Shown here one piece after another: positions 1-64,000 of a stretch of DNA of 64,000 nucleotides. The notes under the pieces were generated by a model. The model worked only from the letters and a program-made list of their open reading frames with translations, ran no database searches and was not told the DNA's origin. The stretch is from positions 84,346 through 148,345 of the forward strand of contig JAFUBX010000005.1 in NCBI GenBank assembly GCA_017459985.1, written 5' to 3'. This stretch comes from Parasporobacterium sp. Lineage in GTDB: Bacteria; Bacillota; Clostridia; Lachnospirales; Lachnospiraceae. How positions within the stretch are numbered: the first letter of the stretch is position 1; the number at the start of each line of letters is the position of its first letter. A program made the translations under genes and the position numbers.

Positions 1-291
1 CTGTTCAGTGAGAGTGAAGCCGCGATGCTGAAAGGATATCTGCGGGCCGTGGTGACGGATGGAACGGGAAGCCCGGTTTATCCCGGAAATTTTGTGGCCT
101 ACGGAAAGACCGGCACTGCACAGAAGGAAAGTGAGACATACGGAGACTATGATCATTCCTGGTTCGCAGGATGGGCGGAAAATAACGAGCAAAAACTCGT
201 GGTTTGTGTTATATTGGAAAATATGGACAGCGCAGGTACCAGTGCGGTATATTTATGTAAACAGATCTTTGATTATTATTTTGGTTATTAA
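1..291 (+). CDS. Penicillin-binding protein transpeptidase, C-terminal end (partial)
   Basis: The reading frame is open from the left edge, so this is the last ~96 residues of a longer gene. It carries the KTGTAQ motif that forms one wall of the active site in penicillin-binding transpeptidases, followed by the usual DHSWFAGWAE-type stretch and a short tail. Such proteins crosslink peptidoglycan at the outer face of the membrane. The SxxK and SxN motifs and any membrane anchor lie outside the window, so the subtype (FtsI/PBP2-like or D,D-transpeptidase of another class) cannot be fixed. It stops 17 bp before yicC and may belong to the same transcript. Confidence 0.85.
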   Translation: MFSESEAAMLKGYLRAVVTDGTGSPVYPGNFVAYGKTGTAQKESETYGDYDHSWFAGWAENNEQKLVVCVILENMDSAGTSAVYLCKQIFDYYFGY

Positions 292-308
292 GGGGTAAGG
301 AATTAATT

Positions 309-1187
309 ATGATCAGCAGTATGACCGGCTTCGGCCGAGGAGAAATGGCCAATGAAGCTCTGAAACTGAATGCGGAACTGAAATCCGTCAATCACAAATA
401 TCTGGACCTCAGCATCAAGATGCCGAGGAAATTCAATGCGTTCGAGGGTGATATCCGCAAACTGTTAAAGGAGTATGCTTCCCGGGGGAAGATCGATCTT
501 TATATTACATATGAAGATCTCAGTGAAAGTCAGAAATCATTGAGATACAATGCGTCTCTCGCGCAGGAGTATCTGAAATATTATCAGCTGATCCAGACGG
601 AACTCAAAACCCAGGATGATATCCGCACATCCGTGATCGCCCGGTGTCCGGAGGTTCTGGAACTGGAAGAACAGGATGTGGACGAGGATACCCTGTGGTC
701 CTGTCTGAAGGATGTGCTGACAGAGGCATTTACCGCCTTCCGGGAGTCCCGGATCAAGGAAGGAACTGCCCTGCGGGATAATATCCTGGAGAAATTAGCG
801 CAGATGTCCCGGATCGCGGACTTCATCGAATCCCGGATTCCGGAGATCATTGCGGAATACCGGTCCAAACTGGAGCTGAAGGTTAAGGAAATGCTGGAAA
901 ACAGCCAGATCGATGATGCAAGGATCGCTGCGGAGGTCACGATCTATGCGGATAAAACCGCCATCGATGAGGAACTGGTACGTCTCAAGACCCACATCCG
1001 GAACATGAAAGACCTTCTGGAAAAAGGCGGGGAGATTGGCCGGAATCTGGATTTTCTTGCCCAGGAGATGAACCGGGAATCCAACACGATCCTGTCCAAA
1101 TCGAATAACATTGATATAACGAATTGCGGGATCGAACTGAAAACCTGTATAGAAAAAATCAGAGAGCAGGTGCAGAACATTGAATAA
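309..1187 (+). CDS. yicC: YicC family endoribonuclease
   Basis: 292 residues, the normal family length. It opens with the hallmark MISSMTGFGRGE and has the conserved C-terminal region with EMNRESNTILSKSN. YicC-type proteins are endoribonucleases implicated in small-RNA turnover and stationary-phase survival (family knowledge). An AGGGGTAAGG ribosome binding site precedes the ATG. The 3' end overlaps the gmk start by 8 bp, so the two are probably translationally coupled. In many Firmicutes a small remA gene separates yicC from gmk; it is absent here. Confidence 0.93.
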   Translation: MISSMTGFGRGEMANEALKLNAELKSVNHKYLDLSIKMPRKFNAFEGDIRKLLKEYASRGKIDLYITYEDLSESQKSLRYNASLAQEYLKYYQLIQTELKTQDDIRTSVIARCPEVLELEEQDVDEDTLWSCLKDVLTEAFTAFRESRIKEGTALRDNILEKLAQMSRIADFIESRIPEIIAEYRSKLELKVKEMLENSQIDDARIAAEVTIYADKTAIDEELVRLKTHIRNMKDLLEKGGEIGRNLDFLAQEMNRESNTILSKSNNIDITNCGIELKTCIEKIREQVQNIE

Positions 1188-1764
1188 TTCGAATGGATTT
1201 CTTCTTGTTGTCAGCGGTCCCTCCGGCGCAGGAAAGGGGACGATCTGCAATGCATTGCTGGAAAAGTACCCGGAGGAATATGCCCTTTCCATTTCCGTAA
1301 CATCCAGAGCTCCAAGAGGAATGGAAGTTGACGGAAAGGAATATTTTTTCAAAACCCTGGAAGAATTTGAGGAAATGATCCGTCTGGATCTTTTGCTGGA
1401 GCACGCCCGGTATGTCAATAACTATTACGGAACGCCCAGACAATGGGTTGAGGAGAAGCTTCAGGAAGGCGTGAATGTAATCCTGGAAATTGATTACCAG
1501 GGCGGATTCCAGGTCAGCCGCAAAATCCCGAATGTTCTGATGATCTTTATCATGCCTCCGGATCTGGAAGAATTAAAAAACCGTCTGGTATTCCGTGGAA
1601 CGGAAAGCGAGGAACAGATCCTGAAACGTCTTCAGAAAGCGGAAGAAGAGATCAAAATGGCGGAACAATATGATTATATAATCATTAACGAAGATGTTGA
1701 AAAATCCGTTGAGATGTTGCATAATATAGTATTGCATGAAAAAATGAAATTAACAGGAGAGTAA
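1180..1764 (+). CDS. gmk: Guanylate kinase
   Basis: 194 residues. Converts GMP to GDP with ATP in the cytoplasm. The P-loop GPSGAGKGT lies at residues 13-21, followed by the GMP-binding region with SVTSRAPRGMEVDGKEY and the lid region RGTESEEQILKRL. The start is a TTG at 1180, inside the end of yicC; no in-frame ATG exists further upstream and the family N-terminus (short lead into the P-loop) fits this start. It is followed after 4 bp by rpoZ, the standard Firmicute gene order. Confidence 0.95.
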   Translation: MNNSNGFLLVVSGPSGAGKGTICNALLEKYPEEYALSISVTSRAPRGMEVDGKEYFFKTLEEFEEMIRLDLLLEHARYVNNYYGTPRQWVEEKLQEGVNVILEIDYQGGFQVSRKIPNVLMIFIMPPDLEELKNRLVFRGTESEEQILKRLQKAEEEIKMAEQYDYIIINEDVEKSVEMLHNIVLHEKMKLTGE

Positions 1765-1768
1765 ATCG

Positions 1769-2005
1769 ATGTTACATCCATCATATTCAGATCTTATGAA
1801 TGCAGTAAACAGTGATACGGAAAACGGCGTGGAGCCGGTGGTTCAGAGCAGATATTCCATCGTCATGGCAGCTTCCAAGAGAGCACGCCAGCTGGTGGAT
1901 GGAGCAGAACCCATGGTATCCTGCAAGGAATTTAAGCCTCTTTCCATAGCGATTGAGGAGATCTATTCTCAGAAAGTCCGGATTGAGCCCACGGAAGAGA
2001 AATAA
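1769..2005 (+). CDS. rpoZ: RNA polymerase omega subunit
   Basis: 78 residues. Omega helps assemble and stabilise RNA polymerase by holding the beta-prime subunit. The central SRYSIVMAASKRARQLVDG segment is the diagnostic omega motif, and the C-terminal PLSIAIEEIYSQKV segment also fits. It lies 4 bp after gmk (ribosome binding site AACAGGAGAG at the gmk end) and 7 bp before rimO. Confidence 0.94.
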   Translation: MLHPSYSDLMNAVNSDTENGVEPVVQSRYSIVMAASKRARQLVDGAEPMVSCKEFKPLSIAIEEIYSQKVRIEPTEEK

Positions 2006-2012
2006 CAGACAA

Positions 2013-3365
2013 ATGAAGATCAACCTTATTTCACTGGGATGTGATAAAAATCGGGTAGATTCCGAGAAGATGCTTGGACTATTGGGATCTTCCGGTTTTT
2101 CTTATACAGATGACGAATCTGAAGCAGATATTATAATAATTAATACCTGCTGTTTTATTGATGAAGCCAAATCCGAATCCATCGATACGATTCTGGAAAT
2201 GTCGGAATACAAGGAGATCGGAAACTGTAAGTATCTGTTTGTCACCGGATGTCTTGCTGAGCGTTACAAAGAAGAGGTCCTTCTGCAGCTTCCGGAGGTG
2301 GATGGGTTTATCGGCACCGGCGATCTGACAGCGATTCTGGATCTGATCCGGGAGCATGTGAACGCGGAAGAAGAAGGGATTGACGAGCAGTCTCTTTCCG
2401 AAGTCCGTGAATTTGTCTCCGCCCATGAAATGCCGGAGCGTGTGATCACAACTCCCGGTCATTACGAGTTTCTGAAGATTGCAGAGGGCTGCAACAAACG
2501 CTGTACCTATTGTATCATTCCGTCGATCCGTGGACCATACCGGAGTGTTCCCATGGAGGAGCTTCTGGATGAAGCACAGTCCCTGGCGGACAGGGGGGTT
2601 ACGGAGCTGATCCTGGTGGCGCAGGAGACTACGATCTACGGCCGGGATCTGTATGGAAAGAACATGCTTCCGGAACTTCTGCATCAGTTATGCAGGATCG
2701 AAGGATTCCGCTGGATCCGGATTCTGTACTGTTATCCGGAGGAGATTACCGATGAACTGCTGGAGGTGATTGCCTCGGAGCCCAAGATCTGTCATTATCT
2801 TGATATTCCGATCCAGCATGCATCTGATCCGATCCTTCGCCGGATGGGAAGGCGGACCAGTCATGATGATCTGCTTCAGATCATTGCCAATGTGCGGAAA
2901 AAGGTCCCTGATATTGTGCTGCGGACTTCACTGATCACCGGATTTCCCGGAGAGTCGGAAGAGGATTTCCATATACTGAAGGAATTCGTTCAGAAGATAC
3001 GGTTTGAGCGTCTGGGAGTCTTCACCTATTCCCAGGAAGAAGGTACTCCCGCCGCAGGATTTCCGGATCAGATCGAAGAGGATCTGAAAGCCGCCCGAAG
3101 AGAGGAGATCATGGCACAGCAGGAATTGATCTCTTATGAGACTCTTGCCGGATATATCGGCAGAACCTTCGATGTGGTGGTGGACGGATATCTTTCGGAA
3201 GAGGATGTCTATGTAGGAAGAACTTATATGGATGCGCCGGATGTGGACGGGGCATTCTTCTTCCGGTGCGACCGTCAGCTGATGAGCGGCGAGCATGTCT
3301 CCTGCATAGTTACGAACGCCAGCAATTATGATCTCTACGGGGAGCTGGATCAGAACAGGGAGTAA
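2013..3365 (+). CDS. rimO: Ribosomal protein S12 methylthiotransferase RimO
   Basis: 450 residues from the ATG at 2013; an in-frame upstream start at 1953 lies inside rpoZ and is not used here. RimO adds a methylthio group to an aspartate of ribosomal protein S12 using SAM and two iron-sulfur clusters. The N-terminal UPF0004 domain starts INLISLGCDKNRVDSE, with further cysteines in NTCCFID and VTGCLAERY. The radical-SAM CX3CX2C motif reads GCNKRCTYCIIP, and a TRAM-like domain closes the protein. The LGCDKNRVDSE wording and lack of the MiaB NTFGCQMN motif separate it from the true MiaB at 12399. Confidence 0.94.
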   Translation: MKINLISLGCDKNRVDSEKMLGLLGSSGFSYTDDESEADIIIINTCCFIDEAKSESIDTILEMSEYKEIGNCKYLFVTGCLAERYKEEVLLQLPEVDGFIGTGDLTAILDLIREHVNAEEEGIDEQSLSEVREFVSAHEMPERVITTPGHYEFLKIAEGCNKRCTYCIIPSIRGPYRSVPMEELLDEAQSLADRGVTELILVAQETTIYGRDLYGKNMLPELLHQLCRIEGFRWIRILYCYPEEITDELLEVIASEPKICHYLDIPIQHASDPILRRMGRRTSHDDLLQIIANVRKKVPDIVLRTSLITGFPGESEEDFHILKEFVQKIRFERLGVFTYSQEEGTPAAGFPDQIEEDLKAARREEIMAQQELISYETLAGYIGRTFDVVVDGYLSEEDVYVGRTYMDAPDVDGAFFFRCDRQLMSGEHVSCIVTNASNYDLYGELDQNRE

Positions 3366-3372
3366 ATCAGAG

Positions 3373-3945
3373 ATGAATATTGCGAACAGGCTTACTTTGC
3401 TGCGAATCGTTTTGATTCCTGTGTATATTATTTTTCTTCTTCTGGAAATCTCGCATTTCCATTTTCTGATTGCAGCGGTGGTTTTTATTGTGGCTTCTCT
3501 TACGGATATGCTGGACGGACGGCTGGCCAGAAAATACAATCTCGTCTCGGACTTCGGCAAATTCGCCGATCCTCTGGCGGATAAACTGCTGGTCCTTTCT
3601 GCCATGATCTGTTTCGTTCAGCTTGGAATGATGCCGGCCTGGATATGCATTGTAATCACTGCGAGAGAGATTGCCATCAACGGACTCCGGCTGATCAGTG
3701 CCGATAAAGGCAAGGTGATCGCCGCCTCCAAACTCGGAAAGTTTAAAACTGTGACCCAGATGGCCTTTATCATCCTGAGCACGATCAATTTCAGTCATTA
3801 TCTCGGCGCCAATGCACCTGGATTCTGTCAGGTAATTGAAGTGATCCGCGTCATCATCATGTATCTTGCCCTCGTCATGACCGTGGTCTCCTTTATTGAT
3901 TACGTCTATAAAAATCGTGATGTTTTCACCTTCCGGGAGATGTAA
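3373..3945 (+). CDS. pgsA: CDP-diacylglycerol--glycerol-3-phosphate 3-phosphatidyltransferase
   Basis: 190 residues from the ATG at 3373, 7 bp after rimO. A multi-helix membrane enzyme that makes phosphatidylglycerol phosphate, the committed step to phosphatidylglycerol and cardiolipin. The CDP-alcohol phosphotransferase signature DGX2ARX8GX3DX3D is complete in the stretch starting DGRLARKYN, at about residues 41-63. It opens with NIANRLTLLRI, typical of PgsA. Last gene of its operon; a strong terminator follows. Confidence 0.95.
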   Translation: MNIANRLTLLRIVLIPVYIIFLLLEISHFHFLIAAVVFIVASLTDMLDGRLARKYNLVSDFGKFADPLADKLLVLSAMICFVQLGMMPAWICIVITAREIAINGLRLISADKGKVIAASKLGKFKTVTQMAFIILSTINFSHYLGANAPGFCQVIEVIRVIIMYLALVMTVVSFIDYVYKNRDVFTFREM

Positions 3946-3965
3946 AAAGCTGTTTCAATGAAATC

Positions 3966-3997
3966 AGGGCCTTCGCTTTCGCGAAGGCCCTTTCGTT
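3966..3997. terminator. Bidirectional intrinsic terminator between pgsA and recA
   Basis: An 11-bp perfect stem (AGGGCCTTCGC / GCGAAGGCCCT) with a 4-base loop is followed by TTTCGTT on the + strand. On the opposite strand the same hairpin is followed by a moderately T-rich stretch. It sits between two convergent genes and can end both transcripts. Confidence 0.88.
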
Positions 3998-4042
3998 ATA
4001 AAGGATATCATGATTATCTGATTTCCTGACAGGAACTTTGGA

Positions 4043-5197
4043 TCAATCAAGATCCAGATCGTCGGGATTGCGGTCAGCAAGTCCATAAGCCGCAAGGATG
4101 TCATCAGAAGGATTCACTGCTCCTGTACCTGTCACAGCGGAGGATGGAGCCGAAGTCCCTGCTGCAGACTGCATGCTGTCTCCGGGAAGCAGTGACGGAT
4201 CCACATCATCAAATCCAAGCTGATTTCTGACCATCGCACGGACTCTTTCGTAAAATTCCGGATTGGATTTCAGATAATTCTTGGTGTTCTCACGTCCCTG
4301 GCCGATCTTCTCGCCGCTATAGGAGTACCATGCCCCGGATTTATTGATGATTCCGAATTCCACTGCCTGATCCAGAATGTCTCCGACCGCGGAGATGCCC
4401 TCACCGAAAATAATATCAAATTCCGCTTCCCGGAAGGGCGGGGCGACTTTATTCTTCACAACCTTAGCCCGTACCCGATTGCCGATCACATCGCCTGCCT
4501 GCTTCAAAGATTCGATCCTGCGGATATCAATTCTCACAGATGCATAGAACTTCAGTGCCCGCCCGCCGGTCGTCGTCTCGGAAGGACCGTAGAACACGCC
4601 GATCTTCTCCCGAAGCTGATTAATAAAGATGATGGAGCAGCCGGTCTTATTGGCGACCGCAGTCAGTTTCCGGAGCGCCTGGCTCATCAGGCGGGCCTGT
4701 GCACCTACGGTGGCGTCACCCATCTCTCCTTCAATCTCATGCTTCGGAACCAGTGCTGCCACAGAGTCAACTACAATGATATCAATCGCTCCTGACCGTA
4801 CCATCGTCTCGCAGATCTCCAGCCCCTGCTCGCCGTAATCCGGTTGAGAGATATACAGATTGTCCACATCCACGCCGATGTCCCGCGCGTACTTAGGATC
4901 CAGCGCATGCTCCGCATCGATGAATCCGGCGATCCCGCCTGACTTCTGGACTTCCGCAACAATGTGAAGCGCCAGGGTCGTCTTGCCGCTGGCCTCCGGT
5001 CCGTAGATCTCGATGATCCGTCCCTTGGGGATGCCGCCTACGCCTAACGCCTTATCCAGACTGATAGATCCGGTGGAGATCGTCTCTACATCCATCGCGC
5101 TCTTGTCACCGAGCTTCATGACAGACCCCTTGCCATAATCCTTCTCAATCTTTGAAATGGCCGCATCCAATGCTTTTCTTTTCTCGTTATTATCCAT
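4043..5197 (-). CDS. recA: Recombinase RecA
   Basis: 384 residues. RecA filaments drive homologous strand exchange and act as the coprotease for LexA self-cleavage. Walker [10 protein letters not shown] is at residues 66-74 and Walker B is [12 protein letters not shown]; the L2 loop and the MAW-type interface motifs are intact. The start at 5197 is chosen over one 24 bp upstream because AAAGGAGAG lies 6 bp before it and the protein then begins [10 protein letters not shown] like other clostridial RecAs. The C-terminal tail is acidic. An SOS box and promoter lie directly upstream. Confidence 0.97.
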
Positions 5198-5220
5198 ATG
5201 ACTCTCCTTTATAGCAGACA

Positions 5221-5234
5221 CGAACTTATGTTCG
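5221..5234 (-). promoter_or_regulatory. LexA (SOS) box of recA
   Basis: CGAACTTATGTTCG is a perfect 14-bp match to the Bacillus-type SOS operator CGAAC-N4-GTTCG. It lies 23 bp upstream of the recA start codon and just downstream of the -10 element, so bound LexA would block initiation. The same site type occurs three times in front of lexA in this window. Confidence 0.93.
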
Positions 5235-5239
5235 GTTTT

Positions 5240-5268
5240 ATGTTATAGTATTTCCCTGTATTTGTCAA
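5240..5268 (-). promoter_or_regulatory. recA promoter
   Basis: On the minus strand a consensus -35 TTGACA (5263-5268) is followed after 17 bp by TAACAT (5240-5245), or after 15 bp by TATAAC (5242-5247). The SOS box starts 5 bp further downstream, at or just after the expected transcription start. Confidence 0.75.
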
Positions 5269-5520
5269 TCGGTTTGTATGAAATGTTTTGATTACCGCAA
5301 TGCGCGATATTTCTGATATCTGCTGACGAATAATTTGGCGCTTCCGCACAATTGGCAGGAAACTCTGGCTTCCGAGGTTATCGCCGGAGATCTCATATTT
5401 TCCAGGTGCATCATCTGAAGAAGCTGTTTGCAAATGCCGCTGCTGCTTCTGCGGCCGACGTTTTTCCCGCTGAAGATTTCAGTCACCGCCATTAACAAGG
5501 TCCGATCAGGTGGAGTTTAC

Positions 5521-5707
5521 CGCAATGCTGCATTTTTTCGTCAAATGCTGCCGAAAATCTCACGCATTTCTGCAATTTTTCGGCAAGGAGTCTCTCTGAG
5601 AGCTGTTTCTGCCAAAAATCTCACGCAATGCTGCATTTTTTCGGCAAAATACAGGTCTGCAGGAACGGTCTGCCGAAAATCTCACGCAATGCTGCATTTT
5701 TTCGGCA
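5521..5707 (+). repeat. Array of 37-bp repeats with inverted ends, 61-bp period
   Basis: Three copies lie at 5549-5585, 5610-5646 and 5671-5707. The last two differ at one position and the first differs from the third at three. Each begins TGCCGAAAA (TGCCAAAAA in the middle copy) and ends TTTTCGGCA, so each can fold into a hairpin. Start-to-start distance is exactly 61 bp both times, leaving two unrelated 24-bp intervals. A truncated copy (the last 23 bp, one mismatch) lies at 5521-5543. No cas gene is nearby. Confidence 0.85.
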
Positions 5708-5967
5708 GCCACTGTCAAAAACATCGAGTATTGCGGTATTGCCATCGTTCGGACTGGACCGTATATGAAAATATTGGGAAATCTTATCCCTGTTTCCGCA
5801 AGAATGACAGGGATAGAAAATGGCGATTATTTCCCGGATGGTCCAAATGGCATAATGGAAGCAAGCAGGGAAGAAGCCGCCGGCAGCCCGGGCTTTGCTG
5901 TATCGTCTGCAGCCTCAGCTTTCCTGCACTTCCTGCAGCAGGAAGGCAACCGCACAAACTGCAGAAG

Positions 5968-6000
5968 ACAAAAAATATCAATGCGTGAGCTTTTCGACAG
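5968..6000 (-). repeat. Degenerate inverted copy of the 37-bp repeat
   Basis: Read on the minus strand this stretch begins TGTCGAAAAGCTCACGCA, aligning with the start of the repeats at 5549-5707, and ends in a T-run followed by GTC in place of CGGCA. It lies in opposite orientation about 260 bp downstream of the array, which suggests the sequence is a dispersed palindromic element and not a simple tandem expansion. Confidence 0.6.
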
Positions 6001-6251
6001 CGGCAGACATAAAATTGCGGCATTGCAGTTAATCTGCCGAAAACCGGTGCCGGATATGGCCGGCCGTGAAGCAGGCTATACTGACAGCTGACACAAAGGA
6101 TTATAAAATACACGGCGACATAATATGAGAATGTTTATCTTGAAAATAGCAGCGTATTTTAGTAAACTCTAATCAAGTATGTTTAGGATTCCCGCACATT
6201 GATGTATCCGCGTGATTCTGAATATGAAAATATTATTGGAGGTATTATTTT

Positions 6252-8339
6252 ATGAATGTTTATAAGACAGAAAACATCAGAAACGTCATCCTTATGGGAC
6301 ACGGCGGATCAGGTAAGTCCACTTTGGCTGAATCCATGGCGTATTCAACGGGTGTGATCACCAGAATGGGAAATATCACTGACGGAAATACAATTTCCGA
6401 TTTTGATAAAGAAGAGATCAAGAGAAAATTTTCAATCAGCTCCACCGTCATTCCGATCGAGTATGACGGGGTGAAGATCAATGTCATCGACACACCGGGA
6501 TATTTTGACTTTATCGGCGCTGCAGAGGAAGGCCTGAGTGTCTGTGACGCTGCTGTGATCGTGGTCAACGCCAAGTCCGGAATCGAAGTCGGCGCTGCCA
6601 AGTCCTGGGAGTTCTGCGAGAAGTTCAATGTTCCGAGATTTATCTATGTCTCCGGTATGGATGACGCCAATGCGGATTATCAGAAGATCACCAGCGATTT
6701 AAGAGACCGCTTCGGCATCAAGATCGCTCCGTTCCAGCTTCCGATCAAGGACGGCAGTGAACTGAAGGGATTTGTGGATGTGATCTCCCAGAAGGCATAC
6801 ACTTATAAGCCCGATGGAAAGTGCGATGAAACGGCAATTCCTTCCGCCCTGGAAGGAGATGCTGCCAGTGTCCGGGAAGGCGTCATGGAAAGTGTTGCTG
6901 AGACCTCCGAAGAACTGATGGAGAAATTCTTCGCAGGGGAAGAGTTCTCTGACGATGAGATCATGAGCGCGCTTCATGATGCAGTCAAGGAAGGCGACTG
7001 TGTTCCGGTATTTGTGGGATCCTCCATTAAGAATTTCGGTGCAACAAGCCTGATGCATGCCATCAAGAGATATTTCCCGAATCCGGCCAATTCTCCGACG
7101 CTGAAGTCCGGCAAGGACGCTAAAACGGACGCCGTTTTCGAATCCAAATGTGATCCAGCCGGCCCGCTGGCAGCCTATGTATTCAAGACCATCATTGACC
7201 CGTTCATCGGTAAATATTCTCTGGTAAAGGTGTATTCCGGCGTTCTCAAATCCGACGATATGCTGTTCAATGCAGAGACCGACCAGTCGGAAAAGATCGC
7301 AAAGCTGTATATCATGAGAGGCAAGAACGTGGATGAAGTCAAGGAACTTCAGCCCGGCGATATCGGTGCCATCGGCAAGCTGGAGCTTGCAAAGACCGGC
7401 GACACCCTGTCCAGAAAAGAAGCTCCGATCATTCTGGATAAGTTCGTTTATACCACACCGTATACATACAAGAAATATTATGCCGCCAACAAAGGCGAGG
7501 AAGACAAGATCTCACAGGCCCTTTCCAAACTGTGCGCAGAGGATAAGACCCTGAAGGTCGTTGCGGATGAAGAAAACAAGCAGAGCCTTCTGTACGGAAT
7601 CGGCGATCAGCAGCTGGATGTGGTTGCCTCCAAGATGAAGGAGAAATATAAAGTCGAGATCGTTCTTGACAAACCGGCATTCCCGTTCCGTGAGACCATC
7701 CGCAAGACCGCGGAAGTAGAAGGAAAGCATAAGAAGCAGTCCGGCGGACACGGTCAGTATGGCCATGTCAAGATGATCTTCGAGCCCTCCGGCGATCTTG
7801 AGACTCCGTATATTTTCGAAGAGAAGATCTTCGGCGGTTCTGTTCCGAAGAACTTCTTCCCGGCTGTAGAGAAGGGGATTCAGGAATGCGTCCTGAAAGG
7901 ACCTCTGGCCAGCTATCCGGTCGTGGGCGTAAAGGCTACTCTGATCGACGGTTCCTACCATCCGGTTGACTCCAACGAAATGTCCTTCAAGATGGCTGCA
8001 ACGATTGCCTTCAAGAAGGGATTCATGGATGCGGGCCCGATCCTTCTGGAGCCCATCGCTTCCCTGAAGGTGACCGTTCCCAACGAATTCACCGGTGATG
8101 TCATGGGCGATCTGAACAAGAGAAGAGGACGTGTTCTGGGTATGAATCCGGCAGATCTCGGAAAAACCGTCATTGAAGCGGATATCCCGATGTCCGAACT
8201 GTACGGCTATAACACGGATCTTCGTTCCATGACCGGCGGTTTCGGTGATTTCGCTTATGAGTTCTCCCGTTATGAGCAGGCTCCGGCAGATGTTCAGCAG
8301 AAGGAAGTTGCTGCACGGCAGTCCAAGGACGACGAATAA
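6252..8339 (+). CDS. EF-G-like translational GTPase-family protein (EF-G2 type)
   Basis: 695 residues with the five-domain layout of elongation factor G: a GTPase-like domain, domain II, and the C-terminal RNA-mimicking domains including the conserved QSGGHGQYGHV stretch of domain IV. It is not the canonical factor. The P-loop reads GHGGSGKST (residues 16-24) in place of AHIDAGKTT, the G3 motif is DTPGYFDF (Tyr84 where EF-G has the catalytic His), and the NKxD base-recognition motif is SGMD (134-137). The gene is not in an str (rpsL-rpsG-fusA-tuf) context. Possible roles are a ribosome-associated accessory factor or a slow GTPase; function is not known from sequence. Confidence 0.85.
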   Translation: MNVYKTENIRNVILMGHGGSGKSTLAESMAYSTGVITRMGNITDGNTISDFDKEEIKRKFSISSTVIPIEYDGVKINVIDTPGYFDFIGAAEEGLSVCDAAVIVVNAKSGIEVGAAKSWEFCEKFNVPRFIYVSGMDDANADYQKITSDLRDRFGIKIAPFQLPIKDGSELKGFVDVISQKAYTYKPDGKCDETAIPSALEGDAASVREGVMESVAETSEELMEKFFAGEEFSDDEIMSALHDAVKEGDCVPVFVGSSIKNFGATSLMHAIKRYFPNPANSPTLKSGKDAKTDAVFESKCDPAGPLAAYVFKTIIDPFIGKYSLVKVYSGVLKSDDMLFNAETDQSEKIAKLYIMRGKNVDEVKELQPGDIGAIGKLELAKTGDTLSRKEAPIILDKFVYTTPYTYKKYYAANKGEEDKISQALSKLCAEDKTLKVVADEENKQSLLYGIGDQQLDVVASKMKEKYKVEIVLDKPAFPFRETIRKTAEVEGKHKKQSGGHGQYGHVKMIFEPSGDLETPYIFEEKIFGGSVPKNFFPAVEKGIQECVLKGPLASYPVVGVKATLIDGSYHPVDSNEMSFKMAATIAFKKGFMDAGPILLEPIASLKVTVPNEFTGDVMGDLNKRRGRVLGMNPADLGKTVIEADIPMSELYGYNTDLRSMTGGFGDFAYEFSRYEQAPADVQQKEVAARQSKDDE

Positions 8340-8346
8340 TCACTTT

Positions 8347-9612
8347 ATGTTTTACGATATTATTATTATTGGTGGCGGTGCATCTGGTTTATGCACCGCC
8401 ATTCACTCCAAAACAGAAAATAACACCGTTCTGGTGCTGGATCATAACAGCATTCCCGGAAAGAAGATCCTTTCCACGGGAAACGGAAGATGCAATCTGA
8501 CCAATGTCAATGCCTCCGTGGATCTGTTTGACAGCAATCCGGAAGGACTGATCCCTTACATGACTTCGGGAGATCCTTTGTTTTATCAGGAAGTGATCTC
8601 CCAGTTTGATTGTCATGATACGATCAATTTTTTCGCGGAAAACGGATTATTATGCGTGGATAAGAACGGATATATCTATCCCCGCTCGGAGCAGGCGTCA
8701 GCAGTGAATGAACTTCTGAGGAACCGCTGTGAGGATCTGGGTGTGGAGATCGTTGTGGGTCATGATGTCAGGAGCATTTCCAAGAAGAAGGATTCGGAAT
8801 TCATCGTAGACTCCAAATATGAATGCAGCAACCTGGTGCTTGCCACAGGCGGCCTTGCCGGAGCATCCACCGGAAATGACGGCAGCGGTTACAAGATGGC
8901 CCGGACCTTCGGTCATGAGCTGGTGGAACCGATCCCGGCTCTGTGCGGGATCAAATGCAGGGATCCCTTCTTCCGGCATCTAAAGGGGACCCGGACCGAT
9001 GCTAAGCTGATCTTTAAAGCAAACGGGAAGAATATTTCTGTTCAGGGAAATCTCCAGTTCACGGATTACGGGATTTCCGGGATTCCGGCATTTCAAATCT
9101 CTTCCATTATCGGATATATGCTGGCTATCGGGGAATCTCCGGTGATTACCATTGATTTCATTCCGGAAATCGCTTTATATGAACTGGTTAATTTACTGTA
9201 CCGGAATTACCAGCTGATCCCGAAAAGCGCCCGGTTTGATGACCCGGTCACCCGGATGCTGACCGGTATCCTCAATAAGAACGTGATCTCCGCCATTATG
9301 AGGCAATTCACGATTCCCGCAGAAAATGATCCGGATGCACTGTGTCTGGCCCTTGCAAGGGCGATTAAGCTGTTTCAGGTTCATCCCTATGAGCTGATGC
9401 CCTTTGAGAATGCCCAGACAACGGCGGGCGGGATCTTTACCGGAGATGTGGATCCGCTTACCATGGAATCCAGACTGGTGAAGGGACTGTTCTTTACGGG
9501 AGAGATTCTGGATGTCAACGGGATCTGCGGCGGATACAATCTGCAGTGGGCTTTCAGTACCGCGGCAATCTGCGGAAAGACCCTGAGATCCAGACAGTCA
9601 TTCCGGTTGTAG
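8347..9612 (+). CDS. NAD(P)/FAD-dependent oxidoreductase, HI0933/YhiN-like
   Basis: 421 residues from the ATG at 8347 (AAGGACG ribosome binding site inside the end of the preceding gene, 7 bp gap). The N-terminus IIIIGGGASGLCTAIHS is a Rossmann dinucleotide-binding motif, followed by GKKILSTGNGRCNLTN, the signature of the HI0933-like flavoprotein family. A second glycine-rich segment near the end (GEILDVNGICGGYNLQWA) completes the FAD site. The physiological substrate of this family is not established. Likely co-transcribed with the EF-G-like gene and the next flavoprotein. Confidence 0.88.
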   Translation: MFYDIIIIGGGASGLCTAIHSKTENNTVLVLDHNSIPGKKILSTGNGRCNLTNVNASVDLFDSNPEGLIPYMTSGDPLFYQEVISQFDCHDTINFFAENGLLCVDKNGYIYPRSEQASAVNELLRNRCEDLGVEIVVGHDVRSISKKKDSEFIVDSKYECSNLVLATGGLAGASTGNDGSGYKMARTFGHELVEPIPALCGIKCRDPFFRHLKGTRTDAKLIFKANGKNISVQGNLQFTDYGISGIPAFQISSIIGYMLAIGESPVITIDFIPEIALYELVNLLYRNYQLIPKSARFDDPVTRMLTGILNKNVISAIMRQFTIPAENDPDALCLALARAIKLFQVHPYELMPFENAQTTAGGIFTGDVDPLTMESRLVKGLFFTGEILDVNGICGGYNLQWAFSTAAICGKTLRSRQSFRL

Positions 9613-9620
9613 GACAAAGA

Positions 9621-11216
9621 ATGATTCGAATTACACAGCTGAAATTACCATATGATTACAAGTCCCGGGACTTGAGAAAAGCATTGATTAAGAAGCTTCG
9701 TATTCCAGATACCAGGCTTCTTGATTTTATGATTGCCAGAAAATCCCTGGATGCCAGGGACAGTTCCCGTCTGTGCTGGTCGTTCACTGTGGATGTGACG
9801 CTGCAGAACGAATCGGAGTATCTGAAACACTGCCGCGATCCGAAGATCCAGCCATCCCCCAGGGTGAGCTACCGGTTTCCGGAATCCGGAACCGGGATCC
9901 TGTCGGAACGGCCGGTTGTAATCGGAAGCGGTCCCGCCGGATTATTCGCGGCATATTTTCTGGCAAAGGAAGGATACCGTCCCATTCTGATCGAACGGGG
10001 CGCTCCGGTGGAAGAACGGATCCGGTCCGTGAATTTGTTCTGGGAGAACCATGTTCTGGATCCGGACTCCAATATTCAGTTCGGTGAGGGCGGAGCCGGG
10101 ACATTTTCCGACGGAAAATTATATACCGGCGTCCATGATCCTTCCGGAAGAAACGGCCTGGTACTTCAGTCCTTTGCGGATCACGGAGCTCCGAAGGAGA
10201 TCCTGTATTCCAACAAACCGCATCTGGGAACGGATGTTCTGGTCAGGATCCTTTCTGAAATGCGTCAGGAGATCCAAAGGAACGGGGGAGAGTACCGGTT
10301 CCATACGACATTTGAAGAATTCCTGACGGAAGAAGGAAAGCTGAAAGCACTGAAACTGTCCGGCGGAGAGATCCTTCCGGCTCAGGTCGCAGTCCTGGCC
10401 ATCGGACACTCTGCCCGGGACACCTTCGAATATCTGATCCGGCGTTCTCCTCTTGAGGTGGCTGCAAAGCCCTTTGCCGTTGGCGTCAGAGCAGAGCATC
10501 TGCAGGCAGAGATCAACCGGAGTCAGTATAAAGAAGCAGCAGAGAAATGGAAGCTTCCGCCGGCGGATTACAAACTGACCTATCATGCCGCTTCCGGAAG
10601 AAGCGTTTATTCCTTCTGCATGTGTCCCGGCGGCTATGTGGTAAATTCCTCTTCCGAAGATGGGTATCTGTGTATCAACGGAATGAGCTATTCCGGGAGA
10701 AGCTCTGCAAATGCCAATTCCGCCATCGTTGTCAGCGTTCATCCGTCGGAGGACCCGATGGAGAATATCCGGTTCCAGAAGGATCTGGAACACAAAGCCT
10801 GGATGGCGGGGAACGGAAGGATCATCAGCCAGCGTTTCGGGGATTTCGAACAAGGCATTCCCAGTTCCGGTTTCGGAAGGATCCTTCCCGTCCATAAAGG
10901 AGAAACCGTTATGGCAGATATCCGTTCTGTCCTGCCGGCTCCGATTTGTGAGGATATTGTGGAGGCCATGCATTATTTTTCCGGAAAGATCGCAGGATTT
11001 GACGATCCGGATACGATCCTTTCCGCTGTGGAAAGCCGTACCTCCTCTCCGATCCGCATCCTTCGCGGCGAGGATCTGCAATCTGGTATCTCCGGCATTT
11101 ATCCGGCAGGAGAAGGCGCCGGATACGCAGGCGGGATCACCAGTGCCGCCATCGACGGGATCAAAATATTCGAACAGATCTGCCGCAGTTATCGTCCCTT
11201 CAGGAAGAATTTGTAA
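9621..11216 (+). CDS. FAD-dependent dehydrogenase, COG2509-type
   Basis: 531 residues from the ATG at 9621, 8 bp after the previous gene. An N-terminal ~100-residue domain (MIRITQLKLPYDY...) precedes the Rossmann motif VVIGSGPAGLFAAYFLAKEG. The segment FGEGGAGTFSDGKLYTG and the C-terminal YPAGEGAGYAGGITSAA are characteristic of uncharacterised FAD-dependent dehydrogenases widespread in Clostridia. The family sometimes appears next to nucleotide or tRNA modification genes; no substrate can be assigned. The stop codon overlaps a -35 element for the next gene. Confidence 0.87.
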   Translation: MIRITQLKLPYDYKSRDLRKALIKKLRIPDTRLLDFMIARKSLDARDSSRLCWSFTVDVTLQNESEYLKHCRDPKIQPSPRVSYRFPESGTGILSERPVVIGSGPAGLFAAYFLAKEGYRPILIERGAPVEERIRSVNLFWENHVLDPDSNIQFGEGGAGTFSDGKLYTGVHDPSGRNGLVLQSFADHGAPKEILYSNKPHLGTDVLVRILSEMRQEIQRNGGEYRFHTTFEEFLTEEGKLKALKLSGGEILPAQVAVLAIGHSARDTFEYLIRRSPLEVAAKPFAVGVRAEHLQAEINRSQYKEAAEKWKLPPADYKLTYHAASGRSVYSFCMCPGGYVVNSSSEDGYLCINGMSYSGRSSANANSAIVVSVHPSEDPMENIRFQKDLEHKAWMAGNGRIISQRFGDFEQGIPSSGFGRILPVHKGETVMADIRSVLPAPICEDIVEAMHYFSGKIAGFDDPDTILSAVESRTSSPIRILRGEDLQSGISGIYPAGEGAGYAGGITSAAIDGIKIFEQICRSYRPFRKNL

Positions 11217-11239
11217 TCCGGACGGGGATATGTTAGAAT
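11211..11239 (+). promoter_or_regulatory. Promoter overlapping the end of the COG2509-type gene
   Basis: TTGTAA (11211-11216) includes the stop codon of the preceding gene; after 17 bp comes TAGAAT (11234-11239) with an extended TG two bases upstream. The distance from the -10 to the next ATG (11249) is only 9 bp, so the transcript would be nearly leaderless. A very similar sequence lies in front of radC at 20984. Confidence 0.6.
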
Positions 11240-11248
11240 TTTTCAGTT

Positions 11249-12397
11249 ATGAATGTGACACTGATCGGAAATCATGACAATTTAATCACTGCCGTTCCCT
11301 GCGGAGATGTGATCGTGGAGTATTACAGTGATCCGGCCCGGAAGGATATTCAGTATATCCAGGTTTTTGATCCGGTGAAAAATACGCTGTTTGAAGTTTC
11401 TCCCGATCTTCCGAAAATCCGGTTTGTAGAGATCAGCAACTGTATCTGGCAGTCTGAGGATCTGTATTACGCGTCCTGTGATGTTCTTGAAAACAACCGG
11501 ATGGATATTTCCGTATACCGCTATTCCCTGAAGGAACGTTCCGAAAAGAAGATCTGCTCCTTCATCCGGAATCTGGATATCCTGAATGAAGATAAACGGG
11601 TCAAGCTGTTTATCCTGAATGAATCCACGATCCTGATGCAGACTGAGATCCTGCAGAAAAGCCTTTCTCAGAATCTGCTCGGAAACATTGAATTCGTTCT
11701 GAATCTGTACAATCTGGAAACGGCCAATGTAACCACCGTCACGGATGCCAATTTCATCAATAACGGTATCAATGAAGTGATTCCGGTTTCAGAAACAAAG
11801 ATCCTGGTTAAGACCGGCTATTCCTATATCGAAGATAACCGGCTGGATACCGGGAGCAAGAGCGAGTCTTTTATCGAGAGCATCTATATCGCCACCGTCG
11901 CGAAGTTTATCGCGGACCTGACCCTGGCGAAAGAGAATCTGGATATGCCTCTGATCGAATCCGCCTATCTGGACCGGCATATCACAAAGCCTTTTGTTTC
12001 CGGCAGTTATACGCATTTCTGCATTGTGGATGAAGAAACCCGGACCGCGAAATGCGTCTTCTTCAATAATGAAACCGAGGAACGTACAGAATATACGGAA
12101 TATTCCTTTGATCCGGAGGATCTGTATATTACCCATGTGATCGACAACATTCCTTATGTGAGAATCAAAAGCGGGGACGATGTCAAACTGGTCAATTTAA
12201 AGACGGCGGAGGCAGATATTCTGTTTTATGATGAGCATTTTATCGCGCAGAGCGGCACACTGTTCGTGACAGAATCCGCGGATTCCGGACGGAAGATGCA
12301 TATCTATTCCTATCCGAGACTCCGGCTGGAAGCGGAAGATGACCGGGACTACAGCTGCATGTGCCGTCTGAAGGACGACTATTATATTTATTGCTGA
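11249..12397 (+). CDS. Unknown protein, 382 residues, possibly beta-rich
   Basis: Not recognised. The protein is soluble-looking: no signal peptide, membrane segment or cysteine motif. Many short alternating hydrophobic/charged stretches separated by turns (for example DDVKLVNLKTAEADILFYDE, DSGRKMHIYSYPRLRLEAE) suggest a beta-sheet or propeller-like fold, which is inference only. The ATG at 11249 is the first possible start; no Shine-Dalgarno sequence precedes it and a promoter -10 ends 9 bp upstream. The stop is separated by one base from the miaB start (TGA-G-ATG), so it heads the tRNA-modification/mismatch-repair operon and may be translationally coupled to miaB. Confidence 0.8.
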   Translation: MNVTLIGNHDNLITAVPCGDVIVEYYSDPARKDIQYIQVFDPVKNTLFEVSPDLPKIRFVEISNCIWQSEDLYYASCDVLENNRMDISVYRYSLKERSEKKICSFIRNLDILNEDKRVKLFILNESTILMQTEILQKSLSQNLLGNIEFVLNLYNLETANVTTVTDANFINNGINEVIPVSETKILVKTGYSYIEDNRLDTGSKSESFIESIYIATVAKFIADLTLAKENLDMPLIESAYLDRHITKPFVSGSYTHFCIVDEETRTAKCVFFNNETEERTEYTEYSFDPEDLYITHVIDNIPYVRIKSGDDVKLVNLKTAEADILFYDEHFIAQSGTLFVTESADSGRKMHIYSYPRLRLEAEDDRDYSCMCRLKDDYYIYC

Positions 12398-12398
12398 G

Positions 12399-13841
12399 AT
12401 GAATAACGATTTATTAAATCATATTCTGGCGCAGGCTCCGGAAGAGGAACCCGCCAGACAGAATTATTTTACAGGTGAATGCAGAAGGGTCGTCTCCGGG
12501 ATTTCCGGAGAGAAAGGCCGTCATCTGACCTGTTCCGTCAATACCTTCGGATGCCAGATGAATGTCAAGGATTCCGAAAAGCTCCTTTATATTTTAAAGG
12601 AGATCGGCTATCAGGAAACCGGAAACGAAGATGCGGACCTTGTCCTGTTCAACACCTGCACCGTAAGGGAAAACGCGAATCAGAGATTCTATGGACGGCT
12701 GGGAACCCTGAAAAGCGCCAAAAAGCGCAATCCGGATATGATCATTGCCCTGTGCGGCTGCATGATGCAGGAACCGCAGGTGGTACAGACAATCAGGGAA
12801 CGCTATTCCCACGTCAATCTGATCTTCGGAACCCATAACATTTACAAGCTCGCAGAGCTTTTGTTTTTGTACCTCGCAAGTCATGTCAATCAGACCGAGA
12901 TCCTGGACGGAACCGATAAGATCGTGGAGAATCTTCCTTCGGAACGCAAATTCTCCTTCAAGTCCGGAGTCAATATCATGTATGGCTGCAATAATTTCTG
13001 CAGTTACTGCATCGTTCCCTATGTCAGGGGAAGAGAGCGAAGCCGCGCTCCGGAAGACATCCTGAAAGAAGTCCGTGATCTTTCCCGGGATGGGGTGCGG
13101 GAAGTGATGCTCCTGGGACAGAATGTCAATTCCTACAAGGCAGATATCACATTTCCGGAACTCCTGAGGCAGGTTTCCGAGGTTCCCGGTATCCGGCGGG
13201 TGCGGTTTATGACCTCCCACCCAAAGGATCTTTCGGAGGAACTGATCCGGGTGATCCGGGATCATCCGAAGATCTGCCGGCATATCCACCTGCCCCTTCA
13301 GTCCGGAAGCAGCCGGATCCTGAAAGCAATGAACCGGCATTATAACAAGCAGGACTATCTGTCCCTGGCGGAAAAGATCCGGAACGAGATTCCGGGAGTT
13401 TCCATCACCACCGATATCATTGTGGGATTTCCGGGGGAGACAGAGGAGGATTTTCAGGAAACCCTGGATGTGGTGGAAAAGGTCCGGTTTGACAGCGCCT
13501 TCACCTTCATTTATTCCAAACGCAGCGGGACAAAAGCCGCTGTGATGGAGGACCAGGTCAGCCGGGAGGTGGTGGATGACCGGTTCCGAAGGCTTCTGGA
13601 CCTGGTTACCCGGATTTCCCGGGAACAGACAAAGCAGTATGAGGGACTGGTCATGGAGGTGCTTGCGGAAGAAGTCAATTCCAAAGATCCTTCCCTTCTT
13701 TCCGGAAGACTGTCCAACAACAGCGTGGTTCATTTTAAGGCGGATCCTGAGCTGATCGGACAGATTGTAAATGTGAAATTAGATACCGCTAAAGGATTTT
13801 ATTATTATGGCACTCTCGCCGATGATGTCTCATTATCTTGA
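12399..13841 (+). CDS. miaB: tRNA-2-methylthio-N6-isopentenyladenosine synthase MiaB
   Basis: 480 residues. Adds the 2-methylthio group to i6A37 of tRNAs reading UNN codons, using SAM and two Fe-S clusters. The cluster-binding cysteines are in NTFGCQMN, NTCTVRENA and CGCMMQ; the radical-SAM motif is GCNNFCSYCIVPYVRGRERSR, shown here from about residue 197 on; a TRAM domain closes the protein. The substrate-generating enzyme miaA lies four genes downstream in the same operon. The last 35 bp overlap the start of mutS in another frame. Confidence 0.96.
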   Translation: MNNDLLNHILAQAPEEEPARQNYFTGECRRVVSGISGEKGRHLTCSVNTFGCQMNVKDSEKLLYILKEIGYQETGNEDADLVLFNTCTVRENANQRFYGRLGTLKSAKKRNPDMIIALCGCMMQEPQVVQTIRERYSHVNLIFGTHNIYKLAELLFLYLASHVNQTEILDGTDKIVENLPSERKFSFKSGVNIMYGCNNFCSYCIVPYVRGRERSRAPEDILKEVRDLSRDGVREVMLLGQNVNSYKADITFPELLRQVSEVPGIRRVRFMTSHPKDLSEELIRVIRDHPKICRHIHLPLQSGSSRILKAMNRHYNKQDYLSLAEKIRNEIPGVSITTDIIVGFPGETEEDFQETLDVVEKVRFDSAFTFIYSKRSGTKAAVMEDQVSREVVDDRFRRLLDLVTRISREQTKQYEGLVMEVLAEEVNSKDPSLLSGRLSNNSVVHFKADPELIGQIVNVKLDTAKGFYYYGTLADDVSLS

Positions 13842-16407
13842 GACGAAAAAACAATATCCGGACTGTATTTTATTCTACAGACTGGGGGATTTTTATGAAA
13901 TGTTCTTTGAGGATGCCCTGACCGCGTCCAAGGAACTGGAGATCACTCTGACCGGAAAGGACTGCGGTCTGGAAGAGAGAGCCCCCATGTGCGGGGTCCC
14001 GTTTCATGCCGTTGATTCCTATCTGAACAAACTGGTTTCAAAAGGATACAAAGTCGCTATTGCCGAGCAGGTGGAGGATCCGAAACTGGCAAAAGGGCTC
14101 GTAAAAAGAGAAGTGATCCGGGTGGTCACGCCCGGAACCAATATCAATTCTCTGGCACTGGATGAAACAAAAAACAACTACCTGATGTGTATTTTTTATG
14201 CCGAAAACTCCTACACTGTATCCTTTGTGGATATCACAACGGGAGATTTCCTGACGACATTTCTGGAAAACACCTCTGTTCTGATCGATGAGATCAACAA
14301 ATTTTCCGTGGCGGAGATCATCTCCAACCAGGCATTTGAAATTGCTCCGGTGGACCATGAATATCTCCGGGACAAACTCGGCATTACCTGTTACTCCCTG
14401 CCGGATTCCTATTTTGAGCAATCCGGCTGTCTGGAGATCATCAAGAAGCATTTTCATGTTCTGGATATTACAGGATTGGGGCTTACGGATATTCCGGGTT
14501 CTGTCCCCTGTACCGGCGCGCTTCTGAAATATCTTTACGAAACCCAGAAAACCAGCCTGGAGTTTCTGAACCGTATTACCACCTATTCCGCCGGACGATA
14601 TATGATCATTGATCATGCCACGAGAAGAAATCTGGAACTTGTGGAAACCATGCGGGAAAAGAACAAGAAAGGATCCCTTCTCTGGGTTCTGGATAAGACG
14701 AAGACCGCCATGGGAGCCAGACTGCTGCGTTCCTTCATCGAGCAGCCGCTGATTGATCCGGAAGAGATCCGCAAAAGACAGGACGCTGTAGAGGAACTGA
14801 ATCAGATGCTGATTGACCGGGATGAGATCCGGGAATACCTGAATCCGGTTTACGATCTGGAAAGGCTCCTGGCCAGGATCTCCTATCATTCCGCCAATCC
14901 GCGGGATCTGATCGCCTTCCGCAATTCCCTGGAAATGCTGCCTTTTATCCGTCAGATCCTGAATCAGTTCCAAAGTCCCCTGCTGAAGGAGATCCGGGAA
15001 GATCTGGATCCGCTGGAGGATCTGTTTCAGCTGATCGGAAATGCCATCAGCGATGACGCACCTATCACGATCAAGGAGGGCGGGATCATCAAGTCCGGAT
15101 ATTCCGAAAAGATCGATACCCTGAGAGATTCCAAAATCGAAGGAAAGAACTGGCTGACCCAGCTGGAAGAAAAAGAACGCAATGCCACGGATATTAAAAC
15201 ACTGAAGATCCGGTACAACAAGGTATTCGGATATTATATTGAAGTGACCAATTCCTTTAAGGATAAGGTTCCGGACCGGTATATCCGCAAGCAGACCCTG
15301 GTGGGAGCAGAGCGCTATATTACCGAGGAACTGAAAGAGCTGGAGGATCTGATACTGGGAGCGGAAGAAAAGCTGTTTTCCCTGGAGTACGATCTGTTCA
15401 ATGAGATCCGGGACCATATCGCTTCCCAGGTCCATCGGATCCAGCTGACCGCCAGGGCGATTTCACGGATTGACACCTTCTGCTCCCTGGCTTATGTGGC
15501 GGAGCATAATCAATATGTACGGCCGCAGATCAATACCAGGGGAGTGATCTCCATCGAAGAGGGACGCCACCCGGTGGTGGAAGCGATGATGGAAGAGGGA
15601 ATGTTCATACCGAATGATGCTTACGCAGACAGTGAAGACAATCGGGTCAGCATCATCACCGGTCCCAATATGGCCGGAAAATCCACTTACATGCGGCAGC
15701 TGGCCCTGATTGTCCTGATGGCCTCCATCGGCAGCTTTGTTCCCGCCAGAAACGCGGATATCTGTGCCTGTGACCGGATCTTTACCCGGGTTGGCGCTTC
15801 GGATGATCTGGCCAGCGGGCAAAGTACTTTTATGGTGGAAATGACCGAAGTCTCCAATATCCTGCGCAATGCAACCAGAAACTCACTGATCATCCTGGAT
15901 GAGATCGGCCGGGGAACCAGTACCTATGACGGCATGAGCATCGCCTGGGCGGTTGTGGAATACATTGCCGACAAACGGAAATGCGGAGCAAAAACCTTCT
16001 TTTCCACCCATTATCATGAACTGACGGAACTGGAAGGAACCATTCCGGGAGTCAAAAATTACTGCATCAGTGTACAGGAACAGGGGGATGATATTATTTT
16101 CCTCCGGAAGATCAAACGGGGCGGAGCAGACAAAAGCTACGGCATCCAGGTCGCCCGGCTGGCCGGCGTACCGGATGAGATTATTGCCCGGGCGAAACAG
16201 CTGGTCATGTCCCTCACCCGGGAGGAGATCACGATTACTGTCCCGGAGCCCCCTGCCGCATCCGGCATCTCCCAGGATAAAAACGGACAGTTTGTCCTTA
16301 CTACCGCGGATGATATTGTACATCGTAAGCTGAAAGACATCGAGCCGGACAAGCTGACTCCGCTGGAAGCAATCAATATTCTGTATGAATTGAAGGCACT
16401 GCTATGA
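13807..16407 (+). CDS. mutS: DNA mismatch repair protein MutS
   Basis: 866 residues, full length. Recognises mismatches and small loops and signals to MutL. The mismatch-binding N-terminus has the conserved F-Y-E segment (LGDFYEMF); Walker A GPNMAGKST is at about residues 619-627, Walker B is SLIILDEIGRGTS, and the helix-turn-helix dimerisation region ends the protein. The ATG at 13807 is supported by the family N-terminus LSPMMSHYLETK and an AAAGGA upstream; this places 35 bp of overlap with miaB. Stop and maf start overlap as ATGA. Confidence 0.97.
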   Translation: MALSPMMSHYLETKKQYPDCILFYRLGDFYEMFFEDALTASKELEITLTGKDCGLEERAPMCGVPFHAVDSYLNKLVSKGYKVAIAEQVEDPKLAKGLVKREVIRVVTPGTNINSLALDETKNNYLMCIFYAENSYTVSFVDITTGDFLTTFLENTSVLIDEINKFSVAEIISNQAFEIAPVDHEYLRDKLGITCYSLPDSYFEQSGCLEIIKKHFHVLDITGLGLTDIPGSVPCTGALLKYLYETQKTSLEFLNRITTYSAGRYMIIDHATRRNLELVETMREKNKKGSLLWVLDKTKTAMGARLLRSFIEQPLIDPEEIRKRQDAVEELNQMLIDRDEIREYLNPVYDLERLLARISYHSANPRDLIAFRNSLEMLPFIRQILNQFQSPLLKEIREDLDPLEDLFQLIGNAISDDAPITIKEGGIIKSGYSEKIDTLRDSKIEGKNWLTQLEEKERNATDIKTLKIRYNKVFGYYIEVTNSFKDKVPDRYIRKQTLVGAERYITEELKELEDLILGAEEKLFSLEYDLFNEIRDHIASQVHRIQLTARAISRIDTFCSLAYVAEHNQYVRPQINTRGVISIEEGRHPVVEAMMEEGMFIPNDAYADSEDNRVSIITGPNMAGKSTYMRQLALIVLMASIGSFVPARNADICACDRIFTRVGASDDLASGQSTFMVEMTEVSNILRNATRNSLIILDEIGRGTSTYDGMSIAWAVVEYIADKRKCGAKTFFSTHYHELTELEGTIPGVKNYCISVQEQGDDIIFLRKIKRGGADKSYGIQVARLAGVPDEIIARAKQLVMSLTREEITITVPEPPAASGISQDKNGQFVLTTADDIVHRKLKDIEPDKLTPLEAINILYELKALL

Positions 16408-16964
16408 AAAAGATTATTCTGGCATCCACCTCGCCAAGAAGGAGAGAACTGTTGTCTCTGTCCGGTCTTTCCTTTGAGATTGATGCCCCGGACTGCGATG
16501 AGCGGATCGAAGGATCCGTTTCACCGGAAGAATATGTAAAAGAGCTGTCTCTGCGGAAATGCAGAGCCGCAGCTTCGCTTCACCCGGACGCCCTGGTGAT
16601 CGGAGCGGACACCATCGTCTGTTATCGGGACCGGATCCTGGGAAAACCGGCGGATGCTAAAGACGCTTTCCGGATGCTGACAAAGCTTTCCGGACAGATT
16701 CATGAAGTCTTTACCGGAGTCACGGTCACAGATACGGCCGGGTCCCGCACGGAAACCTTCTGTGAACGGACAGAAGTGGAATTTTACAATCTGACTGCGG
16801 AAGAGATCCGGGAATATGTGAATACTAAAGAGCCCCTGGATAAGGCTGGAGCCTATGGTATCCAGGGAAGAGGAGCCCTTCTGGTCAGACGGATCAGCGG
16901 AGATTACTGCAATGTGGTGGGTCTTCCTCTTGCACGGCTGGTCAGAATACTGAAAACCTTTTGA
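16404..16964 (+). CDS. maf: Maf-like nucleoside triphosphate pyrophosphatase
   Basis: 186 residues. Maf proteins hydrolyse dTTP/UTP or modified nucleotides to monophosphates, acting as house-cleaning enzymes and linked to septum control. The N-terminal ILASTSPRRRELLSLSG, the catalytic-aspartate segment VIGADTIVCYRDRILGKP and the DKAGAYGIQGRGALLV block are all present. It is embedded between mutS and mutL with overlaps on both sides, an uncommon placement that suggests co-expression of nucleotide sanitation with mismatch repair. Confidence 0.93.
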   Translation: MKKIILASTSPRRRELLSLSGLSFEIDAPDCDERIEGSVSPEEYVKELSLRKCRAAASLHPDALVIGADTIVCYRDRILGKPADAKDAFRMLTKLSGQIHEVFTGVTVTDTAGSRTETFCERTEVEFYNLTAEEIREYVNTKEPLDKAGAYGIQGRGALLVRRISGDYCNVVGLPLARLVRILKTF

Positions 16965-16969
16965 AAAAT

Positions 16970-18787
16970 ATGGATCAGATCAGATTACTGGATAAAAATA
17001 CAATTGATAAGATCGCTGCCGGGGAGGTGGTGGACCGTCCTGCTTCCATCGTGAAGGAACTGGTCGAGAATTCCATCGATGCCGGGGCGGATTCCATTTC
17101 CGTGGAAATCCGCGGCGGGGGAATCGAGCTGATCCGGATCACAGACAACGGATCCGGCATTCCGAAAGACCAGATCTCACTGGCCTTTCTTCGTCACTCC
17201 ACCAGCAAGATCACAGACGCTTCTGACATTTCCTTTATTCATACCCTGGGATTCCGGGGAGAAGCCCTCTCGTCCATCGCAGCGGTTTCCAGAACCCAGC
17301 TCTGCACAAAGACAAAGGACGCTCTGACCGGCACCATTTATAAGATCAGCGGAGGAGAGGAAGAGTCTGTGGAGGATGCAGGTCTTCCCGACGGCACCAC
17401 CATGATCGTAAGGGATCTTTTTTATAATACTCCCGCCAGAAGGAAATTCCTGAAATCTCCCCAGACGGAAGCCGGCTATGTCCAGGATGTGGTGCAGCGA
17501 ATTGCGTTATCCCATCCCCGGACCGCATTTAAATTCACCGTCAATGGCAGCGTCAGATTAAGCACTGCCGGGAACGGATCGTTGAAGGACACGATCTATG
17601 CAGTATTCGGAAGGGAGATCACTTCCAGACTTTTGGAACTGGAGGACAGCGACCAGAACCTTTCCCTCAGCGGATTTCTGGGAAAGCCGGAGATTGCCCG
17701 GGGAAACCGCAGCTTTGAGTTTTTCTTCGTCAATGGCAGATATATCCAGGACCGGATCATTCAGAAAGCCCTGGAGGAGGCCTATCTGGGATATCAGATG
17801 AAGGGAACCTTCCCCTTTGCCGTCCTGAATCTGACCATGGAGCCGGAGCTGGTGGATGTCAACGTCCATCCCTCTAAAATGGAGATCCGCTTCTTTGATA
17901 ATGAGACAGTGTTCCGGTCCATTTATGACATGATCCGAAAACGCATCACCCGAAGAGAGAGTATTCCCTCTTTCACCTTCGGAAAGGATGCGGAGAAGAC
18001 TTCCTCCGGCCGGGAGGAACTCCGTCCTTCGTATATTCCGGAGCCCTTTGAAAAGAAAGAGCCGGAATCCCCTCAGGTCTTCCGGGAGGAGATATTTTAC
18101 GAAGCTGCTGAGACTCCCATGAAGTCCGGAATATCTTCCTATGAATCTGTGAATACGGACCGGGATCAGCAGACTCTGCCGAAGGAGCTGTTTGTATCCA
18201 GAGAAGCAAGAGCCCGTCACCGAATCATCGGGGAACTGTTTGAAACCTACTGGATCGTGGAATACCAGGATGCGTTGTATATCATCGACCAGCATGCAGC
18301 CCATGAGAAAGTGCTTTATGAAAAGTTTTTGAAACGGATTCGTTCCGAGGAACATTTCGCCCAGAAGATCCTGCCTGCTGTGATCATTACCCTGACCGCT
18401 GCGGAAGAATCCGTTTACTGCAGATATGCGGACGATTTCCGCAAGACGGGATTTGAGATCGAGCATTTCGGAGGAAATGAATATGCCTTAAGCGCAGTTC
18501 CGGCGGATCTGTATTCTGTAGATCATAAGATCCTGTTTCTGGAGATGCTGGAGGATCTTGGAGAGTTATCCTCCGGGTCCGGGCCGGAGATCATGACCGA
18601 CCGGATCGCCACCGCTGCCTGTAAAGCCGCGGTGAAGGGAGGCAACCATCTCTCCCTGTCAGAAGCCAATGCCCTGATCGATGAACTGCTGGGACTGGAA
18701 AATCCCTATAATTGTCCCCATGGAAGACCTACGATCCTATCCATGAGCAAATATGAACTGGAGAAGAAATTCAAACGAATCGTATGA
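16970..18787 (+). CDS. mutL: DNA mismatch repair protein MutL
   Basis: 605 residues from the ATG at 16970; a TTG at 16961 is in frame and would add three residues, and neither start has a clear ribosome binding site. GHKL ATPase motifs are complete (ELVENSIDAGA, DNGSGI, TLGFRGEALSSI). The C-terminal domain has the endonuclease motif DQHAAHEKVLYEKF (DQHAX2EX4E) and the zinc-site CPHGRPT, so this MutL should nick DNA itself, as expected where MutH is absent. A ~90-residue poorly conserved linker joins the domains. The stop overlaps the miaA ATG as ATGA. Confidence 0.96.
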   Translation: MDQIRLLDKNTIDKIAAGEVVDRPASIVKELVENSIDAGADSISVEIRGGGIELIRITDNGSGIPKDQISLAFLRHSTSKITDASDISFIHTLGFRGEALSSIAAVSRTQLCTKTKDALTGTIYKISGGEEESVEDAGLPDGTTMIVRDLFYNTPARRKFLKSPQTEAGYVQDVVQRIALSHPRTAFKFTVNGSVRLSTAGNGSLKDTIYAVFGREITSRLLELEDSDQNLSLSGFLGKPEIARGNRSFEFFFVNGRYIQDRIIQKALEEAYLGYQMKGTFPFAVLNLTMEPELVDVNVHPSKMEIRFFDNETVFRSIYDMIRKRITRRESIPSFTFGKDAEKTSSGREELRPSYIPEPFEKKEPESPQVFREEIFYEAAETPMKSGISSYESVNTDRDQQTLPKELFVSREARARHRIIGELFETYWIVEYQDALYIIDQHAAHEKVLYEKFLKRIRSEEHFAQKILPAVIITLTAAEESVYCRYADDFRKTGFEIEHFGGNEYALSAVPADLYSVDHKILFLEMLEDLGELSSGSGPEIMTDRIATAACKAAVKGGNHLSLSEANALIDELLGLENPYNCPHGRPTILSMSKYELEKKFKRIV

Positions 18788-19728
18788 AAAAAGAGCCTCT
18801 TGTGATCATCGCCGGAGCAACGGCGGTGGGAAAAACAGAGCTGTCCCTGAGGCTTGCAGAAAGGATCGGTGCGGAGATCATCAGCGCGGATTCCATGCAG
18901 GTCTATCAGGGATTCAATATCGGAACCGCCAAGATCTCCCGGGCTGAAATGAGGGGCATCCCCCATTATCTGATCGATATCCTGCAGCCGGAGGAAGAAT
19001 TCAATATCTATGAATTCCAGAAAAGAGCCCTGGACTGTATTCAGAAGATCCGGGCAAAGGGAAGAATCCCCATGATTGTCGGAGGGACCGGCTTCTATAT
19101 CCAGTCAGTTCTGTACGGGATCGACTTTTCCGAGGAAAGCCCGGACAAGTCTTATCGCAGATACCTGGAGGGGCTCGCTGCAGAGAAGGGGCCGGAGGTT
19201 CTTTATGAGATGCTGAAACAGGCCGATCCGGTCTCTGCAGAGGAGATCCATTTTCACAATGTCAAAAGGGTGATCCGGGCACTTGAGTTTTATCAGGAAA
19301 CCGGAACCAGAATCTCGGAACACAACCTGCAGCAGCGGCAGAAAGAACCGGTATACAACAGCGCTTATTTTGTGCTGAACAGGGAACGCTCCGTTATCTA
19401 TGACCGGATCAACCGGCGGGTGGATCAGATGCTGCGGGAGGGTCTGGTGGAAGAAGTGAAAGGTCTTCTCGCGGATGGAGTGGATCCTGAGTGCCTTGCA
19501 ATGCAGGGACTGGGATATAAAGAGATCCTGGGATATCTGAACAACGAACGATCCCTGGAGGAAGCGGTCAGCCTTCTCAAACAGAATACAAGACATTTTG
19601 CGAAGAGGCAGATCACCTGGTTTAAAAGAGAGAAAGATCCTGTCTGGATCAATTACGAGGACTTCGGATCCATGGATGACATGCTGGAATCCATGATCCG
19701 GATTTTAAAGGAGAAAAAGATTGTTTAA
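18784..19728 (+). CDS. miaA: tRNA dimethylallyltransferase MiaA
   Basis: 314 residues. Transfers a dimethylallyl group to N6 of A37 in tRNAs, making the substrate of MiaB. The P-loop GATAVGKTELSLRLA begins at about residue 10, and ISADSMQVYQGFNIGTAK, the catalytic DSMQ-type motif, and the C-terminal ARRQ-like FAKRQITWFKRE motif are present. It overlaps mutL by 4 bp and the next gene by 8 bp. Confidence 0.96.
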   Translation: MKKEPLVIIAGATAVGKTELSLRLAERIGAEIISADSMQVYQGFNIGTAKISRAEMRGIPHYLIDILQPEEEFNIYEFQKRALDCIQKIRAKGRIPMIVGGTGFYIQSVLYGIDFSEESPDKSYRRYLEGLAAEKGPEVLYEMLKQADPVSAEEIHFHNVKRVIRALEFYQETGTRISEHNLQQRQKEPVYNSAYFVLNRERSVIYDRINRRVDQMLREGLVEEVKGLLADGVDPECLAMQGLGYKEILGYLNNERSLEEAVSLLKQNTRHFAKRQITWFKREKDPVWINYEDFGSMDDMLESMIRILKEKKIV

Positions 19729-20989
19729 CTATCCGGATATCAGTGAACCCATTTTCCGGCTGGCGCAGGAAGCAGAGGATGCGCTGCAGCCCGCCTTCCA
19801 AAGGATCGAACAGATCTCGGAGGCGAATCAGTATAAAGTCCTTCAGAGTTTTATTAAAAACAAAGTATCGGAGAGCGATTTTTTTGCCAGCTCCGGCTAT
19901 GGATACAATGAACTCGGAAGAGAGAAGCTGGAGCAGGTCTACGCAGACATTTTCCATACGGAGGATGCCCTGGTAAGACCTCAGATTACCTGCGGGACCC
20001 ATGCCCTGTATCTTGCCCTCAGCGCAGTGCTGCTGCCGGGGGATGAAATCCTTTTTATCACAGGCAAGCCCTATGACAGTCTGGAAAAATCCATCGGGAT
20101 CACAGACAGTCCCGGTTCTTTAAAGGAACACCAGATCACCTGGAAGATCGCAGAACTCAGAAACGGAGCGGAATTTGATTTTGACGCCATCCGTTCCCAA
20201 ATCACGGACCGGACGAAGGTGGTTTATATCCAGAGATCCAAAGGATACGCCGCCAGAGCGTCTCTTTCCTCCGAATCTATCGGAGAGGCCATCCGTTATG
20301 TCAGATCCATCCGGGAGAATCTGATCACAGTGGTGGACAACTGTTACGGAGAATTCGTGGATCTGACGGAGCCTACCGATCACGGGGCGGATCTGTGTGT
20401 CGGATCCCTGATCAAGAATCCCGGCGGCGGGCTGGCTCCCATCGGCGGCTATATCGCGGGAAGGAAAGATCTGATCGAACGCTGTGCCTTCCGGCTGACG
20501 GCCCCGGGTCTGGGAAAGGAAGTCGGCGGATCCCTGGGGGTACTGAAATCCTTCTACCAGGGGCTTTCCCTGGCTCCCTCCGTGACCGCCAGCGCATTAA
20601 AATCCGCCTCCTTTGCGGCTGCATTATTTGAAAGACTTGGATTTTGCGCGTCGCCTTCTTCCCGGGAAGTTCACCACTGCATCGTGGAAACCATAACCTT
20701 AAAGGATCCAGAACTGGTCAACCGGTTCTGCCAGGCTATCCAGAGCGCATCCTATGTGGACAGTCATGTGACTCCCGTGGGATATGATATGCCCGGTTAT
20801 TCCGATCCGGTGATCATGGCCAGCGGCGCTTTTATCTCCGGATCTTCCATCGAAGTCTCCGCCGACGGCCCTCTGAGGGATCCTTATTATGTGTTTTTCC
20901 AGGGGGGTCTAACCTACGAACACGGCAAATATGCGCTGATGAAAGCCGCGGAAAGTGTCTGCTCAAATCTTTCAGAAATGCCGTTGTAA
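19721..20989 (+). CDS. Methionine gamma-lyase family PLP protein (YnbB / 'aluminium resistance' type)
   Basis: 422 residues. Belongs to the fold-type I PLP proteins annotated as aluminium resistance or Met gamma-lyase family; the true reaction is not established. The segment DLCVGSLIKNPGGGLAPIGG carries the likely PLP-binding lysine; PQITCGTHALYLALSAVLL and the aspartate segment VVDNCYGEF fit the cofactor site. The start is a TTG at 19721 supported by AAAGGAG seven bases upstream; it overlaps miaA by 8 bp. The same neighbour (miaA followed by ynbB) is common in Firmicutes. Confidence 0.88.
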   Translation: MFNYPDISEPIFRLAQEAEDALQPAFQRIEQISEANQYKVLQSFIKNKVSESDFFASSGYGYNELGREKLEQVYADIFHTEDALVRPQITCGTHALYLALSAVLLPGDEILFITGKPYDSLEKSIGITDSPGSLKEHQITWKIAELRNGAEFDFDAIRSQITDRTKVVYIQRSKGYAARASLSSESIGEAIRYVRSIRENLITVVDNCYGEFVDLTEPTDHGADLCVGSLIKNPGGGLAPIGGYIAGRKDLIERCAFRLTAPGLGKEVGGSLGVLKSFYQGLSLAPSVTASALKSASFAAALFERLGFCASPSSREVHHCIVETITLKDPELVNRFCQAIQSASYVDSHVTPVGYDMPGYSDPVIMASGAFISGSSIEVSADGPLRDPYYVFFQGGLTYEHGKYALMKAAESVCSNLSEMPL

Positions 20990-21011
20990 TTTAGACGGGA
21001 TATGCTAAAAT
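20984..21011 (+). promoter_or_regulatory. Promoter upstream of radC
   Basis: TTGTAA (20984-20989, containing the stop codon of the upstream gene), a 16-bp spacer and TAAAAT (21006-21011) with an extended TG. The spacer shares GACGGG and ATATG with the promoter at 11211. A 45-nt leader with AAAGGAG precedes the radC ATG. Confidence 0.6.
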
Positions 21012-21061
21012 GACTTTGACTGGAATCCGCATAACACTTCATTTCACGGAAAGGAGTCCTT

Positions 21062-21763
21062 ATGCGGAAATTAAAAACAAAAGAGTTGCAGCCGGAATAC
21101 AGACCGGATGAGAAATTTTTGGCTTACGGCCCAAAGGCTCTCTCAGATGCAGAGCTTCTGGCAATTATCTTGAGAACAGGCAGTACGGATTATCATTCAG
21201 TCGACCTGGCAAGAAAAATATTAACCCCGGAAGGGGATGACCATACATCCATATTGAATATCTTTCATTATGAATTTCCCGAGCTTCTGAAGATTAAAGG
21301 AGTCGGGAAAGTCAAGGCAATCCAGATCCAGGCGATTGCCGAGATTTCTTTAAGGATCGCTCAAAGCCAAGCCAGGACTCATCTGGTTTTTAACAACCCG
21401 GAAAAAGTAGCTTTATATTACATGGAACAGCTTCGTCATGCCAGACAGGAGACGATCATTCTTCTGATGCTGGATTCCGCCTGTCATCTGATCCGGGAAC
21501 AGACGATCTCGACAGGGACGGTGGATATGGCGCTGGCATCTCCCCGGGAGATTTTTATCTGTGCCCTGAAGCATGAAGCCGTCCGGATCATTCTGCTGCA
21601 CAATCATCCCTCCGGTAATCCGACTCCCAGCCGGGCGGATCTGAAGATGACGGAGGATATCGACAGGATCGGTGGGATCATCGGCATCCGGCTCCTGGAT
21701 CATATTATTATCGGAGATAACAGTTATTTCAGCTTCAAAGAAAGCGAGAACTTACATGAGTGA
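21062..21763 (+). CDS. radC: RadC / JAB-domain protein
   Basis: 233 residues, usual length. An N-terminal helix-hairpin-helix-like region (LLKIKGVGKVKAIQIQAIAEI) is followed by a JAB/MPN metalloprotease-like domain with LHNHPSGNPTPSRAD, the metal-binding HxHx-D pattern. The historical repair role of RadC is doubtful; its function is unknown. In Firmicutes it characteristically precedes mreBCD, as here. The ATG follows GGAAAGGAG; the last 8 bp overlap the MreB-like gene. Confidence 0.95.
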   Translation: MRKLKTKELQPEYRPDEKFLAYGPKALSDAELLAIILRTGSTDYHSVDLARKILTPEGDDHTSILNIFHYEFPELLKIKGVGKVKAIQIQAIAEISLRIAQSQARTHLVFNNPEKVALYYMEQLRHARQETIILLMLDSACHLIREQTISTGTVDMALASPREIFICALKHEAVRIILLHNHPSGNPTPSRADLKMTEDIDRIGGIIGIRLLDHIIIGDNSYFSFKESENLHE

Positions 21764-22778
21764 AGAAAAATACGGCCTTGATATCGGAACCTGGAACATC
21801 AGACTTTCCAGCTTAGGTACGGGAACCTATATATCCGAGAAAAATGTAATCGCCGTCAAGGATAAGAAATATGTCATCGGTTACGGAGACGAAGCCTTTG
21901 AGATGTATGAACGGGCCCCGGAGAATGTCGAGGTCTCATTTCCGGTGCAGGACAGTGTGATCTCCCAGATTGATAAGATGCAGATGATCCTGGAATATCT
22001 CTACAAGAAGATCAATCGCGGCAAGATCGTAAAAAACGGGAATTTTCTGATCTCGGTACCCACGGACACAACTGAAGTGGAGAAGAGAGCTTTCCATGAA
22101 CTGGTGGCCAATTCCAGGCTGAAGGCACGTTCCATCTATATGGTGGAGAAAAGTGTTGCGGATGCGGTCGGATGCGGCATCGATATCAAGAGCCCAAAGG
22201 GCAATTTTATTGTCAATATCGGCGCGGATACCACGGATATCACGGTGATCTCCCTGGGCAGCATCGTGATTAATCATAAGGTGAAGATCGCCGGCCGGAA
22301 ATTTGACGAAGCGATCGTAGCCGCAGTAAAGCAGTCGGAGCAGAAACTGATCGGAATGAAAACGGCAGAACAGCTCAAGATCCATCTGGCGGATATGGGG
22401 GAAGTCCCGGAAAGCAGCCAGATGCAGATCTTTGCCAGAGTCATGGCTACGGGCCTTCCGGTCAGGACCTCCATTTCCTCGGAACTGGTTTCCAGAGCTG
22501 TCCGGGAAGCCTTACTGCCTTTGATTGATCTGGTCCGTAATACGCTGGAGAAGACCCCTCCGGAGCTTTCTGCGGATATTATCGAGAACGGGATTTATCT
22601 CCAGGGCGGATCCGCTGCCATGAGCAATATCGGCGGCCTGGTCGCCAGAGAAACCGGCATCCGGGTGAAACTCCTGAAGGATCCCGGCAACAGCACCATC
22701 CGGGGAGTCACGACCATACTGGGCAACTCCAAATTTAATTCTCTCAGATATATCCCGCAGGAGAAAGAATATAACTGA
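21756..22778 (+). CDS. MreB-like actin-family rod-shape protein (divergent)
   Basis: 340 residues from the ATG at 21756, inside the radC end. Actin-fold motifs are recognisable but altered: phosphate-1 reads GLDIGTWNIRL (MreB: DLGTANTL), the PFPIRDGVI segment reads SFPVQDSVI, phosphate-2 reads VNIGADTTDITVISLG (MreB: VDIGGGTTEVAVISLG), and the adenosine motif reads LQGGSAAMSNIGG. Its place immediately before mreC-mreD-PBP2-rodA argues for a role in guiding lateral wall synthesis beneath the membrane. Whether it hydrolyses ATP normally is open. Confidence 0.88.
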   Translation: MSEEKYGLDIGTWNIRLSSLGTGTYISEKNVIAVKDKKYVIGYGDEAFEMYERAPENVEVSFPVQDSVISQIDKMQMILEYLYKKINRGKIVKNGNFLISVPTDTTEVEKRAFHELVANSRLKARSIYMVEKSVADAVGCGIDIKSPKGNFIVNIGADTTDITVISLGSIVINHKVKIAGRKFDEAIVAAVKQSEQKLIGMKTAEQLKIHLADMGEVPESSQMQIFARVMATGLPVRTSISSELVSRAVREALLPLIDLVRNTLEKTPPELSADIIENGIYLQGGSAAMSNIGGLVARETGIRVKLLKDPGNSTIRGVTTILGNSKFNSLRYIPQEKEYN

Positions 22779-23932
22779 TGCCAAACTTTAAGAAACGTCC
22801 GTCACAGAAGATTCATATCAATAAAGAAAGCTTTGACCTTTCTTCCGGGAAGTTCAAAGAACATTTCGGTGATATCAAAAACTCCAAAACAGCCAGATAC
22901 ATCCGGCGCCGCACCGAACAGCACGCCAAAGACCGGGCTGCTTCAGAACGTTACACCGAATTCTCACGGATGGCAAAACAAAAGCCGAAGCTGAGGGATG
23001 CGGACGCGCCGAAGACCCTTCAGGAAAAGGGTACGGAAACAGTCAGCAAAGTCGTAAAGTATGTCAAAGGTCACAAAAAACCCCGGGATGAGAGGGCCGT
23101 CCGTCATATTAATCCAAAGCATCTGCTCTGGATCCTGGCAGCCGTGTGTCTTATTCTGATCATTCTGTCCGGGGTCAATGAGAAGATCCGCAGGCCCTTT
23201 ATGGACGCGGCGTCCGTGATCGTGGTTCCTGTACAGAAGGGAGTGAATTCCATCGGACTGTGGCTGTCCGACAAGCTGGAAGCCCAGAAGACGCTGGAGG
23301 CGCTGGAACAGGAAAATCAGGATCTGAAAAACCAGGTGGAATCCCTGAATATGTCCCTTACGATGCTGCATCAGAAAGAACTGGAACTGGAGCGACTGCA
23401 GGAACTGTTTAAAATACAGGATCAGTATTCGGCATATGATATGGTGGCAGCCCATGTGATCTCAAAGGATTCCGGAAAATGGTTCTCCACCTTCACGATC
23501 GATAAGGGGACGAACGACGGGATCACCCGGGATATGAATGTTCTGGCTTCCGGCGGTCTGGTGGGGATCGTGATCGAGACGGGGCCGGGTTTTTCCACTG
23601 TCCGGTCCATCATCGATGATGAAAGCTTCGTCAGCGCCCAGTTTGAAGACACCTCCGAACTGTGTATGCTCAACGGGTCTTTGACTTTGATGGAACAGAA
23701 CCTCCTGGAGTTCCGGGATGTCAGCGCCGATGTCATGATCTCCATGAACAGCGCGCTGCTGACCAGTCATGTCAGTTCCCGGTATCTTCCGGGGCTGCTG
23801 ATCGGATATGTCGTTGACTATCAGTTGGACGCCAACGACCTGACCCAGTCCGGCCATATCAAGCCGGTGGTGGATTTTGCGGATCTGCAGGAAGTGCTGA
23901 TCATTACGAAAACAAAGCAGACATCGGATTAA
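22778..23932 (+). CDS. mreC: Rod shape-determining protein MreC, with long N-terminal extension
   Basis: 384 residues. About 110 basic, cytoplasmic residues precede the single membrane segment (LLWILAAVCLILIILSG), then a coiled coil (LEALEQENQDLKNQVESLN) and the extracellular beta domain with VISKDSGKWFSTFTIDKG and GGLVGIVIETG. MreC links the MreB filament to PBP2 and RodA. Typical MreC has only a short N-terminal tail, so the extension is unusual. Overlaps the upstream stop by one base. Confidence 0.93.
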   Translation: MPNFKKRPSQKIHINKESFDLSSGKFKEHFGDIKNSKTARYIRRRTEQHAKDRAASERYTEFSRMAKQKPKLRDADAPKTLQEKGTETVSKVVKYVKGHKKPRDERAVRHINPKHLLWILAAVCLILIILSGVNEKIRRPFMDAASVIVVPVQKGVNSIGLWLSDKLEAQKTLEALEQENQDLKNQVESLNMSLTMLHQKELELERLQELFKIQDQYSAYDMVAAHVISKDSGKWFSTFTIDKGTNDGITRDMNVLASGGLVGIVIETGPGFSTVRSIIDDESFVSAQFEDTSELCMLNGSLTLMEQNLLEFRDVSADVMISMNSALLTSHVSSRYLPGLLIGYVVDYQLDANDLTQSGHIKPVVDFADLQEVLIITKTKQTSD

Positions 23933-23945
23933 GGATCGGTAGACA

Positions 23946-24461
23946 ATGTCTTTATACAGGATCAGAAATTTCATAATTACGGCAGTTCTTGTGGTTCTTG
24001 CCTTTGTACTGCAGACCACGGTGTTCAGCCGGATCCATTTCCTGGGATACGCTCCGAATCTGCTGCTGGTACTGACCTTTATTTACGGGTATTCCGACAG
24101 CCGGATCGTCGGTATGCTGATCGGGTTTTTCAGCGGTCTTCTGATGGATGTTTTTTTCTGTGATGTGATCGGATATCATGCCCTTGTTTTTCTGCTGATC
24201 GGATTCGTCAGCGGGATCTGGAACTCGCTGTTTTACTCGGATGATCTGTATATTCCGCTGCTTCTTCTGGTGCTCAGCGATCTGTTCTACCATGCGGTCT
24301 GTTTCGTCGTCTGGTATGTACTGAAGGCACGCTTTGAACTGGGATATTATCTGATCCGGGTAATGCTGCCGGAATTTCTCCTGACCTTTATCGCAGGACT
24401 GTTGCTGTATAAACCTGTCAGCGCACTGATTTATAAACTGAAAGAGGTCCCGGAACAGTGA
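23946..24461 (+). CDS. mreD: Rod shape-determining protein MreD
   Basis: 171 residues with five or so hydrophobic segments, standard size. Opens with a membrane helix (FIITAVLVVLAFVLQTTVF) and has the conserved P-N-L-L-L and GFFSGLLMDVFF segments of MreD. Integral membrane partner of MreC in the elongasome. Starts 13 bp after mreC; its stop overlaps the GTG start of the next gene. Confidence 0.9.
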   Translation: MSLYRIRNFIITAVLVVLAFVLQTTVFSRIHFLGYAPNLLLVLTFIYGYSDSRIVGMLIGFFSGLLMDVFFCDVIGYHALVFLLIGFVSGIWNSLFYSDDLYIPLLLLVLSDLFYHAVCFVVWYVLKARFELGYYLIRVMLPEFLLTFIAGLLLYKPVSALIYKLKEVPEQ

Positions 24462-27316
24462 TAATCAGATTATGGAACCGAATCAAACGAATCTATGAGG
24501 TCTTCAGAGACTTCTGCATCAAAATGATCACCTCCCGGGTGTTCCTGCTCGGAGCGGTTTTCATTATCATGTTCTGTGTCATCATCGCCAGACTGTTCTA
24601 CCTGCAGATCATCAAAGCAGAGTATTATCAGGATAATTTTACCCAGAAGGCCCGGAAGGTGATCTATTCGGAAGGCGCCCGGGGCAATATCTATGATTCT
24701 GCCGGGGAACTGCTTGCCCATAATGAAGTCGGATATTCCGTCGTTATGACAGATGAGATCAAGAATTCCGATATGAAAGGGGAGATCATCAACCGGATTA
24801 TTTTCAATACCATTGAGCTGATCGAATCCAACGGGGATTCCCTGATCAACAATTTCAATATCGAATACAGGGACGGGGAGGCAGCCTTCAAATCAGAACC
24901 GGCGACTCCGATGATCACCTTCCTCTGCAACGTGTTCGGTCTCAGATCTACGGATATCTATGATAAGGGGTATGATAAATATTCCGCCCGGCAGATCATT
25001 GATTATATGTGTTCCCCCAGAAGATTTGATATCAGTGCGGATGAGTATAATCTGGAGCAGAGAATCAAGATCTGTACGGTCCGCTATGCGCTGTCCCTGA
25101 ACTCCTATCAGAAATATCTTTCCACGGTGATTGCTTCGGATGTAAATGAATATACCCAGGCTGCCATTATGGAAAACAAATCGGACCTGACCGGAGTGGA
25201 TATCAAAGAGACCTATAAGCGGGTCTACGATCGGGGCGTGTATTACGGATCGATTCTGGGATATACCGGTTATATCTCGGAATCCGAACTGGACAGTATG
25301 AACTATAATGACCTGGGGATCGAATATCTGTCGGGAGACATTGTGGGAAAAACCGGCATTGAAGCTTCTTATGATGAATATCTCAAGGGAACCCGCGGCA
25401 CAGAGACGGTCTTCGTGGACAATAAGGGCAGTGTGCTGGAAGTGATTGATTCCACACGCTCCGGCAGCGGCAATGACCTGTATCTGACGCTGGATACCAA
25501 TCTGCAGATCGCCTTTTATGAGATTCTGGAGAGGGAGATCGCCGGCTTATTGGTAGCCCGGATCGTGGACTGGAATTATGTCAGCGACGGAACGGATGAT
25601 ATCGTCTATATCCCAGCCAATGATGTCTATTTCCAGCTTCTGACCAACGTGATTGAGCCTCTGGATTTTTCAAATCCAGGCGCGACCTACCGGGAGAGAA
25701 GCGTGTACTCCGCGTTCCTGGCCAGGGAAAAGGCGGTGCTTCAGGAAATGCGGGCACAGCTGGTCAGCGTACAGCCAAAACCCACCGGCGAGCTGTCGGA
25801 TGAATTTAATGATTATATGTATTTCGCCTATAATCTTCTGGGAAGTCTCGGGATCCTGGACAAAGAAGTGATGAATACTTCGGATCCTGTTTATCTGCAG
25901 TTTGCGGACGAAGCGGTTTCCTTACGGGAGTTCCTGATCCATGCAATTTCCGAAAACTGGATCAATGTTACGATGCTGGATTCCTCCAAACGGTACGCCA
26001 CCTCTGAAGAGATTTATAATTCTCTTCTGGAAAAACTGATGAGCAGCCTGACAGACAGCGTCAGCTTCCAGGAACGGATCTATTATTATATGGTCTACAG
26101 CGGGGAGATCTCACCATATGATATCTGCATGATGCTGTATGACCAGAATAAACTTCCTTCCAATGACCCGATGATGGTGGCGCTTCAGACCATGTCGATC
26201 TCGCCCTTCCAGTTTATCATCACCCAGATCGAGAATCTGGTGATCACACCGGCCATGGTGGCCCTGGATCCCTGCTCCGCCTCCATCGTGGTAACCGATA
26301 CGAAAACGGGAAAAGTAAAGGCATTGGTTTCCTATCCGTCCTATGACAACAATATGCTGTCAGGGAGCATCAACCAGGATTACTGGTACCAGCTGAATAC
26401 AGACGGCTCCGCCCCCTTATACAACCGGGCGACCCAGGCTCTGACCGCCCCGGGATCCACATTCAAACCCATTACTGCGGCCGCGGGACTGAATGAAAAT
26501 GTGATTAACGTAGATACCTTTATCCTGGATGAAGGCGTTTTTGAGGAGATCACGCCGTCCCCGAAATGCTGGATTCATCCGGATTCCCACGGATATGTCA
26601 ATGTGACGGAAGCCCTGACGGTATCCTGCAACTACTTTTTCTACTCGGTGGGATACGGTCTGAGTATGGTGGATGACGAATACACCAGTCTGCAGGGTCT
26701 GGATATTCTGGAACAGTATGCAACGGACCTTGGACTGAATATGAAATCCGGCGTAGAGATTGAAGAGAATAATCCCCGGTTCTCCTCCACGGACTCGGTA
26801 AGAACCGCCATCGGACAGGGGACCAACGGATTTGCAACGGTCCAGCTGGCCAGATATGCCAACTGCCTGGCCAATACAGGCAGAAACTATCAGCTGAGCC
26901 TCATCGACCGGGTCGTGGACAAAGCAGGGAATACCATCCTGACCGTGGAGCCATTTGTGAACAACGAAGTGGAACTTCGGGCCGGAAGCTGGAATGCCAT
27001 CCATGCAGGAATGCTGGGTGTTGTGACGGAAGGGTCGGTCGCCGATGTATTCAAGGGTTCCGGGATCGAGCTTGCCGGAAAGACCGGAACCGCACAGGAA
27101 AGTATTTACCGGTCCAACCATTCCAACTTCATCGGTTTTTCTCCGTATTACAATCCGGAGATCGCCTTTGCCTGTACGATCCGGAACGGTGGATCCTCCA
27201 CTTATGCGGCAGAGACAACGAAAGCCTGTCTGGAGTATTATTATGGAAAGACGACGATCAATGGTATCCTTTCCTCAGGAGCCTATGAAATTGAGCTGAT
27301 GGGTGTTACGGACTAA
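24458..27316 (+). CDS. mrdA: Penicillin-binding protein 2 (elongasome transpeptidase), enlarged
   Basis: 952 residues, against roughly 600-720 for typical PBP2. A cytoplasmic lead and one membrane helix (about residues 30-50) are followed by the pedestal region with RGNIYDSAGELLAHN and the dimer domain. The transpeptidase motifs are intact: S667-TFK, S723-CN and K875-TGTAQ. The extra length is a segment of about 250 residues between the conserved LTLDTNLQ block (near residue 343) and the ATP/VVTDTKTGKVKALVSYPS block (near 610). The start is GTG at 24458, overlapping mreD by 4 bp. Works with RodA in side-wall synthesis. Confidence 0.93.
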   Translation: MIIRLWNRIKRIYEVFRDFCIKMITSRVFLLGAVFIIMFCVIIARLFYLQIIKAEYYQDNFTQKARKVIYSEGARGNIYDSAGELLAHNEVGYSVVMTDEIKNSDMKGEIINRIIFNTIELIESNGDSLINNFNIEYRDGEAAFKSEPATPMITFLCNVFGLRSTDIYDKGYDKYSARQIIDYMCSPRRFDISADEYNLEQRIKICTVRYALSLNSYQKYLSTVIASDVNEYTQAAIMENKSDLTGVDIKETYKRVYDRGVYYGSILGYTGYISESELDSMNYNDLGIEYLSGDIVGKTGIEASYDEYLKGTRGTETVFVDNKGSVLEVIDSTRSGSGNDLYLTLDTNLQIAFYEILEREIAGLLVARIVDWNYVSDGTDDIVYIPANDVYFQLLTNVIEPLDFSNPGATYRERSVYSAFLAREKAVLQEMRAQLVSVQPKPTGELSDEFNDYMYFAYNLLGSLGILDKEVMNTSDPVYLQFADEAVSLREFLIHAISENWINVTMLDSSKRYATSEEIYNSLLEKLMSSLTDSVSFQERIYYYMVYSGEISPYDICMMLYDQNKLPSNDPMMVALQTMSISPFQFIITQIENLVITPAMVALDPCSASIVVTDTKTGKVKALVSYPSYDNNMLSGSINQDYWYQLNTDGSAPLYNRATQALTAPGSTFKPITAAAGLNENVINVDTFILDEGVFEEITPSPKCWIHPDSHGYVNVTEALTVSCNYFFYSVGYGLSMVDDEYTSLQGLDILEQYATDLGLNMKSGVEIEENNPRFSSTDSVRTAIGQGTNGFATVQLARYANCLANTGRNYQLSLIDRVVDKAGNTILTVEPFVNNEVELRAGSWNAIHAGMLGVVTEGSVADVFKGSGIELAGKTGTAQESIYRSNHSNFIGFSPYYNPEIAFACTIRNGGSSTYAAETTKACLEYYYGKTTINGILSSGAYEIELMGVTD

Positions 27317-27323
27317 TCTGATT

Positions 27324-28481
27324 ATGAAACAGAGACTGGAAAGAATATTAGAAGAAATCAAATCCTATGACTATAATACGCTCAGTTACCCGCTGATCTT
27401 TTATTGTCTTGCCCTTTCGGTAATCGGGATTCTGGCGATCCATTCCGCCACCGGAGGAAATATGACCTATGTCACCAAACAGGTCGTAGGCCTCGTTGCC
27501 GGTATTTTAGTCATGGCGGTCATGGCGCTGGTACGTTATGATATTATTGCAAGGTATTACTGGCTTTTATATGTGCTGAACCTGATCATGCTGCTGCTGG
27601 TCCACCTGATCGGAACCTACCGCGGCGGCGCAAAGCGCTGGATCGTTGTGGGGGATATCATGTTTCAACCCTCCGAGCTGTCCAAGCTTCTGCTGCTGAT
27701 CTTTTTTTCTTCGCTGCTGGCCCACAACCGGACTGCGTTGAACTCCATCAAGTTTTTCGCGTTTACCTGCGCGGCCTTTGCGGTCCCGATCCTTCTGATC
27801 GTAACAGAACCGGATCTTTCGACTTCTATTGTCATTTTTATCATGTTCTGTGCTATAATATTTATCGGGAAGTTCTATTACAAGATCATACGGAATGTGC
27901 TGCTGATCGTAATACCGGCGCTTGCGCTGCTGATTACATTAATCTTTTTTCTTCCGCCGGAGAAAAACATCATTCCGGTCTACCAGTATAACCGTCTGGT
28001 GGGCTTTTATGATCCGGATAACGAGATTGCCGCAGACATCCGCTATCAGCAGGAGAATTCGATCCTGGCCATTGCCGGCGGATCCCTGACGGGAAAAGGG
28101 CTGAACAACAATTCCATTACCAGTGTGAAAAATGCGGAATTTATTTCAGAGCCGCAGACGGACTTTATCTTTACAGTCATTGGAGAGGAATTGGGATTTT
28201 TCGGTTCGCTGGTAACCGTTGTCCTGATGGCCCTGGTTGTGATAGAATGTTTCCGGATCGGTATCCGTGCCCGGGAAAATATCGGGAAATGTATTGCGAT
28301 CGGCTATGGTACCCTGATCGGAACGCAGGCATTTATCAACCTCAGTGTGGTCACGATGCTGCTTCCGAATACGGGTCTGACACTTCCTTTTGTCAGTTAC
28401 GGACTGAGTTCCCTGACGACCTCGTTTCTGGGGATCGGGATTGTGTTAAATGTTGGATTAAAAAAGAAGTTTTCATTGTAA
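27324..28481 (+). CDS. rodA: RodA-type SEDS peptidoglycan polymerase
   Basis: 385 residues from the ATG at 27324; a GTG at 27303 inside the PBP2 end is an alternative, and neither has a clear ribosome binding site. Ten or so membrane segments, with the SEDS motifs KRWIVVGDIMFQPSELSKL and LGFFGSLV. RodA polymerises glycan strands from lipid II and pairs with the class B PBP encoded just upstream. The C-terminal FVSYGLSSLTTSFLGIGIVLN is typical. FtsW is the alternative, but the mreBCD-PBP2 context favours RodA. Confidence 0.93.
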   Translation: MKQRLERILEEIKSYDYNTLSYPLIFYCLALSVIGILAIHSATGGNMTYVTKQVVGLVAGILVMAVMALVRYDIIARYYWLLYVLNLIMLLLVHLIGTYRGGAKRWIVVGDIMFQPSELSKLLLLIFFSSLLAHNRTALNSIKFFAFTCAAFAVPILLIVTEPDLSTSIVIFIMFCAIIFIGKFYYKIIRNVLLIVIPALALLITLIFFLPPEKNIIPVYQYNRLVGFYDPDNEIAADIRYQQENSILAIAGGSLTGKGLNNNSITSVKNAEFISEPQTDFIFTVIGEELGFFGSLVTVVLMALVVIECFRIGIRARENIGKCIAIGYGTLIGTQAFINLSVVTMLLPNTGLTLPFVSYGLSSLTTSFLGIGIVLNVGLKKKFSL

Positions 28482-28498
28482 GAGCAGGAGCGTGAACC

Positions 28499-28894
28499 AT
28501 GAATATCGGACTTATTTCTCATGATTCCAAAAAAGAACTGATGCAGAATTTTTGTATTGCATACAAAAACATCCTGTCGAAGCACAATCTATTTGCAACC
28601 GGCAATACAGGAAGACTGATCGAAGATGTGACAAATCTGAATTTGCGTAAATTCATTCCCGGCCAGCTGGGAGGCAGCCGGCAGATGTGCGCCCAGATCG
28701 AAGTGAACGAGATCGATGCGGTGATCTTTCTGCGGGATCCGCTGGACGAAGGGGAGGGAAATCAGGACTATCTGCAGATCAACCGTCTGTGCGATCTGAA
28801 CAGTATTCCGATCGCAACCAACATCGCCGCGGCGGAGATCCTGATCCTGGCCATCGACAGAGGCGATCTGAACTGGCGCAATCTTTACAGATAA
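28499..28894 (+). CDS. Methylglyoxal synthase-like protein
   Basis: 131 residues, MGS fold. The N-terminal IGLISHDSKKELM and ATGNTGRL phosphate-binding segment match methylglyoxal synthase, and LRDPL is retained. However the GGDQQ motif that carries the catalytic aspartate of the Escherichia coli enzyme (Asp71) reads GGSRQ (Ser60), and the PHDPD segment carrying His98 reads EGNQD. It is the gene after rodA, with a GGAGCG ribosome binding site. It may be a non-catalytic or differently acting paralogue; automatic annotation would call it mgsA. Confidence 0.82.
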   Translation: MNIGLISHDSKKELMQNFCIAYKNILSKHNLFATGNTGRLIEDVTNLNLRKFIPGQLGGSRQMCAQIEVNEIDAVIFLRDPLDEGEGNQDYLQINRLCDLNSIPIATNIAAAEILILAIDRGDLNWRNLYR

Positions 28895-28944
28895 TGTGGT
28901 ATTATAAGTGCTGGGCACTCATAACATAAAGGAGGAATTAAATT

Positions 28945-29364
28945 ATGGTTAAATTAATTGCAGGGGAAAAGGGCAAAGGAAAGACAAAGTACATTCTCGA
29001 CAGAGCAAATTCAGAAGCGAAGACGACCGACGGCGTCATCATTTATCTGGACAAGAACTCCAAGCATATGTTCGAGCTTGACAGAAACATCCGATTGATC
29101 AATGTCCGGGAATACCCGATCTCTGATTTTGATGTTCTGATGGGATTTATCTGCGGACTGATTTCCGGAAACAGTGATATCCAGTCCGTTTACTTTGACA
29201 GTTTTCTTACCCTTGCCAACCTGGAAGACCAGGACCCCGCTGAAGCAATCGATAAAATGATCGTTCTTTCTGACAGACTTGGTGTCGAGTTTATTATTAG
29301 CCTTTCTCTGGGATTAAATGAACTGGATGAAAGATTCAGGGAGATCACCGAGCTTTCGTTATAA
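28945..29364 (+). CDS. Small P-loop protein of unknown function
   Basis: 139 residues. The N-terminus VKLIAGEKGKGKTKYIL contains a Walker A motif (GEKGKGKT), and IQSVYFDSFL is a possible Walker B strand. It is too short for a full ATPase of the RecA or AAA class and has no membrane segment. Preceded by an optimal AAAGGAGG. The stop codon shares a base with the next start (TAATG), so it is coupled to the HlyD-like gene. I do not recognise a characterised homologue; related proteins are sometimes labelled twitching-motility-like without evidence. Context suggests a cell-envelope or division role. Confidence 0.82.
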   Translation: MVKLIAGEKGKGKTKYILDRANSEAKTTDGVIIYLDKNSKHMFELDRNIRLINVREYPISDFDVLMGFICGLISGNSDIQSVYFDSFLTLANLEDQDPAEAIDKMIVLSDRLGVEFIISLSLGLNELDERFREITELSL

Positions 29365-30740
29365 TGTCAGACCAGCCGAATGGTACAATCAAATATAAAA
29401 GCAATAAACCCAACGTAAATATAGGATTGATTATCTGCCTGATAATCATCCTGTATTTCGTTGCGGTTTTCTGTGATTTTCTGTTTAACAAAAGCAGCAG
29501 CTTTTACGAAGTCGATGAAGGATATACGTCCAGCGAATTTGACGGACAGTATACGGCCCTGGCAATCCGTTCGGAGGTGGTGGTCAATTCCGCTTCTTCC
29601 GGCTATGTCAATTATTTTGTCGGGGATCAGAGTCCTGTCTATGTGGGAGAGCAGTCCTATCTGATTGATACCAGCGGAGAGCTGTCTTACCGCCTGAACC
29701 AGGCGGCGCAGAACCAGGCGATCCTGAATGAAAATGATCTGAATCTGATCGAGGATTCTCTGTATGATTTTAATACCTCATTTAAAATCAACGACTATTA
29801 TGAAGCATACCATTTCAAATATCAGATCGAATCCCAGATCCTGGATCTTGTCAATTCCAGCATTTTTGAAAACAATGATATCCGTTTTACTGGAAGCCTA
29901 CAGATCTATAATTCCGAATATGCAGGCATTGCCATGCATTATATCGATCAGTTTGAAAATCTGACTATCGATACCTTCGACGCCTCTTCCTTCCGGAAAA
30001 ATACATATAATAAACAGATCATCAAAAGCAATGACCGGGTGGAAGCCGGCTCTCCCGTATATAAGGTGATTACCTCAGAAGACTGGTATCTGGTGATCCA
30101 GATCAACAATCCGGATGCATTCCGGAACCTTGATGTGGTGTCGATCCAGTTTCTGAAGGACAATATTACTGCGGATGCTAATTTTGAGATCATAACCAGA
30201 GGCGGAAACTATTACGGCGTCATTTCCCTGAGCAAATATATGATCCGCTATGCTTCGGAACGGTATATTCAGATTGCCTTCAAGGATGATACCTATTCCG
30301 GCCTGAAGGTTCCCAAATCCTCTGTGACTTCCTGCACATATCTGGCAATCCCGGAAGAATTCCTTTCCAAGGGAGGAAATTCCTCCAAAGACGGATTCAG
30401 TGTCAAGACTAAGCTGCGGGAAGGCGTGGAAACCGTCAGCTGGAAATATCCGGAAATCGTGAAGATCAGTGAGGGGATCTGCTATGTTCCTTTTCAAAAC
30501 GGGGAAATATTCCTGGGGGATATTCTGGTGCAGGAGGACTCGGATAACGAATTTACGGTCGGTATGACAGCGGATGTGCAGGGAGTTTACGTGAACAGCT
30601 CCGGAAACGCGCTGTTCCGGTTTATCGATATCCTGGGCGAAAACAATGGGTATTATATTGTCCGGGATGACAGTGTCAATGGGGTTTCTTTGTTTGATCA
30701 GGTATACATGAATTATAAGGAAGCGGAAAATGTCGGTTAA
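29364..30740 (+). CDS. HlyD-like membrane-anchored adaptor of unknown partner
   Basis: 458 residues. A short cytoplasmic head, one membrane helix (about residues 20-43, GLIICLIIILYFVAVFCDFLF), then an extracytoplasmic region resembling HlyD/membrane-fusion adaptors: a lipoyl-like beta half (AIRSEVVVNSASSGYVNYFV), a helical hairpin and the returning half (DRVEAGSPVYKVI). No ABC or MFS exporter gene is adjacent. It is coupled to the P-loop gene upstream and overlaps yggS by 11 bp, so it belongs to the yggS-sepF division operon. A structural or sensory envelope role is as likely as export. Confidence 0.78.
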   Translation: MSDQPNGTIKYKSNKPNVNIGLIICLIIILYFVAVFCDFLFNKSSSFYEVDEGYTSSEFDGQYTALAIRSEVVVNSASSGYVNYFVGDQSPVYVGEQSYLIDTSGELSYRLNQAAQNQAILNENDLNLIEDSLYDFNTSFKINDYYEAYHFKYQIESQILDLVNSSIFENNDIRFTGSLQIYNSEYAGIAMHYIDQFENLTIDTFDASSFRKNTYNKQIIKSNDRVEAGSPVYKVITSEDWYLVIQINNPDAFRNLDVVSIQFLKDNITADANFEIITRGGNYYGVISLSKYMIRYASERYIQIAFKDDTYSGLKVPKSSVTSCTYLAIPEEFLSKGGNSSKDGFSVKTKLREGVETVSWKYPEIVKISEGICYVPFQNGEIFLGDILVQEDSDNEFTVGMTADVQGVYVNSSGNALFRFIDILGENNGYYIVRDDSVNGVSLFDQVYMNYKEAENVG

Positions 30741-31431
30741 AACAAATTATGAGGAAGTCAGAAAAAAAATAGAGCAGGCACAGGCGGAAAGTCCGTTCCA
30801 TCAGGAGGTCACCCTTGTTGCGGTCAGCAAGACCCATCCTTCCGAAATGATCTATGAAGTCTATCAGGAAGGGCAGAGGGATTTCGGGGAAAATAAGGTA
30901 CAGGAACTGACCCGGAAATACGAAGAGCTTCCGAAGGATATCCGGTGGCATATGATCGGACACCTTCAGACCAATAAAGTCAAATATATTATTGATAAGG
31001 TCTGTATGATCCATTCCGTGGATTCTCTTAAACTGGCGCAGGTCATTGATAGAGAAGCAAAAAAGCATGATCTTTGCATGCCGATTCTGATCGAAGTAAA
31101 TATCGGAGAAGAGGAGAGTAAGAGCGGGATCCGGGCAGAGGAACTGCCGGAACTTATCCGTTCTTTATCAGAACTGGATCATATCAGGGTCCTGGGCCTG
31201 ATGTGCATTCCGCCGGTATGTTCGGATGAGGATACTGCCCGTAATTATTTTAGGTCTTTACGAAATTTATCTATTGACATCAAGGATAGAAACATTGATA
31301 ATATACAAATGGAAATACTCTCGATGGGAATGAGTGATGATTATATCACTGCAATCTCAGAAGGTTCAACGATCGTCAGAGTTGGTACCGGGATATTCGG
31401 TATGAGAGATTACACAAAAACATTACTATAA
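30730..31431 (+). CDS. yggS: PLP homeostasis protein YggS/YlmE
   Basis: 233 residues, alanine-racemase N-terminal fold. The PLP-binding lysine is in LVAVSKTHP, and FGENKVQEL, WHMIGHLQTNK and the final GTGIFGMRDY motif are all typical. It buffers free pyridoxal phosphate; in Gram-positives its gene (ylmE) sits beside sepF (ylmF) as here. Followed after 10 bp by sepF. Confidence 0.95.
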   Translation: MSVKTNYEEVRKKIEQAQAESPFHQEVTLVAVSKTHPSEMIYEVYQEGQRDFGENKVQELTRKYEELPKDIRWHMIGHLQTNKVKYIIDKVCMIHSVDSLKLAQVIDREAKKHDLCMPILIEVNIGEEESKSGIRAEELPELIRSLSELDHIRVLGLMCIPPVCSDEDTARNYFRSLRNLSIDIKDRNIDNIQMEILSMGMSDDYITAISEGSTIVRVGTGIFGMRDYTKTLL

Positions 31432-31441
31432 AGGAGATATT

Positions 31442-32008
31442 ATGGGAAAGTTCACTGACAAATTTATGAACGCGTTCAACAGCGGCAAGGATGACGATTA
31501 CGACGATTTCGATGATATCTATGACGGAGACGATATCATTGACGAAGATGATACGGATGAGCCCGAAGAAAAGGGCGGTTTCTTCAAGAAGAGAGCAGCT
31601 CAGGCGGAAGAAAAAGAAGTCAGGGAACAAGCTCCCAAGTCAACTTCCGGAGCCTTCGGAAGAAATGCAAGAAGCAGTGCTTCCCGCAGCAATCCGAGAA
31701 TGGGCGGAAGCGAAGTCTGCATCTTCAAGCCTTCATCCATTGAGGATTCCAGAGAGATCACCGAGACTTTGCTTCAGGGCAAAGCTGTTGTGATCAATTT
31801 TGAAGGACTGCATGTGGAGATTTCCCAGAGAATCATTGATTTCATTTCCGGATCCTGCTATGCGCTGGATGGAAATCTGCAGAAGATCTCCAATTATATT
31901 TTCATCGCAACTCCGAATTCCGTGGATATTTCCGGTGATTTCCAGGATCTTTTCGGAAATGATGACGGATCCTTTGATATTACGGGATTCAAGTCTCCGT
32001 TGATCTGA
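31442..32008 (+). CDS. sepF: Cell division protein SepF
   Basis: 188 residues. N-terminal membrane-binding amphipathic region (MGKFTDKFMNAF), a very acidic linker (about residues 17-45), a basic linker, and the SepF core from about residue 90 (VCIFKPSSIEDSREITETLL through GSCYALDGNLQKISNYIFI). SepF binds FtsZ and aligns the Z-ring with the membrane. Ribosome binding site AAAGGAGATATT. A terminator follows 26 bp after the stop. Confidence 0.95.
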   Translation: MGKFTDKFMNAFNSGKDDDYDDFDDIYDGDDIIDEDDTDEPEEKGGFFKKRAAQAEEKEVREQAPKSTSGAFGRNARSSASRSNPRMGGSEVCIFKPSSIEDSREITETLLQGKAVVINFEGLHVEISQRIIDFISGSCYALDGNLQKISNYIFIATPNSVDISGDFQDLFGNDDGSFDITGFKSPLI

Positions 32009-32034
32009 TCGGAATTTATCAGCATGTTTGTTTT

Positions 32035-32064
32035 CAGGCTGCCGGTTTGGCAGCCTGTTTTATT
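32035..32064 (+). terminator. Intrinsic terminator after sepF
   Basis: Perfect 9-bp stem CAGGCTGCC / GGCAGCCTG with a 5-base loop, followed by TTTTATT. It ends the long mre-rod-yggS-sepF transcription unit, so lspA should have its own promoter in the 40 bp that follow. Confidence 0.88.
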
Positions 32065-32103
32065 GGTTCTGAGTACAGCGTAATAATTCTGTTCGGCGCA
32101 ATC

Positions 32104-32673
32104 ATGAAAGACTCTCCGAATTATCGCAGAAAACTGAATATGCACCTCATCCTTCAGATTCTGATGGTTCCTGTTCTGATCCTGATTGACCAGCTCACTA
32201 AATATCTGGCAGCGTCTTCACTGAAGTCTGGCGGAGACCTGTCCCTGATCAAAGGTCTGGTCAATCTTCATTATCTGGAAAATCAGGGTGCCGCCTTTGG
32301 TATTTTCACAGGACGATTCTGGCTGTTTTATGTGATTACGGTAGTTATCCTGATCCTTCTGACAGTTTTTTATTGTCGGATTCATAAGAGGCTCCAGTCT
32401 TATTGTTCTGATAAAACCATCATCCCGGACAGAAAGACCATAAGGAATCAGCTGTTTTTATGCGATCTTCTGTGTCTTTTGGCTTCCGGAGCCATTGGGA
32501 ACTTCATCGACCGGATCCTGCGCGGGTATGTGATTGATTTTATTTCTCTTCAGTTTATCTCTTTTCCCGTGTTTAATCTTGCGGATATCTATGTCACAAT
32601 TTCCGCAGTAATGATCGTCATTTTCTTCCTTTTTATTTATAAAGAAGACAGGAATTTTCATTTATGGGGCTGA
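32104..32673 (+). CDS. lspA: Lipoprotein signal peptidase (signal peptidase II)
   Basis: 189 residues from the ATG at 32104; the open frame runs further upstream through the terminator, and the ATG at 32140 is an alternative. Four membrane segments. Conserved motifs are LIDQLTKYLA, LHYLENQGAAFGIF, GAIGNFIDRILRGYVIDFI and FNLADIYVT, the last two carrying the catalytic aspartates. It cleaves signal peptides of diacylated prolipoproteins, such as the binding protein at 57622. A ~30-residue polar loop after the second helix pair is somewhat longer than usual. Overlaps rluD by 10 bp. Confidence 0.92.
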   Translation: MKDSPNYRRKLNMHLILQILMVPVLILIDQLTKYLAASSLKSGGDLSLIKGLVNLHYLENQGAAFGIFTGRFWLFYVITVVILILLTVFYCRIHKRLQSYCSDKTIIPDRKTIRNQLFLCDLLCLLASGAIGNFIDRILRGYVIDFISLQFISFPVFNLADIYVTISAVMIVIFFLFIYKEDRNFHLWG

Positions 32674-33596
32674 TTGTATACAATGTACAGGATGAATATG
32701 AAGGATTGCGGGTGGACCGGTTTTTATCGGAACAGTCTGATGATCTGTCCCGCAGCTACATCCAGAAACTGATCAGAGAACAGCGTCTCATCGTGGGAGA
32801 AAAACCGGTAAAAGCCAGTTATCAGGTCCGGTCCGGAGATCTGATCAGCTTTGAGGTTCCTCCGAATCTGGAACCCCAAATCCTTCCGGAGAACATCCCT
32901 CTGGAGATCCTGTTTGAAGATCCGGACCTGATCGTTGTAAATAAACCGAAAGGCATGGTGGTTCATCCGGCGGCAGGACATGATTCCGGAACGCTGGTTA
33001 ATGCTTTGTTGTATCATTGCCGGGATCTTTCCGGAATCAACGGCATTTTAAGGCCCGGAATCGTCCATAGAATTGATAAGGATACTTCCGGCATTCTTGT
33101 ATGTGCAAAATCTGATCAGGCCCACAGAGGGCTTGCTGAGCAATTTAAAGTGCATTCCATACATCGGATGTATGAAGCCGTCTGTGTCGGAAATTTTAAG
33201 GAATCAGCAGGAACCGTGACCGGGTCCATCGGACGTAATCCCAATCAGCGCAAACTGATGGCAATCAATGAACGGAATGGAAAGCCTGCAGTCACACATT
33301 ATCAGGTGATCCGGAATTTTTCCAAATATTCTCATATTTCCTGCATTCTGGAAACCGGGAGAACACATCAGATCCGGGTTCATATGGCCAGCATTCATCA
33401 TCCGCTGTTAGGAGATATCTCATATGGCGGAAATACGTCGTCCTTTAAACTGGACGGCAAAGATCTGGAGGGACAGACACTGCATGCCAGAGAGCTCGGA
33501 TTTATTCATCCGATTACCGGAGCCTATCTGGAATTTACATCCGAGCTTCCCGAGTATTTCCAAAAACTTCTGAAAAAACTGGAGAACCGGAATTAG
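32664..33596 (+). CDS. rluD: Ribosomal large subunit pseudouridine synthase, RluD-type
   Basis: 310 residues. An S4 RNA-binding domain (RVDRFLSEQSDDLSRSYIQKLI) precedes the catalytic domain with GIVHRIDKDTSGILVCAKSD, in which the aspartate is the nucleophile. ETGRTHQIRVHMASIHHPLLGD is also typical. The lspA-rluD pair is widespread in Firmicutes. The exact rRNA sites modified cannot be assigned from sequence; a paralogue lies at 47222-48259. Confidence 0.92.
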   Translation: MGLIVYNVQDEYEGLRVDRFLSEQSDDLSRSYIQKLIREQRLIVGEKPVKASYQVRSGDLISFEVPPNLEPQILPENIPLEILFEDPDLIVVNKPKGMVVHPAAGHDSGTLVNALLYHCRDLSGINGILRPGIVHRIDKDTSGILVCAKSDQAHRGLAEQFKVHSIHRMYEAVCVGNFKESAGTVTGSIGRNPNQRKLMAINERNGKPAVTHYQVIRNFSKYSHISCILETGRTHQIRVHMASIHHPLLGDISYGGNTSSFKLDGKDLEGQTLHARELGFIHPITGAYLEFTSELPEYFQKLLKKLENRN

Positions 33597-34627
33597 GGAT
33601 GAGGATCTGTTTCCTCCTGTTTATATGCTTTTTGCGATATATCTTTGCGTTAAAGTTGACTTTTTTCCATAGTTGTATGTCGGGAATCCATAATTCTCTT
33701 CGGTACTTTAGGCGGGTGATTTCCTTGCTCTGGGCGATGTAGCAAACCGAGTCTGCGAACGGCATCAGGAATGCATCTGCTTTTGTACAGCGTTAGATTT
33801 GATGACAGACTCTTTTCTGCATCTTGTACAAAAAAACCGGAAATTGAGAACACTTTTCTTTGTTCTTATATTAAGATTTTTCTCAGCACGTTGCATTTTT
33901 GCTACGCACAGGAGAAAAATGAAAAATGAGAACAAAATCTGCTACGCATACAGTGGAATGGCCATTTTGAGAACATATAAAATGCATCTTATATCTGGAA
34001 TTTGCCGTGGAAGATGCATTCGCCGGAGTTTCTGAAATAATTCCTTATTTTCTGCTCTTTCGTGAGAAAATATATGTTCCGCCATGCAGCAGTCCCTGTC
34101 CTTCCACAGATGTACGGAAGGTCAGGGATGGAGTTTACAAGCTTTTTCTGAAATTACCTTCCGGATTTTTGATGATTTACCTGGAAAATGGAAGGCAGCA
34201 CATGGAATTTATAAGCTTTTTCAGAATTTACCTTACCCTTTGAGATACAGCATTATCAGGATCCGACTCCGCTTCTAGAGCGGCCACTCTTATACAACCT
34301 TCCGCTTCCCGGTTCAATCATCGAAGAATAATGATAGATATTCTTTATTTCAAAACATTTCTATAATATAATATTTCTGTTACCGGTGTTTAGTTTTCAA
34401 TGCAAATTAAAGTGCTTGCCGAAGAAGCTGCGGCAGAACAAACACGGTACTTCATGGTCTGTCACCTGTCCTTCTGATTTTAGTTATGACGAAGAAATTT
34501 GACGTTGGATCAGGCCATAGAATTACTGGAAACCGTTGAGATTTATTGATTTTTGTAACATATTGTTAATAATTCAAATATTACTTTTACAGACTGATAT
34601 AAATCACCGAAAATGAAGGAGATATGA
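33597..34627. other. About 1 kb gene-free interval with a dispersed repeat
   Basis: No convincing gene. 33597-33800 has overlapping short minus-strand frames that could be the relic of a decayed gene. 33840-33993 is AT-rich and repeats TGAGAACA at 33845, 33927 and 33968 (spacings 82 and 41) and GCTACGCA at 33901 and 33941. 33994-34236 is a copy of the modular repeat found inverted at 59436-59674 (separate entry). 34340-34627 is AT-rich and should hold the promoter for the TtcA-like gene. Confidence 0.6.
33994..34236 (+). repeat. Dispersed modular intergenic repeat, copy 1
   Basis: Aligns along its length with the reverse complement of 59436-59674. Shared blocks include GTGGAAGATGCA, CTGAAATAATTCCT, GTGAGAAAA and two submodules whose ends are inverted. 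The submodules lie at 34116-34162 (GGAAGGT ... ACCTTCC) and about 34190-34236, 74 bp apart, both containing TGGA(G/A)TTTA and AAGCTTTTTC. A strong extra hairpin lies at 34093-34128 (TCCCTG-T-CCTTCC paired with GGAAGG-T-CAGGGA). Non-coding; identity between the copies is imperfect, so it is old or under structural constraint. Confidence 0.8.
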
Positions 34628-35335
34628 TTGACATCCAGACAGCTGTTGAGTCAAACCCGTAGAGCAATTGACGATTTCGGGATGATTAATGATGGAGATA
34701 TGATTGCGATAGGCGTTTCAGGAGGAAAGGATTCCCTCTCTCTTCTCTATGCGATGAAGCAATTGTCCCGATTCTATCCACACCCTTTTCAGATTCATGC
34801 TGTGACGGTGGATCTGGGGTTTGGTAATCTTGATCTGGAACAAATCGCTGCCTATTGTGAAGACCTCGAAGTTCCTTATCATATTGCAGAAACGCAGATT
34901 GCGGAGATCGTATTTAATCAGCGTCAGGAATCCAATCCCTGCTCTCTCTGCGCGAAAATGCGCAAAGGCGCGTTTAATCAGTTTGTGAAAGAACTCGGAT
35001 GTAATAAAACGGCCTTCGGACATCATAAAGACGACCTTGTGCAGACAATGCTGATGTCGCTGATCTTCGAAGGCCGGTTTCATACATTTGAACCTGTAAC
35101 CGTGCTGGACCGCAGCGGCCTGACTTTGATCCGGCCATTCATTTATATTAACGAAGCGGATATTAAAGGATTTATCAACAAATATCAGATAACTCCATTA
35201 AAGAATCCCTGTCCTGCCGACGGAAATACCAGCCGGCAGCAGATCGCGGAATTGTTGTCTTCTCTGAACCGGACTTATCCCGGTGTAAAAGACCGTATGT
35301 TTACTGCGATCATGAATCAGCTGATTCCTCATTAA
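34628..35335 (+). CDS. TtcA-like tRNA 2-thiolation ATP-binding protein
   Basis: 235 residues. N-type ATP pyrophosphatase with the PP-loop SGGKDS at residues 31-36. NPCSLCAKMRKG (Cys105, Cys108) and a later NPCPADG supply the cysteines used by TtcA-family enzymes to hold an Fe-S cluster. TtcA makes 2-thiocytidine at position 32 of some tRNAs; here the substrate is inferred. The start is a TTG at 34628 with GAAGGAGATATGA upstream; the nearby ATG is in another frame. Separated by 15 bp from the recombinase gene. Confidence 0.85.
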   Translation: MTSRQLLSQTRRAIDDFGMINDGDMIAIGVSGGKDSLSLLYAMKQLSRFYPHPFQIHAVTVDLGFGNLDLEQIAAYCEDLEVPYHIAETQIAEIVFNQRQESNPCSLCAKMRKGAFNQFVKELGCNKTAFGHHKDDLVQTMLMSLIFEGRFHTFEPVTVLDRSGLTLIRPFIYINEADIKGFINKYQITPLKNPCPADGNTSRQQIAELLSSLNRTYPGVKDRMFTAIMNQLIPH

Positions 35336-35350
35336 TCAAACGGAGATACT

Positions 35351-36421
35351 ATGCCGAACAAAAGTTATCACGATCAGTTCTCAAAAGAAACCAACCTGAA
35401 GATCCGGGAACTGGGAAAATCCCTTCCCGCTTTCTGCAGGTACTTTTTCCGGGGGATCGAACCAACGACCCAGGCAAGGACACGTCTTGCTTATGCTTAT
35501 GACCTCATCGTATTCTTCAATTATCTGAAATCGGAAACAACGCTTTGTGAAGAGAAGGAAATTCCGGATCTTACGATCCAGGTTCTTGACAAAGTAACAC
35601 CCGGAATTATCCAGGATTACCTGGAATATCTGAAGCTTTATAATAACAAAGATTCCGAAGAACGAACCAACAGCGAGCGGGGACTGAACCGCAAACTGGC
35701 CAGCATTCGTTCCTTCTATCGTTATTTCTATGAAATGGAAATGATCAGCACCAATCCCGCATCGATCGTAAGGATGCCAAAGACCCATGAGAAAGACATT
35801 GTACGTCTGGAGGGATCGGAGATTTCCGATCTTCTCGAAGCGGTGGATTCCGGAGCAAATATGACGAAACAGCAGCGGGCATACCACGAAAAAACCCGGA
35901 TCCGGGATCTGGCAGTCATTACTCTGCTTCTTGGCACCGGAATCCGTGTTTCCGAATGTGTCGGTCTGGATCTCCAGGATGTGGATTTTAAAAATCACGG
36001 GATCCGGATCACGCGAAAAGGCGGAAATCAGGTAATTGTATATTTCGGCGACGAAGTGGAAGATGCCCTTTACAACTATCTCAGAGAGCGGATGTCCGTG
36101 ATTCCTCAGCCCGGACATGAGGATGCTTTTTTCCTGTCGATGCAGAAGAAGCGCCTTTCGGTCCATTCCGTGGAAAACCTGGTCAAAAAATACGCCTCTC
36201 AAGTAACGCAGCTGAAAAAGATCACACCGCATAAATTGCGCAGCACCTACGGAACGCAGCTCTACCGGGAAACCGGAGATATCTATCTGGTCGCAGATGT
36301 TCTCGGACATTCGGATGTGAATACCACGAAGAAGCATTATGCTGCCCTGGAAGATGAAAGGCGCCGCAGTGCCAGAAATGTCGTCTCCTTAAGAAAAAAG
36401 GATTCGGATGAGTCAGATTAA
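35351..36421 (+). CDS. Xer-type tyrosine recombinase (XerS-like length)
   Basis: 356 residues. SAM-like N-terminal core-binding domain (about residues 20-140) and catalytic domain with the full set: Arg in GTGIRVSEC, Lys in RITRKGGN, HKLR, H in LGHSDVNTTKKHY, whose final Tyr is the nucleophile. No phage or transposon partner and no tRNA target lies beside it, so a chromosome dimer resolution role (single-recombinase XerS/dif type, also ~356 residues) is plausible. Its last two codon bases overlap the convergent azlD stop (TTAA). Confidence 0.85.
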   Translation: MPNKSYHDQFSKETNLKIRELGKSLPAFCRYFFRGIEPTTQARTRLAYAYDLIVFFNYLKSETTLCEEKEIPDLTIQVLDKVTPGIIQDYLEYLKLYNNKDSEERTNSERGLNRKLASIRSFYRYFYEMEMISTNPASIVRMPKTHEKDIVRLEGSEISDLLEAVDSGANMTKQQRAYHEKTRIRDLAVITLLLGTGIRVSECVGLDLQDVDFKNHGIRITRKGGNQVIVYFGDEVEDALYNYLRERMSVIPQPGHEDAFFLSMQKKRLSVHSVENLVKKYASQVTQLKKITPHKLRSTYGTQLYRETGDIYLVADVLGHSDVNTTKKHYAALEDERRRSARNVVSLRKKDSDESD

Positions 36422-36753
36422 AATACCAGCTGAATCAGAACCATATAGACAACTGTACCAATCACCACACTGAAAATGGTATTTCGCTTCCACAGATAGG
36501 TCCCGACTACAACTGCCAGCGCAGCCAGTTCCGGAATGGCATGAGGCGCATGGATCACAGAAACGTCTTTCAGGCAGTACACAATCAGCAGTCCCATCGC
36601 GGTATAAGGAACTACCTTCCCCAGATACAGAATATAATCCGGTACTTTCTTACCCCGGCCGAAAACAAGAACCGGAAGCAGCCGGGTGGCCAGCGTCACA
36701 ACCCCGATAATCAGAATAATCAGAAATGCATGTTCAGGATTAGTCATTGTCAT
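36418..36753 (-). CDS. azlD: AzlD-family branched-chain amino acid transport subunit
   Basis: 111 residues with about four hydrophobic helices, typical for AzlD. The motif TLATRLLPVLVFGRGK is conserved in the family. AzlC and AzlD together export branched-chain amino acids or their analogues. The start overlaps azlC by 14 bp; the stop codon overlaps that of the convergent recombinase gene. Confidence 0.92.
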   Translation of the reverse strand: MTMTNPEHAFLIILIIGVVTLATRLLPVLVFGRGKKVPDYILYLGKVVPYTAMGLLIVYCLKDVSVIHAPHAIPELAALAVVVGTYLWKRNTIFSVVIGTVVYMVLIQLVF

Positions 36754-37465
36754 CGTTGATTTGGCTCCTCTCCTCTATTGTTCTGCGCATAATGGTCAGC
36801 ACAGCAATAATAATCACCATTGCCGGAATCAGAAACAGGTCACGGCCAAACAGAAGTCTGCAGGCCAGTGTTGCCAGAAGACCCAGGATCGCCGGAATAT
36901 GGCATTTGGAATCGATCCACTGCTGAAGAAAAACAGTGGCAAATAATGCTGTCATGGCAAAGTCGATCCCTTCGGAATTGAAATTCAGAACCGAGCCCAG
37001 ACATCCTCCCAGAACCGAGCCCAGAATCCAGGAGAGCTGGTCAAATAACGTCACCAGAAACCGGTAGCTGCTGGTATTGACGCCCTTTGGCCCGTCATCC
37101 TTACTGAGCATGGCGTAGGTCTCATCACAGAGCGCATAATACAGATACCATTTCCGTTTATTCTCGTTCCGGTAACGTCCGATCATGGAAATACTGAAAA
37201 AGATATGTCTTGCGGAAACCATTAGTGCGGTCACCGCGGCCATAATCAAAGATCCGCCGGTCAGCATCGTGACACTGACAAACTGCGCGGTTCCGCTGAA
37301 GATCATAATACCGGAAAGCAAAGACCATATCGGTCCATATCCGTGTTCCTGCATTAAGATCCCGTATCCGGTCCCTAATACAATAAATGTCACGATGATC
37401 GGGAGTGAAGTCCGAAGCGCTGCTGTCACATCCTGTTTTGTAATCTTCATACTTCTTTTTTTCAT
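36740..37465 (-). CDS. azlC: AzlC-family branched-chain amino acid exporter
   Basis: 241 residues, multiple membrane helices. The family segments LGTGYGILMQEHGYGPIWSLL, given here in part as GTGYGILMQEHG, and FSGTAQFVSV, SARHIFFSISM and DETYAM are present. A second in-frame ATG five codons in (37450) is an alternative start. A TATAAT box lies only 7 bp before the first ATG on the minus strand, so the leader is very short. Transcribed with azlD. Confidence 0.92.
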   Translation of the reverse strand: MKKRSMKITKQDVTAALRTSLPIIVTFIVLGTGYGILMQEHGYGPIWSLLSGIMIFSGTAQFVSVTMLTGGSLIMAAVTALMVSARHIFFSISMIGRYRNENKRKWYLYYALCDETYAMLSKDDGPKGVNTSSYRFLVTLFDQLSWILGSVLGGCLGSVLNFNSEGIDFAMTALFATVFLQQWIDSKCHIPAILGLLATLACRLLFGRDLFLIPAMVIIIAVLTIMRRTIEERSQINDDND

Positions 37466-37526
37466 GGCTTGTATTATATATCCTGAAAGTGGGAAGGTAA
37501 AGTTTAAAAATAAAATATGTCGGAAG

Positions 37527-37564
37527 CAGGAACTGCCGCACCTTTCATGATGCGGCAGCCCCTG
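37527..37564. terminator. Hairpin between azlC and the yneA-like gene
   Basis: CTGCCGCA (37533-37540) and TGCGGCAG (37551-37558) form an 8-bp perfect stem extended by CAGG/CCTG across a 2-base internal bulge. It lies downstream of the minus-strand yneA-like gene. Neither side has a long T-run, so it may be a factor-assisted terminator or an mRNA-end stabiliser. Confidence 0.5.
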
Positions 37565-37613
37565 TTTCAGAGATATAAGATATAAAAAAGATGATTATGG
37601 GTAAATTGGTATA

Positions 37614-37916
37614 TCAGCCTACGTAATACGGAACCAGCAAATACTCGTCCGCATTGATCAGATCCGAATCCAGATGATTGATGAACATAACTTCATCAAT
37701 GTATTCCTGAATCGTGCTGTAATGGCCGTCTGCATAGGTAACTGCGATCCCCCACAGGGTATCACCGGGATTGATATTAATGGATGTGTAACGCTTGTGA
37801 GCCTGATCTGATTCATCTGCTCTGGCTGAATTCTGAGAAGAAGAAACGATGACAAATACAGCTGCGATCAATAAAGCGATGATCATAACCCGGGCTAATC
37901 TTTTTCTGCTTTTCAT
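37614..37916 (-). CDS. yneA: YneA-like SOS cell-division inhibitor (LysM protein)
   Basis: 100 residues from the ATG at 37916, chosen because GAAGG lies 7 bp upstream; two earlier in-frame ATGs lack such a site. A basic N-terminus and one membrane helix (about residues 10-26) are followed by a LysM domain (YTSININPGDTLWGIAVTY). In Bacillus subtilis yneA is divergent from lexA, SOS-induced, and delays septation during DNA damage; the arrangement here is the same, with LexA boxes in its promoter. Confidence 0.88.
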   Translation of the reverse strand: MKSRKRLARVMIIALLIAAVFVIVSSSQNSARADESDQAHKRYTSININPGDTLWGIAVTYADGHYSTIQEYIDEVMFINHLDSDLINADEYLLVPYYVG

Positions 37917-37987
37917 CTTGAAACCTTCTTTCATATATAGTGGGATGCTGACTCTATAGTTAATAAAAACAATTAAAATTAAGTAAC

Positions 37988-38058
37988 CGAACATCTGTTT
38001 GCATGAATCTTAGCACCCGAACATCTGTTTGTCAATAAAAACGGCGAACAAATGTTTG
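37988..38058. promoter_or_regulatory. Three LexA boxes between divergent yneA-like and lexA genes
   Basis: CGAACATCTGTTTG occurs at 37988-38001 and 38018-38031, and CGAACAAATGTTTG at 38045-38058. All fit the Bacillus-type SOS operator. Box 2 lies inside the -35/-10 spacer of the yneA-like promoter, box 1 at its start point, and box 3 overlaps the lexA -35. Both genes should therefore be LexA-repressed. Confidence 0.93.
38007..38035 (-). promoter_or_regulatory. Promoter of the yneA-like gene
   Basis: On the minus strand TTGACA (38030-38035), a 17-bp spacer and TAAGAT (38007-38012). The spacer is largely filled by a LexA box, so repression would be tight. Confidence 0.8.
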
Positions 38059-38084
38059 ATTTTTATTACACATTATGATAGGAT
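38056..38084 (+). promoter_or_regulatory. lexA promoter
   Basis: TTGATT (38056-38061), a 17-bp spacer and TAGGAT (38079-38084). The upstream LexA box covers the first bases of the -35, giving autoregulation. Confidence 0.72.
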
Positions 38085-38135
38085 AATGAAGTAATACTAT
38101 ATACATAAGAAAATTGATCCGATGGGAGAATCATT

Positions 38136-38783
38136 ATGGCAGAAAGAAGTATGACAGATAAAAGTGCAGCTGAGAAAAGCTCTTTATCCGAGAAGCAGAC
38201 TGCGATCCTGGAATTTATAAAGAAGGAAACCCTTTCCAGAGGATATCCGCCTGCAGTCCGGGAGATCTGCACTGCAGTGGGACTCAACAGCCCTGCGTCT
38301 GTACATTCCCATCTGAATGCGCTGGAGGCTAAGGGATACATCCGCAGAGATCCTTCCAAGCCCCGGGCGATCGAGATCATTGATGAAGACTTTGCCCTGA
38401 CCCGGAGGGAATATGCCCAGATACCCATGGTCGGCTATGTGGCAGCCGGCGAACCGCTGCTTGCCGAAGAACACATCCGGGATTACTTCCCGATCCCTGC
38501 GGATATGCTTCCGAACAGTCAGGTCTTTATGCTGAAGGTCCGCGGCGACAGTATGACCGGCGCCGGTATCCTGGACGGAGACCAGGTGATCGTGCGGCAG
38601 ACCAGCACTGCTTCCAACGGAGATATGGTCGTTGCGCTGATTGAGGATGGCGCGACTGTAAAGACATTCTATAAAGAAAAGGATCATATCCGTCTCCAGC
38701 CGGAGAATCCGGATTATGATCCCATTATTCTGAGTGATGTGACAATCCTTGGTGAAGTGATCGGTGTATTCCGTCTCTTCTGA
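38136..38783 (+). CDS. lexA: SOS repressor LexA
   Basis: 215 residues. Winged-helix DNA-binding domain (about residues 17-80; GYPPAVREICTAVGLNSPASV) and a self-cleaving protease domain. Cleavage site Ala104-Gly105 (YVAAGEPL), catalytic Ser139 (RGDSMTG) and Lys176 (DGATVKTFY) are intact. RecA filaments trigger autocleavage and release SOS genes, here recA, lexA itself and the yneA-like gene. The first ~16 residues are a slightly long polar lead; a second ATG lies five codons in. Ends 10 bp from the convergent rsfS. Confidence 0.97.
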   Translation: MAERSMTDKSAAEKSSLSEKQTAILEFIKKETLSRGYPPAVREICTAVGLNSPASVHSHLNALEAKGYIRRDPSKPRAIEIIDEDFALTRREYAQIPMVGYVAAGEPLLAEEHIRDYFPIPADMLPNSQVFMLKVRGDSMTGAGILDGDQVIVRQTSTASNGDMVVALIEDGATVKTFYKEKDHIRLQPENPDYDPIILSDVTILGEVIGVFRLF

Positions 38784-38793
38784 GCAAAATCAG

Positions 38794-39141
38794 TTACAGA
38801 TCTGAAACTTCAACCGTTTCGCCGTCTGCCCAGATCCGCTCCAGGTCATAGAACAGACGCTCTTCCTGGTTGAAGATATGAATGATGATATCCCGGTAAT
38901 CCATCAGGATCCAGTTGGAAGTGCTGTAGCCTTCCACACTTTTCGGTGCGATCCCTGCTTTGCCGAGTTTTTCTTCGATATTGTCAGCGATCGTCTGGAT
39001 CTGGCGGAGATTGGATCCGCCGGCAATGATGAAATAATCCGCCAGGACACTGATCTTGCTGATGTCGATCACCTTGATGTCGATCCCCTTCTTCTCTTCA
39101 ATACACTCACAGGCTGTTTTTGCAAGTTCTTTGCTGGTCAT
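38794..39141 (-). CDS. rsfS: Ribosomal silencing factor RsfS
   Basis: 115 residues. Binds ribosomal protein L14 and blocks subunit joining under starvation. The family motifs ADYFIIAGGSNLRQIQTIAD, NWILMDYRDIIIHIF and ERLFYDLERIWAD are complete. The start overlaps the yqeK stop by 4 bp, the standard yqeK-rsfS coupling in Firmicutes. Confidence 0.94.
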   Translation of the reverse strand: MTSKELAKTACECIEEKKGIDIKVIDISKISVLADYFIIAGGSNLRQIQTIADNIEEKLGKAGIAPKSVEGYSTSNWILMDYRDIIIHIFNQEERLFYDLERIWADGETVEVSDL

Positions 39142-39740
39142 TCAACGCCCTCTCTTTCTTCGATCAGTTTCTTGTAAAAATCTCTTGTTTTCTCCGTCAG
39201 CGGGTCAATATCCGCCCCCTGCTTCTTCAGATATTCCAATGTCCGGTCCGCGATCATGTAAACCGCTTTATCAAGATCCGTAAACGCCGTTTCCCGGATG
39301 TTTTCGATCTTCATGATGATCCCTTCCCGGTTTGGCTCGATAAAATCAGCCACATAGATGATCTTCTGCATGACCGACATATCCGGTGCTCCGGTGGTAT
39401 GGGTCCGGATCGCATCATGGATCTCCCGGTCGAAAATCCCGTATTCTTCCTGGGCTACAGCCGGTCCTACCAGAGCATGAATCAGCTTCGGATGCTGCAG
39501 GTAATAATCGGAAAGGTAGATCATTCCATCCTCGGCAGCCCGCAGCTGCTGGGGCAGGGACATACATTTGGCACAATCATGCATATATCCGGCGATCATG
39601 ACCCGGTCGATTTCGTATTTGTACCACCGCATTGCCAGAGCCGCCGCCGTATAGGCAACTCCGCGGGTATGAAGAAATCTCTTCTCATCCAGATTGGCAT
39701 TCAGCTGCCCTTCCAGCATCCCCACCAGTTCGAATTTCAT
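39138..39740 (-). CDS. yqeK: HD-domain hydrolase YqeK (Ap4A symmetrical hydrolase type)
   Basis: 200 residues. HD motif residues are in EKRFLHTRGVA, AGYMHDCAK and the later HALVGP and YVADFIEPNR segments, the last being typical of YqeK. YqeK enzymes cleave diadenosine tetraphosphate to two ADP. In most Firmicutes nadD precedes yqeK; here yqeK starts directly after yhbY with a 1-bp gap and nadD is missing from the cluster. Confidence 0.92.
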   Translation of the reverse strand: MKFELVGMLEGQLNANLDEKRFLHTRGVAYTAAALAMRWYKYEIDRVMIAGYMHDCAKCMSLPQQLRAAEDGMIYLSDYYLQHPKLIHALVGPAVAQEEYGIFDREIHDAIRTHTTGAPDMSVMQKIIYVADFIEPNREGIIMKIENIRETAFTDLDKAVYMIADRTLEYLKKQGADIDPLTEKTRDFYKKLIEEREGVE

Positions 39741-39741
39741 A

Positions 39742-40023
39742 TCAGTTCTCCTTATGTTTCTTAGGGTTATATTTATAGAGGGTGATCTTCTTCCCCATGA
39801 CCTGGATCACCTGACTGCCGGTACGTTCCGCAACGATCTGCGCGATCTCTCCCGGATCATCCATGCAGTTCTTCAGGACTCCAACCTTGATCAGTTCTCT
39901 GGCTTCCAGAGCTTCGGCAATCGCCGCGGTGACCTCCGGAGTCAGTGATTCCTTTCCGACGTGTACCACCGGATCCAGATGATGGGCCTGACTTCTTAAT
40001 AATGCTCGTTCTTTTCCTGTCAT
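39742..40023 (-). CDS. yhbY: Ribosome assembly RNA-binding protein YhbY
   Basis: 93 residues from the ATG at 40023, giving the normal family start (MTGKERALLRSQAHHLDP) with AGGAAAG upstream. The frame remains open back into obgE, with other possible starts at 40056 and 40083 that would add a short tail. CRM-domain protein that binds pre-50S RNA; the GKESLTPEV and ERTGSQVIQVMGKKITLYK segments are diagnostic. Confidence 0.9.
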   Translation of the reverse strand: MTGKERALLRSQAHHLDPVVHVGKESLTPEVTAAIAEALEARELIKVGVLKNCMDDPGEIAQIVAERTGSQVIQVMGKKITLYKYNPKKHKEN

Positions 40024-40075
40024 TTTCTCTGTCGCTTTCCTGATTGATCCTGACATTCCGATTTCCGGAACCTCA

Positions 40076-41368
40076 TCAGTCATCAAAATATTCAAATTCG
40101 TGGCCGTAGACCCGGACCGTATCGCCCTCGCGGATCCCCAGCGTTTTCAGCTGATCCAGGATTCCCTGCTCCCGCATAAAATTCTGGAAGAATAAAAATC
40201 CTTTTTCGGACTCCAGATTGGTATATCCCAGCATCCGCTCGATCCTGGGACCTTCCACGCTGTAAAGAGTCTCCCCTTCTTTCTTTACTTCAAAGGCCAG
40301 AATCTCCTCTTCAAAGTAATCCTCCACCTGGATCTCGCTTTCAAAGACGGAAGTATCATCCGGAAGCTCCTGAAGAAGCTGCTTCACATAATAAAGAAGC
40401 GGGCGGATCCCTTCTTTGGTCGCTGCGGAGACAGGGAAAATACGGATATCCGGATCGGGGCAGCTTCGGCGGATCTTTTCAATGATCTGCTCCCTTTCCT
40501 GCGGATCCGGAATCAGGTCCATCTTGTTCACCGCGATCACCTGGGCCTTCCGGCTGAGAATCTCATTGTAACCTTCCAGTTCCCGGTTGATGGCGGCAAG
40601 ATCTTCCGAAGGATCCCTTCCCTCTGTACCGGCTCCGTCCACCAGATGGATCAGGATCCGGCATCTCTCGATGTGCTTCAGAAAGTCGTGGCCCAGTCCC
40701 AGACCTTCAGAAGCACCTTCAATCAGTCCGGGAATATCCGCGATAACAAATCCTCCGTCCTCCAGATCCACCACGCCCAGATTGGGGCTGAGGGTCGTAA
40801 AATGATAATTGGCGATCTTGGGTCTTGCATTGGATACAACGGAAAGGAACGTGGATTTTCCCACATTCGGAAATCCCACCAGTCCCACATCGGCGATGCT
40901 CTTAAGCTCCAGGATCACTTCCATTTCCTGGGCCTTTCCGCCGGGCTGGGCATAGCGGGGCGCCTGCATCACCGCCGTGGCATAATGCATGTTGCCGTTG
41001 CCGCCTCTTCCGCCCTTCAGCATGACATAGGGCTCTTCGGAATTTCCCATATCATGAATTATCTTGCCGGTCTCTGCGTGACGGATCACCGTCCCCTTCG
41101 GAACATGGATCACGAGATCTTCCCCGTTCTTTCCATGCATGCGCCGTTTGCCGCCCTCTTCTCCGGAACCGGCAGCGTACTTTCGCCTGTGCTTGAAATC
41201 GATAAGAGTATTGATATTCTCATCCGTGACGAAGATCACATCTCCGCCCTTTCCGCCGTCTCCGCCGTCAGGGCCTCCGTCGGGAACATATTTTTCACGG
41301 CGGAAACTGACATGTCCGTCCCCGCCCTTTCCGGACTTAATAATAATTCTCGCTGTATCAATAAACAT
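40076..41368 (-). CDS. obgE: GTPase ObgE/CgtA
   Basis: 430 residues in three domains: the glycine-rich Obg fold (residues 1-158, with GGDGGKGGDVIFV and GGRGGNGN), the GTPase core (G1 GFPNVGKST, G3 DIPGLIEGA, G4 NKMD) and the OCT C-terminal domain (about 355-430). A 50S assembly factor that also senses ppGpp. A terminator lies between it and rpmA, so it is either read through or has its own promoter. Confidence 0.96.
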   Translation of the reverse strand: MFIDTARIIIKSGKGGDGHVSFRREKYVPDGGPDGGDGGKGGDVIFVTDENINTLIDFKHRRKYAAGSGEEGGKRRMHGKNGEDLVIHVPKGTVIRHAETGKIIHDMGNSEEPYVMLKGGRGGNGNMHYATAVMQAPRYAQPGGKAQEMEVILELKSIADVGLVGFPNVGKSTFLSVVSNARPKIANYHFTTLSPNLGVVDLEDGGFVIADIPGLIEGASEGLGLGHDFLKHIERCRILIHLVDGAGTEGRDPSEDLAAINRELEGYNEILSRKAQVIAVNKMDLIPDPQEREQIIEKIRRSCPDPDIRIFPVSAATKEGIRPLLYYVKQLLQELPDDTSVFESEIQVEDYFEEEILAFEVKKEGETLYSVEGPRIERMLGYTNLESEKGFLFFQNFMREQGILDQLKTLGIREGDTVRVYGHEFEYFDD

Positions 41369-41385
41369 AGATTGATCGTCCTGTT

Positions 41386-41419
41386 AAATAAAAGGCTTCA
41401 AACCGGAAGATTTGAAGCC
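41386..41419 (-). terminator. Intrinsic terminator between rpmA and obgE
   Basis: On the minus strand GGCTTCAAA pairs with TTTGAAGCC (9-bp perfect stem, 8-base loop) and is followed by TTTTATTT. It should end most rplU-rpmA transcripts ahead of obgE. Confidence 0.85.
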
Positions 41420-41432
41420 CTCGTGATCCTGA

Positions 41433-41693
41433 TTATTCCTCTACAGGAAGAACAGATACCTGCTTTTTGTCTCTGCCTAACCGATGGAAGCTTACCTTGC
41501 CGTCAGCCAGTGCATACAGGGTATCATCCTTGCCGCGTCCAACATTCACGCCCGGATGAATATGTGTGCCCCTCTGTCTGTAAAGAATATTGCCGGCCTT
41601 CACAAACTGTCCGTCTGCTCTCTTTGCGCCTAAACGCTTCGCCTCGGAATCTCTGCCGTTTCGTGTGGAACCAACGCCCTTTTTATGTGCCAT
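41433..41693 (-). CDS. rpmA: 50S ribosomal protein L27
   Basis: 86 residues beginning [21 protein letters not shown]27's flexible N-terminus reaches the peptidyl transferase centre. Most Firmicutes carry a ~9-residue extension cut off by the protease Prp, whose gene lies between rplU and rpmA. Here the extension is absent and the rplU-rpmA gap is 15 bp, with no room for prp. The protein therefore resembles the mature/E. coli form. Confidence 0.96.
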
Positions 41694-41708
41694 TTATCTC
41701 ACTCCTTC

Positions 41709-42017
41709 TTATAAAGATATGCTCTTGATCTCAACTTCTGTGTAACACTGTCTGTGACCGTTCTTCTTGTGATACCCCTTCTTGGGTTTGTACTTGTAAA
41801 CGATCACTTTCTTCGCCTTGTCCTGTGCGGTCACTTCACCAACGACTTTGGCACCTTCCACAACAGGATTGCCGACCTTTGCGGTATCGCCGCCGACCAG
41901 AAGAACCTGATCAAATTCCACCTGTGAGCCTACTTCAGCATCGAGCTTCTCTACTCTGACCTTGTCACCTTCACTCACCTTGTACTGCTTGCCACCAGTT
42001 GCAATAATTGCGTACAT
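41709..42017 (-). CDS. rplU: 50S ribosomal protein L21
   Basis: 102 residues, standard size. [14 protein letters not shown] is the family start, and the C-terminus [19 protein letters not shown] is typical. Binds 23S rRNA in the large subunit. Ribosome binding site AGGAGGT precedes the ATG. A structured leader and promoter lie upstream. Confidence 0.96.
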
Positions 42018-42073
42018 AATGTACCTCCTGAAAAATACTCGCCAACTACGGTGCCGGAAGTTGTCCCGGACTT
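42018..42073 (-). promoter_or_regulatory. rplU leader, possible L21 autoregulatory RNA
   Basis: The 5' untranslated region of rplU can form a CCGG...CCGG hairpin (about 42055-42070) and repeats AGTTGGC at 42091-42097 (minus strand, just upstream) and near 42048. Many Firmicutes have an L21-binding leader here. I cannot confirm a match to that RNA family from memory. Confidence 0.4.
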
Positions 42074-42122
42074 AAAAAACCTCATTGTGCGGCCAACTAA
42101 TATAAATTACCACACAATGAGG
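42074..42122 (-). terminator. Terminator overlapping the rplU promoter region
   Basis: On the minus strand CCTCATTGTGTGG (42122-42110) pairs with CCGCACAATGAGG (42092-42080), 13 bp with one G-U, and is followed by TTTTTT (42079-42074). It should stop transcription from the upstream gene at 42158. A consensus -35 TTGACA (42133-42128) lies just ahead of the stem and its -10 falls in the loop, so the rplU promoter is nested inside the terminator. Confidence 0.8.
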
Positions 42123-42157
42123 CGTTCTGTCAACAATTATCCCAACGAAAACCTTCG

Positions 42158-42895
42158 TCAGAACAGCGGATAAATCGTCTCGTTGAACCAGTTATATCCC
42201 AGCATGTTCAGGGAATCCGGAAGCACGCCCAGGTTCACCAGCAGACCGATCAGGAACCAGATCAGCAGAAGAACCAGAATAATGTTGATCACAAGGCAGA
42301 TATAGAAGCCTGCACCGTGTCCGCGCTTTTCTTCGTAGTCATCATAATCGTCTTCGTAATCCTGATATCTGTCGTTATACCGTCCCTGGTCGTATCTGTC
42401 ATAATCGTCATAATACTCATCGCGGGATCTTCTGGCCTGGGACTGCTGCCGGCGGTCATATTCCGGACGGTTGCCCTTGGACTGGGCGCTGCGGCGCTTC
42501 TGGGCCGGAGCTTCTTCGTAGTCGTCCTCATAGCTGTCGGAATACTGTTCCTGTCTGCGGGCAGCCTTCGGGGCAGATTCCCGGGATTTTCTGACGGGAG
42601 CCTCTTCTTCGGCATCTTCATCATAGGGTGATTTAATATTCTGTACGGATGGCATTGCAATCTTGCAGGCTTCGTCATAAGCCAGCTTCAAAGCTTCGGA
42701 ATGGATGTTCGCAGGGACACTTCCTCCCTGGATCTGCTGAACCAGTTTGGAAAGGGTGCTCTTGGTTGCCTGCATAGCCGTATCATGATTGTTGGTGATC
42801 CCTTTGGCAAAATCATAAATATCCTGGGCATTTTCCTGATAAAGCTGCTTAATGGCATCGCTGCTTCCTGATTTGATATCATCTACTAAGCTCAT
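42158..42895 (-). CDS. Membrane protein with sigma-factor-region-2-like head
   Basis: 245 residues in three parts. Residues 10-55 (AIKQLYQENAQDIYDFAKGI, then a N-H-D-T-A-MQATKSTLSKLV stretch) resemble region 2 of ECF sigma factors. Residues 90-190 are low-complexity, rich in Asp, Tyr, Arg and Glu. A single membrane helix spans about 197-220, with a short outside tail. No region 4 is present. Ribosome binding site TAGGAGAG. Genes flanking it encode RNase G (upstream) and L21 (downstream, beyond a terminator). Function unknown; a membrane-tethered regulator or scaffold is a guess. Confidence 0.75.
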   Translation of the reverse strand: MSLVDDIKSGSSDAIKQLYQENAQDIYDFAKGITNNHDTAMQATKSTLSKLVQQIQGGSVPANIHSEALKLAYDEACKIAMPSVQNIKSPYDEDAEEEAPVRKSRESAPKAARRQEQYSDSYEDDYEEAPAQKRRSAQSKGNRPEYDRRQQSQARRSRDEYYDDYDRYDQGRYNDRYQDYEDDYDDYEEKRGHGAGFYICLVINIILVLLLIWFLIGLLVNLGVLPDSLNMLGYNWFNETIYPLF

Positions 42896-42983
42896 AGTCT
42901 CTCCTACCTTATATCAAAATATTATTCCATACATTTAACACCGGAATCCTATAGTACTGAACAATTTTAACAAAATAAATCAG

Positions 42984-44198
42984 TTATTGCAACATACTAA
43001 TGTCGATTAGTTCGTATATCGGCTTACGAATTTTCTTCCTGGTGATCTCCACAAGATTCAGTTTCGTCATTTCTACTATATTAGTCTTAACCGGATCAAA
43101 TTGCAATTGACTTTTTAAATAATCCATCAGCATGGTTTTATAGGCCTCGGATTTCATATTGATAAAATCAATGATGATGATCCCGGACAGATTCCGCAGA
43201 AGGATCTGCCGGGCGATCTCTGCAGCCGCCTCCAGATTGACCTTCAGATATTCATCCTCCGCTTTTTTCTCGGAAATATATTTCCCGGTATTCACGTCGA
43301 TGGACACCAGGGCTTCCGTCGGTTCGATAATGATATATCCCCCGGATTTGAGCCAGACTTTTTTCTGAAGGGCCTCCGTGATCTGCCGGTCAATATTGAA
43401 CATGGTATGCAAAGAAACCGTCCGGTGATCATAGAATTTCAGTTTCTCCAGATCATCCGGCTGGTATTTCTCCAGATATCCCCGGAGACTTTCATAAATC
43501 TCCGGATCATCCGTCAGGATCTCCCCCAGGATTGTTTCATATCCGTCCCGGATATTCACCATGTAGGAGGGAGGCGCCTGATAGATCTGGGACAAGCAGT
43601 TGTTATAGAGTCCGCAGTCCTTTAGCATCAGCCACAGGTCATAATAGAAATCCATTTCCTCATAGATCTGGGATGGGTCGGCAAACATGGCGTTAGTCCG
43701 GATAATAAATCCCGCTTCCTCATAACCGAAGCCTTCAAAATCCTTCTGGATCTGTTTTTTCTTCTCGGGATCCCGGAATTTATTGGAGAAATGCAGTCCT
43801 TTCTGAGCCAGAGTAAGCACCACATATTTGCCGGTCAGATTGATATCGGAGGTCAGTACCGGATCCTTGGATTTCAGAGCATCCTTGGAAACCTGAACGA
43901 TCATCTGATCCCCTTTACGCATCGGTCCCGGTTTTCTGCCGGGATTGGTAAATACCGGAGTGCTTCCCTCTTCCAGAGGATAATATCCCATCATGCCGGG
44001 GGCATACTCAATAAAGGCGGCATTGATATTCTTTACGATATTATCCACTCTGCCGATGTAAATATTGCCGATGGCGCTTTCTCCTTTTCCTCCGTCCAGA
44101 TTGATCTGGGTCGCGATCCCTCTGGAATTCAGAAGCAGGGAAAAGGTGATCTGATTCTTTTTTGTTATTACTAATTTGCCTTTTTTGGTTTCACTCAT
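42984..44198 (-). CDS. rng: Ribonuclease G/E family protein, short form
   Basis: 404 residues. S1-like RNA-binding region near the start (GNIYIGRVDNIVKNINAAFIEYA, cited in part) and the DNase I-like catalytic region with SIDVNTG and IIIIDFINM, whose aspartates bind magnesium. The protein ends at KIRKPIYELIDISMLQ and lacks the CPxC zinc-link and small dimer domain of E. coli RNase G/E. It processes or degrades RNA 5'-end-dependently in characterised relatives. Overlaps the DUF2344 gene by 8 bp. Confidence 0.88.
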   Translation of the reverse strand: MSETKKGKLVITKKNQITFSLLLNSRGIATQINLDGGKGESAIGNIYIGRVDNIVKNINAAFIEYAPGMMGYYPLEEGSTPVFTNPGRKPGPMRKGDQMIVQVSKDALKSKDPVLTSDINLTGKYVVLTLAQKGLHFSNKFRDPEKKKQIQKDFEGFGYEEAGFIIRTNAMFADPSQIYEEMDFYYDLWLMLKDCGLYNNCLSQIYQAPPSYMVNIRDGYETILGEILTDDPEIYESLRGYLEKYQPDDLEKLKFYDHRTVSLHTMFNIDRQITEALQKKVWLKSGGYIIIEPTEALVSIDVNTGKYISEKKAEDEYLKVNLEAAAEIARQILLRNLSGIIIIDFINMKSEAYKTMLMDYLKSQLQFDPVKTNIVEMTKLNLVEITRKKIRKPIYELIDISMLQ

Positions 44199-44859
44199 GG
44201 GTCTTTGTCTGATATTCGATCAGGGGAATCATTCCTTCCGCATACAGATCGCACCTTGTCACTTCCATCTCCGTCGCTTCGGCGGACAGGCCGGATTGTC
44301 TCAGAAGATCCGCCGCGATCAGTTCGGGTTTGATACTGTTCTCTCCGCCGCTTCCCAGGGTCATGGAAAGGATCCTTCCGTTCATCTCCATTTTCCGGAT
44401 CAGCTGCTTCACATCCACTTCCCGGATCCCGGTTTTGGTCTTTTTCTGAAGCAGGATCTGCTCCGGCTCCAGATATCTGACCGGGTCCAGGCTTATCGGC
44501 GTTTTAAACTCGATCTCGTAGGAAGCGAAACGGACGCTTGCCATAGCATTTCCGGCCTGTTCCTCCAGGATCCGGACATCCAGAATCTCAAATCCGTCTC
44601 CGCTCACCCGGTTGAGGCTTTCCCGGATCCCGGACGGATCCTGTCCATCTTCCACCTCGGCGTCCAGATATTCTCCCCGGCTTAATACGCCGACTCCCAG
44701 CGGCAGGGCGAACTGGAGCTTCTGATGCGGATTAAATCCTTCCGAATAGATCATCCGTATCTGTGCCCGGTTGAAGCATCTCTGAAATGTCCGCATAATA
44801 TCCAGATGTCCCAGATATTTCACGAATCCGTTTCTGGTAAATTTGATCCTTACTCGCAT
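44191..44859 (-). CDS. TIGR03936/DUF2344 radical-SAM-associated protein
   Basis: 222 residues. The opening VRIKFTRNGFVKYLGHLDIMR and MIYSEGFNPHQKLQFALPLG are diagnostic of the DUF2344 family, which is nearly always encoded beside a TIGR03960 radical SAM protein and RNase G, or fused to the former. The pair is suspected to act in RNA modification; the reaction is unknown. Overlaps both neighbours by about 10 bp. Confidence 0.9.
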   Translation of the reverse strand: MRVRIKFTRNGFVKYLGHLDIMRTFQRCFNRAQIRMIYSEGFNPHQKLQFALPLGVGVLSRGEYLDAEVEDGQDPSGIRESLNRVSGDGFEILDVRILEEQAGNAMASVRFASYEIEFKTPISLDPVRYLEPEQILLQKKTKTGIREVDVKQLIRKMEMNGRILSMTLGSGGENSIKPELIAADLLRQSGLSAEATEMEVTRCDLYAEGMIPLIEYQTKTHE

Positions 44860-46718
44860 GGGCAGTATTCACCTCCCTTATAAGCTGCGGCGCCGCATCC
44901 GCAGCAGGCCGCCTTGCAGTTGGGAGTTATTTTCTCCTCCAGAGCCCGTTTATATTCCCGGACCATAAAGGATTTGGAAGGTCCCGCATCGATAAAATCC
45001 CAGGGAAGGATCTCATCCAGGGATCGTCTGCGGTACAGATAAAAGGACAGAGACAGGCCGCTTGCTTCCAGCGCGCGGATCCACCGGTCGTAATCAAAGT
45101 ATTCTGTCCAGGCGTCAAATACGCCTCCGTCCTCATAGACCTTTTCGATCACCCGGCTGATTCTCCGGTCTCCCCGGGCCAGAAGTCCTTCGATGATCGT
45201 TGTCTTCGCATCATGCCAGTTATACTTGATGCTCTTTTTATTCAGTTCTGTCCGGATGGTCTCATTCAGAAGATAAGCTTTCTCCAGATACTGTTCCGGT
45301 GGGAGCATGGGTTCCCACTGGAACGGGGTAAATGGCTTCGGCACAAAAAAGGACGTGCTGACCGTAATCTGGATCTTTCCCTTACGCTGCTCTTTGGGAA
45401 CCGTGTCATAGTATAATTCCGCGATCCGTTCCGCCAGGGAGGAGATTCCTTTGATATCCTCTTCCCGTTCCGTCGGAAGTCCCAGCATAAAATAAAGCTT
45501 TACCTTGTTCCATCCGCAGGAAAAGGCATTTGCGGCTCCGGTAAAAATATTTTCTTCCGTAATTCCCTTATTGATCACATCCCGCATTCTCTGGGTGCCC
45601 GCTTCCGGCGCAAAGGTCAGGGAACTCTTGCGGATGTCCTGCACTTTATTCATCACATCGATCGGAAATTCATCGATCCGCAGGGACGGCAGGGAAATGT
45701 TGACCTTCCGGTCCTCATAGGTCTCGATCAGAAAATCCAGTAGCTCCAGCAGCTGCGGGTAGTCCGAAGAGCTCAGGGAAGAAAGGGAGATTTCCTCATA
45801 TCCGGTATTTTCAATCATATACTGCGCGTGCTGTTTCAAAAACTCCAGAGAACGGGTCCGGAAGGGCCGGTAGATCATTCCCGCCTGGCAGAACCGGCAT
45901 CCCCGGATGCATCCCCGCTGGATCTCCAGGGTCACCCGGTCCTGGGTAGCCTGCACATAAGGAATCACCGGAGCATCCGGAAAGCTGACCAGATCCAGAT
46001 TCTCACAGGCCTGTTTGGAAACTCTTGCAGGAACCCCTTCCGGGACGGGTTCAAAAGCAGAAATCGTACCGTCCGGAGCATATTCCGTCCGGTACAGGGA
46101 AGGGACGTAGATTCCCCGGATCCCGGAAGCAGCCTCCAGAAATTCCCTGCGGCTTTTTCCTTTCTCTCTGAAGTCCTTGTACAGATCGATCAGGTCAAAA
46201 TATACTGTTTCCCCCTCCCCGATATAGAAGAGATCGAAAAACTCAGCGATTGGTTCCGGATTGTAGGCGCAGGGACCTCCGCCGATCACAATAGGATCCT
46301 GATCAGACCGTTCACAACTGCGGAACGGAATCCCGGAAAGGTCCAGAATCTGCAGAATATTGGTATAGCACATTTCGTACTGCAGCGTGATCCCGAGAAA
46401 GTCAAATGCCTTTACCGGATCCTGGGATTCCAGGGCATACAGCAAGATCTCTTCTTCCTTCATGATCCGGTGCAGATCCATCCAGGGAGAATACACCCGC
46501 TCACACCAGACATCCTCCCGCTCATTCAGCATGGAATACAGGATCTGAATCCCCAGATGGGACATCCCGATCTCATACACATCCGGAAAGCACATGGCGA
46601 ACCGGACGGAGATCTGATCCTTGTCTTTCATCACAGAATTGATCTCCCCTCCGGTATACCGGGCGGGCTTTTCGATCTTCATTAATATTCGGTCTGGCAG
46701 AGCTAACTTTCGTTTCAT
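44850..46718 (-). CDS. TIGR03960 family B12-binding-type radical SAM protein
   Basis: 622 residues. An N-terminal region resembling a cobalamin-binding domain (VRFAMCFPDVYEIGMSHLGI, GEGETVYFDL) is followed by the radical-SAM core with RGCIRGCRFCQAGMIYRP (CX3CX2C). A cysteine-rich tail (CKAACCGCG and later CPC) may bind a further cluster. Family function is not established. Preceded by recU and followed by its usual DUF2344 partner. Confidence 0.92.
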   Translation of the reverse strand: MKRKLALPDRILMKIEKPARYTGGEINSVMKDKDQISVRFAMCFPDVYEIGMSHLGIQILYSMLNEREDVWCERVYSPWMDLHRIMKEEEILLYALESQDPVKAFDFLGITLQYEMCYTNILQILDLSGIPFRSCERSDQDPIVIGGGPCAYNPEPIAEFFDLFYIGEGETVYFDLIDLYKDFREKGKSRREFLEAASGIRGIYVPSLYRTEYAPDGTISAFEPVPEGVPARVSKQACENLDLVSFPDAPVIPYVQATQDRVTLEIQRGCIRGCRFCQAGMIYRPFRTRSLEFLKQHAQYMIENTGYEEISLSSLSSSDYPQLLELLDFLIETYEDRKVNISLPSLRIDEFPIDVMNKVQDIRKSSLTFAPEAGTQRMRDVINKGITEENIFTGAANAFSCGWNKVKLYFMLGLPTEREEDIKGISSLAERIAELYYDTVPKEQRKGKIQITVSTSFFVPKPFTPFQWEPMLPPEQYLEKAYLLNETIRTELNKKSIKYNWHDAKTTIIEGLLARGDRRISRVIEKVYEDGGVFDAWTEYFDYDRWIRALEASGLSLSFYLYRRRSLDEILPWDFIDAGPSKSFMVREYKRALEEKITPNCKAACCGCGAAAYKGGEYCPCE

Positions 46719-46733
46719 AAATCTGATATCCTG

Positions 46734-47273
46734 TTAATCCAGCCGGTCCTCTTCCTTCAGATCCCGGTTCAGGCCCTCCAGATAATGGACCTGAACCCCG
46801 AATTTGGGACCGACAAAATAGTTTTCGTTTAATTCTTCCATCTTGACGCTTTTGGGGCCTTCCGCCTGCGCCCGTTCATAGAACCTTTTCAGTTCCTGGA
46901 ACCGCATGTAATAGATCCGATCCGATTTTGTGAAATAAATCAAAAGAAAGGCAATTCCCCGCTGTTCTTCGAATTCTTTCATAAAATTGAACTGGTGCTC
47001 GTGCACATTGGACAGAGCGAAGGAAGCGGATTTGCATTCCTTGGCATCGAAACAGACCGGGAACCCCTGGATCGCTCCGATATAATCCACAGTACTGCGC
47101 TGTTCAAAATACGCCAGCGTAATATGCCGGTTATCATCGATCTCCACCGGCGTGATGGGCGTCGGGATCTTCTGGACAAGGCCCAGCCGCAGTTCCCGGT
47201 ATTTTTCGTTGGTCAGATTGATCAGACGTTCAAACTGTGATCCTCTGAGTCCTCTGGATCCCCAGGTAGACAT
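46734..47273 (-). CDS. recU: Holliday junction resolvase RecU
   Basis: 179 residues. Starts WGSRGLRGSQFERLIN; the nuclease core has STVDYIGAIQGFPVCFDAKE with the metal-binding Asp and Glu-x-Lys type residues, and HEHQFNFMKEF follows. RecU resolves recombination junctions in Firmicutes, replacing RuvC. The start is firm: GAAAGGAGAAGG lies just upstream, even though this makes a 52-bp overlap with the pseudouridine synthase gene. recU is more often beside a class A PBP gene. Confidence 0.93.
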   Translation of the reverse strand: MSTWGSRGLRGSQFERLINLTNEKYRELRLGLVQKIPTPITPVEIDDNRHITLAYFEQRSTVDYIGAIQGFPVCFDAKECKSASFALSNVHEHQFNFMKEFEEQRGIAFLLIYFTKSDRIYYMRFQELKRFYERAQAEGPKSVKMEELNENYFVGPKFGVQVHYLEGLNRDLKEEDRLD

Positions 47274-48259
47274 AATCCTTCTCCTTTCATAATCACGCGA
47301 AAATCCTCCGGAAGCGGCGCTGTAAAGATCCTTCCGTTCAGATATGCCAGCACCCCCTGCATCTTTTCAAACCGGAGCTGGTACGCATGGAGGAGCTGCC
47401 GCCGGATGCGGTATTTCCTCCAATATGCCTGATTTCCGGAAGGATCCTGATATTTGGGGTCTCCGATGACCGGATGTCCCAGAAACGCCAGATGAGCCCG
47501 GATCTGATGAGATTTCCCCGTGATCAGATCCACCTTGAGGCAGGTCAGGGAACCGCTTTGATCCAGCACCTGATAATCCGTCCGGATATAGGCGGCACCC
47601 GGCTGCTTTGTCCGGAAAACCCGGGACTGATTGCCGGAAGAGTCCTTACAGATATAAGCTTCTTCGCTCCGGTCCGTCATAAGAGATCCGTCCACGACGC
47701 ACAGATAGTACTTGCTCAGATCCCGCTCCCGGATCGCCCGGTTCAGCTCCCGCACCGCCGCAGGGTTTTTGCCTGCCGCCATCAGTCCGGAGGTGTTCCG
47801 GTCCAGACGATTGGAAATGCCGGGAGTAAAGAGATCCGTAATTCCCAGATAAGAGATCAGCCCGTCATTCACGCACCGGTCCTTCGGAGAAGATTTCTGG
47901 GACAGCAATCCCGCCGGTTTGTTCAGAAGAATCAGATTCTCATCTTCATAAAGGATCAGGGAGGTAAACCAGGAAAGATCCTCCGTCGCCGAGGGGGATC
48001 CGTCCGGATCTTTCTGTCTGGCAGGATCGGGGTGCTTTCCGGAACGGAAGGTCTGAATGGTCTCCTCCGACAGATACAGCTTGACCACATCTCCTTCTGA
48101 CAGGATCTCGGAGCCCGCCGCTTTCTTATCATTCAGAACGATATTCTTTTTGCGCAGCATCTTGTAGACAAATCCGGCAGAACTCTGGTCCAGATACCGG
48201 AATATCAGTTTGTCCAGTCTGCCGCCGGCCGTCTGTTCGGTGATCCGGATCTCTCTCAT
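47222..48259 (-). CDS. RluC/RluD-family pseudouridine synthase
   Basis: 345 residues. S4 domain (RLDKLIFRYLDQSSAGFVYKML) and catalytic domain with SNRLDRNTSGLMAAGKN; the aspartate is the nucleophile. GKSHQIRAHLAFLGHPVIGD is conserved. Closest in layout to RluC-type enzymes of 23S rRNA, but the target is not readable from sequence. Its last 52 bp overlap recU in another frame and its start overlaps the coaE stop by 4 bp. Confidence 0.9.
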   Translation of the reverse strand: MREIRITEQTAGGRLDKLIFRYLDQSSAGFVYKMLRKKNIVLNDKKAAGSEILSEGDVVKLYLSEETIQTFRSGKHPDPARQKDPDGSPSATEDLSWFTSLILYEDENLILLNKPAGLLSQKSSPKDRCVNDGLISYLGITDLFTPGISNRLDRNTSGLMAAGKNPAAVRELNRAIRERDLSKYYLCVVDGSLMTDRSEEAYICKDSSGNQSRVFRTKQPGAAYIRTDYQVLDQSGSLTCLKVDLITGKSHQIRAHLAFLGHPVIGDPKYQDPSGNQAYWRKYRIRRQLLHAYQLRFEKMQGVLAYLNGRIFTAPLPEDFRVIMKGEGLCLPGDPEDSEDHSLNV

Positions 48260-48882
48260 GGGGCTGCCTTCCGGTCCGACGGCCCGATCCCAAATCGGTT
48301 CAGATGCTCTTCGATCTGCCTTCTGGCAGAATCCAGGTCTGCGGAATTGTCGATCACAAAATCCGCCGCCTGCTCCATGACGTGATCCGGCAGCTGATTC
48401 TTCATGATATCGGCGATCTTTTCTCTGGTATAGCCCCTGGAATCGATCAGCCGCTGCACCCGGATCTCCGGATCCGTATGGACCACCCAGAGCTCATCAA
48501 CCAGATCCTGATAGCCCACCTGGATCAGGATCGCAGTCTCGATCACGATCAACCGGACAGCTTCTTTCTGATACTGCTTAAGAAGTGCTTCGATCCGTTT
48601 GCGGACCAGAGGATGATTGATATTGTTCAGCGCATTCAGTTTTTCCGGATCCTGAAATACGATCCGTGCCAGCTCGGCCCGGTCAATGGGGCTTTGCGGG
48701 CCTCCTGTGAGAATGCCGTCTCCGAAATACCGGACCACTTCCAGGTAGGATTCTTCCCCGGGCATCATCAGGTCCCGGGACACCTCATCCGCCATAATAA
48801 CGACTGCATCAAATTCTTTGTTCAGAATCTGCAGGATCGAAGATTTTCCGGTTCCGACCCCGCCTGTCACTCCGATGATCAT
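48256..48882 (-). CDS. coaE: Dephospho-CoA kinase
   Basis: 208 residues. Last step of coenzyme A synthesis. P-loop VTGGVGTGKSS (residues 5-15), ADEVSRDLM and INHPLVRKRIEALL are conserved. Standard Firmicute neighbour of polA, 14 bp downstream of it. The final PSDRKAAP tail runs into the next gene. Confidence 0.94.
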   Translation of the reverse strand: MIIGVTGGVGTGKSSILQILNKEFDAVVIMADEVSRDLMMPGEESYLEVVRYFGDGILTGGPQSPIDRAELARIVFQDPEKLNALNNINHPLVRKRIEALLKQYQKEAVRLIVIETAILIQVGYQDLVDELWVVHTDPEIRVQRLIDSRGYTREKIADIMKNQLPDHVMEQAADFVIDNSADLDSARRQIEEHLNRFGIGPSDRKAAP

Positions 48883-48896
48883 ACTACTTCCTCATC

Positions 48897-51527
48897 TTAA
48901 TGGGCTTCATACCAGTCCCGGCCCTCTTCCACATCCACTTCCAGAGTCACCTCCAGATGAGCAGCGTTTTTCATTTCCCGGGAAAGGATCTCTCTGACCG
49001 CTTCCTTTTCTTCCAGTAAAGTCTCCACCAGCAGCTCGTCGTGGATCTGCAGCACGATCCGGGACCGGAGTCCTTGTTGTTTCAGAGCTTTCTCCACATT
49101 GATCATGGCGATCTTCATGATGTCCGCTGCGCTTCCCTGCAGCGGGGAATTCATCGCCGCCCGCTCTCCGAAGGAGCGCTGCATGAAATTACCGGAAGAC
49201 AGTTCCGGGATCGGACGTCTTCTCCCGAACATGGAGGTCACATACCCGTTCAGCTTGGCCCTTCGCACCGTCTCGTCCAGAAAGGTCTTGATCCCCGGAT
49301 AGGTCTCAAAATACTGTTTGATGTATTCAGATGCCTGCTTCCGGGAAATGCTCAGATCCTGGCTCAGACCGAAGGAGCTGATGCCGTATACGATTCCAAA
49401 ATTCACCGCTTTGGCATTCCGGCGCTGCTCTTTGGTTACTTCCTCATAGGGGATATGAAACACCTTGGAGGCCGTGATCCGGTGGATATCCGCTTCTGTA
49501 TTATAGGCTTCGATCAGGTTCTTATCGCCGGACATATGGGCCAGAAGTCGTAATTCGATCTGGGAGTAATCCGCATCCAGGAAGATGCATCCTTCCTTCG
49601 CCGTAAAGGCTCTCCGGATCTCCTGTCCCAGCTCGGTTCGGATCGGAATATTCTGCAGGTTCGGTTCGGTGGAGCTGATTCTTCCGGTGGCAGTGATGGT
49701 CTGGTTAAAGGTGCCGTGGATCCGTCCGTCCTCCGAAATAAAATTCGCCAGTCCGTCCGCATATGTGGACCTTAATTTGGTCACCTGACGGTACTGCAGG
49801 ATCTTATCCACGACCGGGTATTCCGGAGCCAGCTTTTCCAGCACCTCCGCCGATGTGGAATATCCCTTTTTGGTCTTTTTGGAGGCTGGAAGACCGAGCT
49901 TTTCGAACAGGACCGTTCCCAGCTGGATCGGAGAATTGAGATTGAACTGTTCCCCGGCTTCCCGGAAGATCTCTTCCTTCAGCTCCTCTTCCGTTTTGGC
50001 AAGGACCTGGGAAAACTCCTTCAGCCGTTCCCGGTTAACCTGAACCCCTTCCCGCTCCATATGATACAGCGCGTACACCAATGGCATTTCCACATTCAGG
50101 AACAGATCCCACATTTCTTCGTCTTCCAGCTTCTGCTGCAGGATCCGGAAAGAGGCTGCAGCACACTGCGCACTGTACGCCGCCAGCATAAATGCCTTCT
50201 GCCGTGTATCCTCTTCCGAAAGGGCTTCTGATTCCGGACGCTTTCCGATCAGTTCCTGCCGGGATGGCACAACCTGTCCCAGATAATCCTTGGACACCAG
50301 GTCATAGGAGTAAGAAGACTGCAGAGGATTCAGAAGATAGGCCATGATCTCCGTATCATACAAAGATTCTGCGGCAAAGTCCCCGGCATTAAGTGTATGA
50401 AGCATCTGCTTCAGGGAAAAGACCGCAATGTCTCTGCCGGATCCAAGAAATTTCAGGATCCTGCTGCGGAAAAAATCGATCTGTTCTCCGGAGCAGGTAT
50501 ATAACGCCACTTTGTCCTGATTACAAATCCCCAGCAGCGTACCGGTATCATTCAGATAGAGTCCGGAAAGCTCTTCTGAGATCTGTTCCGGATCAAAATC
50601 TTCTGCGCTGCGCACCTCATAGGAAACGGAGGCGGATGCGGGAACTTCCGACAGATCAAAGCGGTTTAACAGGCGGTTTAATTCCAGCTTCTTGAACAGC
50701 TCAAAGGATTCGCTGTTGTAGAACACCGACTCCGACGGCACCTCCATTTCTTCGATCTCAAGGGTCACCGGCGTATGGACATTGATGGTCGCCAGGACCT
50801 TGCTCATCCGCCCCTGTTCTGCAAAGGCCTGCAGATTCTCAGAGGCTTTCTTCGGTTTGATCTCGGAGGCATGGGAAATGGCTTCCTCCAGGGAATGATA
50901 CTGGGTGATGATGGCGGTTGCCGTCTTCTCTCCGATCCCCGGGATCCCGGGAATATTATCCGAGGTATCCCCCATCAGTGCCTTTAATTCGATAAATTCC
51001 TCAGGAGTCACCTGGTACCGGTCCAGAACATCCTGATCGTAATACTCCTCATATTCGGTCACGCCGGATTTGGTTTTCGGAAGACAGATCATGACCTTTT
51101 TCGTCGCAAGCTGAAGAAGATCCCGGTCTCCGGACAGAATCACCGTATCAAGGCCCTTTTCTTCCGCGATCCGGGCATAGGTTCCCAGGATATCATCCGC
51201 CTCATATCCGGCCAGTTCAAAAGTCCGGATCTTCATGGCTTTCAGAACCTCTTTCAGAACCGGAACCTGTTCCAGCAATTCGGATGGCATGGGCTTACGG
51301 GTCCCCTTATAATCCGGAAACATGTCATGCCGGAAGGTTTTCTGCTTTACATCAAAAGCAACCAGGATATGATCCGGCTGCTGTTTGGCATAAATGCTGA
51401 AGAAAATATTGAGAAATCCGTAGATTGCATTGGTATGAAGTCCCTCGGAATTGGTCAGATCCCGGATTCCGTAAAAGGCGCGGCTCACAATGCTGTAGCC
51501 GTCAACCAGAAGCAGTTTGTCACTCAT
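48897..51527 (-). CDS. polA: DNA polymerase I
   Basis: 876 residues. 5'-nuclease domain (1-290; LLLVDGYSIVSRAFYG, GYEADDILGT, GDTSDNIPGIPGIG), a middle domain that lacks the DxE and other exonuclease motifs and so has no proofreading, and a polymerase domain with motif A DADYSQIELRLLAH, motif B RRNAKAVNFGIVYG and motif C QIHDELLVE. Acts in Okazaki fragment processing and repair. AAGGA precedes the ATG. Confidence 0.97.
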   Translation of the reverse strand: MSDKLLLVDGYSIVSRAFYGIRDLTNSEGLHTNAIYGFLNIFFSIYAKQQPDHILVAFDVKQKTFRHDMFPDYKGTRKPMPSELLEQVPVLKEVLKAMKIRTFELAGYEADDILGTYARIAEEKGLDTVILSGDRDLLQLATKKVMICLPKTKSGVTEYEEYYDQDVLDRYQVTPEEFIELKALMGDTSDNIPGIPGIGEKTATAIITQYHSLEEAISHASEIKPKKASENLQAFAEQGRMSKVLATINVHTPVTLEIEEMEVPSESVFYNSESFELFKKLELNRLLNRFDLSEVPASASVSYEVRSAEDFDPEQISEELSGLYLNDTGTLLGICNQDKVALYTCSGEQIDFFRSRILKFLGSGRDIAVFSLKQMLHTLNAGDFAAESLYDTEIMAYLLNPLQSSYSYDLVSKDYLGQVVPSRQELIGKRPESEALSEEDTRQKAFMLAAYSAQCAAASFRILQQKLEDEEMWDLFLNVEMPLVYALYHMEREGVQVNRERLKEFSQVLAKTEEELKEEIFREAGEQFNLNSPIQLGTVLFEKLGLPASKKTKKGYSTSAEVLEKLAPEYPVVDKILQYRQVTKLRSTYADGLANFISEDGRIHGTFNQTITATGRISSTEPNLQNIPIRTELGQEIRRAFTAKEGCIFLDADYSQIELRLLAHMSGDKNLIEAYNTEADIHRITASKVFHIPYEEVTKEQRRNAKAVNFGIVYGISSFGLSQDLSISRKQASEYIKQYFETYPGIKTFLDETVRRAKLNGYVTSMFGRRRPIPELSSGNFMQRSFGERAAMNSPLQGSAADIMKIAMINVEKALKQQGLRSRIVLQIHDELLVETLLEEKEAVREILSREMKNAAHLEVTLEVDVEEGRDWYEAH

Positions 51528-51546
51528 AATTCAAATCCTTCCTGCA

Positions 51547-52353
51547 TTAAAACCAGAAGATCGGCATGCAGCGGAACAGCATGGAAAGAAGAAAGATCAT
51601 CAGGATCACCACGCCAAAAAGCCGCATGGAGGAAAATCCCCGGTAACTGCCGGCAGTCCCGGTATCGGACCGGCTGTACTGACTATACAGGGTCTGATAG
51701 ACCCGGTTCTGGGGCTGTGCCTGAGCGGCTCTCTGAATCATACTCAGCGCCTGCTGGTCATCCCCGATCCCTTTGTACGCCAGCGCGCACAGATAGTACC
51801 ACCGGGCGTTGCGGTAACTGCTGGTCATTCCAGTCAGGATCCGGATGGCCTCCTGATACCGTCCCGCATTGATCGCGTTGATCGCCCGCACCATCTCTAC
51901 CGGATCATTGGGCTGGGCGTGGGGTCTGGTGTCATACTGCCGGGCACTTCCGAAGCCCCCGAACAGATCCTCGAAATTGAATCCGCCGAAACCGGTATAT
52001 CCGCCGCCGTAGCCTCTGTAGCTGCCGTAGCCGGAATCCTCATAATCGGTCTGACTGCCGTAGCCGTAAGTATTTTGACCCTGGTAACGGCCCTGACCGT
52101 AGGCATTTCCGTAGTAGCTCTGCTGCTGCCGGTAGGAGCTTTGCTGCTGCTCCTGCGCACGTTTTCTTTCGTACTTTTCCGGGTTTTTCAGCATGTCATA
52201 GGCCTCATTGACCTCGTTCATCTTTTTGGCCGCAGTGGGATCATTGGGATGAAGGTCCGGATGATATTCCTTTGCCTTTTTGCGATATGCTTTTTTGATT
52301 TCATCCTCCGTCGCATTCCGGTCGACGCCGAGGACTTTGTAAGGATCGATCAT
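51547..52353 (-). CDS. DnaJ-domain membrane protein
   Basis: 268 residues. A J domain at 1-70 with the HPD motif ([11 protein letters not shown]) is followed by a Gly/Tyr/Gln-rich low-complexity linker (about 72-150), a TPR-like helical pair ([20 protein letters not shown]...) and a C-terminal membrane helix ([14 protein letters not shown]). It lacks the zinc-finger and client-binding domains of DnaJ, so it is a specialised Hsp70 co-chaperone tethered to the membrane. Same operon direction as polA, 19 bp upstream. Confidence 0.88.
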
Positions 52354-52366
52354 GGATTCTTATACC

Positions 52367-52789
52367 TCAGGTGTGTTTCTCAAAGGAATTTCTGCATTTC
52401 GGGCATGTGATCATAATATGCTTTCCCTTCGGCGGCTTTGCCAGCCGGATCATGGTTCTGCAGTTCGGACACTTGACATAGATATGGGTGTTCCGGTCCC
52501 GCCACATTCCTTTCAGAAGGCGGAATTTTCCGGTGACCGTATTCTTAATCTTCAGATATGCGTCCCGTTCCTTTTGTCTGCCTGCATGATTTTTCGAAAA
52601 GGTCCGGAACAGATCCCAGATCAGGATCGCAAGAGCAATATAACTGAAAAAGCCCAGCGGCCGGAACAGGGAAAGAATAAGGAACACAAAGGCTGCTCCG
52701 ATCAATACCCGTGTCAGTTCATCCCTGCCGTATCTTCCCTGCATGAATGTCTGCATTTTGTATGACAGATCTTCCAGCCATCGTCTCAT
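52367..52789 (-). CDS. Zinc-ribbon membrane protein
   Basis: 140 residues from the ATG at 52789; the frame is open far upstream across a terminator and is not used. Two adjacent membrane helices (about residues 28-62, VLIGAAFVFLILSLF and FFSYIALAILIWDLF) and a C-terminal CPNC...CPKC zinc ribbon (about 108-135). Such proteins often accompany DnaJ-domain partners in Clostridia; the 13-bp gap suggests a functional pair with the J protein. Function unknown. Confidence 0.78.
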   Translation of the reverse strand: MRRWLEDLSYKMQTFMQGRYGRDELTRVLIGAAFVFLILSLFRPLGFFSYIALAILIWDLFRTFSKNHAGRQKERDAYLKIKNTVTGKFRLLKGMWRDRNTHIYVKCPNCRTMIRLAKPPKGKHIMITCPKCRNSFEKHT

Positions 52790-52842
52790 AACTTTTCCAC
52801 GTCCTTTCTGTGACTTCAGTAATTTCTGGAAAATTATTATAA

Positions 52843-52873
52843 CAAAAAGAATCCCATTCGTACACAGGATTCT
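52843..52873 (-). terminator. Terminator between the esterase and zinc-ribbon genes
   Basis: On the minus strand AGAATCC (52873-52867) pairs with GGATTCT (52854-52848) around a 12-base loop and is followed by TTTTTG. A second hairpin, GTCTGCTG/CAGCAGAC, overlaps the stop codon of the esterase at about 52895-52917. Confidence 0.75.
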
Positions 52874-52910
52874 CTGTGAATTTTCTATGAATCCCCGTCT
52901 GCTGCGCCTT

Positions 52911-53846
52911 TCAGCAGACAAAATGATCCTTAACAAACGCCAGGGTTTCTTCGGAGCGTTTCCGCAGGAGTCCTCCCTCCACCAGTTCCTTTGCATGATC
53001 TCCCAGCATCTGCAGATCCATTTCGGTAAATTCCGTCTTGAATCCGGATTCGATATATCCATGGGGCATCAGCTCCGCAAAAAACTCGCTGACAGGAACG
53101 CCTGCCGCTCTCAGATTACTGCAGTATACAATCGCTTCCGGACGCAGATTGTCCTCTTCACAATAGGAAACCACCGCATTGGGAAGACCCTTCATAAGGT
53201 CTGCACCGGCAAAAACAGGGGAAAGCAGCGGATCCTTTGCTTTGTCTTCCGAAAAATGCAGATAGTTCATGATATGGGGGAGGATCCCGGAAAAGCTCCC
53301 CTCGCCTTTCAGGTCCGGATCCGTAGCCCCGTCCAAAAAGGGATACATCAGGATCTGATTGTCCAGCTGAATGGTTCCCTCCCGGTTTGCCAGAAGACAG
53401 ACCGCTGCCGCCAGATTGCCGCCGGCGGAAGATCCCATGACCGAGATATGCTGCGGATCAAAGCCAAATTCATCGGCATGCGCTTTCAGATACAGGAGGC
53501 TGTCATAGGAATCATATAAAGCGTCGTAATCCTTCACCTCCGGACTCATGCGGTAATCCACGGAAGCCACGTTCACATCCAGACAGCCGGTGACCTGAAC
53601 CCAGAGATCATCATCCAGGGCACAGCCTCCGAACAAAAACCCGCCTCCGTGCAGCCCCACAATCAGGGGAGCCTTCACAGAAGCTGCCGGATAATAAACT
53701 ATATCGATATCCCGGCCTTCCAGAGGAAGGGTATACCGGGTACCGGATACCGGAACGATCTGATTGGCTTTTCTTGTTGCAGCCGCGTTTTCCAGAATCT
53801 CCGGCAGCAGTTTGTTGATCACAGCGGTTCTTTCTTCTTTTTTCAT
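52911..53846 (-). CDS. Alpha/beta hydrolase, hormone-sensitive lipase (esterase) family
   Basis: 311 residues. The oxyanion-hole motif HGGGF (GLHGGGFLFGG), nucleophile elbow GSSAGGN, acid residue in EEDNLRPEA and catalytic histidine in MPHGY are all present in order. No signal peptide, so cytoplasmic. Likely hydrolyses short-chain or acylated small-molecule esters; the natural substrate cannot be told. AAAGGAATTC precedes the ATG. The Nudix gene lies 33 bp upstream in the same direction. Confidence 0.9.
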   Translation of the reverse strand: MKKEERTAVINKLLPEILENAAATRKANQIVPVSGTRYTLPLEGRDIDIVYYPAASVKAPLIVGLHGGGFLFGGCALDDDLWVQVTGCLDVNVASVDYRMSPEVKDYDALYDSYDSLLYLKAHADEFGFDPQHISVMGSSAGGNLAAAVCLLANREGTIQLDNQILMYPFLDGATDPDLKGEGSFSGILPHIMNYLHFSEDKAKDPLLSPVFAGADLMKGLPNAVVSYCEEDNLRPEAIVYCSNLRAAGVPVSEFFAELMPHGYIESGFKTEFTEMDLQMLGDHAKELVEGGLLRKRSEETLAFVKDHFVC

Positions 53847-53879
53847 CCTGAATTCCTTTCCATACCAGTGTATGGCTGA

Positions 53880-54539
53880 TCACTGTTTCCATATTCCCGA
53901 CACGAAGACCAGAAGAGCCTGCCAGGTATAGATGGAATACAGATTTCCCCGTTCGTCCCGTCCCCGGCGCAGACACTCCATCGCCTCTTCCCGGTTCAGC
54001 AGACAGAACCCGTCGAACACCTCGGTCTCTTCGGTATGCTGATCGGAAAGTACCGACAGATCCGGATCATGAATCACAAACAGGGCCACTGCATTGGATT
54101 CATCGGTCATTCCCGGAGAGGAAAACAAACCCGGATTCAGAAGACGATATTCATCCCGATCCGAAAACCGGATCCCCGTCTCTTCAAAGAGTTCCCGGAC
54201 TGCGGTCCGGAATATGGCGTCTTCCTGCTCCTTCTCCTCCTTCTCGATCAGTCCCGCCGGAGGACTTAACAGAAAATGTCCCGCCGGATACCGGTATTCA
54301 TAAAAAAGAAGCAGCCGGTCCTCATCCTGGGTCCGCAGGATCACATTGAGGGTCACCGCGTCCGGCAGCATCCTCCGGAACTCCTCATCCGGCAGAAGGG
54401 CTGTCAGCTCACCGAGTTTCTTTCTGGAGGCATCATAATAATGTCTTCCCTCCGCATACTGCAGATCATAGACATTCAGGAAACGGGTCTCCAGAAGTGT
54501 CTCAACCCTGGATTTCGTGATCACGGGAGTCTGTTTCAT
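53880..54539 (-). CDS. Nudix hydrolase, ADP-ribose pyrophosphatase-like
   Basis: 219 residues. The Nudix helix ends in AVRELFEETGIRF as expected, preceded by PPAGLIEKEEK. The distance between the two halves is 12 residues where the consensus GX5EX7REUXEEXGU has 7, a 5-residue insertion in the loop. The region with VILRTQDEDRLLLFYEYRYP resembles ADP-ribose or nucleotide-sugar hydrolases. Divergently transcribed from the ABC operon. Confidence 0.85.
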   Translation of the reverse strand: MKQTPVITKSRVETLLETRFLNVYDLQYAEGRHYYDASRKKLGELTALLPDEEFRRMLPDAVTLNVILRTQDEDRLLLFYEYRYPAGHFLLSPPAGLIEKEEKEQEDAIFRTAVRELFEETGIRFSDRDEYRLLNPGLFSSPGMTDESNAVALFVIHDPDLSVLSDQHTEETEVFDGFCLLNREEAMECLRRGRDERGNLYSIYTWQALLVFVSGIWKQ

Positions 54540-54645
54540 GGTTTTCTTCTCCGTCCTCCTCCGGATTCATGTTTATCCGGACTTTTATTTTACGTATTCT
54601 GAATACCCCTGTCAATTTTATTTCCTGATATTTTCATCACAATTA

Positions 54646-54674
54646 TTGAACAACGAAATCAAACTTTTTATACT
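54646..54674 (+). promoter_or_regulatory. Promoter of the ABC transporter operon
   Basis: TTGAAC (54646-54651), exactly 17 bp, then TATACT (54669-54674), close to the vegetative sigma consensus. An AT-rich 40-nt leader and AGAGGGA precede the first start codon. No obvious operator palindrome was seen. Confidence 0.78.
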
Positions 54675-54718
54675 GTATTCAGCTTGTTATTTAAATATCA
54701 ATCAAGAGGGATACTGTT

Positions 54719-55840
54719 ATGAAAGTTGTACTTGATCATCTTACCAAGAAATTCGTAAGCCGCGGGAAAGACAAAAGAGATATCATTGCCGTCAACGATT
54801 TTAATTTTGAGATCCCGGACGGCAAACTGATCGGTCTTTTAGGTCCTTCCGGTTGCGGAAAATCCACGGCTCTGAACCTGATCTCCGGGCTGGAGGTCCC
54901 GACCCACGGAAGGATCTGGTTCGGCGATACGGATGTCACGGATCTGCAGCCGGAAAACCGGGGAGTCGGCCTGGTATTTCAGAATTACGCGCTCTATCCC
55001 CATCTGACCGTATTGCAGAATATTTTATTCCCCCTGCAGAATCTGAAGGGAAAGGACAAATTAAGCAAAGAGGTCATGAAGGAAAAGGCCCTGGAGGCAG
55101 CCCGTCTGGTACAGATCGATCAGCTGCTGGACAGAAAGCCCGGAGAATTGTCCGGCGGACAGCAGCAGCGTGTGGCTATTGCGAGGGCTCTTGTAAAGAC
55201 TCCGAGTGTCCTTCTTCTGGATGAACCCCTGTCCAATCTGGACGCACGGCTCCGTCTGCAGACCCGGGAGGAGATCAAACGGATCCAGCAGGAAACCGGC
55301 GTAACCACGATCTTTGTGACCCATGATCAGGAAGAAGCCATGTCCATTTCGGATCTGATCATCGTCATGAAGCTGGGAGTGATTCATCAGATCGGAAAGC
55401 CCCAGGAGGTTTATGACGATCCGACAAATCTTTTTGTGGCCGAATTTCTGGGAACCCCTCCAATCAATGTTTTCGCCGGCCGCGTAAGTCAGGAGACGCT
55501 TTACATCGGAGAGGAAGCAGTCCTTCCGGTTCCCGGAATTTCAGATCAGGAGGTCTGGGCCGGGATCCGTCCCGAAGGATTTCTTCTGGATGATCAGGGG
55601 CCCTTTACTTGTCAGCTGCTGCGGGTTGAGGTCATGGGACGGGATATTTCCGTAGTTTCCACCCATTCCAATTCCAAAACAGATAAGGCGATCCGCTCCA
55701 TCATCAGCACCGACAATACCGTGGATAAATCATCGAAGACCGTCCGGTTCTCCCTGAAGCCCCACAAAGTCCTGATCTTTAATAAAGAAACAGAAGAACG
55801 GCTGTATTTCGGCCAGACAGCTGCAAAGACGGAGGGATAA
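54719..55840 (+). CDS. Sugar-type ABC transporter ATP-binding protein (MsmK/UgpC family)
   Basis: 373 residues. Walker A GPSGCGKST, signature LSGGQQQRVAIARAL, Walker B LLLDEPLSNLD and the switch histidine VTHDQEEAMS, followed by a C-terminal regulatory beta domain (about 240-373), as in carbohydrate importers of the CUT1 group. First gene of a four-gene operon that contains its own permeases and binding protein, unlike genomes where a shared ATPase serves many importers. Confidence 0.93.
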   Translation: MKVVLDHLTKKFVSRGKDKRDIIAVNDFNFEIPDGKLIGLLGPSGCGKSTALNLISGLEVPTHGRIWFGDTDVTDLQPENRGVGLVFQNYALYPHLTVLQNILFPLQNLKGKDKLSKEVMKEKALEAARLVQIDQLLDRKPGELSGGQQQRVAIARALVKTPSVLLLDEPLSNLDARLRLQTREEIKRIQQETGVTTIFVTHDQEEAMSISDLIIVMKLGVIHQIGKPQEVYDDPTNLFVAEFLGTPPINVFAGRVSQETLYIGEEAVLPVPGISDQEVWAGIRPEGFLLDDQGPFTCQLLRVEVMGRDISVVSTHSNSKTDKAIRSIISTDNTVDKSSKTVRFSLKPHKVLIFNKETEERLYFGQTAAKTEG

Positions 55841-55841
55841 T

Positions 55842-56732
55842 ATGAAAAGCAATAATATGAAAGCCTGGCTGTATCTGATCCCTGCCATTTTATTCCTCGG
55901 TATTTTCATGGTCTATCCTCTGGTGGATGTGTTTATCTATTCCTTTGAAGAGGGGTATAATTTCGCGTCCCAGTCCTTTACGGGAACCGGCCTTTTCAAT
56001 TACTCCTATGTACTGCATGATCCGTATTTCCTGCAGGCCCTGAAAAACACTTTGATCCTTGTGGTGATCACCGTACCGGTCTCCACCGGCCTGGCGCTTC
56101 TGATCTCCCTGGGGCTCAGCTCCATCAAACCCCTGAAGCATGTATTTCAGACAGTGTATTTCCTTCCTTATGTAACCAATACTCTTGCTGTCGGACTGGT
56201 CTTCATGATCCTGTTCAAGAAGACCGCTTACACAGACGGTCTGATCAATATGCTGATCCAGTGGTTCGGGGGCAGTTCCGTCGATTTTATTGACGGCCCT
56301 TACTGGGCAAAGATGTTTGTCCTTTGTTTCTATACGATCTGGATTGTCATGCCCTTCAAGATCCTGATTCTGACCAGCGCTCTGGCAAGTGTCAAGCAGG
56401 ATTATTACAATGCGGCAAAGATTGACGGCACCTCAGCGCTGCGTACCTTCGGAAGGATCACTCTTCCCATGATCTCGCCGATGATCTTCTATCTGATCAT
56501 CACCGGATTTATCGGCGCTTTCAAGGCCTATCAGGATGCGGTCGCCCTGTTCGGAACGGATCTGAACAGCGCGGGAATGAATACAATTGTGGGATATGTG
56601 TATGACATGCTCTACGGAGACAGCGGCGGTTACCCGTCCTATGCCTCCGCGGCTGCGATCATCCTCTTTGTGATCGTACTTACGATCACCACCATCAACC
56701 TGATGATCCGCAGAAAGAACGTCCAGTATTGA
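55842..56732 (+). CDS. ABC transporter permease (MalF/UgpA-like)
   Basis: 296 residues, six membrane helices. The EAA loop that docks on the ATPase reads YYNAAKIDGTSALRTFGRITLP. Starts 1 bp after the ATPase stop (TAATATG). The substrate is carbohydrate-like by family; no specific sugar can be named. Confidence 0.92.
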   Translation: MKSNNMKAWLYLIPAILFLGIFMVYPLVDVFIYSFEEGYNFASQSFTGTGLFNYSYVLHDPYFLQALKNTLILVVITVPVSTGLALLISLGLSSIKPLKHVFQTVYFLPYVTNTLAVGLVFMILFKKTAYTDGLINMLIQWFGGSSVDFIDGPYWAKMFVLCFYTIWIVMPFKILILTSALASVKQDYYNAAKIDGTSALRTFGRITLPMISPMIFYLIITGFIGAFKAYQDAVALFGTDLNSAGMNTIVGYVYDMLYGDSGGYPSYASAAAIILFVIVLTITTINLMIRRKNVQY

Positions 56733-56749
56733 GAAAGGAGAACGGCACG

Positions 56750-57625
56750 ATGAATCAGAATTCTGAATTTTCCACTGCTCAGAAAAAAACAAAAACGCGC
56801 AAAACCGTACTTCGGGTCGTGACCTTTGTCATGCTGGCTGTATGGGGGATCGTGGTGCTCTTTCCGTTTTATTGGATGATCCTGACCTCCATCAAAAGCT
56901 ACGGTTCCTATAATGCGGAACATATCCCGGCATTTATTGCGACCAATCCGACGCTGCAGAATTATCTGGACGCCTTTACCAGTGTTCCGCTGGCCAGATA
57001 TTTTCTGAATACCACGATCTTTACCCTGATCACCACCGCCGCCATGCTTCTGGTGATCATCTTTGCGGCCTATGCCTTCGCAAGATTGCAGTTTAAAGGA
57101 AAAAATCTGGTTTTTACGATCTTCCTGTCCCTGATGATGATTCCGAATGAGCTGGTTATTATTACCAATTTCGTGACCATTTCTAATCTGGGGCTGCGCA
57201 ACACCTTCACAGGTCTTATCCTTCCTTCGATCACCTCGGTCTTCTACATTTATCTGCTGAAGGAGAACTTCGAGCTGATCCCGGACGAACTGTACAAAGC
57301 CGCCAAGGTCGACGGAACTTCGGATCTGAAATATCTGTTTAAGGTCATGGTTCCGATCTGCCGGCCCACCATAGTGACAGTCGTGATCCTGAAGATCATT
57401 GAGTGCTGGAATTCCTACGTATGGCCAAGACTGATCACCGATGACCAGAATTATTATCTGGTCTCCAACGGAATCCAGGAAATCCGGGAAAATGGATTCG
57501 GCCGGGAAAATATCCCTGCCATGATGGCGGCTGTGGTGGTAATTTCGGTGCCTTTGATTGTATTGTATCTCATCTTCCATAAGCAGATCATGGAAGGAGT
57601 TTCCAGAGGAGGTACAAAGGGATGA
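56750..57625 (+). CDS. ABC transporter permease (MalG/UgpE-like)
   Basis: 291 residues from the ATG at 56750, which follows GAAAGGAG; the open frame's earlier TTG is not needed. Six membrane helices and the EAA loop LYKAAKVDGTSDLKYLFKVMVP. Partner of the preceding permease. Its stop overlaps the binding-protein start by 4 bp. Confidence 0.92.
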   Translation: MNQNSEFSTAQKKTKTRKTVLRVVTFVMLAVWGIVVLFPFYWMILTSIKSYGSYNAEHIPAFIATNPTLQNYLDAFTSVPLARYFLNTTIFTLITTAAMLLVIIFAAYAFARLQFKGKNLVFTIFLSLMMIPNELVIITNFVTISNLGLRNTFTGLILPSITSVFYIYLLKENFELIPDELYKAAKVDGTSDLKYLFKVMVPICRPTIVTVVILKIIECWNSYVWPRLITDDQNYYLVSNGIQEIRENGFGRENIPAMMAAVVVISVPLIVLYLIFHKQIMEGVSRGGTKG

Positions 57626-59244
57626 AACATATGTTCCGAAAAACGCTCCTTATTCTGCTCTGTACTCTTCTGACCGCAGCAGCGCTTTTTCTGACCGGCT
57701 GTCACGGCAGAGGATTTACTGCAGAATTTCTCATTCCGCAGGAATTTGACACGACCAGAAATTACAATATTACTTTCTGGGCCAAAAATGATACGAATAA
57801 AGCTCAGACTAACGTTTACGAGAAGGCAATCCGTGATTTCGAGGAACTGTACCCGAATATTTCAGTGAATCTCCGCCTCTATACGGATTACGGGAAGATC
57901 TATAATGATGTGATCACCAATATTTCCACCAACTCGACGCCTAATGTCTGTATTACATATCCGGATCATATTGCCACGTATATTACCGGTTCCAATACGG
58001 TAGTTCCTCTGGACGATCTTCTGAACGACAGCAATTATGGTCTGGGCGGCAGCAAACTGTTATTCGACGGGCCGACCTCCTCCCAGATGATCGGAAAATT
58101 CCTGGAGGAATGCCGGTTTCACGGCCACTACTACGCAATTCCTTACATGCGTTCCACAGAGGCCTGCTATGTCAATAAAACCCTGGTAGAACAGATGGGT
58201 TATACTCTGCCCGAGGTTCTGACCTGGGATTTTATCTGGGAGGTTTCTGACGCGGCAGCGGAAAAGAATGCGGACGGAACCTACAAGGTCAACGGGCAGA
58301 ATGTCATGATTCCGTTTATCTACAAATCTACAGATAATATGATGATTTCCATGCTGAAGCAGCTGGACGCCGGATATTCCACTGATAACGGCGAGATCCT
58401 GATCTTTAATGATTCCACCAGACAGATCCTGAATACGGTGGCGGATCATGTCAGAAAGGGATCCTTCTCCACCTTCAAGATTTCCAGTTATCCGGGCAAT
58501 TTCCTGAATGCGGGTCAGTGTATCTTCGCGATCGATTCCACAGCAGGAGCCACCTGGCTGGGGTCTGATGCTCCGCTGTCCGATATCAGCGAGGATGCGT
58601 TTGTGGATTTTGAGACAGAAGTCATGATGATCCCCCAGTTTGATCCCGGGCATCCGCAGATGATCTCCCAGGGACCTTCTATCTGCGTCTTTAATAAATC
58701 GGATCCCCAGGAGGTGCTTGCTTCCTGGCTCTTCGCCCAGTTTCTGCTGACCAATGAGGTCCAGATCGGCTATGCCAAAACGGAAGGCTATGTTCCGGTG
58801 ACATCCAAAGCCAGAGAATCAGAGGAGTATGTGGATTACCTTTCCCGCAGAGGGGAAGACGCCTCCACCTACTACTCCGTGAAAATCGACGCAACACAGC
58901 TTCTGCTCGACCATACGGATGATACCTTTGTCACGCCTGTCTTTAACGGCAGTACTTCCCTTCGCAATGCCGCCGGGGAACTGATCGAGGATGTGGCCAA
59001 ATCCGTCCGGCGCAAAAAGACCGTGGATGACGCCTATATCGATAACTTGTTTGACAGCGTCACATCGTTGTACCGACTGGATCAGATCCGGACCGACTCT
59101 GACGATTCTGCGGTGGATGAAAAGGATCTGGGGGCTCTTCCCTCCGGATCTGTCTGGCTGATCTGTGTAATTCTTTTCGCCTGGGTCATAATCGGAGCTG
59201 CTGCCCTGATCATGAAAGCCCGCGCAAGAAAGAAACAGGGCTGA
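57622..59244 (+). CDS. ABC transporter substrate-binding lipoprotein with C-terminal membrane helix
   Basis: 540 residues. Signal peptide ending in the lipobox FLTGC (Cys27, lipid attachment), then an extracellular solute-binding domain of the carbohydrate cluster (YNITFWAKNDTNKAQTNVYE; later CYVNKTLVEQMGYTLPEV). Unusually, residues ~509-530 form a second membrane helix (VWLICVILFAWVIIGAAALIM) followed by a basic tail, so the protein is anchored at both ends. Length exceeds the usual ~420-450 residues of CUT1 binding proteins. Last gene of the operon. Confidence 0.9.
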   Translation: MKHMFRKTLLILLCTLLTAAALFLTGCHGRGFTAEFLIPQEFDTTRNYNITFWAKNDTNKAQTNVYEKAIRDFEELYPNISVNLRLYTDYGKIYNDVITNISTNSTPNVCITYPDHIATYITGSNTVVPLDDLLNDSNYGLGGSKLLFDGPTSSQMIGKFLEECRFHGHYYAIPYMRSTEACYVNKTLVEQMGYTLPEVLTWDFIWEVSDAAAEKNADGTYKVNGQNVMIPFIYKSTDNMMISMLKQLDAGYSTDNGEILIFNDSTRQILNTVADHVRKGSFSTFKISSYPGNFLNAGQCIFAIDSTAGATWLGSDAPLSDISEDAFVDFETEVMMIPQFDPGHPQMISQGPSICVFNKSDPQEVLASWLFAQFLLTNEVQIGYAKTEGYVPVTSKARESEEYVDYLSRRGEDASTYYSVKIDATQLLLDHTDDTFVTPVFNGSTSLRNAAGELIEDVAKSVRRKKTVDDAYIDNLFDSVTSLYRLDQIRTDSDDSAVDEKDLGALPSGSVWLICVILFAWVIIGAAALIMKARARKKQG

Positions 59245-59246
59245 GT

Positions 59247-59285
59247 ATAAAATCACGGCTATTTCAGCTATGCGTGTGGTTTTAT
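59247..59285 (+). terminator. Probable terminator of the ABC operon
   Basis: ATAAAATCAC (59247-59256) pairs with GTGGTTTTAT (59276-59285), 10 bp with one G-U, 3 bp after the binding-protein stop. The A/T-rich outer stem gives the T-run at the 3' side. Weak because the stem is AT-rich and the loop is long. Confidence 0.5.
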
Positions 59286-59332
59286 TATGTCCTCCGGAGT
59301 ACTGTTGTTTCAACGGCTTAAGAGGATTTTAA

Positions 59333-59373
59333 GGGCCGCCTTTCAGGATTTCATTCCTCCTGTATGGCGGCTC
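59333..59373 (+). terminator. Second hairpin downstream of the ABC operon
   Basis: GGGCCGCC (59333-59340) pairs with GGCGGCTC (59366-59373) with one G-U; an inner AGGA/TCCT pair stacks in the loop. Followed by TTCCCCT, so it is not a classic T-tailed terminator. It could back up the upstream terminator. Confidence 0.5.
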
Positions 59374-59435
59374 TTCCCCTCGAAACAATGGTTTATGTAA
59401 TACAGGCAATGGACTGTGATCGCCATGGCTATTCA

Positions 59436-59674
59436 GAAGGTAAATTAAGAAAAACCTTATAAACTCCATACCCTACCTTCTGTTTTCCGGGCAAATTATC
59501 GAAAATCCGGAAGGTAATTCAAGAAAAAGCCTGTAAACCCCATACCCGACCTTCCGCCCTCCGCTGGAGGCTCGGAATTGATGAATGTTCAATGTGTTTT
59601 CTCACATAAGGGTCGAAAATCAGGAATTATTTCAGGAAACTCCGACAACTGCATCTTCCACAGTAAATTCCGGA
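59436..59674 (-). repeat. Dispersed modular intergenic repeat, copy 2 (inverted)
   Basis: Reverse complement aligns with 33994-34236. Two submodules with inverted ends lie at 59436-59480 (GAAGGTAAATT ... ACCTTC) and 59509-59555 (GGAAGGTAATTC ... ACCTTCC), start-to-start 73 bp, against 74 bp in copy 1. A short hairpin CCTCC-GCT-GGAGG (59558-59570) sits where copy 1 has its strong hairpin, with different bases, which looks like conservation of structure more than sequence. Confidence 0.8.
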
Positions 59675-59933
59675 TTTGAAATCCCCGAAATCATAGGTGT
59701 TTACCGCTGATTATAGGGCTTTAATAAAACCCTCTGAAACCGTTGAAAACAAAGGATTTTTCACAATCTGCTCACCGAATCCATTTATTAATTGTTACAC
59801 CGTTTCTACAACGCCCTCGCTGCTCATAAGGGCAAAAGCAAGGGCAAGAAAATCCCATAACAGGATATAACAAGGTGTGGCAATCGGGAGCCTGTGACAT
59901 ATGTGCGAATAAAGCAACAGCACGAATTATCGG

Positions 59934-59965
59934 GCGGCTGGAAGTATTGTAGTGCTTTCAGCCGC
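59934..59965. terminator. Hairpin downstream of kdpE
   Basis: GCGGCTGGAAG (59934-59944) pairs with CTTTCAGCCGC (59955-59965) with one G-U around a 10-base loop, 16 bp past the kdpE stop. The T-richer flank is on the + strand. It probably ends the minus-strand kdpDE transcript, perhaps in both directions. Confidence 0.6.
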
Positions 59966-59981
59966 TGTATTTGTATCTATA

Positions 59982-60683
59982 TCATTCAATCTTGAGCATA
60001 CGATATCCAATACCCACATGTGTCTGAATAAATTGCGGAGAGTCAGCGGTTGGTTCAAGTTTTTTGCGTAGCGTGACCATAAATACCCGTAAAGAGGCAA
60101 TATCATTATCCCAGCTTCGTCCCCATATGCTTTGGGTGATATACGTATGCGTTAGTACTTTTCCGGTGTTTTTAGCCAGAAGGCAGAGAAGCTTGAATTC
60201 AATAGGCGTCAGCTTCAGTTCTTCGCCGTTCAAGAATGCGCAACCTGCGGGATAATCTATTTTCAGGATACCATTCGTATAGACAGAACTGTCATTATTG
60301 CTGTCGGTCTTCATCATGGAAAGGCGTCGGATTGTAACACGAAGACGGGCGAGCAGTTCTTCTACAGAGAAAGGCTTTGTCAAATAATCGTCAGCGCCTG
60401 CATCCAGAGCGGTAATTTTATCATCATCTTCACTTCTGGCGCTGATGACGATAATCGGCATATTTGACCAACTTCTGATCTGCCTGATAACCTCGATACC
60501 ATCCATATCTGGAAGGCCCAGATCCAGAAACACGACATCGGGATTATGGGATGATGCCATCATGATAGCATCCCGGCCTGTTGGTGCTGTCAAGTATTTA
60601 TAGTCGTGAGTTTTTAGTGTTGTACTCATCAGGTTGCGGACCGGTGCGTCATCCTCAACAACAAGAATCACAGGTTTATTCAT
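59982..60683 (-). CDS. kdpE: KdpE-type response regulator
   Basis: 233 residues, OmpR class. Receiver domain with the phosphorylated Asp54 (VVFLDLGLPDMDG), acidic pair Glu10-Asp11-Asp12 and Lys in LTKPFSVEELLAR; the C-terminal winged helix is complete (LTPIEFKLLCLLAKN ... IGYRML). Partner of the sensor kinase it overlaps by 8 bp. No kdpFABC operon is present in the window; the neighbouring targets are trkA/trkH. Confidence 0.92.
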   Translation of the reverse strand: MNKPVILVVEDDAPVRNLMSTTLKTHDYKYLTAPTGRDAIMMASSHNPDVVFLDLGLPDMDGIEVIRQIRSWSNMPIIVISARSEDDDKITALDAGADDYLTKPFSVEELLARLRVTIRRLSMMKTDSNNDSSVYTNGILKIDYPAGCAFLNGEELKLTPIEFKLLCLLAKNTGKVLTHTYITQSIWGRSWDNDIASLRVFMVTLRKKLEPTADSPQFIQTHVGIGYRMLKIE

Positions 60684-62652
60684 CGATTGTCACCTCCTCT
60701 GCCGGCAGAGAAAAAGTAAAGCAGCAGCCGGTTGGATGATTGTCTGCCAGGGTTATAGTCCCTTCGTGAGCTTCTACAATGGATTTGCACAACGCAAGCC
60801 CAAGGCCGACTCCTCTTCTGCCGTCCGATACATTGGTTTGCCCTGTATAGAACATCTCGAAGATATGCGGCTTTATACTGTCTGAAATGCCGGGACCATT
60901 GTCCTTAACATGTACAAGGATGGTGTTTTCAGCCTTCTCACTGATGATTATGATTTCAGAGCCGGTTTGGGTGTTTTTTATGGCGTTATTGAGCAGATTG
61001 ATCAATACCTGTGTGATAAGTCTTGCGTCCATTCTGGCAATCAGGACATCGCTGCTTTGCTGAACGATGATATGATGTTGGGAGGCGTTTTTGTCAATAT
61101 GCCGCAATGCCTCTTCAATAACATCATTTACAACTTCCATAGACAGATGAAGATCCATTTGACCATTTTCAATACGTGAAATGGAAAGCAGGTTCTCAAC
61201 AAGATCGATCAGCCACTCCGAATCATCATAGATGTCAGAGAATATCTGCTTTAATGTCTCTGTATCCATCTGATCATAATGTGTCAGAAGGTTGGTTGCG
61301 TTCCCCGATATAGATGTAAGCGGAGTCCGGATATCATGAGAAATCGAGCGAAGCAGATTTGACCGGAGCTGCTCATTCCGCATGGCTATTGCCGCCTGCT
61401 CCTTCTCTGTAGCGTTTCGAAGGCCTTCCAGGGCCATAGCACATTCGCCGATGATCGAGGAAAAAACACTGTACTCAAACGCTTCAAGACTGTCGCCATT
61501 TAAGTAAATAGCAATGACGCCGTAACAATACCCGTTTATACAGATGGGATGATACAGCGATTTTGCCTTGCCGAACATCTCGGTATGAGCGCCAGCAGCA
61601 GCCTGATTGAGAAAGACCCATTGAGCAATCTCGGCTTCGTTTTCGTTCTGCCCAGATGACTTGAAATAATATGGAGAGGCATTGAGCGCCACAGTGCTAT
61701 CAAGCTCTTCGTTATCAGAGCATGGGAATACCATCACGTCACGGTCCAGCAGCGTTTTCACCTGCTGTGCGGTGATACGGATCACTTCTTCTGCGGATTC
61801 CGCCTTCTGCAGCAATTGATTCGTATCAAAGAGGACCTTCGCTCGAAATGCCTCGCGGGAGGATTGCCTAGCGTTTCCTTTCAGCTTATTTGCCAACGTA
61901 CCGGTAATAAGAGAGGCGATCAACATGATCGCAAACGTCACAACATACTCGGGCTCATACGTATGGAAACTAAGCTTTGGTTCAATGAAGAACCAGTTGA
62001 ACAACAGTACACTTGCCAGAGAACTCACGGCACTATAGAGCGGGCTGACAGTCACAGCAGAAATAATTAATACACCAAGAATGAAAACCGTAATGATATT
62101 TGCTTCTGAAAACCCGAACAGTGTGAAAAGAAGGCCTACTCCGGTGGAGGCAATAAGCAGCATAAGTGTGATGAGGGAATCCTTCCATGTTGGGCGGATC
62201 TGTTTTGTAAGGTTAAGTTTTTGAGTTTGCCGCTTTATATCCGCTGAAGAATCCGGTATGATATAGACATCCACGTCGGGCGCATTCAGAATGATCTGTT
62301 CTGTCAGGGAAGCCTTGCTCCAGAAGTGCGGCCTCTTTGCACCGCTCCGTCCTACCACAATTTTAGTGGCTCCAGAAATGTGGGCGTATTCGGCTATTTG
62401 AACAGGAACATCATTGCCCACAACTGTAACAATGGTAGCGCCGTTTTGCTCAGCAAGCTTTATGTTGTTTTGAAGGCGCAGCTTGTCTGATTCAGGAAGA
62501 GAATCATAATTGGAGGGCTTCACATAGATGGCTGTAAGCGCGGCATGGAAGGCCTCTGCCATCTTTGCGGCTGCATCTATGACCTTCTGATTTGAAGGAG
62601 AGGAGGACAGACATACAAGGATGCGTTCAACGCTCTCTATATCTTTTTCCAT
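60676..62652 (-). CDS. KdpD-like sensor histidine kinase lacking the N-terminal KdpD domain
   Basis: 658 residues from the ATG at 62652 (GGGGGGTGAAAGG upstream); typical KdpD is ~890. It begins directly with the universal-stress-like domain (ERILVCLSSSPSNQKVIDAA), then four membrane helices of the DUF4118 type (about 165-270), a GAF-like domain, the dimerisation histidine in SISHDIRTPLTSI, and the ATPase motifs LLNNAIKNT and KDNGPGIS. The ~220-residue P-loop KdpD domain, which senses potassium or regulatory proteins, is absent. Probably senses K+ or turgor for the Trk genes beside it. Confidence 0.88.
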   Translation of the reverse strand: MEKDIESVERILVCLSSSPSNQKVIDAAAKMAEAFHAALTAIYVKPSNYDSLPESDKLRLQNNIKLAEQNGATIVTVVGNDVPVQIAEYAHISGATKIVVGRSGAKRPHFWSKASLTEQIILNAPDVDVYIIPDSSADIKRQTQKLNLTKQIRPTWKDSLITLMLLIASTGVGLLFTLFGFSEANIITVFILGVLIISAVTVSPLYSAVSSLASVLLFNWFFIEPKLSFHTYEPEYVVTFAIMLIASLITGTLANKLKGNARQSSREAFRAKVLFDTNQLLQKAESAEEVIRITAQQVKTLLDRDVMVFPCSDNEELDSTVALNASPYYFKSSGQNENEAEIAQWVFLNQAAAGAHTEMFGKAKSLYHPICINGYCYGVIAIYLNGDSLEAFEYSVFSSIIGECAMALEGLRNATEKEQAAIAMRNEQLRSNLLRSISHDIRTPLTSISGNATNLLTHYDQMDTETLKQIFSDIYDDSEWLIDLVENLLSISRIENGQMDLHLSMEVVNDVIEEALRHIDKNASQHHIIVQQSSDVLIARMDARLITQVLINLLNNAIKNTQTGSEIIIISEKAENTILVHVKDNGPGISDSIKPHIFEMFYTGQTNVSDGRRGVGLGLALCKSIVEAHEGTITLADNHPTGCCFTFSLPAEEVTIDE

Positions 62653-62729
62653 CCTTTCACCCCCCTTCACTTCCTTAAATTTAGATTTTACCACAAGCAG
62701 CAGCATTTTTCCACTTTTGCAAAATATAT

Positions 62730-63047
62730 TCAGCTTGCATGATAATCGTATTTAACCTCGCAGCCGGATTCTTCAAGGTACTCGATCATGCACGGATCAA
62801 CTGTCTTGCAGATGATGATTTCAAAATCATCTGCATTTGAAAGCGAATTCAGCACTGTATTGACCTCTTTTGAAATTATGTCTTTGTTTTTTCCTTTGGT
62901 CTCAGAAATATATATCTTCCTGCATGGGACCTGAGGTTCCTGATACCATTGATAATTTTCATCCATAAATTTTCCAAAGCGGTCTACTACAAAATATCCG
63001 AAAGCAAAAAAAACAACCATCATTACTGCGAGCAGAATGTCTTCCAT
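62730..63047 (-). CDS. Small membrane protein of the potassium module, unknown
   Basis: 105 residues. One N-terminal membrane helix (residues ~3-20, ILLAVMMVVFFAFGYFVVD), then a soluble ~80-residue part (RKIYISETKGKNKDIISKEV ... FEIIICKTVDPCMIEYLEESG) that alternates strand- and helix-like segments. Not recognised. It lies between trkA (33 bp) and the kdpD-like gene (77 bp), all in one direction, so a role in controlling Trk or the kinase is plausible. GAGGTGAATTC is the likely ribosome binding site. Confidence 0.75.
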   Translation of the reverse strand: MEDILLAVMMVVFFAFGYFVVDRFGKFMDENYQWYQEPQVPCRKIYISETKGKNKDIISKEVNTVLNSLSNADDFEIIICKTVDPCMIEYLEESGCEVKYDYHAS

Positions 63048-63080
63048 GTGAATTCACCTCTTCCGCGGGATAAAGAAGAA

Positions 63081-63728
63081 CTATATTTTAAAGCACTTTT
63101 GCATAGATTTTCGCTCCCCCAATACGAGCATCGTCTTGTTCTCATTAAGAATAGTTTCTGGTGTTACACTTAGATTCATTTTCCCGTTATTCTTTATAGC
63201 CATGATATTGATTCCATAGCGTTTCCTGATGTCGATTTGCCCGATTGTTTTTCCAACCCAGTCCTTTGGAACAACAACTTCGTAGATCGCATGGTCATCA
63301 TCAAGACTGATATAATCAAGAATATGATTGGATGCATAACGGATCGCTGCCCACTCCGCGACTTGCTTCTCAGGATTGATTACCTCATCAGCTCCATTTC
63401 TCAGTAAGAATTTTGCCTGAACCTCTCTGTCCGCGCGGGATACAACAAGTCTTCCGCCCAATTCCTTCAGGAGAGATGTGGTTTCCAATGAACTCTGAAA
63501 GTCACTTCCTATTGTCACGATACAGACATCGAAATTGTTGATTCCGAGAGAACGCAGGAAAGCCTCATTTGTACTGTCCCCGATCTGCGCATCTGTGACC
63601 AAAGGAAGGATCGCGTTAATTCGCGCCTCGTCCCGATCCACAGCCAAGACCTGATGCCCGAGATCGTGCAGCTGCTTTGCAATCATGGTTCCGAAATTGT
63701 TGATGCCAATAAGCAGTATGGATTTCAT
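63081..63728 (-). CDS. trkA: Trk/Ktr potassium uptake regulatory subunit TrkA
   Basis: 215 residues: one RCK_N Rossmann domain (LLIGINNFGTMIAKQLHDLG, with Asp in VLAVDRDEAR) and one RCK_C domain (VPKDWVGKTIGQIDIRKRYG). This single-RCK size is the KtrA/KtrC type found in Gram-positives. It gates the membrane channel subunit in response to nucleotides. Follows trkH by 18 bp. Confidence 0.93.
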   Translation of the reverse strand: MKSILLIGINNFGTMIAKQLHDLGHQVLAVDRDEARINAILPLVTDAQIGDSTNEAFLRSLGINNFDVCIVTIGSDFQSSLETTSLLKELGGRLVVSRADREVQAKFLLRNGADEVINPEKQVAEWAAIRYASNHILDYISLDDDHAIYEVVVPKDWVGKTIGQIDIRKRYGINIMAIKNNGKMNLSVTPETILNENKTMLVLGERKSMQKCFKI

Positions 63729-63746
63729 ATCCGTGCCTCCTCGTCT

Positions 63747-64000
63747 TCATCCGACGATTATCTTCTCTACAGGCCTTTGAGAGACATCGGTGCTTTTGCT
63801 GTTAATGGCAGCATAAATCAATGTCAGGCCACCCACTCGTCCTAAGAACATTAAAAGAATAAGTATAATGTGTGAAACAAGGCTGAGCGAAGGGGTAATC
63901 CCCAACGACAAACCGACCGTTCCGATAGCAGAAACTGTCTCAAAAATGCAGGCCCCGATAGGAAGTCCATCCGCCATGCTGATCACGGCAGCACCGATCA
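63747..64000 (-). CDS. Potassium uptake channel subunit TrkH/KtrB, C-terminal part (partial)
   Basis: The frame is open through the right edge, so only the last ~84 residues are visible. They contain the fourth pore loop FETVSAIGTVGLSLG, with its selectivity-filter glycine, and the last membrane helix (IILILLMFLGRVGGLTLIYA). Operon order trkH-trkA-small membrane protein-kdpD-like-kdpE. Confidence 0.9.
   Translation of the reverse strand, partial: IGAAVISMADGLPIGACIFETVSAIGTVGLSLGITPSLSLVSHIILILLMFLGRVGGLTLIYAAINSKSTDVSQRPVEKIIVG

Follow-up and report, generated by a model that had tools for sequence, protein, structure and literature searches.

Alternating arrays of short words that differ between species in intergenic DNA of a Lachnospiraceae-like genus

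In four of the 14 genomes of one genus, mostly intergenic arrays are present in which a short word alternates between its two orientations at regular spacing. The word differs between species and is conserved, whereas the sequence between the words drifts, and covariation at the word bases is nearly absent. Most descriptions of bacterial interspersed repeats treat them as copies of a single sequence. In the present class, each intergenic element is an array of one word of about 6-8 bp in alternating orientation, with spacers that are fixed in length and nearly free in sequence. We give roughly even odds (a probability of about 0.5) to these being DNA-level multi-site arrays for putative word-specific proteins, dispersed as elements that selection maintains. 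On this reading a word would serve as one half-site for a DNA-binding protein with sequence specificity, and the protein would occupy 4-16 half-sites and build a large complex or a DNA bridge between genes, perhaps as an insulator, a chromosome-organising site or a boundary to convergent transcription. The arrays may have spread by copying as dispersed, probably non-autonomous elements, with their words then kept by selection.

The starting point was a window of 64,000 bp from a Lachnospiraceae-like draft genome of 3.53 Mb in 131 contigs (G000). The same-genus set comprises G000 and 13 other genomes; G-numbers denote genomes, L-numbers fetched loci and C-numbers contigs. From G000 itself 38 loci were sampled with their flanks, followed by 14 more.

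The repeat in the window and its mosaic relatives

The preliminary description of the window reported two gene-free stretches that align on opposite strands, and these are indeed present (77% over 243 columns, E 2.8e-45). Each copy has the two submodules with GGAAGGT/ACCTTCC-like ends that were described, read here as 47-bp units 74 bp apart, so that the module is the array GGAAGGT-33-ACCTTCC-27-GGAAGGT with a 74-bp period. The extent of about 240 bp first given (33994-34236 and 59436-59674) covers the same sequence but is too narrow; the wider limits of copies A and B in Table 1 are the extent common to at least two other loci. A local hairpin had been placed at the same position in both copies, and a CCTTCC..GGAAGG hairpin does stand immediately ahead of the first word in four of the 10 copies examined, but is not kept in the other six. 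In the second module of copy A, two of the seven word pairs are broken. The hairpin module of copy A has a related form, GCATCCG..CAGATGC, in other copies.

Table 1. Features of the two copies in the window, their neighbours and loci of a further family (window positions unless a locus is named)
Feature	Position	Strand	Basis
Copy A, a mosaic whose left end is of the second type (AGAACA words, GATGC hairpin, GGAAGGT array)	33697..34234	+	Sharing with at least two loci
AGAACA..TGTTCT palindrome in copy A (word also of G006 and G012)	33847..33866 = G000:C14:118192-118211	+	Word-pair scan
Hairpin module ATGCATCTT..AAGATGCAT of copy A	33982..34019	+	Read from sequence
Copy A, first 47-bp array unit, GGAAGGT-33-ACCTTCC	34116..34162	+	Sequence and scan
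Copy A, 27-bp linker; own hairpin possible with flanking words	34163..34189	+	
Copy A, second 47-bp unit, decayed, GGAAGGC..ACCTTAC	34190..34236	+	Read from sequence
Copy B, shorter copy	59430..59682	-	Sharing and alignment
Copy B, first array unit, GGAAGGT-33-ACCTTCC	59509..59555 = G000:C14:143854-143900	-	
Copy B, second array unit, AGAAGGT-33-ACCTTCT, single compensated pair	59435..59481	-	
RluD-like gene to the left of copy A (RNA pseudouridylate synthase, S4 domain)	32664..33596	+	Basis of synteny test
Right neighbour of copy A, PP-loop family	34628..35335	+	Same order in five relatives
GCATTGC family loci	L239:1096-1344, L240:19109-19310, L243:12155-12395, L249:5173-5398, L250:1-171, L258:696-980 and 10421-10607		

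The repeat is not due to chance, since further copies were found: the segment 33960-34260 gave at least 42 matches in its own genome from the 40 of 74 initial candidates that were scored, a number that counts copy B and the query. A 1.6-kb long copy as query, again with 40 initial candidates scored, gave at least 109 matching stretches, and the left half of copy A (AGAACA type) 26, itself included; sharing extends up to 1.4 kb, in L025. The long copies are mosaics of palindromic modules in near-constant order, each module having its own word (TATCCCTG, GATCAGCG, ATGGTCCA, GCATCTGC, GTATCCG, GGAAGGT and GAGGATAT), with recurring distances from word to word. The mosaic copies have inverted outer ends, CTTCTGCACC..GGTGCAGAAG, and local palindromes occur throughout the elements. 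GGAAGGT arrays with differing interiors lie on contigs C12, C21 and C79. In the window's species, arrays of several words would have been fused into mosaics that multiplied recently, and the repeat in the window would be a two-unit GGAAGGT array inside such a mosaic.

Five loci of G000 occur twice with the same surroundings (contigs C36/C85, C43/C12, C58/C70, C64/C121 and C35/C122), and near-identical pairs of loci are L010/L011, L028/L029, L040/L041, L042/L043 and L057/L058. The doubling probably reflects redundancy of strains or of the assembly. Several further copies lie near contig ends. A further family of G000, with the word GCATTGC/GCAATGC and CGAAAA cores, was seen at seven loci in 395 kb of stretches (Table 1), and the outer ends of the mosaic elements are formed by sequence related to it. 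Hairpin arrays TTCTCA..TGAGAA with near-identical units and 33/18 spacing are also present in G000 (L032:2746-3023 and L255:738-896); the one in L032 is spanned by stop-free frames and may be coding. Repetitive open stretches rich in Glu/Ala codons were seen by eye at L156:17250-18000 (G006) and L034:2700-2980.

A search with the neighbouring protein gave at least 80 loci at 52-62% identity, with the best matches in Lachnospiraceae, a placement at roughly the level of the family; a 33-base exact pattern searched in the genome contigs had no match. Seven same-genus genomes gave an RluD-like match. The gene order RluD-like, PP-loop, integrase-like is found in five of them (G001, G002, G004, G005 and G013), the PP-loop gene being absent from the fetched stretch beside that match in G008 and G010. 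Between the ends of homology, the gap from the RluD-like to the PP-loop gene is about 1,041 bp in the window and about 117-218 bp in the five relatives, so the element of copy A was either gained in the window's lineage or lost in others. The integrase-like gene is a tyrosine recombinase (window 35351-36421) that adjoins the PP-loop gene; as its order is kept in five same-genus genomes, it is probably a housekeeping rather than a mobile gene.

Arrays of other words in related species

Each word is abundant in some genomes of the genus and nearly missing from others. GGAAGG pairs with a gap of 33-36 number 100 in G000 (control 9) and 0-4 in each of the 13 other genomes (controls up to 10). GGTCAC with a gap of 16-19 occurs 61 times in G001, once in G009 and nowhere in the other 12 (controls 0-1; 0 in G001). 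There are 41 AGAACA palindromes in G006 and 16 in G012 (control 1 each), eight each in G000 and G001, and 0-5 in the other 10 genomes; all controls are 0 or 1 except in G013 (3 matches, control 4). The pair TCATGT-ACATGA was counted 56 times in G000 (control 0), 19 times in G006 (control 1) and three times in G012, against 0-2 in the other 11 (controls 0-2). A 203-kb sample of G006 has its own dispersed intergenic AGAACA/TGTTCT arrays. When a long copy of the first type was compared at the DNA level with 60 relatives, taking the best seven candidates per genome, one 27-bp stretch in one of them was the only sharing.

A de novo scan for at least five alternating six-base words at regular spacing found arrays in G000, G001 and G006. 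A looser scan also matched in the window, in G016, among the 80 loci of other genera and in coding sequence, and the stricter scan was therefore chosen for comparison between genera. The strict scan found no arrays in shuffled sequences, nor in same-genus samples of G008 and G005 (46 and 53 kb) and further 20-kb samples of G005 and G013. Outside the genus (661, 276 and 80 kb) it gave two matches, L073 and L265, the former being a repeat within an open frame of 574 aa. The latter, L265:3045-3155 in G020 of another genus, consists of tandem GGGCTGCCTGCGGCAGCCC hairpins with near-identical spacers and is a different kind of repeat. The array class is thus shown for G000, G001, G006 and G012, not for every genome of the genus.

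The pattern of the GGTCAC arrays had three matches in viral contigs, of which L208 lies inside an open frame of 518 aa and L209 spans the ends of two open frames (114/300 aa). In the third, L210:320-520 of an IMG/VR contig, several GTGGTGACCA-like motifs stand in both orientations at irregular spacing. A second word of G001, GGAGTA/TACTCC, was seen with gaps of mostly 23 and 17 at two similar loci (L171:10530-10920 and 18700-19080). Among the open-literature entries listed under the terms searched, none described such arrays in Lachnospiraceae.

The geometry of the arrays is fixed. In nine arrays of G001 successive words are separated in turn by 23 nt (sometimes 24) and by 17/18 nt; three of them (L174, L211 and L218) have the gaps 17,18,18,18,18,18,17 and hence eight units, with the last word of L174 mutated. 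The AGAACA arrays of G006 and G012 have eight 36-bp units (also given as 24-nt units) with linkers of 5,5,7,5,7,5,5 in L163, L221, L225, L226 and L229, the remaining ones being shorter or decayed. Fourteen ACATGA arrays were found in the 15 loci examined from G000, G006 and G012, and with a walker that permitted spacers of 22-24 and 16-18 nt their 149 steps comprised 76 of 23 nt, 69 of 17 nt, three of 22 nt and one of 24 nt. They hold 11-14 half-sites in ten arrays of G000 and 10 in three arrays of G006 and one of G012. The periods of 41/43, 51-53 and 74 bp correspond to 3.9-4.1, 4.86-5.05 and 7.05 turns at 10.5 bp per turn, which for the measured families puts the repeat of the units near a whole number of helical turns. 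A poorer fit is given by the GCATTGC arrays of G000, with steps of 42 and 61 bp (5.8 turns) and an alternation that is not strict.

A 17-nt gap between six-base words recalls the spacing of the -35 and -10 elements of a promoter. A promoter reading was set aside because the words are inverted copies of each other and the gaps of other words are 5, 12, 24, 27 and 33 nt.

Conservation of words, drift of spacers and base pairing

In the G001 arrays, 125 of 130 word positions are exact and five are off by one base, while the mean identity between spacers of standard length is 0.369 and 0.352, compared with 0.256 and 0.281 expected from composition (nine arrays, intervals set by hand, the stretch of L218 past an irregular gap left out). 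ACATGA half-sites are exact in 142 of 163 cases, with 20 off by one base and one off by two; 16 of the 20 one-base variants are the alternative TCATGC/GCATGA. Their spacers have identities of 0.432 and 0.373, against 0.329 and 0.283 from composition. Because loci were picked by exact-word patterns and array ends were cut back to an exact word, such counts are biased towards intact arrays.

Paired arrays, paralogous ones among them, show the same contrast. In L212/L214, 59 of 60 word bases agree and 203 of 246 spacer bases (p 0.0007), and in L158/L230 the figures are 71/72 and 187/222 (p 0.0004). The contrast is weaker in L219/L229 (words 83/84, spacers 216/228, p 0.20) and in L224/L228 (57/69 and 183/266, p 0.025), where the G012 copy uses AGAACG in places. 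Across the pairs, agreement is 0.983-0.988 for words and 0.825-0.947 for spacers in three pairs, and 0.826 and 0.688 in L224/L228. In the GGAAGGT family of the window's own genome, the core six bases stand at 0.989 and the other columns at 0.89, a modest contrast that follows from the copies, or the mosaic, being young.

Could the spacers themselves be what is used, as guides in CRISPR- or TIGR-like guide-RNA arrays? Short fixed repeats with unique, length-constrained spacers (61/61 and 54/54 different in G001) would suit this reading, which is nonetheless extremely improbable: spacer sequences diverge from one homologous array to another and have a weak consensus in common, many loci of one genome use an identical word, and no effector (Cas or Nop-domain Tas) was among the 30 neighbouring proteins scanned by Pfam. 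The arrays also use one inverted word, whereas the outline of TIGR has a pair of different repeats, spacers of 9 nt and a Nop-domain gene alongside (PMC12045711).

Pairing was assessed with RNAalifold on 33 GGAAGGT copies, with pair counts on two structures, and with Rfam, which was run over the window and, with the threshold relaxed, over a single stretch of 1.7 kb. The 'compensated structure' of the preliminary description comes down to a single case, the AGAAGGT/ACCTTCT pair of copy B, which is the sole compensated word pair in 33 copies. Over 14 word pairs, one of 446 cells is compensated, a value as high being reached in 19 of 500 shuffles, and pairing of the word pairs is 94.2% compared with 94.1% in shuffles; five of the seven pairs of the first module are invariant in all 33 copies. 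The linker stem, counted in the same copies, has five compensated cells (12 of 500 shuffles as high). In G001, the bases adjoining GTGACC are Y/R, but they pair in 27 of 58 cases against a shuffle mean of 29.3, and the second linker base pairs in 17 of 43 (p 0.055). In 11 of the 14 ACATGA arrays, the variable word base shows no compensation either across the unit (52/64, within-array mean 53.9, p 0.96) or across the linker (43/53, p 0.87), and the first inner base pairs in 59 of 64 cases, slightly above the within-array shuffle (p 0.013). Taken together, the pairing tests across GGAAGGT, G001 and ACATGA arrays suggest that half-sites act independently of one another and that selection bears on each of them, as expected for a protein that binds DNA, more than on a fold.

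The preliminary description had offered a structured RNA family, that is, transcribed hairpins with compensated stems, as one of two options. Local palindromes throughout the elements, the compensated cells in the GGAAGGT linker stem and the inner-base pairing in ACATGA units all lean that way, yet we consider such a family very unlikely, and it was rejected as the main reading, since conservation lies in the words more than in their pairing. A word and its reverse complement are both conserved as sequence, and covarying base pairs proved nearly absent from the word pairs. Rfam gave no match at the gathering score over the window, and the relaxed threshold yielded two sub-threshold eukaryotic matches on the 1.7-kb stretch. 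There was likewise no strand preference beside co-directional genes (9 versus 8 loci by element strand; 7 versus 8 without duplicate loci). The elements look more like a docking platform for a putative DNA-binding protein than like an RNA.

Placement, spread and relation to known repeats

The elements are mostly intergenic. With a simple ORF caller, 54 loci of the window's own genome comprised 16 between convergent, 17 between co-directional and seven between divergent genes, with 14 lacking a call; leaving out one of each duplicate pair gives 15, 15 and 6. Arrays of other species and words gave 11 convergent, nine co-directional, three divergent and three without a call in one set, and five, 11 and one in a second. 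Convergent placement thus accounts for 31 of 76 called array loci, compared with 33 of 150 ordinary own-genome gaps of at least 60 bp (p 0.005), and divergent placement for 10 of 76 compared with 34 of 150 (p 0.11), figures that are indicative only, as the ORF thresholds were slightly unequal and some loci are orthologous to one another. Pfam on 30 array-neighbour proteins (15 from G001, five from G000 and 10 from G006) returned unrelated enzymes and transporters, among them pyruvate kinase, acetate kinase, glutamate dehydrogenase, an ammonium transporter and PrmA, with four lacking a match. No regulator or neighbour common to the arrays, and no shared candidate for a protein binding the words, appeared among these 30.

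A serious rival, possible though on balance rather doubtful, is that the repeats are non-autonomous parasites of a MITE- or BOX-like kind that a transposase mobilises in trans, with the words as binding sites or remnants and no gain to the host. It draws on the dispersed copies returned by two queries, on the inverted outer ends of the mosaics and on the widened gap that copy A fills. The excess between convergent genes also agrees with it, resembling that outlined for pneumococcal BOX, RUP, SPRITE and IS sequences (PMC3049150). Copying of a mobile palindrome would fit the AGAACA element, which is roughly palindromic as a whole (in the consensus, linker 6 is the exact reverse complement of linker 2), and the similar unit numbers within a species. 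Intact words amid near-random spacers, however, are not expected of dead insertions. Target-site duplication was not seen by eye in 14 aligned copies from G006 and G012, where the ends of the element are uncertain; in G006 they are the word itself. Among the listed matches of the long-copy and left-half queries, no gene flanked by repeat matches was noticed.

A search for Y1 transposases in the 14 genomes gave 11 loci, of which seven were inspected, and revealed no link to a known IS within this one family. The two Y1 proteins of G000 belong to IS200/IS605 (135.9 and 129.7 bits against an NCBIfam cut-off of 55) and have no array in their 1.5-kb flanks. One Y1-like match was found in G006 (L201). 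In nine of the 14 genomes, among them G012, no Y1 match passes the cut-off; some of these genomes are incomplete. The non-autonomous palindromic element that the preliminary description named as its other option agrees in part with what was found: the repeats are dispersed, non-coding and rich in palindromes, and copy A accounts for a gap that is short in relatives, but alternating arrays with differing words are left uncovered. Neither of the two options covers alternating arrays with free spacers and with different words in several species of the genus.

The same search bears on REP/BIME elements, in which alternating palindromic units derive from a RAYT transposase and are binding sites of gyrase, IHF or Pol I. 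Units that alternate in orientation at regular spacing in intergenic DNA are the BIME layout as outlined in PMC2817692, but a RAYT/REP origin is highly unlikely and was rejected. Both Y1 proteins of G000 score below the RAYT cut-off (27.8 and 34.7 against 80), and the conserved part is, by inspection, a word of 6-8 bp and not a REP palindrome such as the GTAG-headed one described there (PMC2817692).

If the arrays are instead multi-site platforms for word-reading proteins, they would point to a new class of array-binding proteins in gut-type bacteria and offer a natural series for following how a DNA-binding specificity and its many sites change together. Word, orientation and spacing are held, the sequence between words is nearly free and the word differs by species, which is the look of a quickly changing protein-DNA code. 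As a bolder and rather unlikely proposal, the genus may possess a rewritable DNA address system, with word-reading proteins whose specificity shifts between species, assembling between genes at tens of loci, each an array with 10-16 half-sites in alternation; arrays would be rebuilt with each new word, leaving mosaics of former words as in the window. Should the arrays prove parasitic, they would still be an unusual design of mobile repeat.

MITEs are non-coding and dispersed, as are the elements described here, and have inverted ends, to which the inverted outer ends of the mosaic copies may correspond. The elements differ in their internal arrays of words and may also differ in that no target-site duplication was evident by eye in the 14 G006/G012 copies and no cognate transposase came out of the Y1 search. 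With the BOX elements of Streptococcus pneumoniae they share modularity, a variable number of middle modules and enrichment between convergent genes, as far as these are outlined in PMC3049150; the arrays here have several word modules and alternation, and are set apart from BOX by this layout. TIGR arrays likewise place unique spacers, constant in length, between two repeats that alternate, but their repeats are 8-12 nt long and distinct, with spacers of about 9 nt, beside Nop-domain Tas genes (as outlined in PMC12045711), whereas the present arrays use one inverted word with spacers of 5-33 nt.

BIMEs are similar in being intergenic mosaics of regularly spaced, alternating units that contain protein binding sites (in the outline of PMC2817692). 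The units here differ in being short words with spacers that are nearly free in sequence but fixed in length, with several words per genus, and no RAYT over the cut-off is present in the window's genome. STAR elements of Staphylococcus consist of a short motif with spacers of at least 40 bp; their function is given as unknown, and their loci and abundance vary by species (PMC3532100, in outline). A conserved motif, an intergenic position, locus-distinct spacers and species-dependent loci are common to both, but STAR elements are 14-bp direct repeats of one consensus, while the present arrays alternate in inverted orientation and use words that differ between species (PMC3532100). Neither the window nor any of 295 fetched loci contains an exact copy of the 14-bp STAR consensus. 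Since a defining feature of BIMEs and one of STAR elements were each tested for and not found, the arrays are filed under neither: BIMEs and STAR elements provide the closest layouts, and the arrays are a variant of interspersed repeats in their own right.
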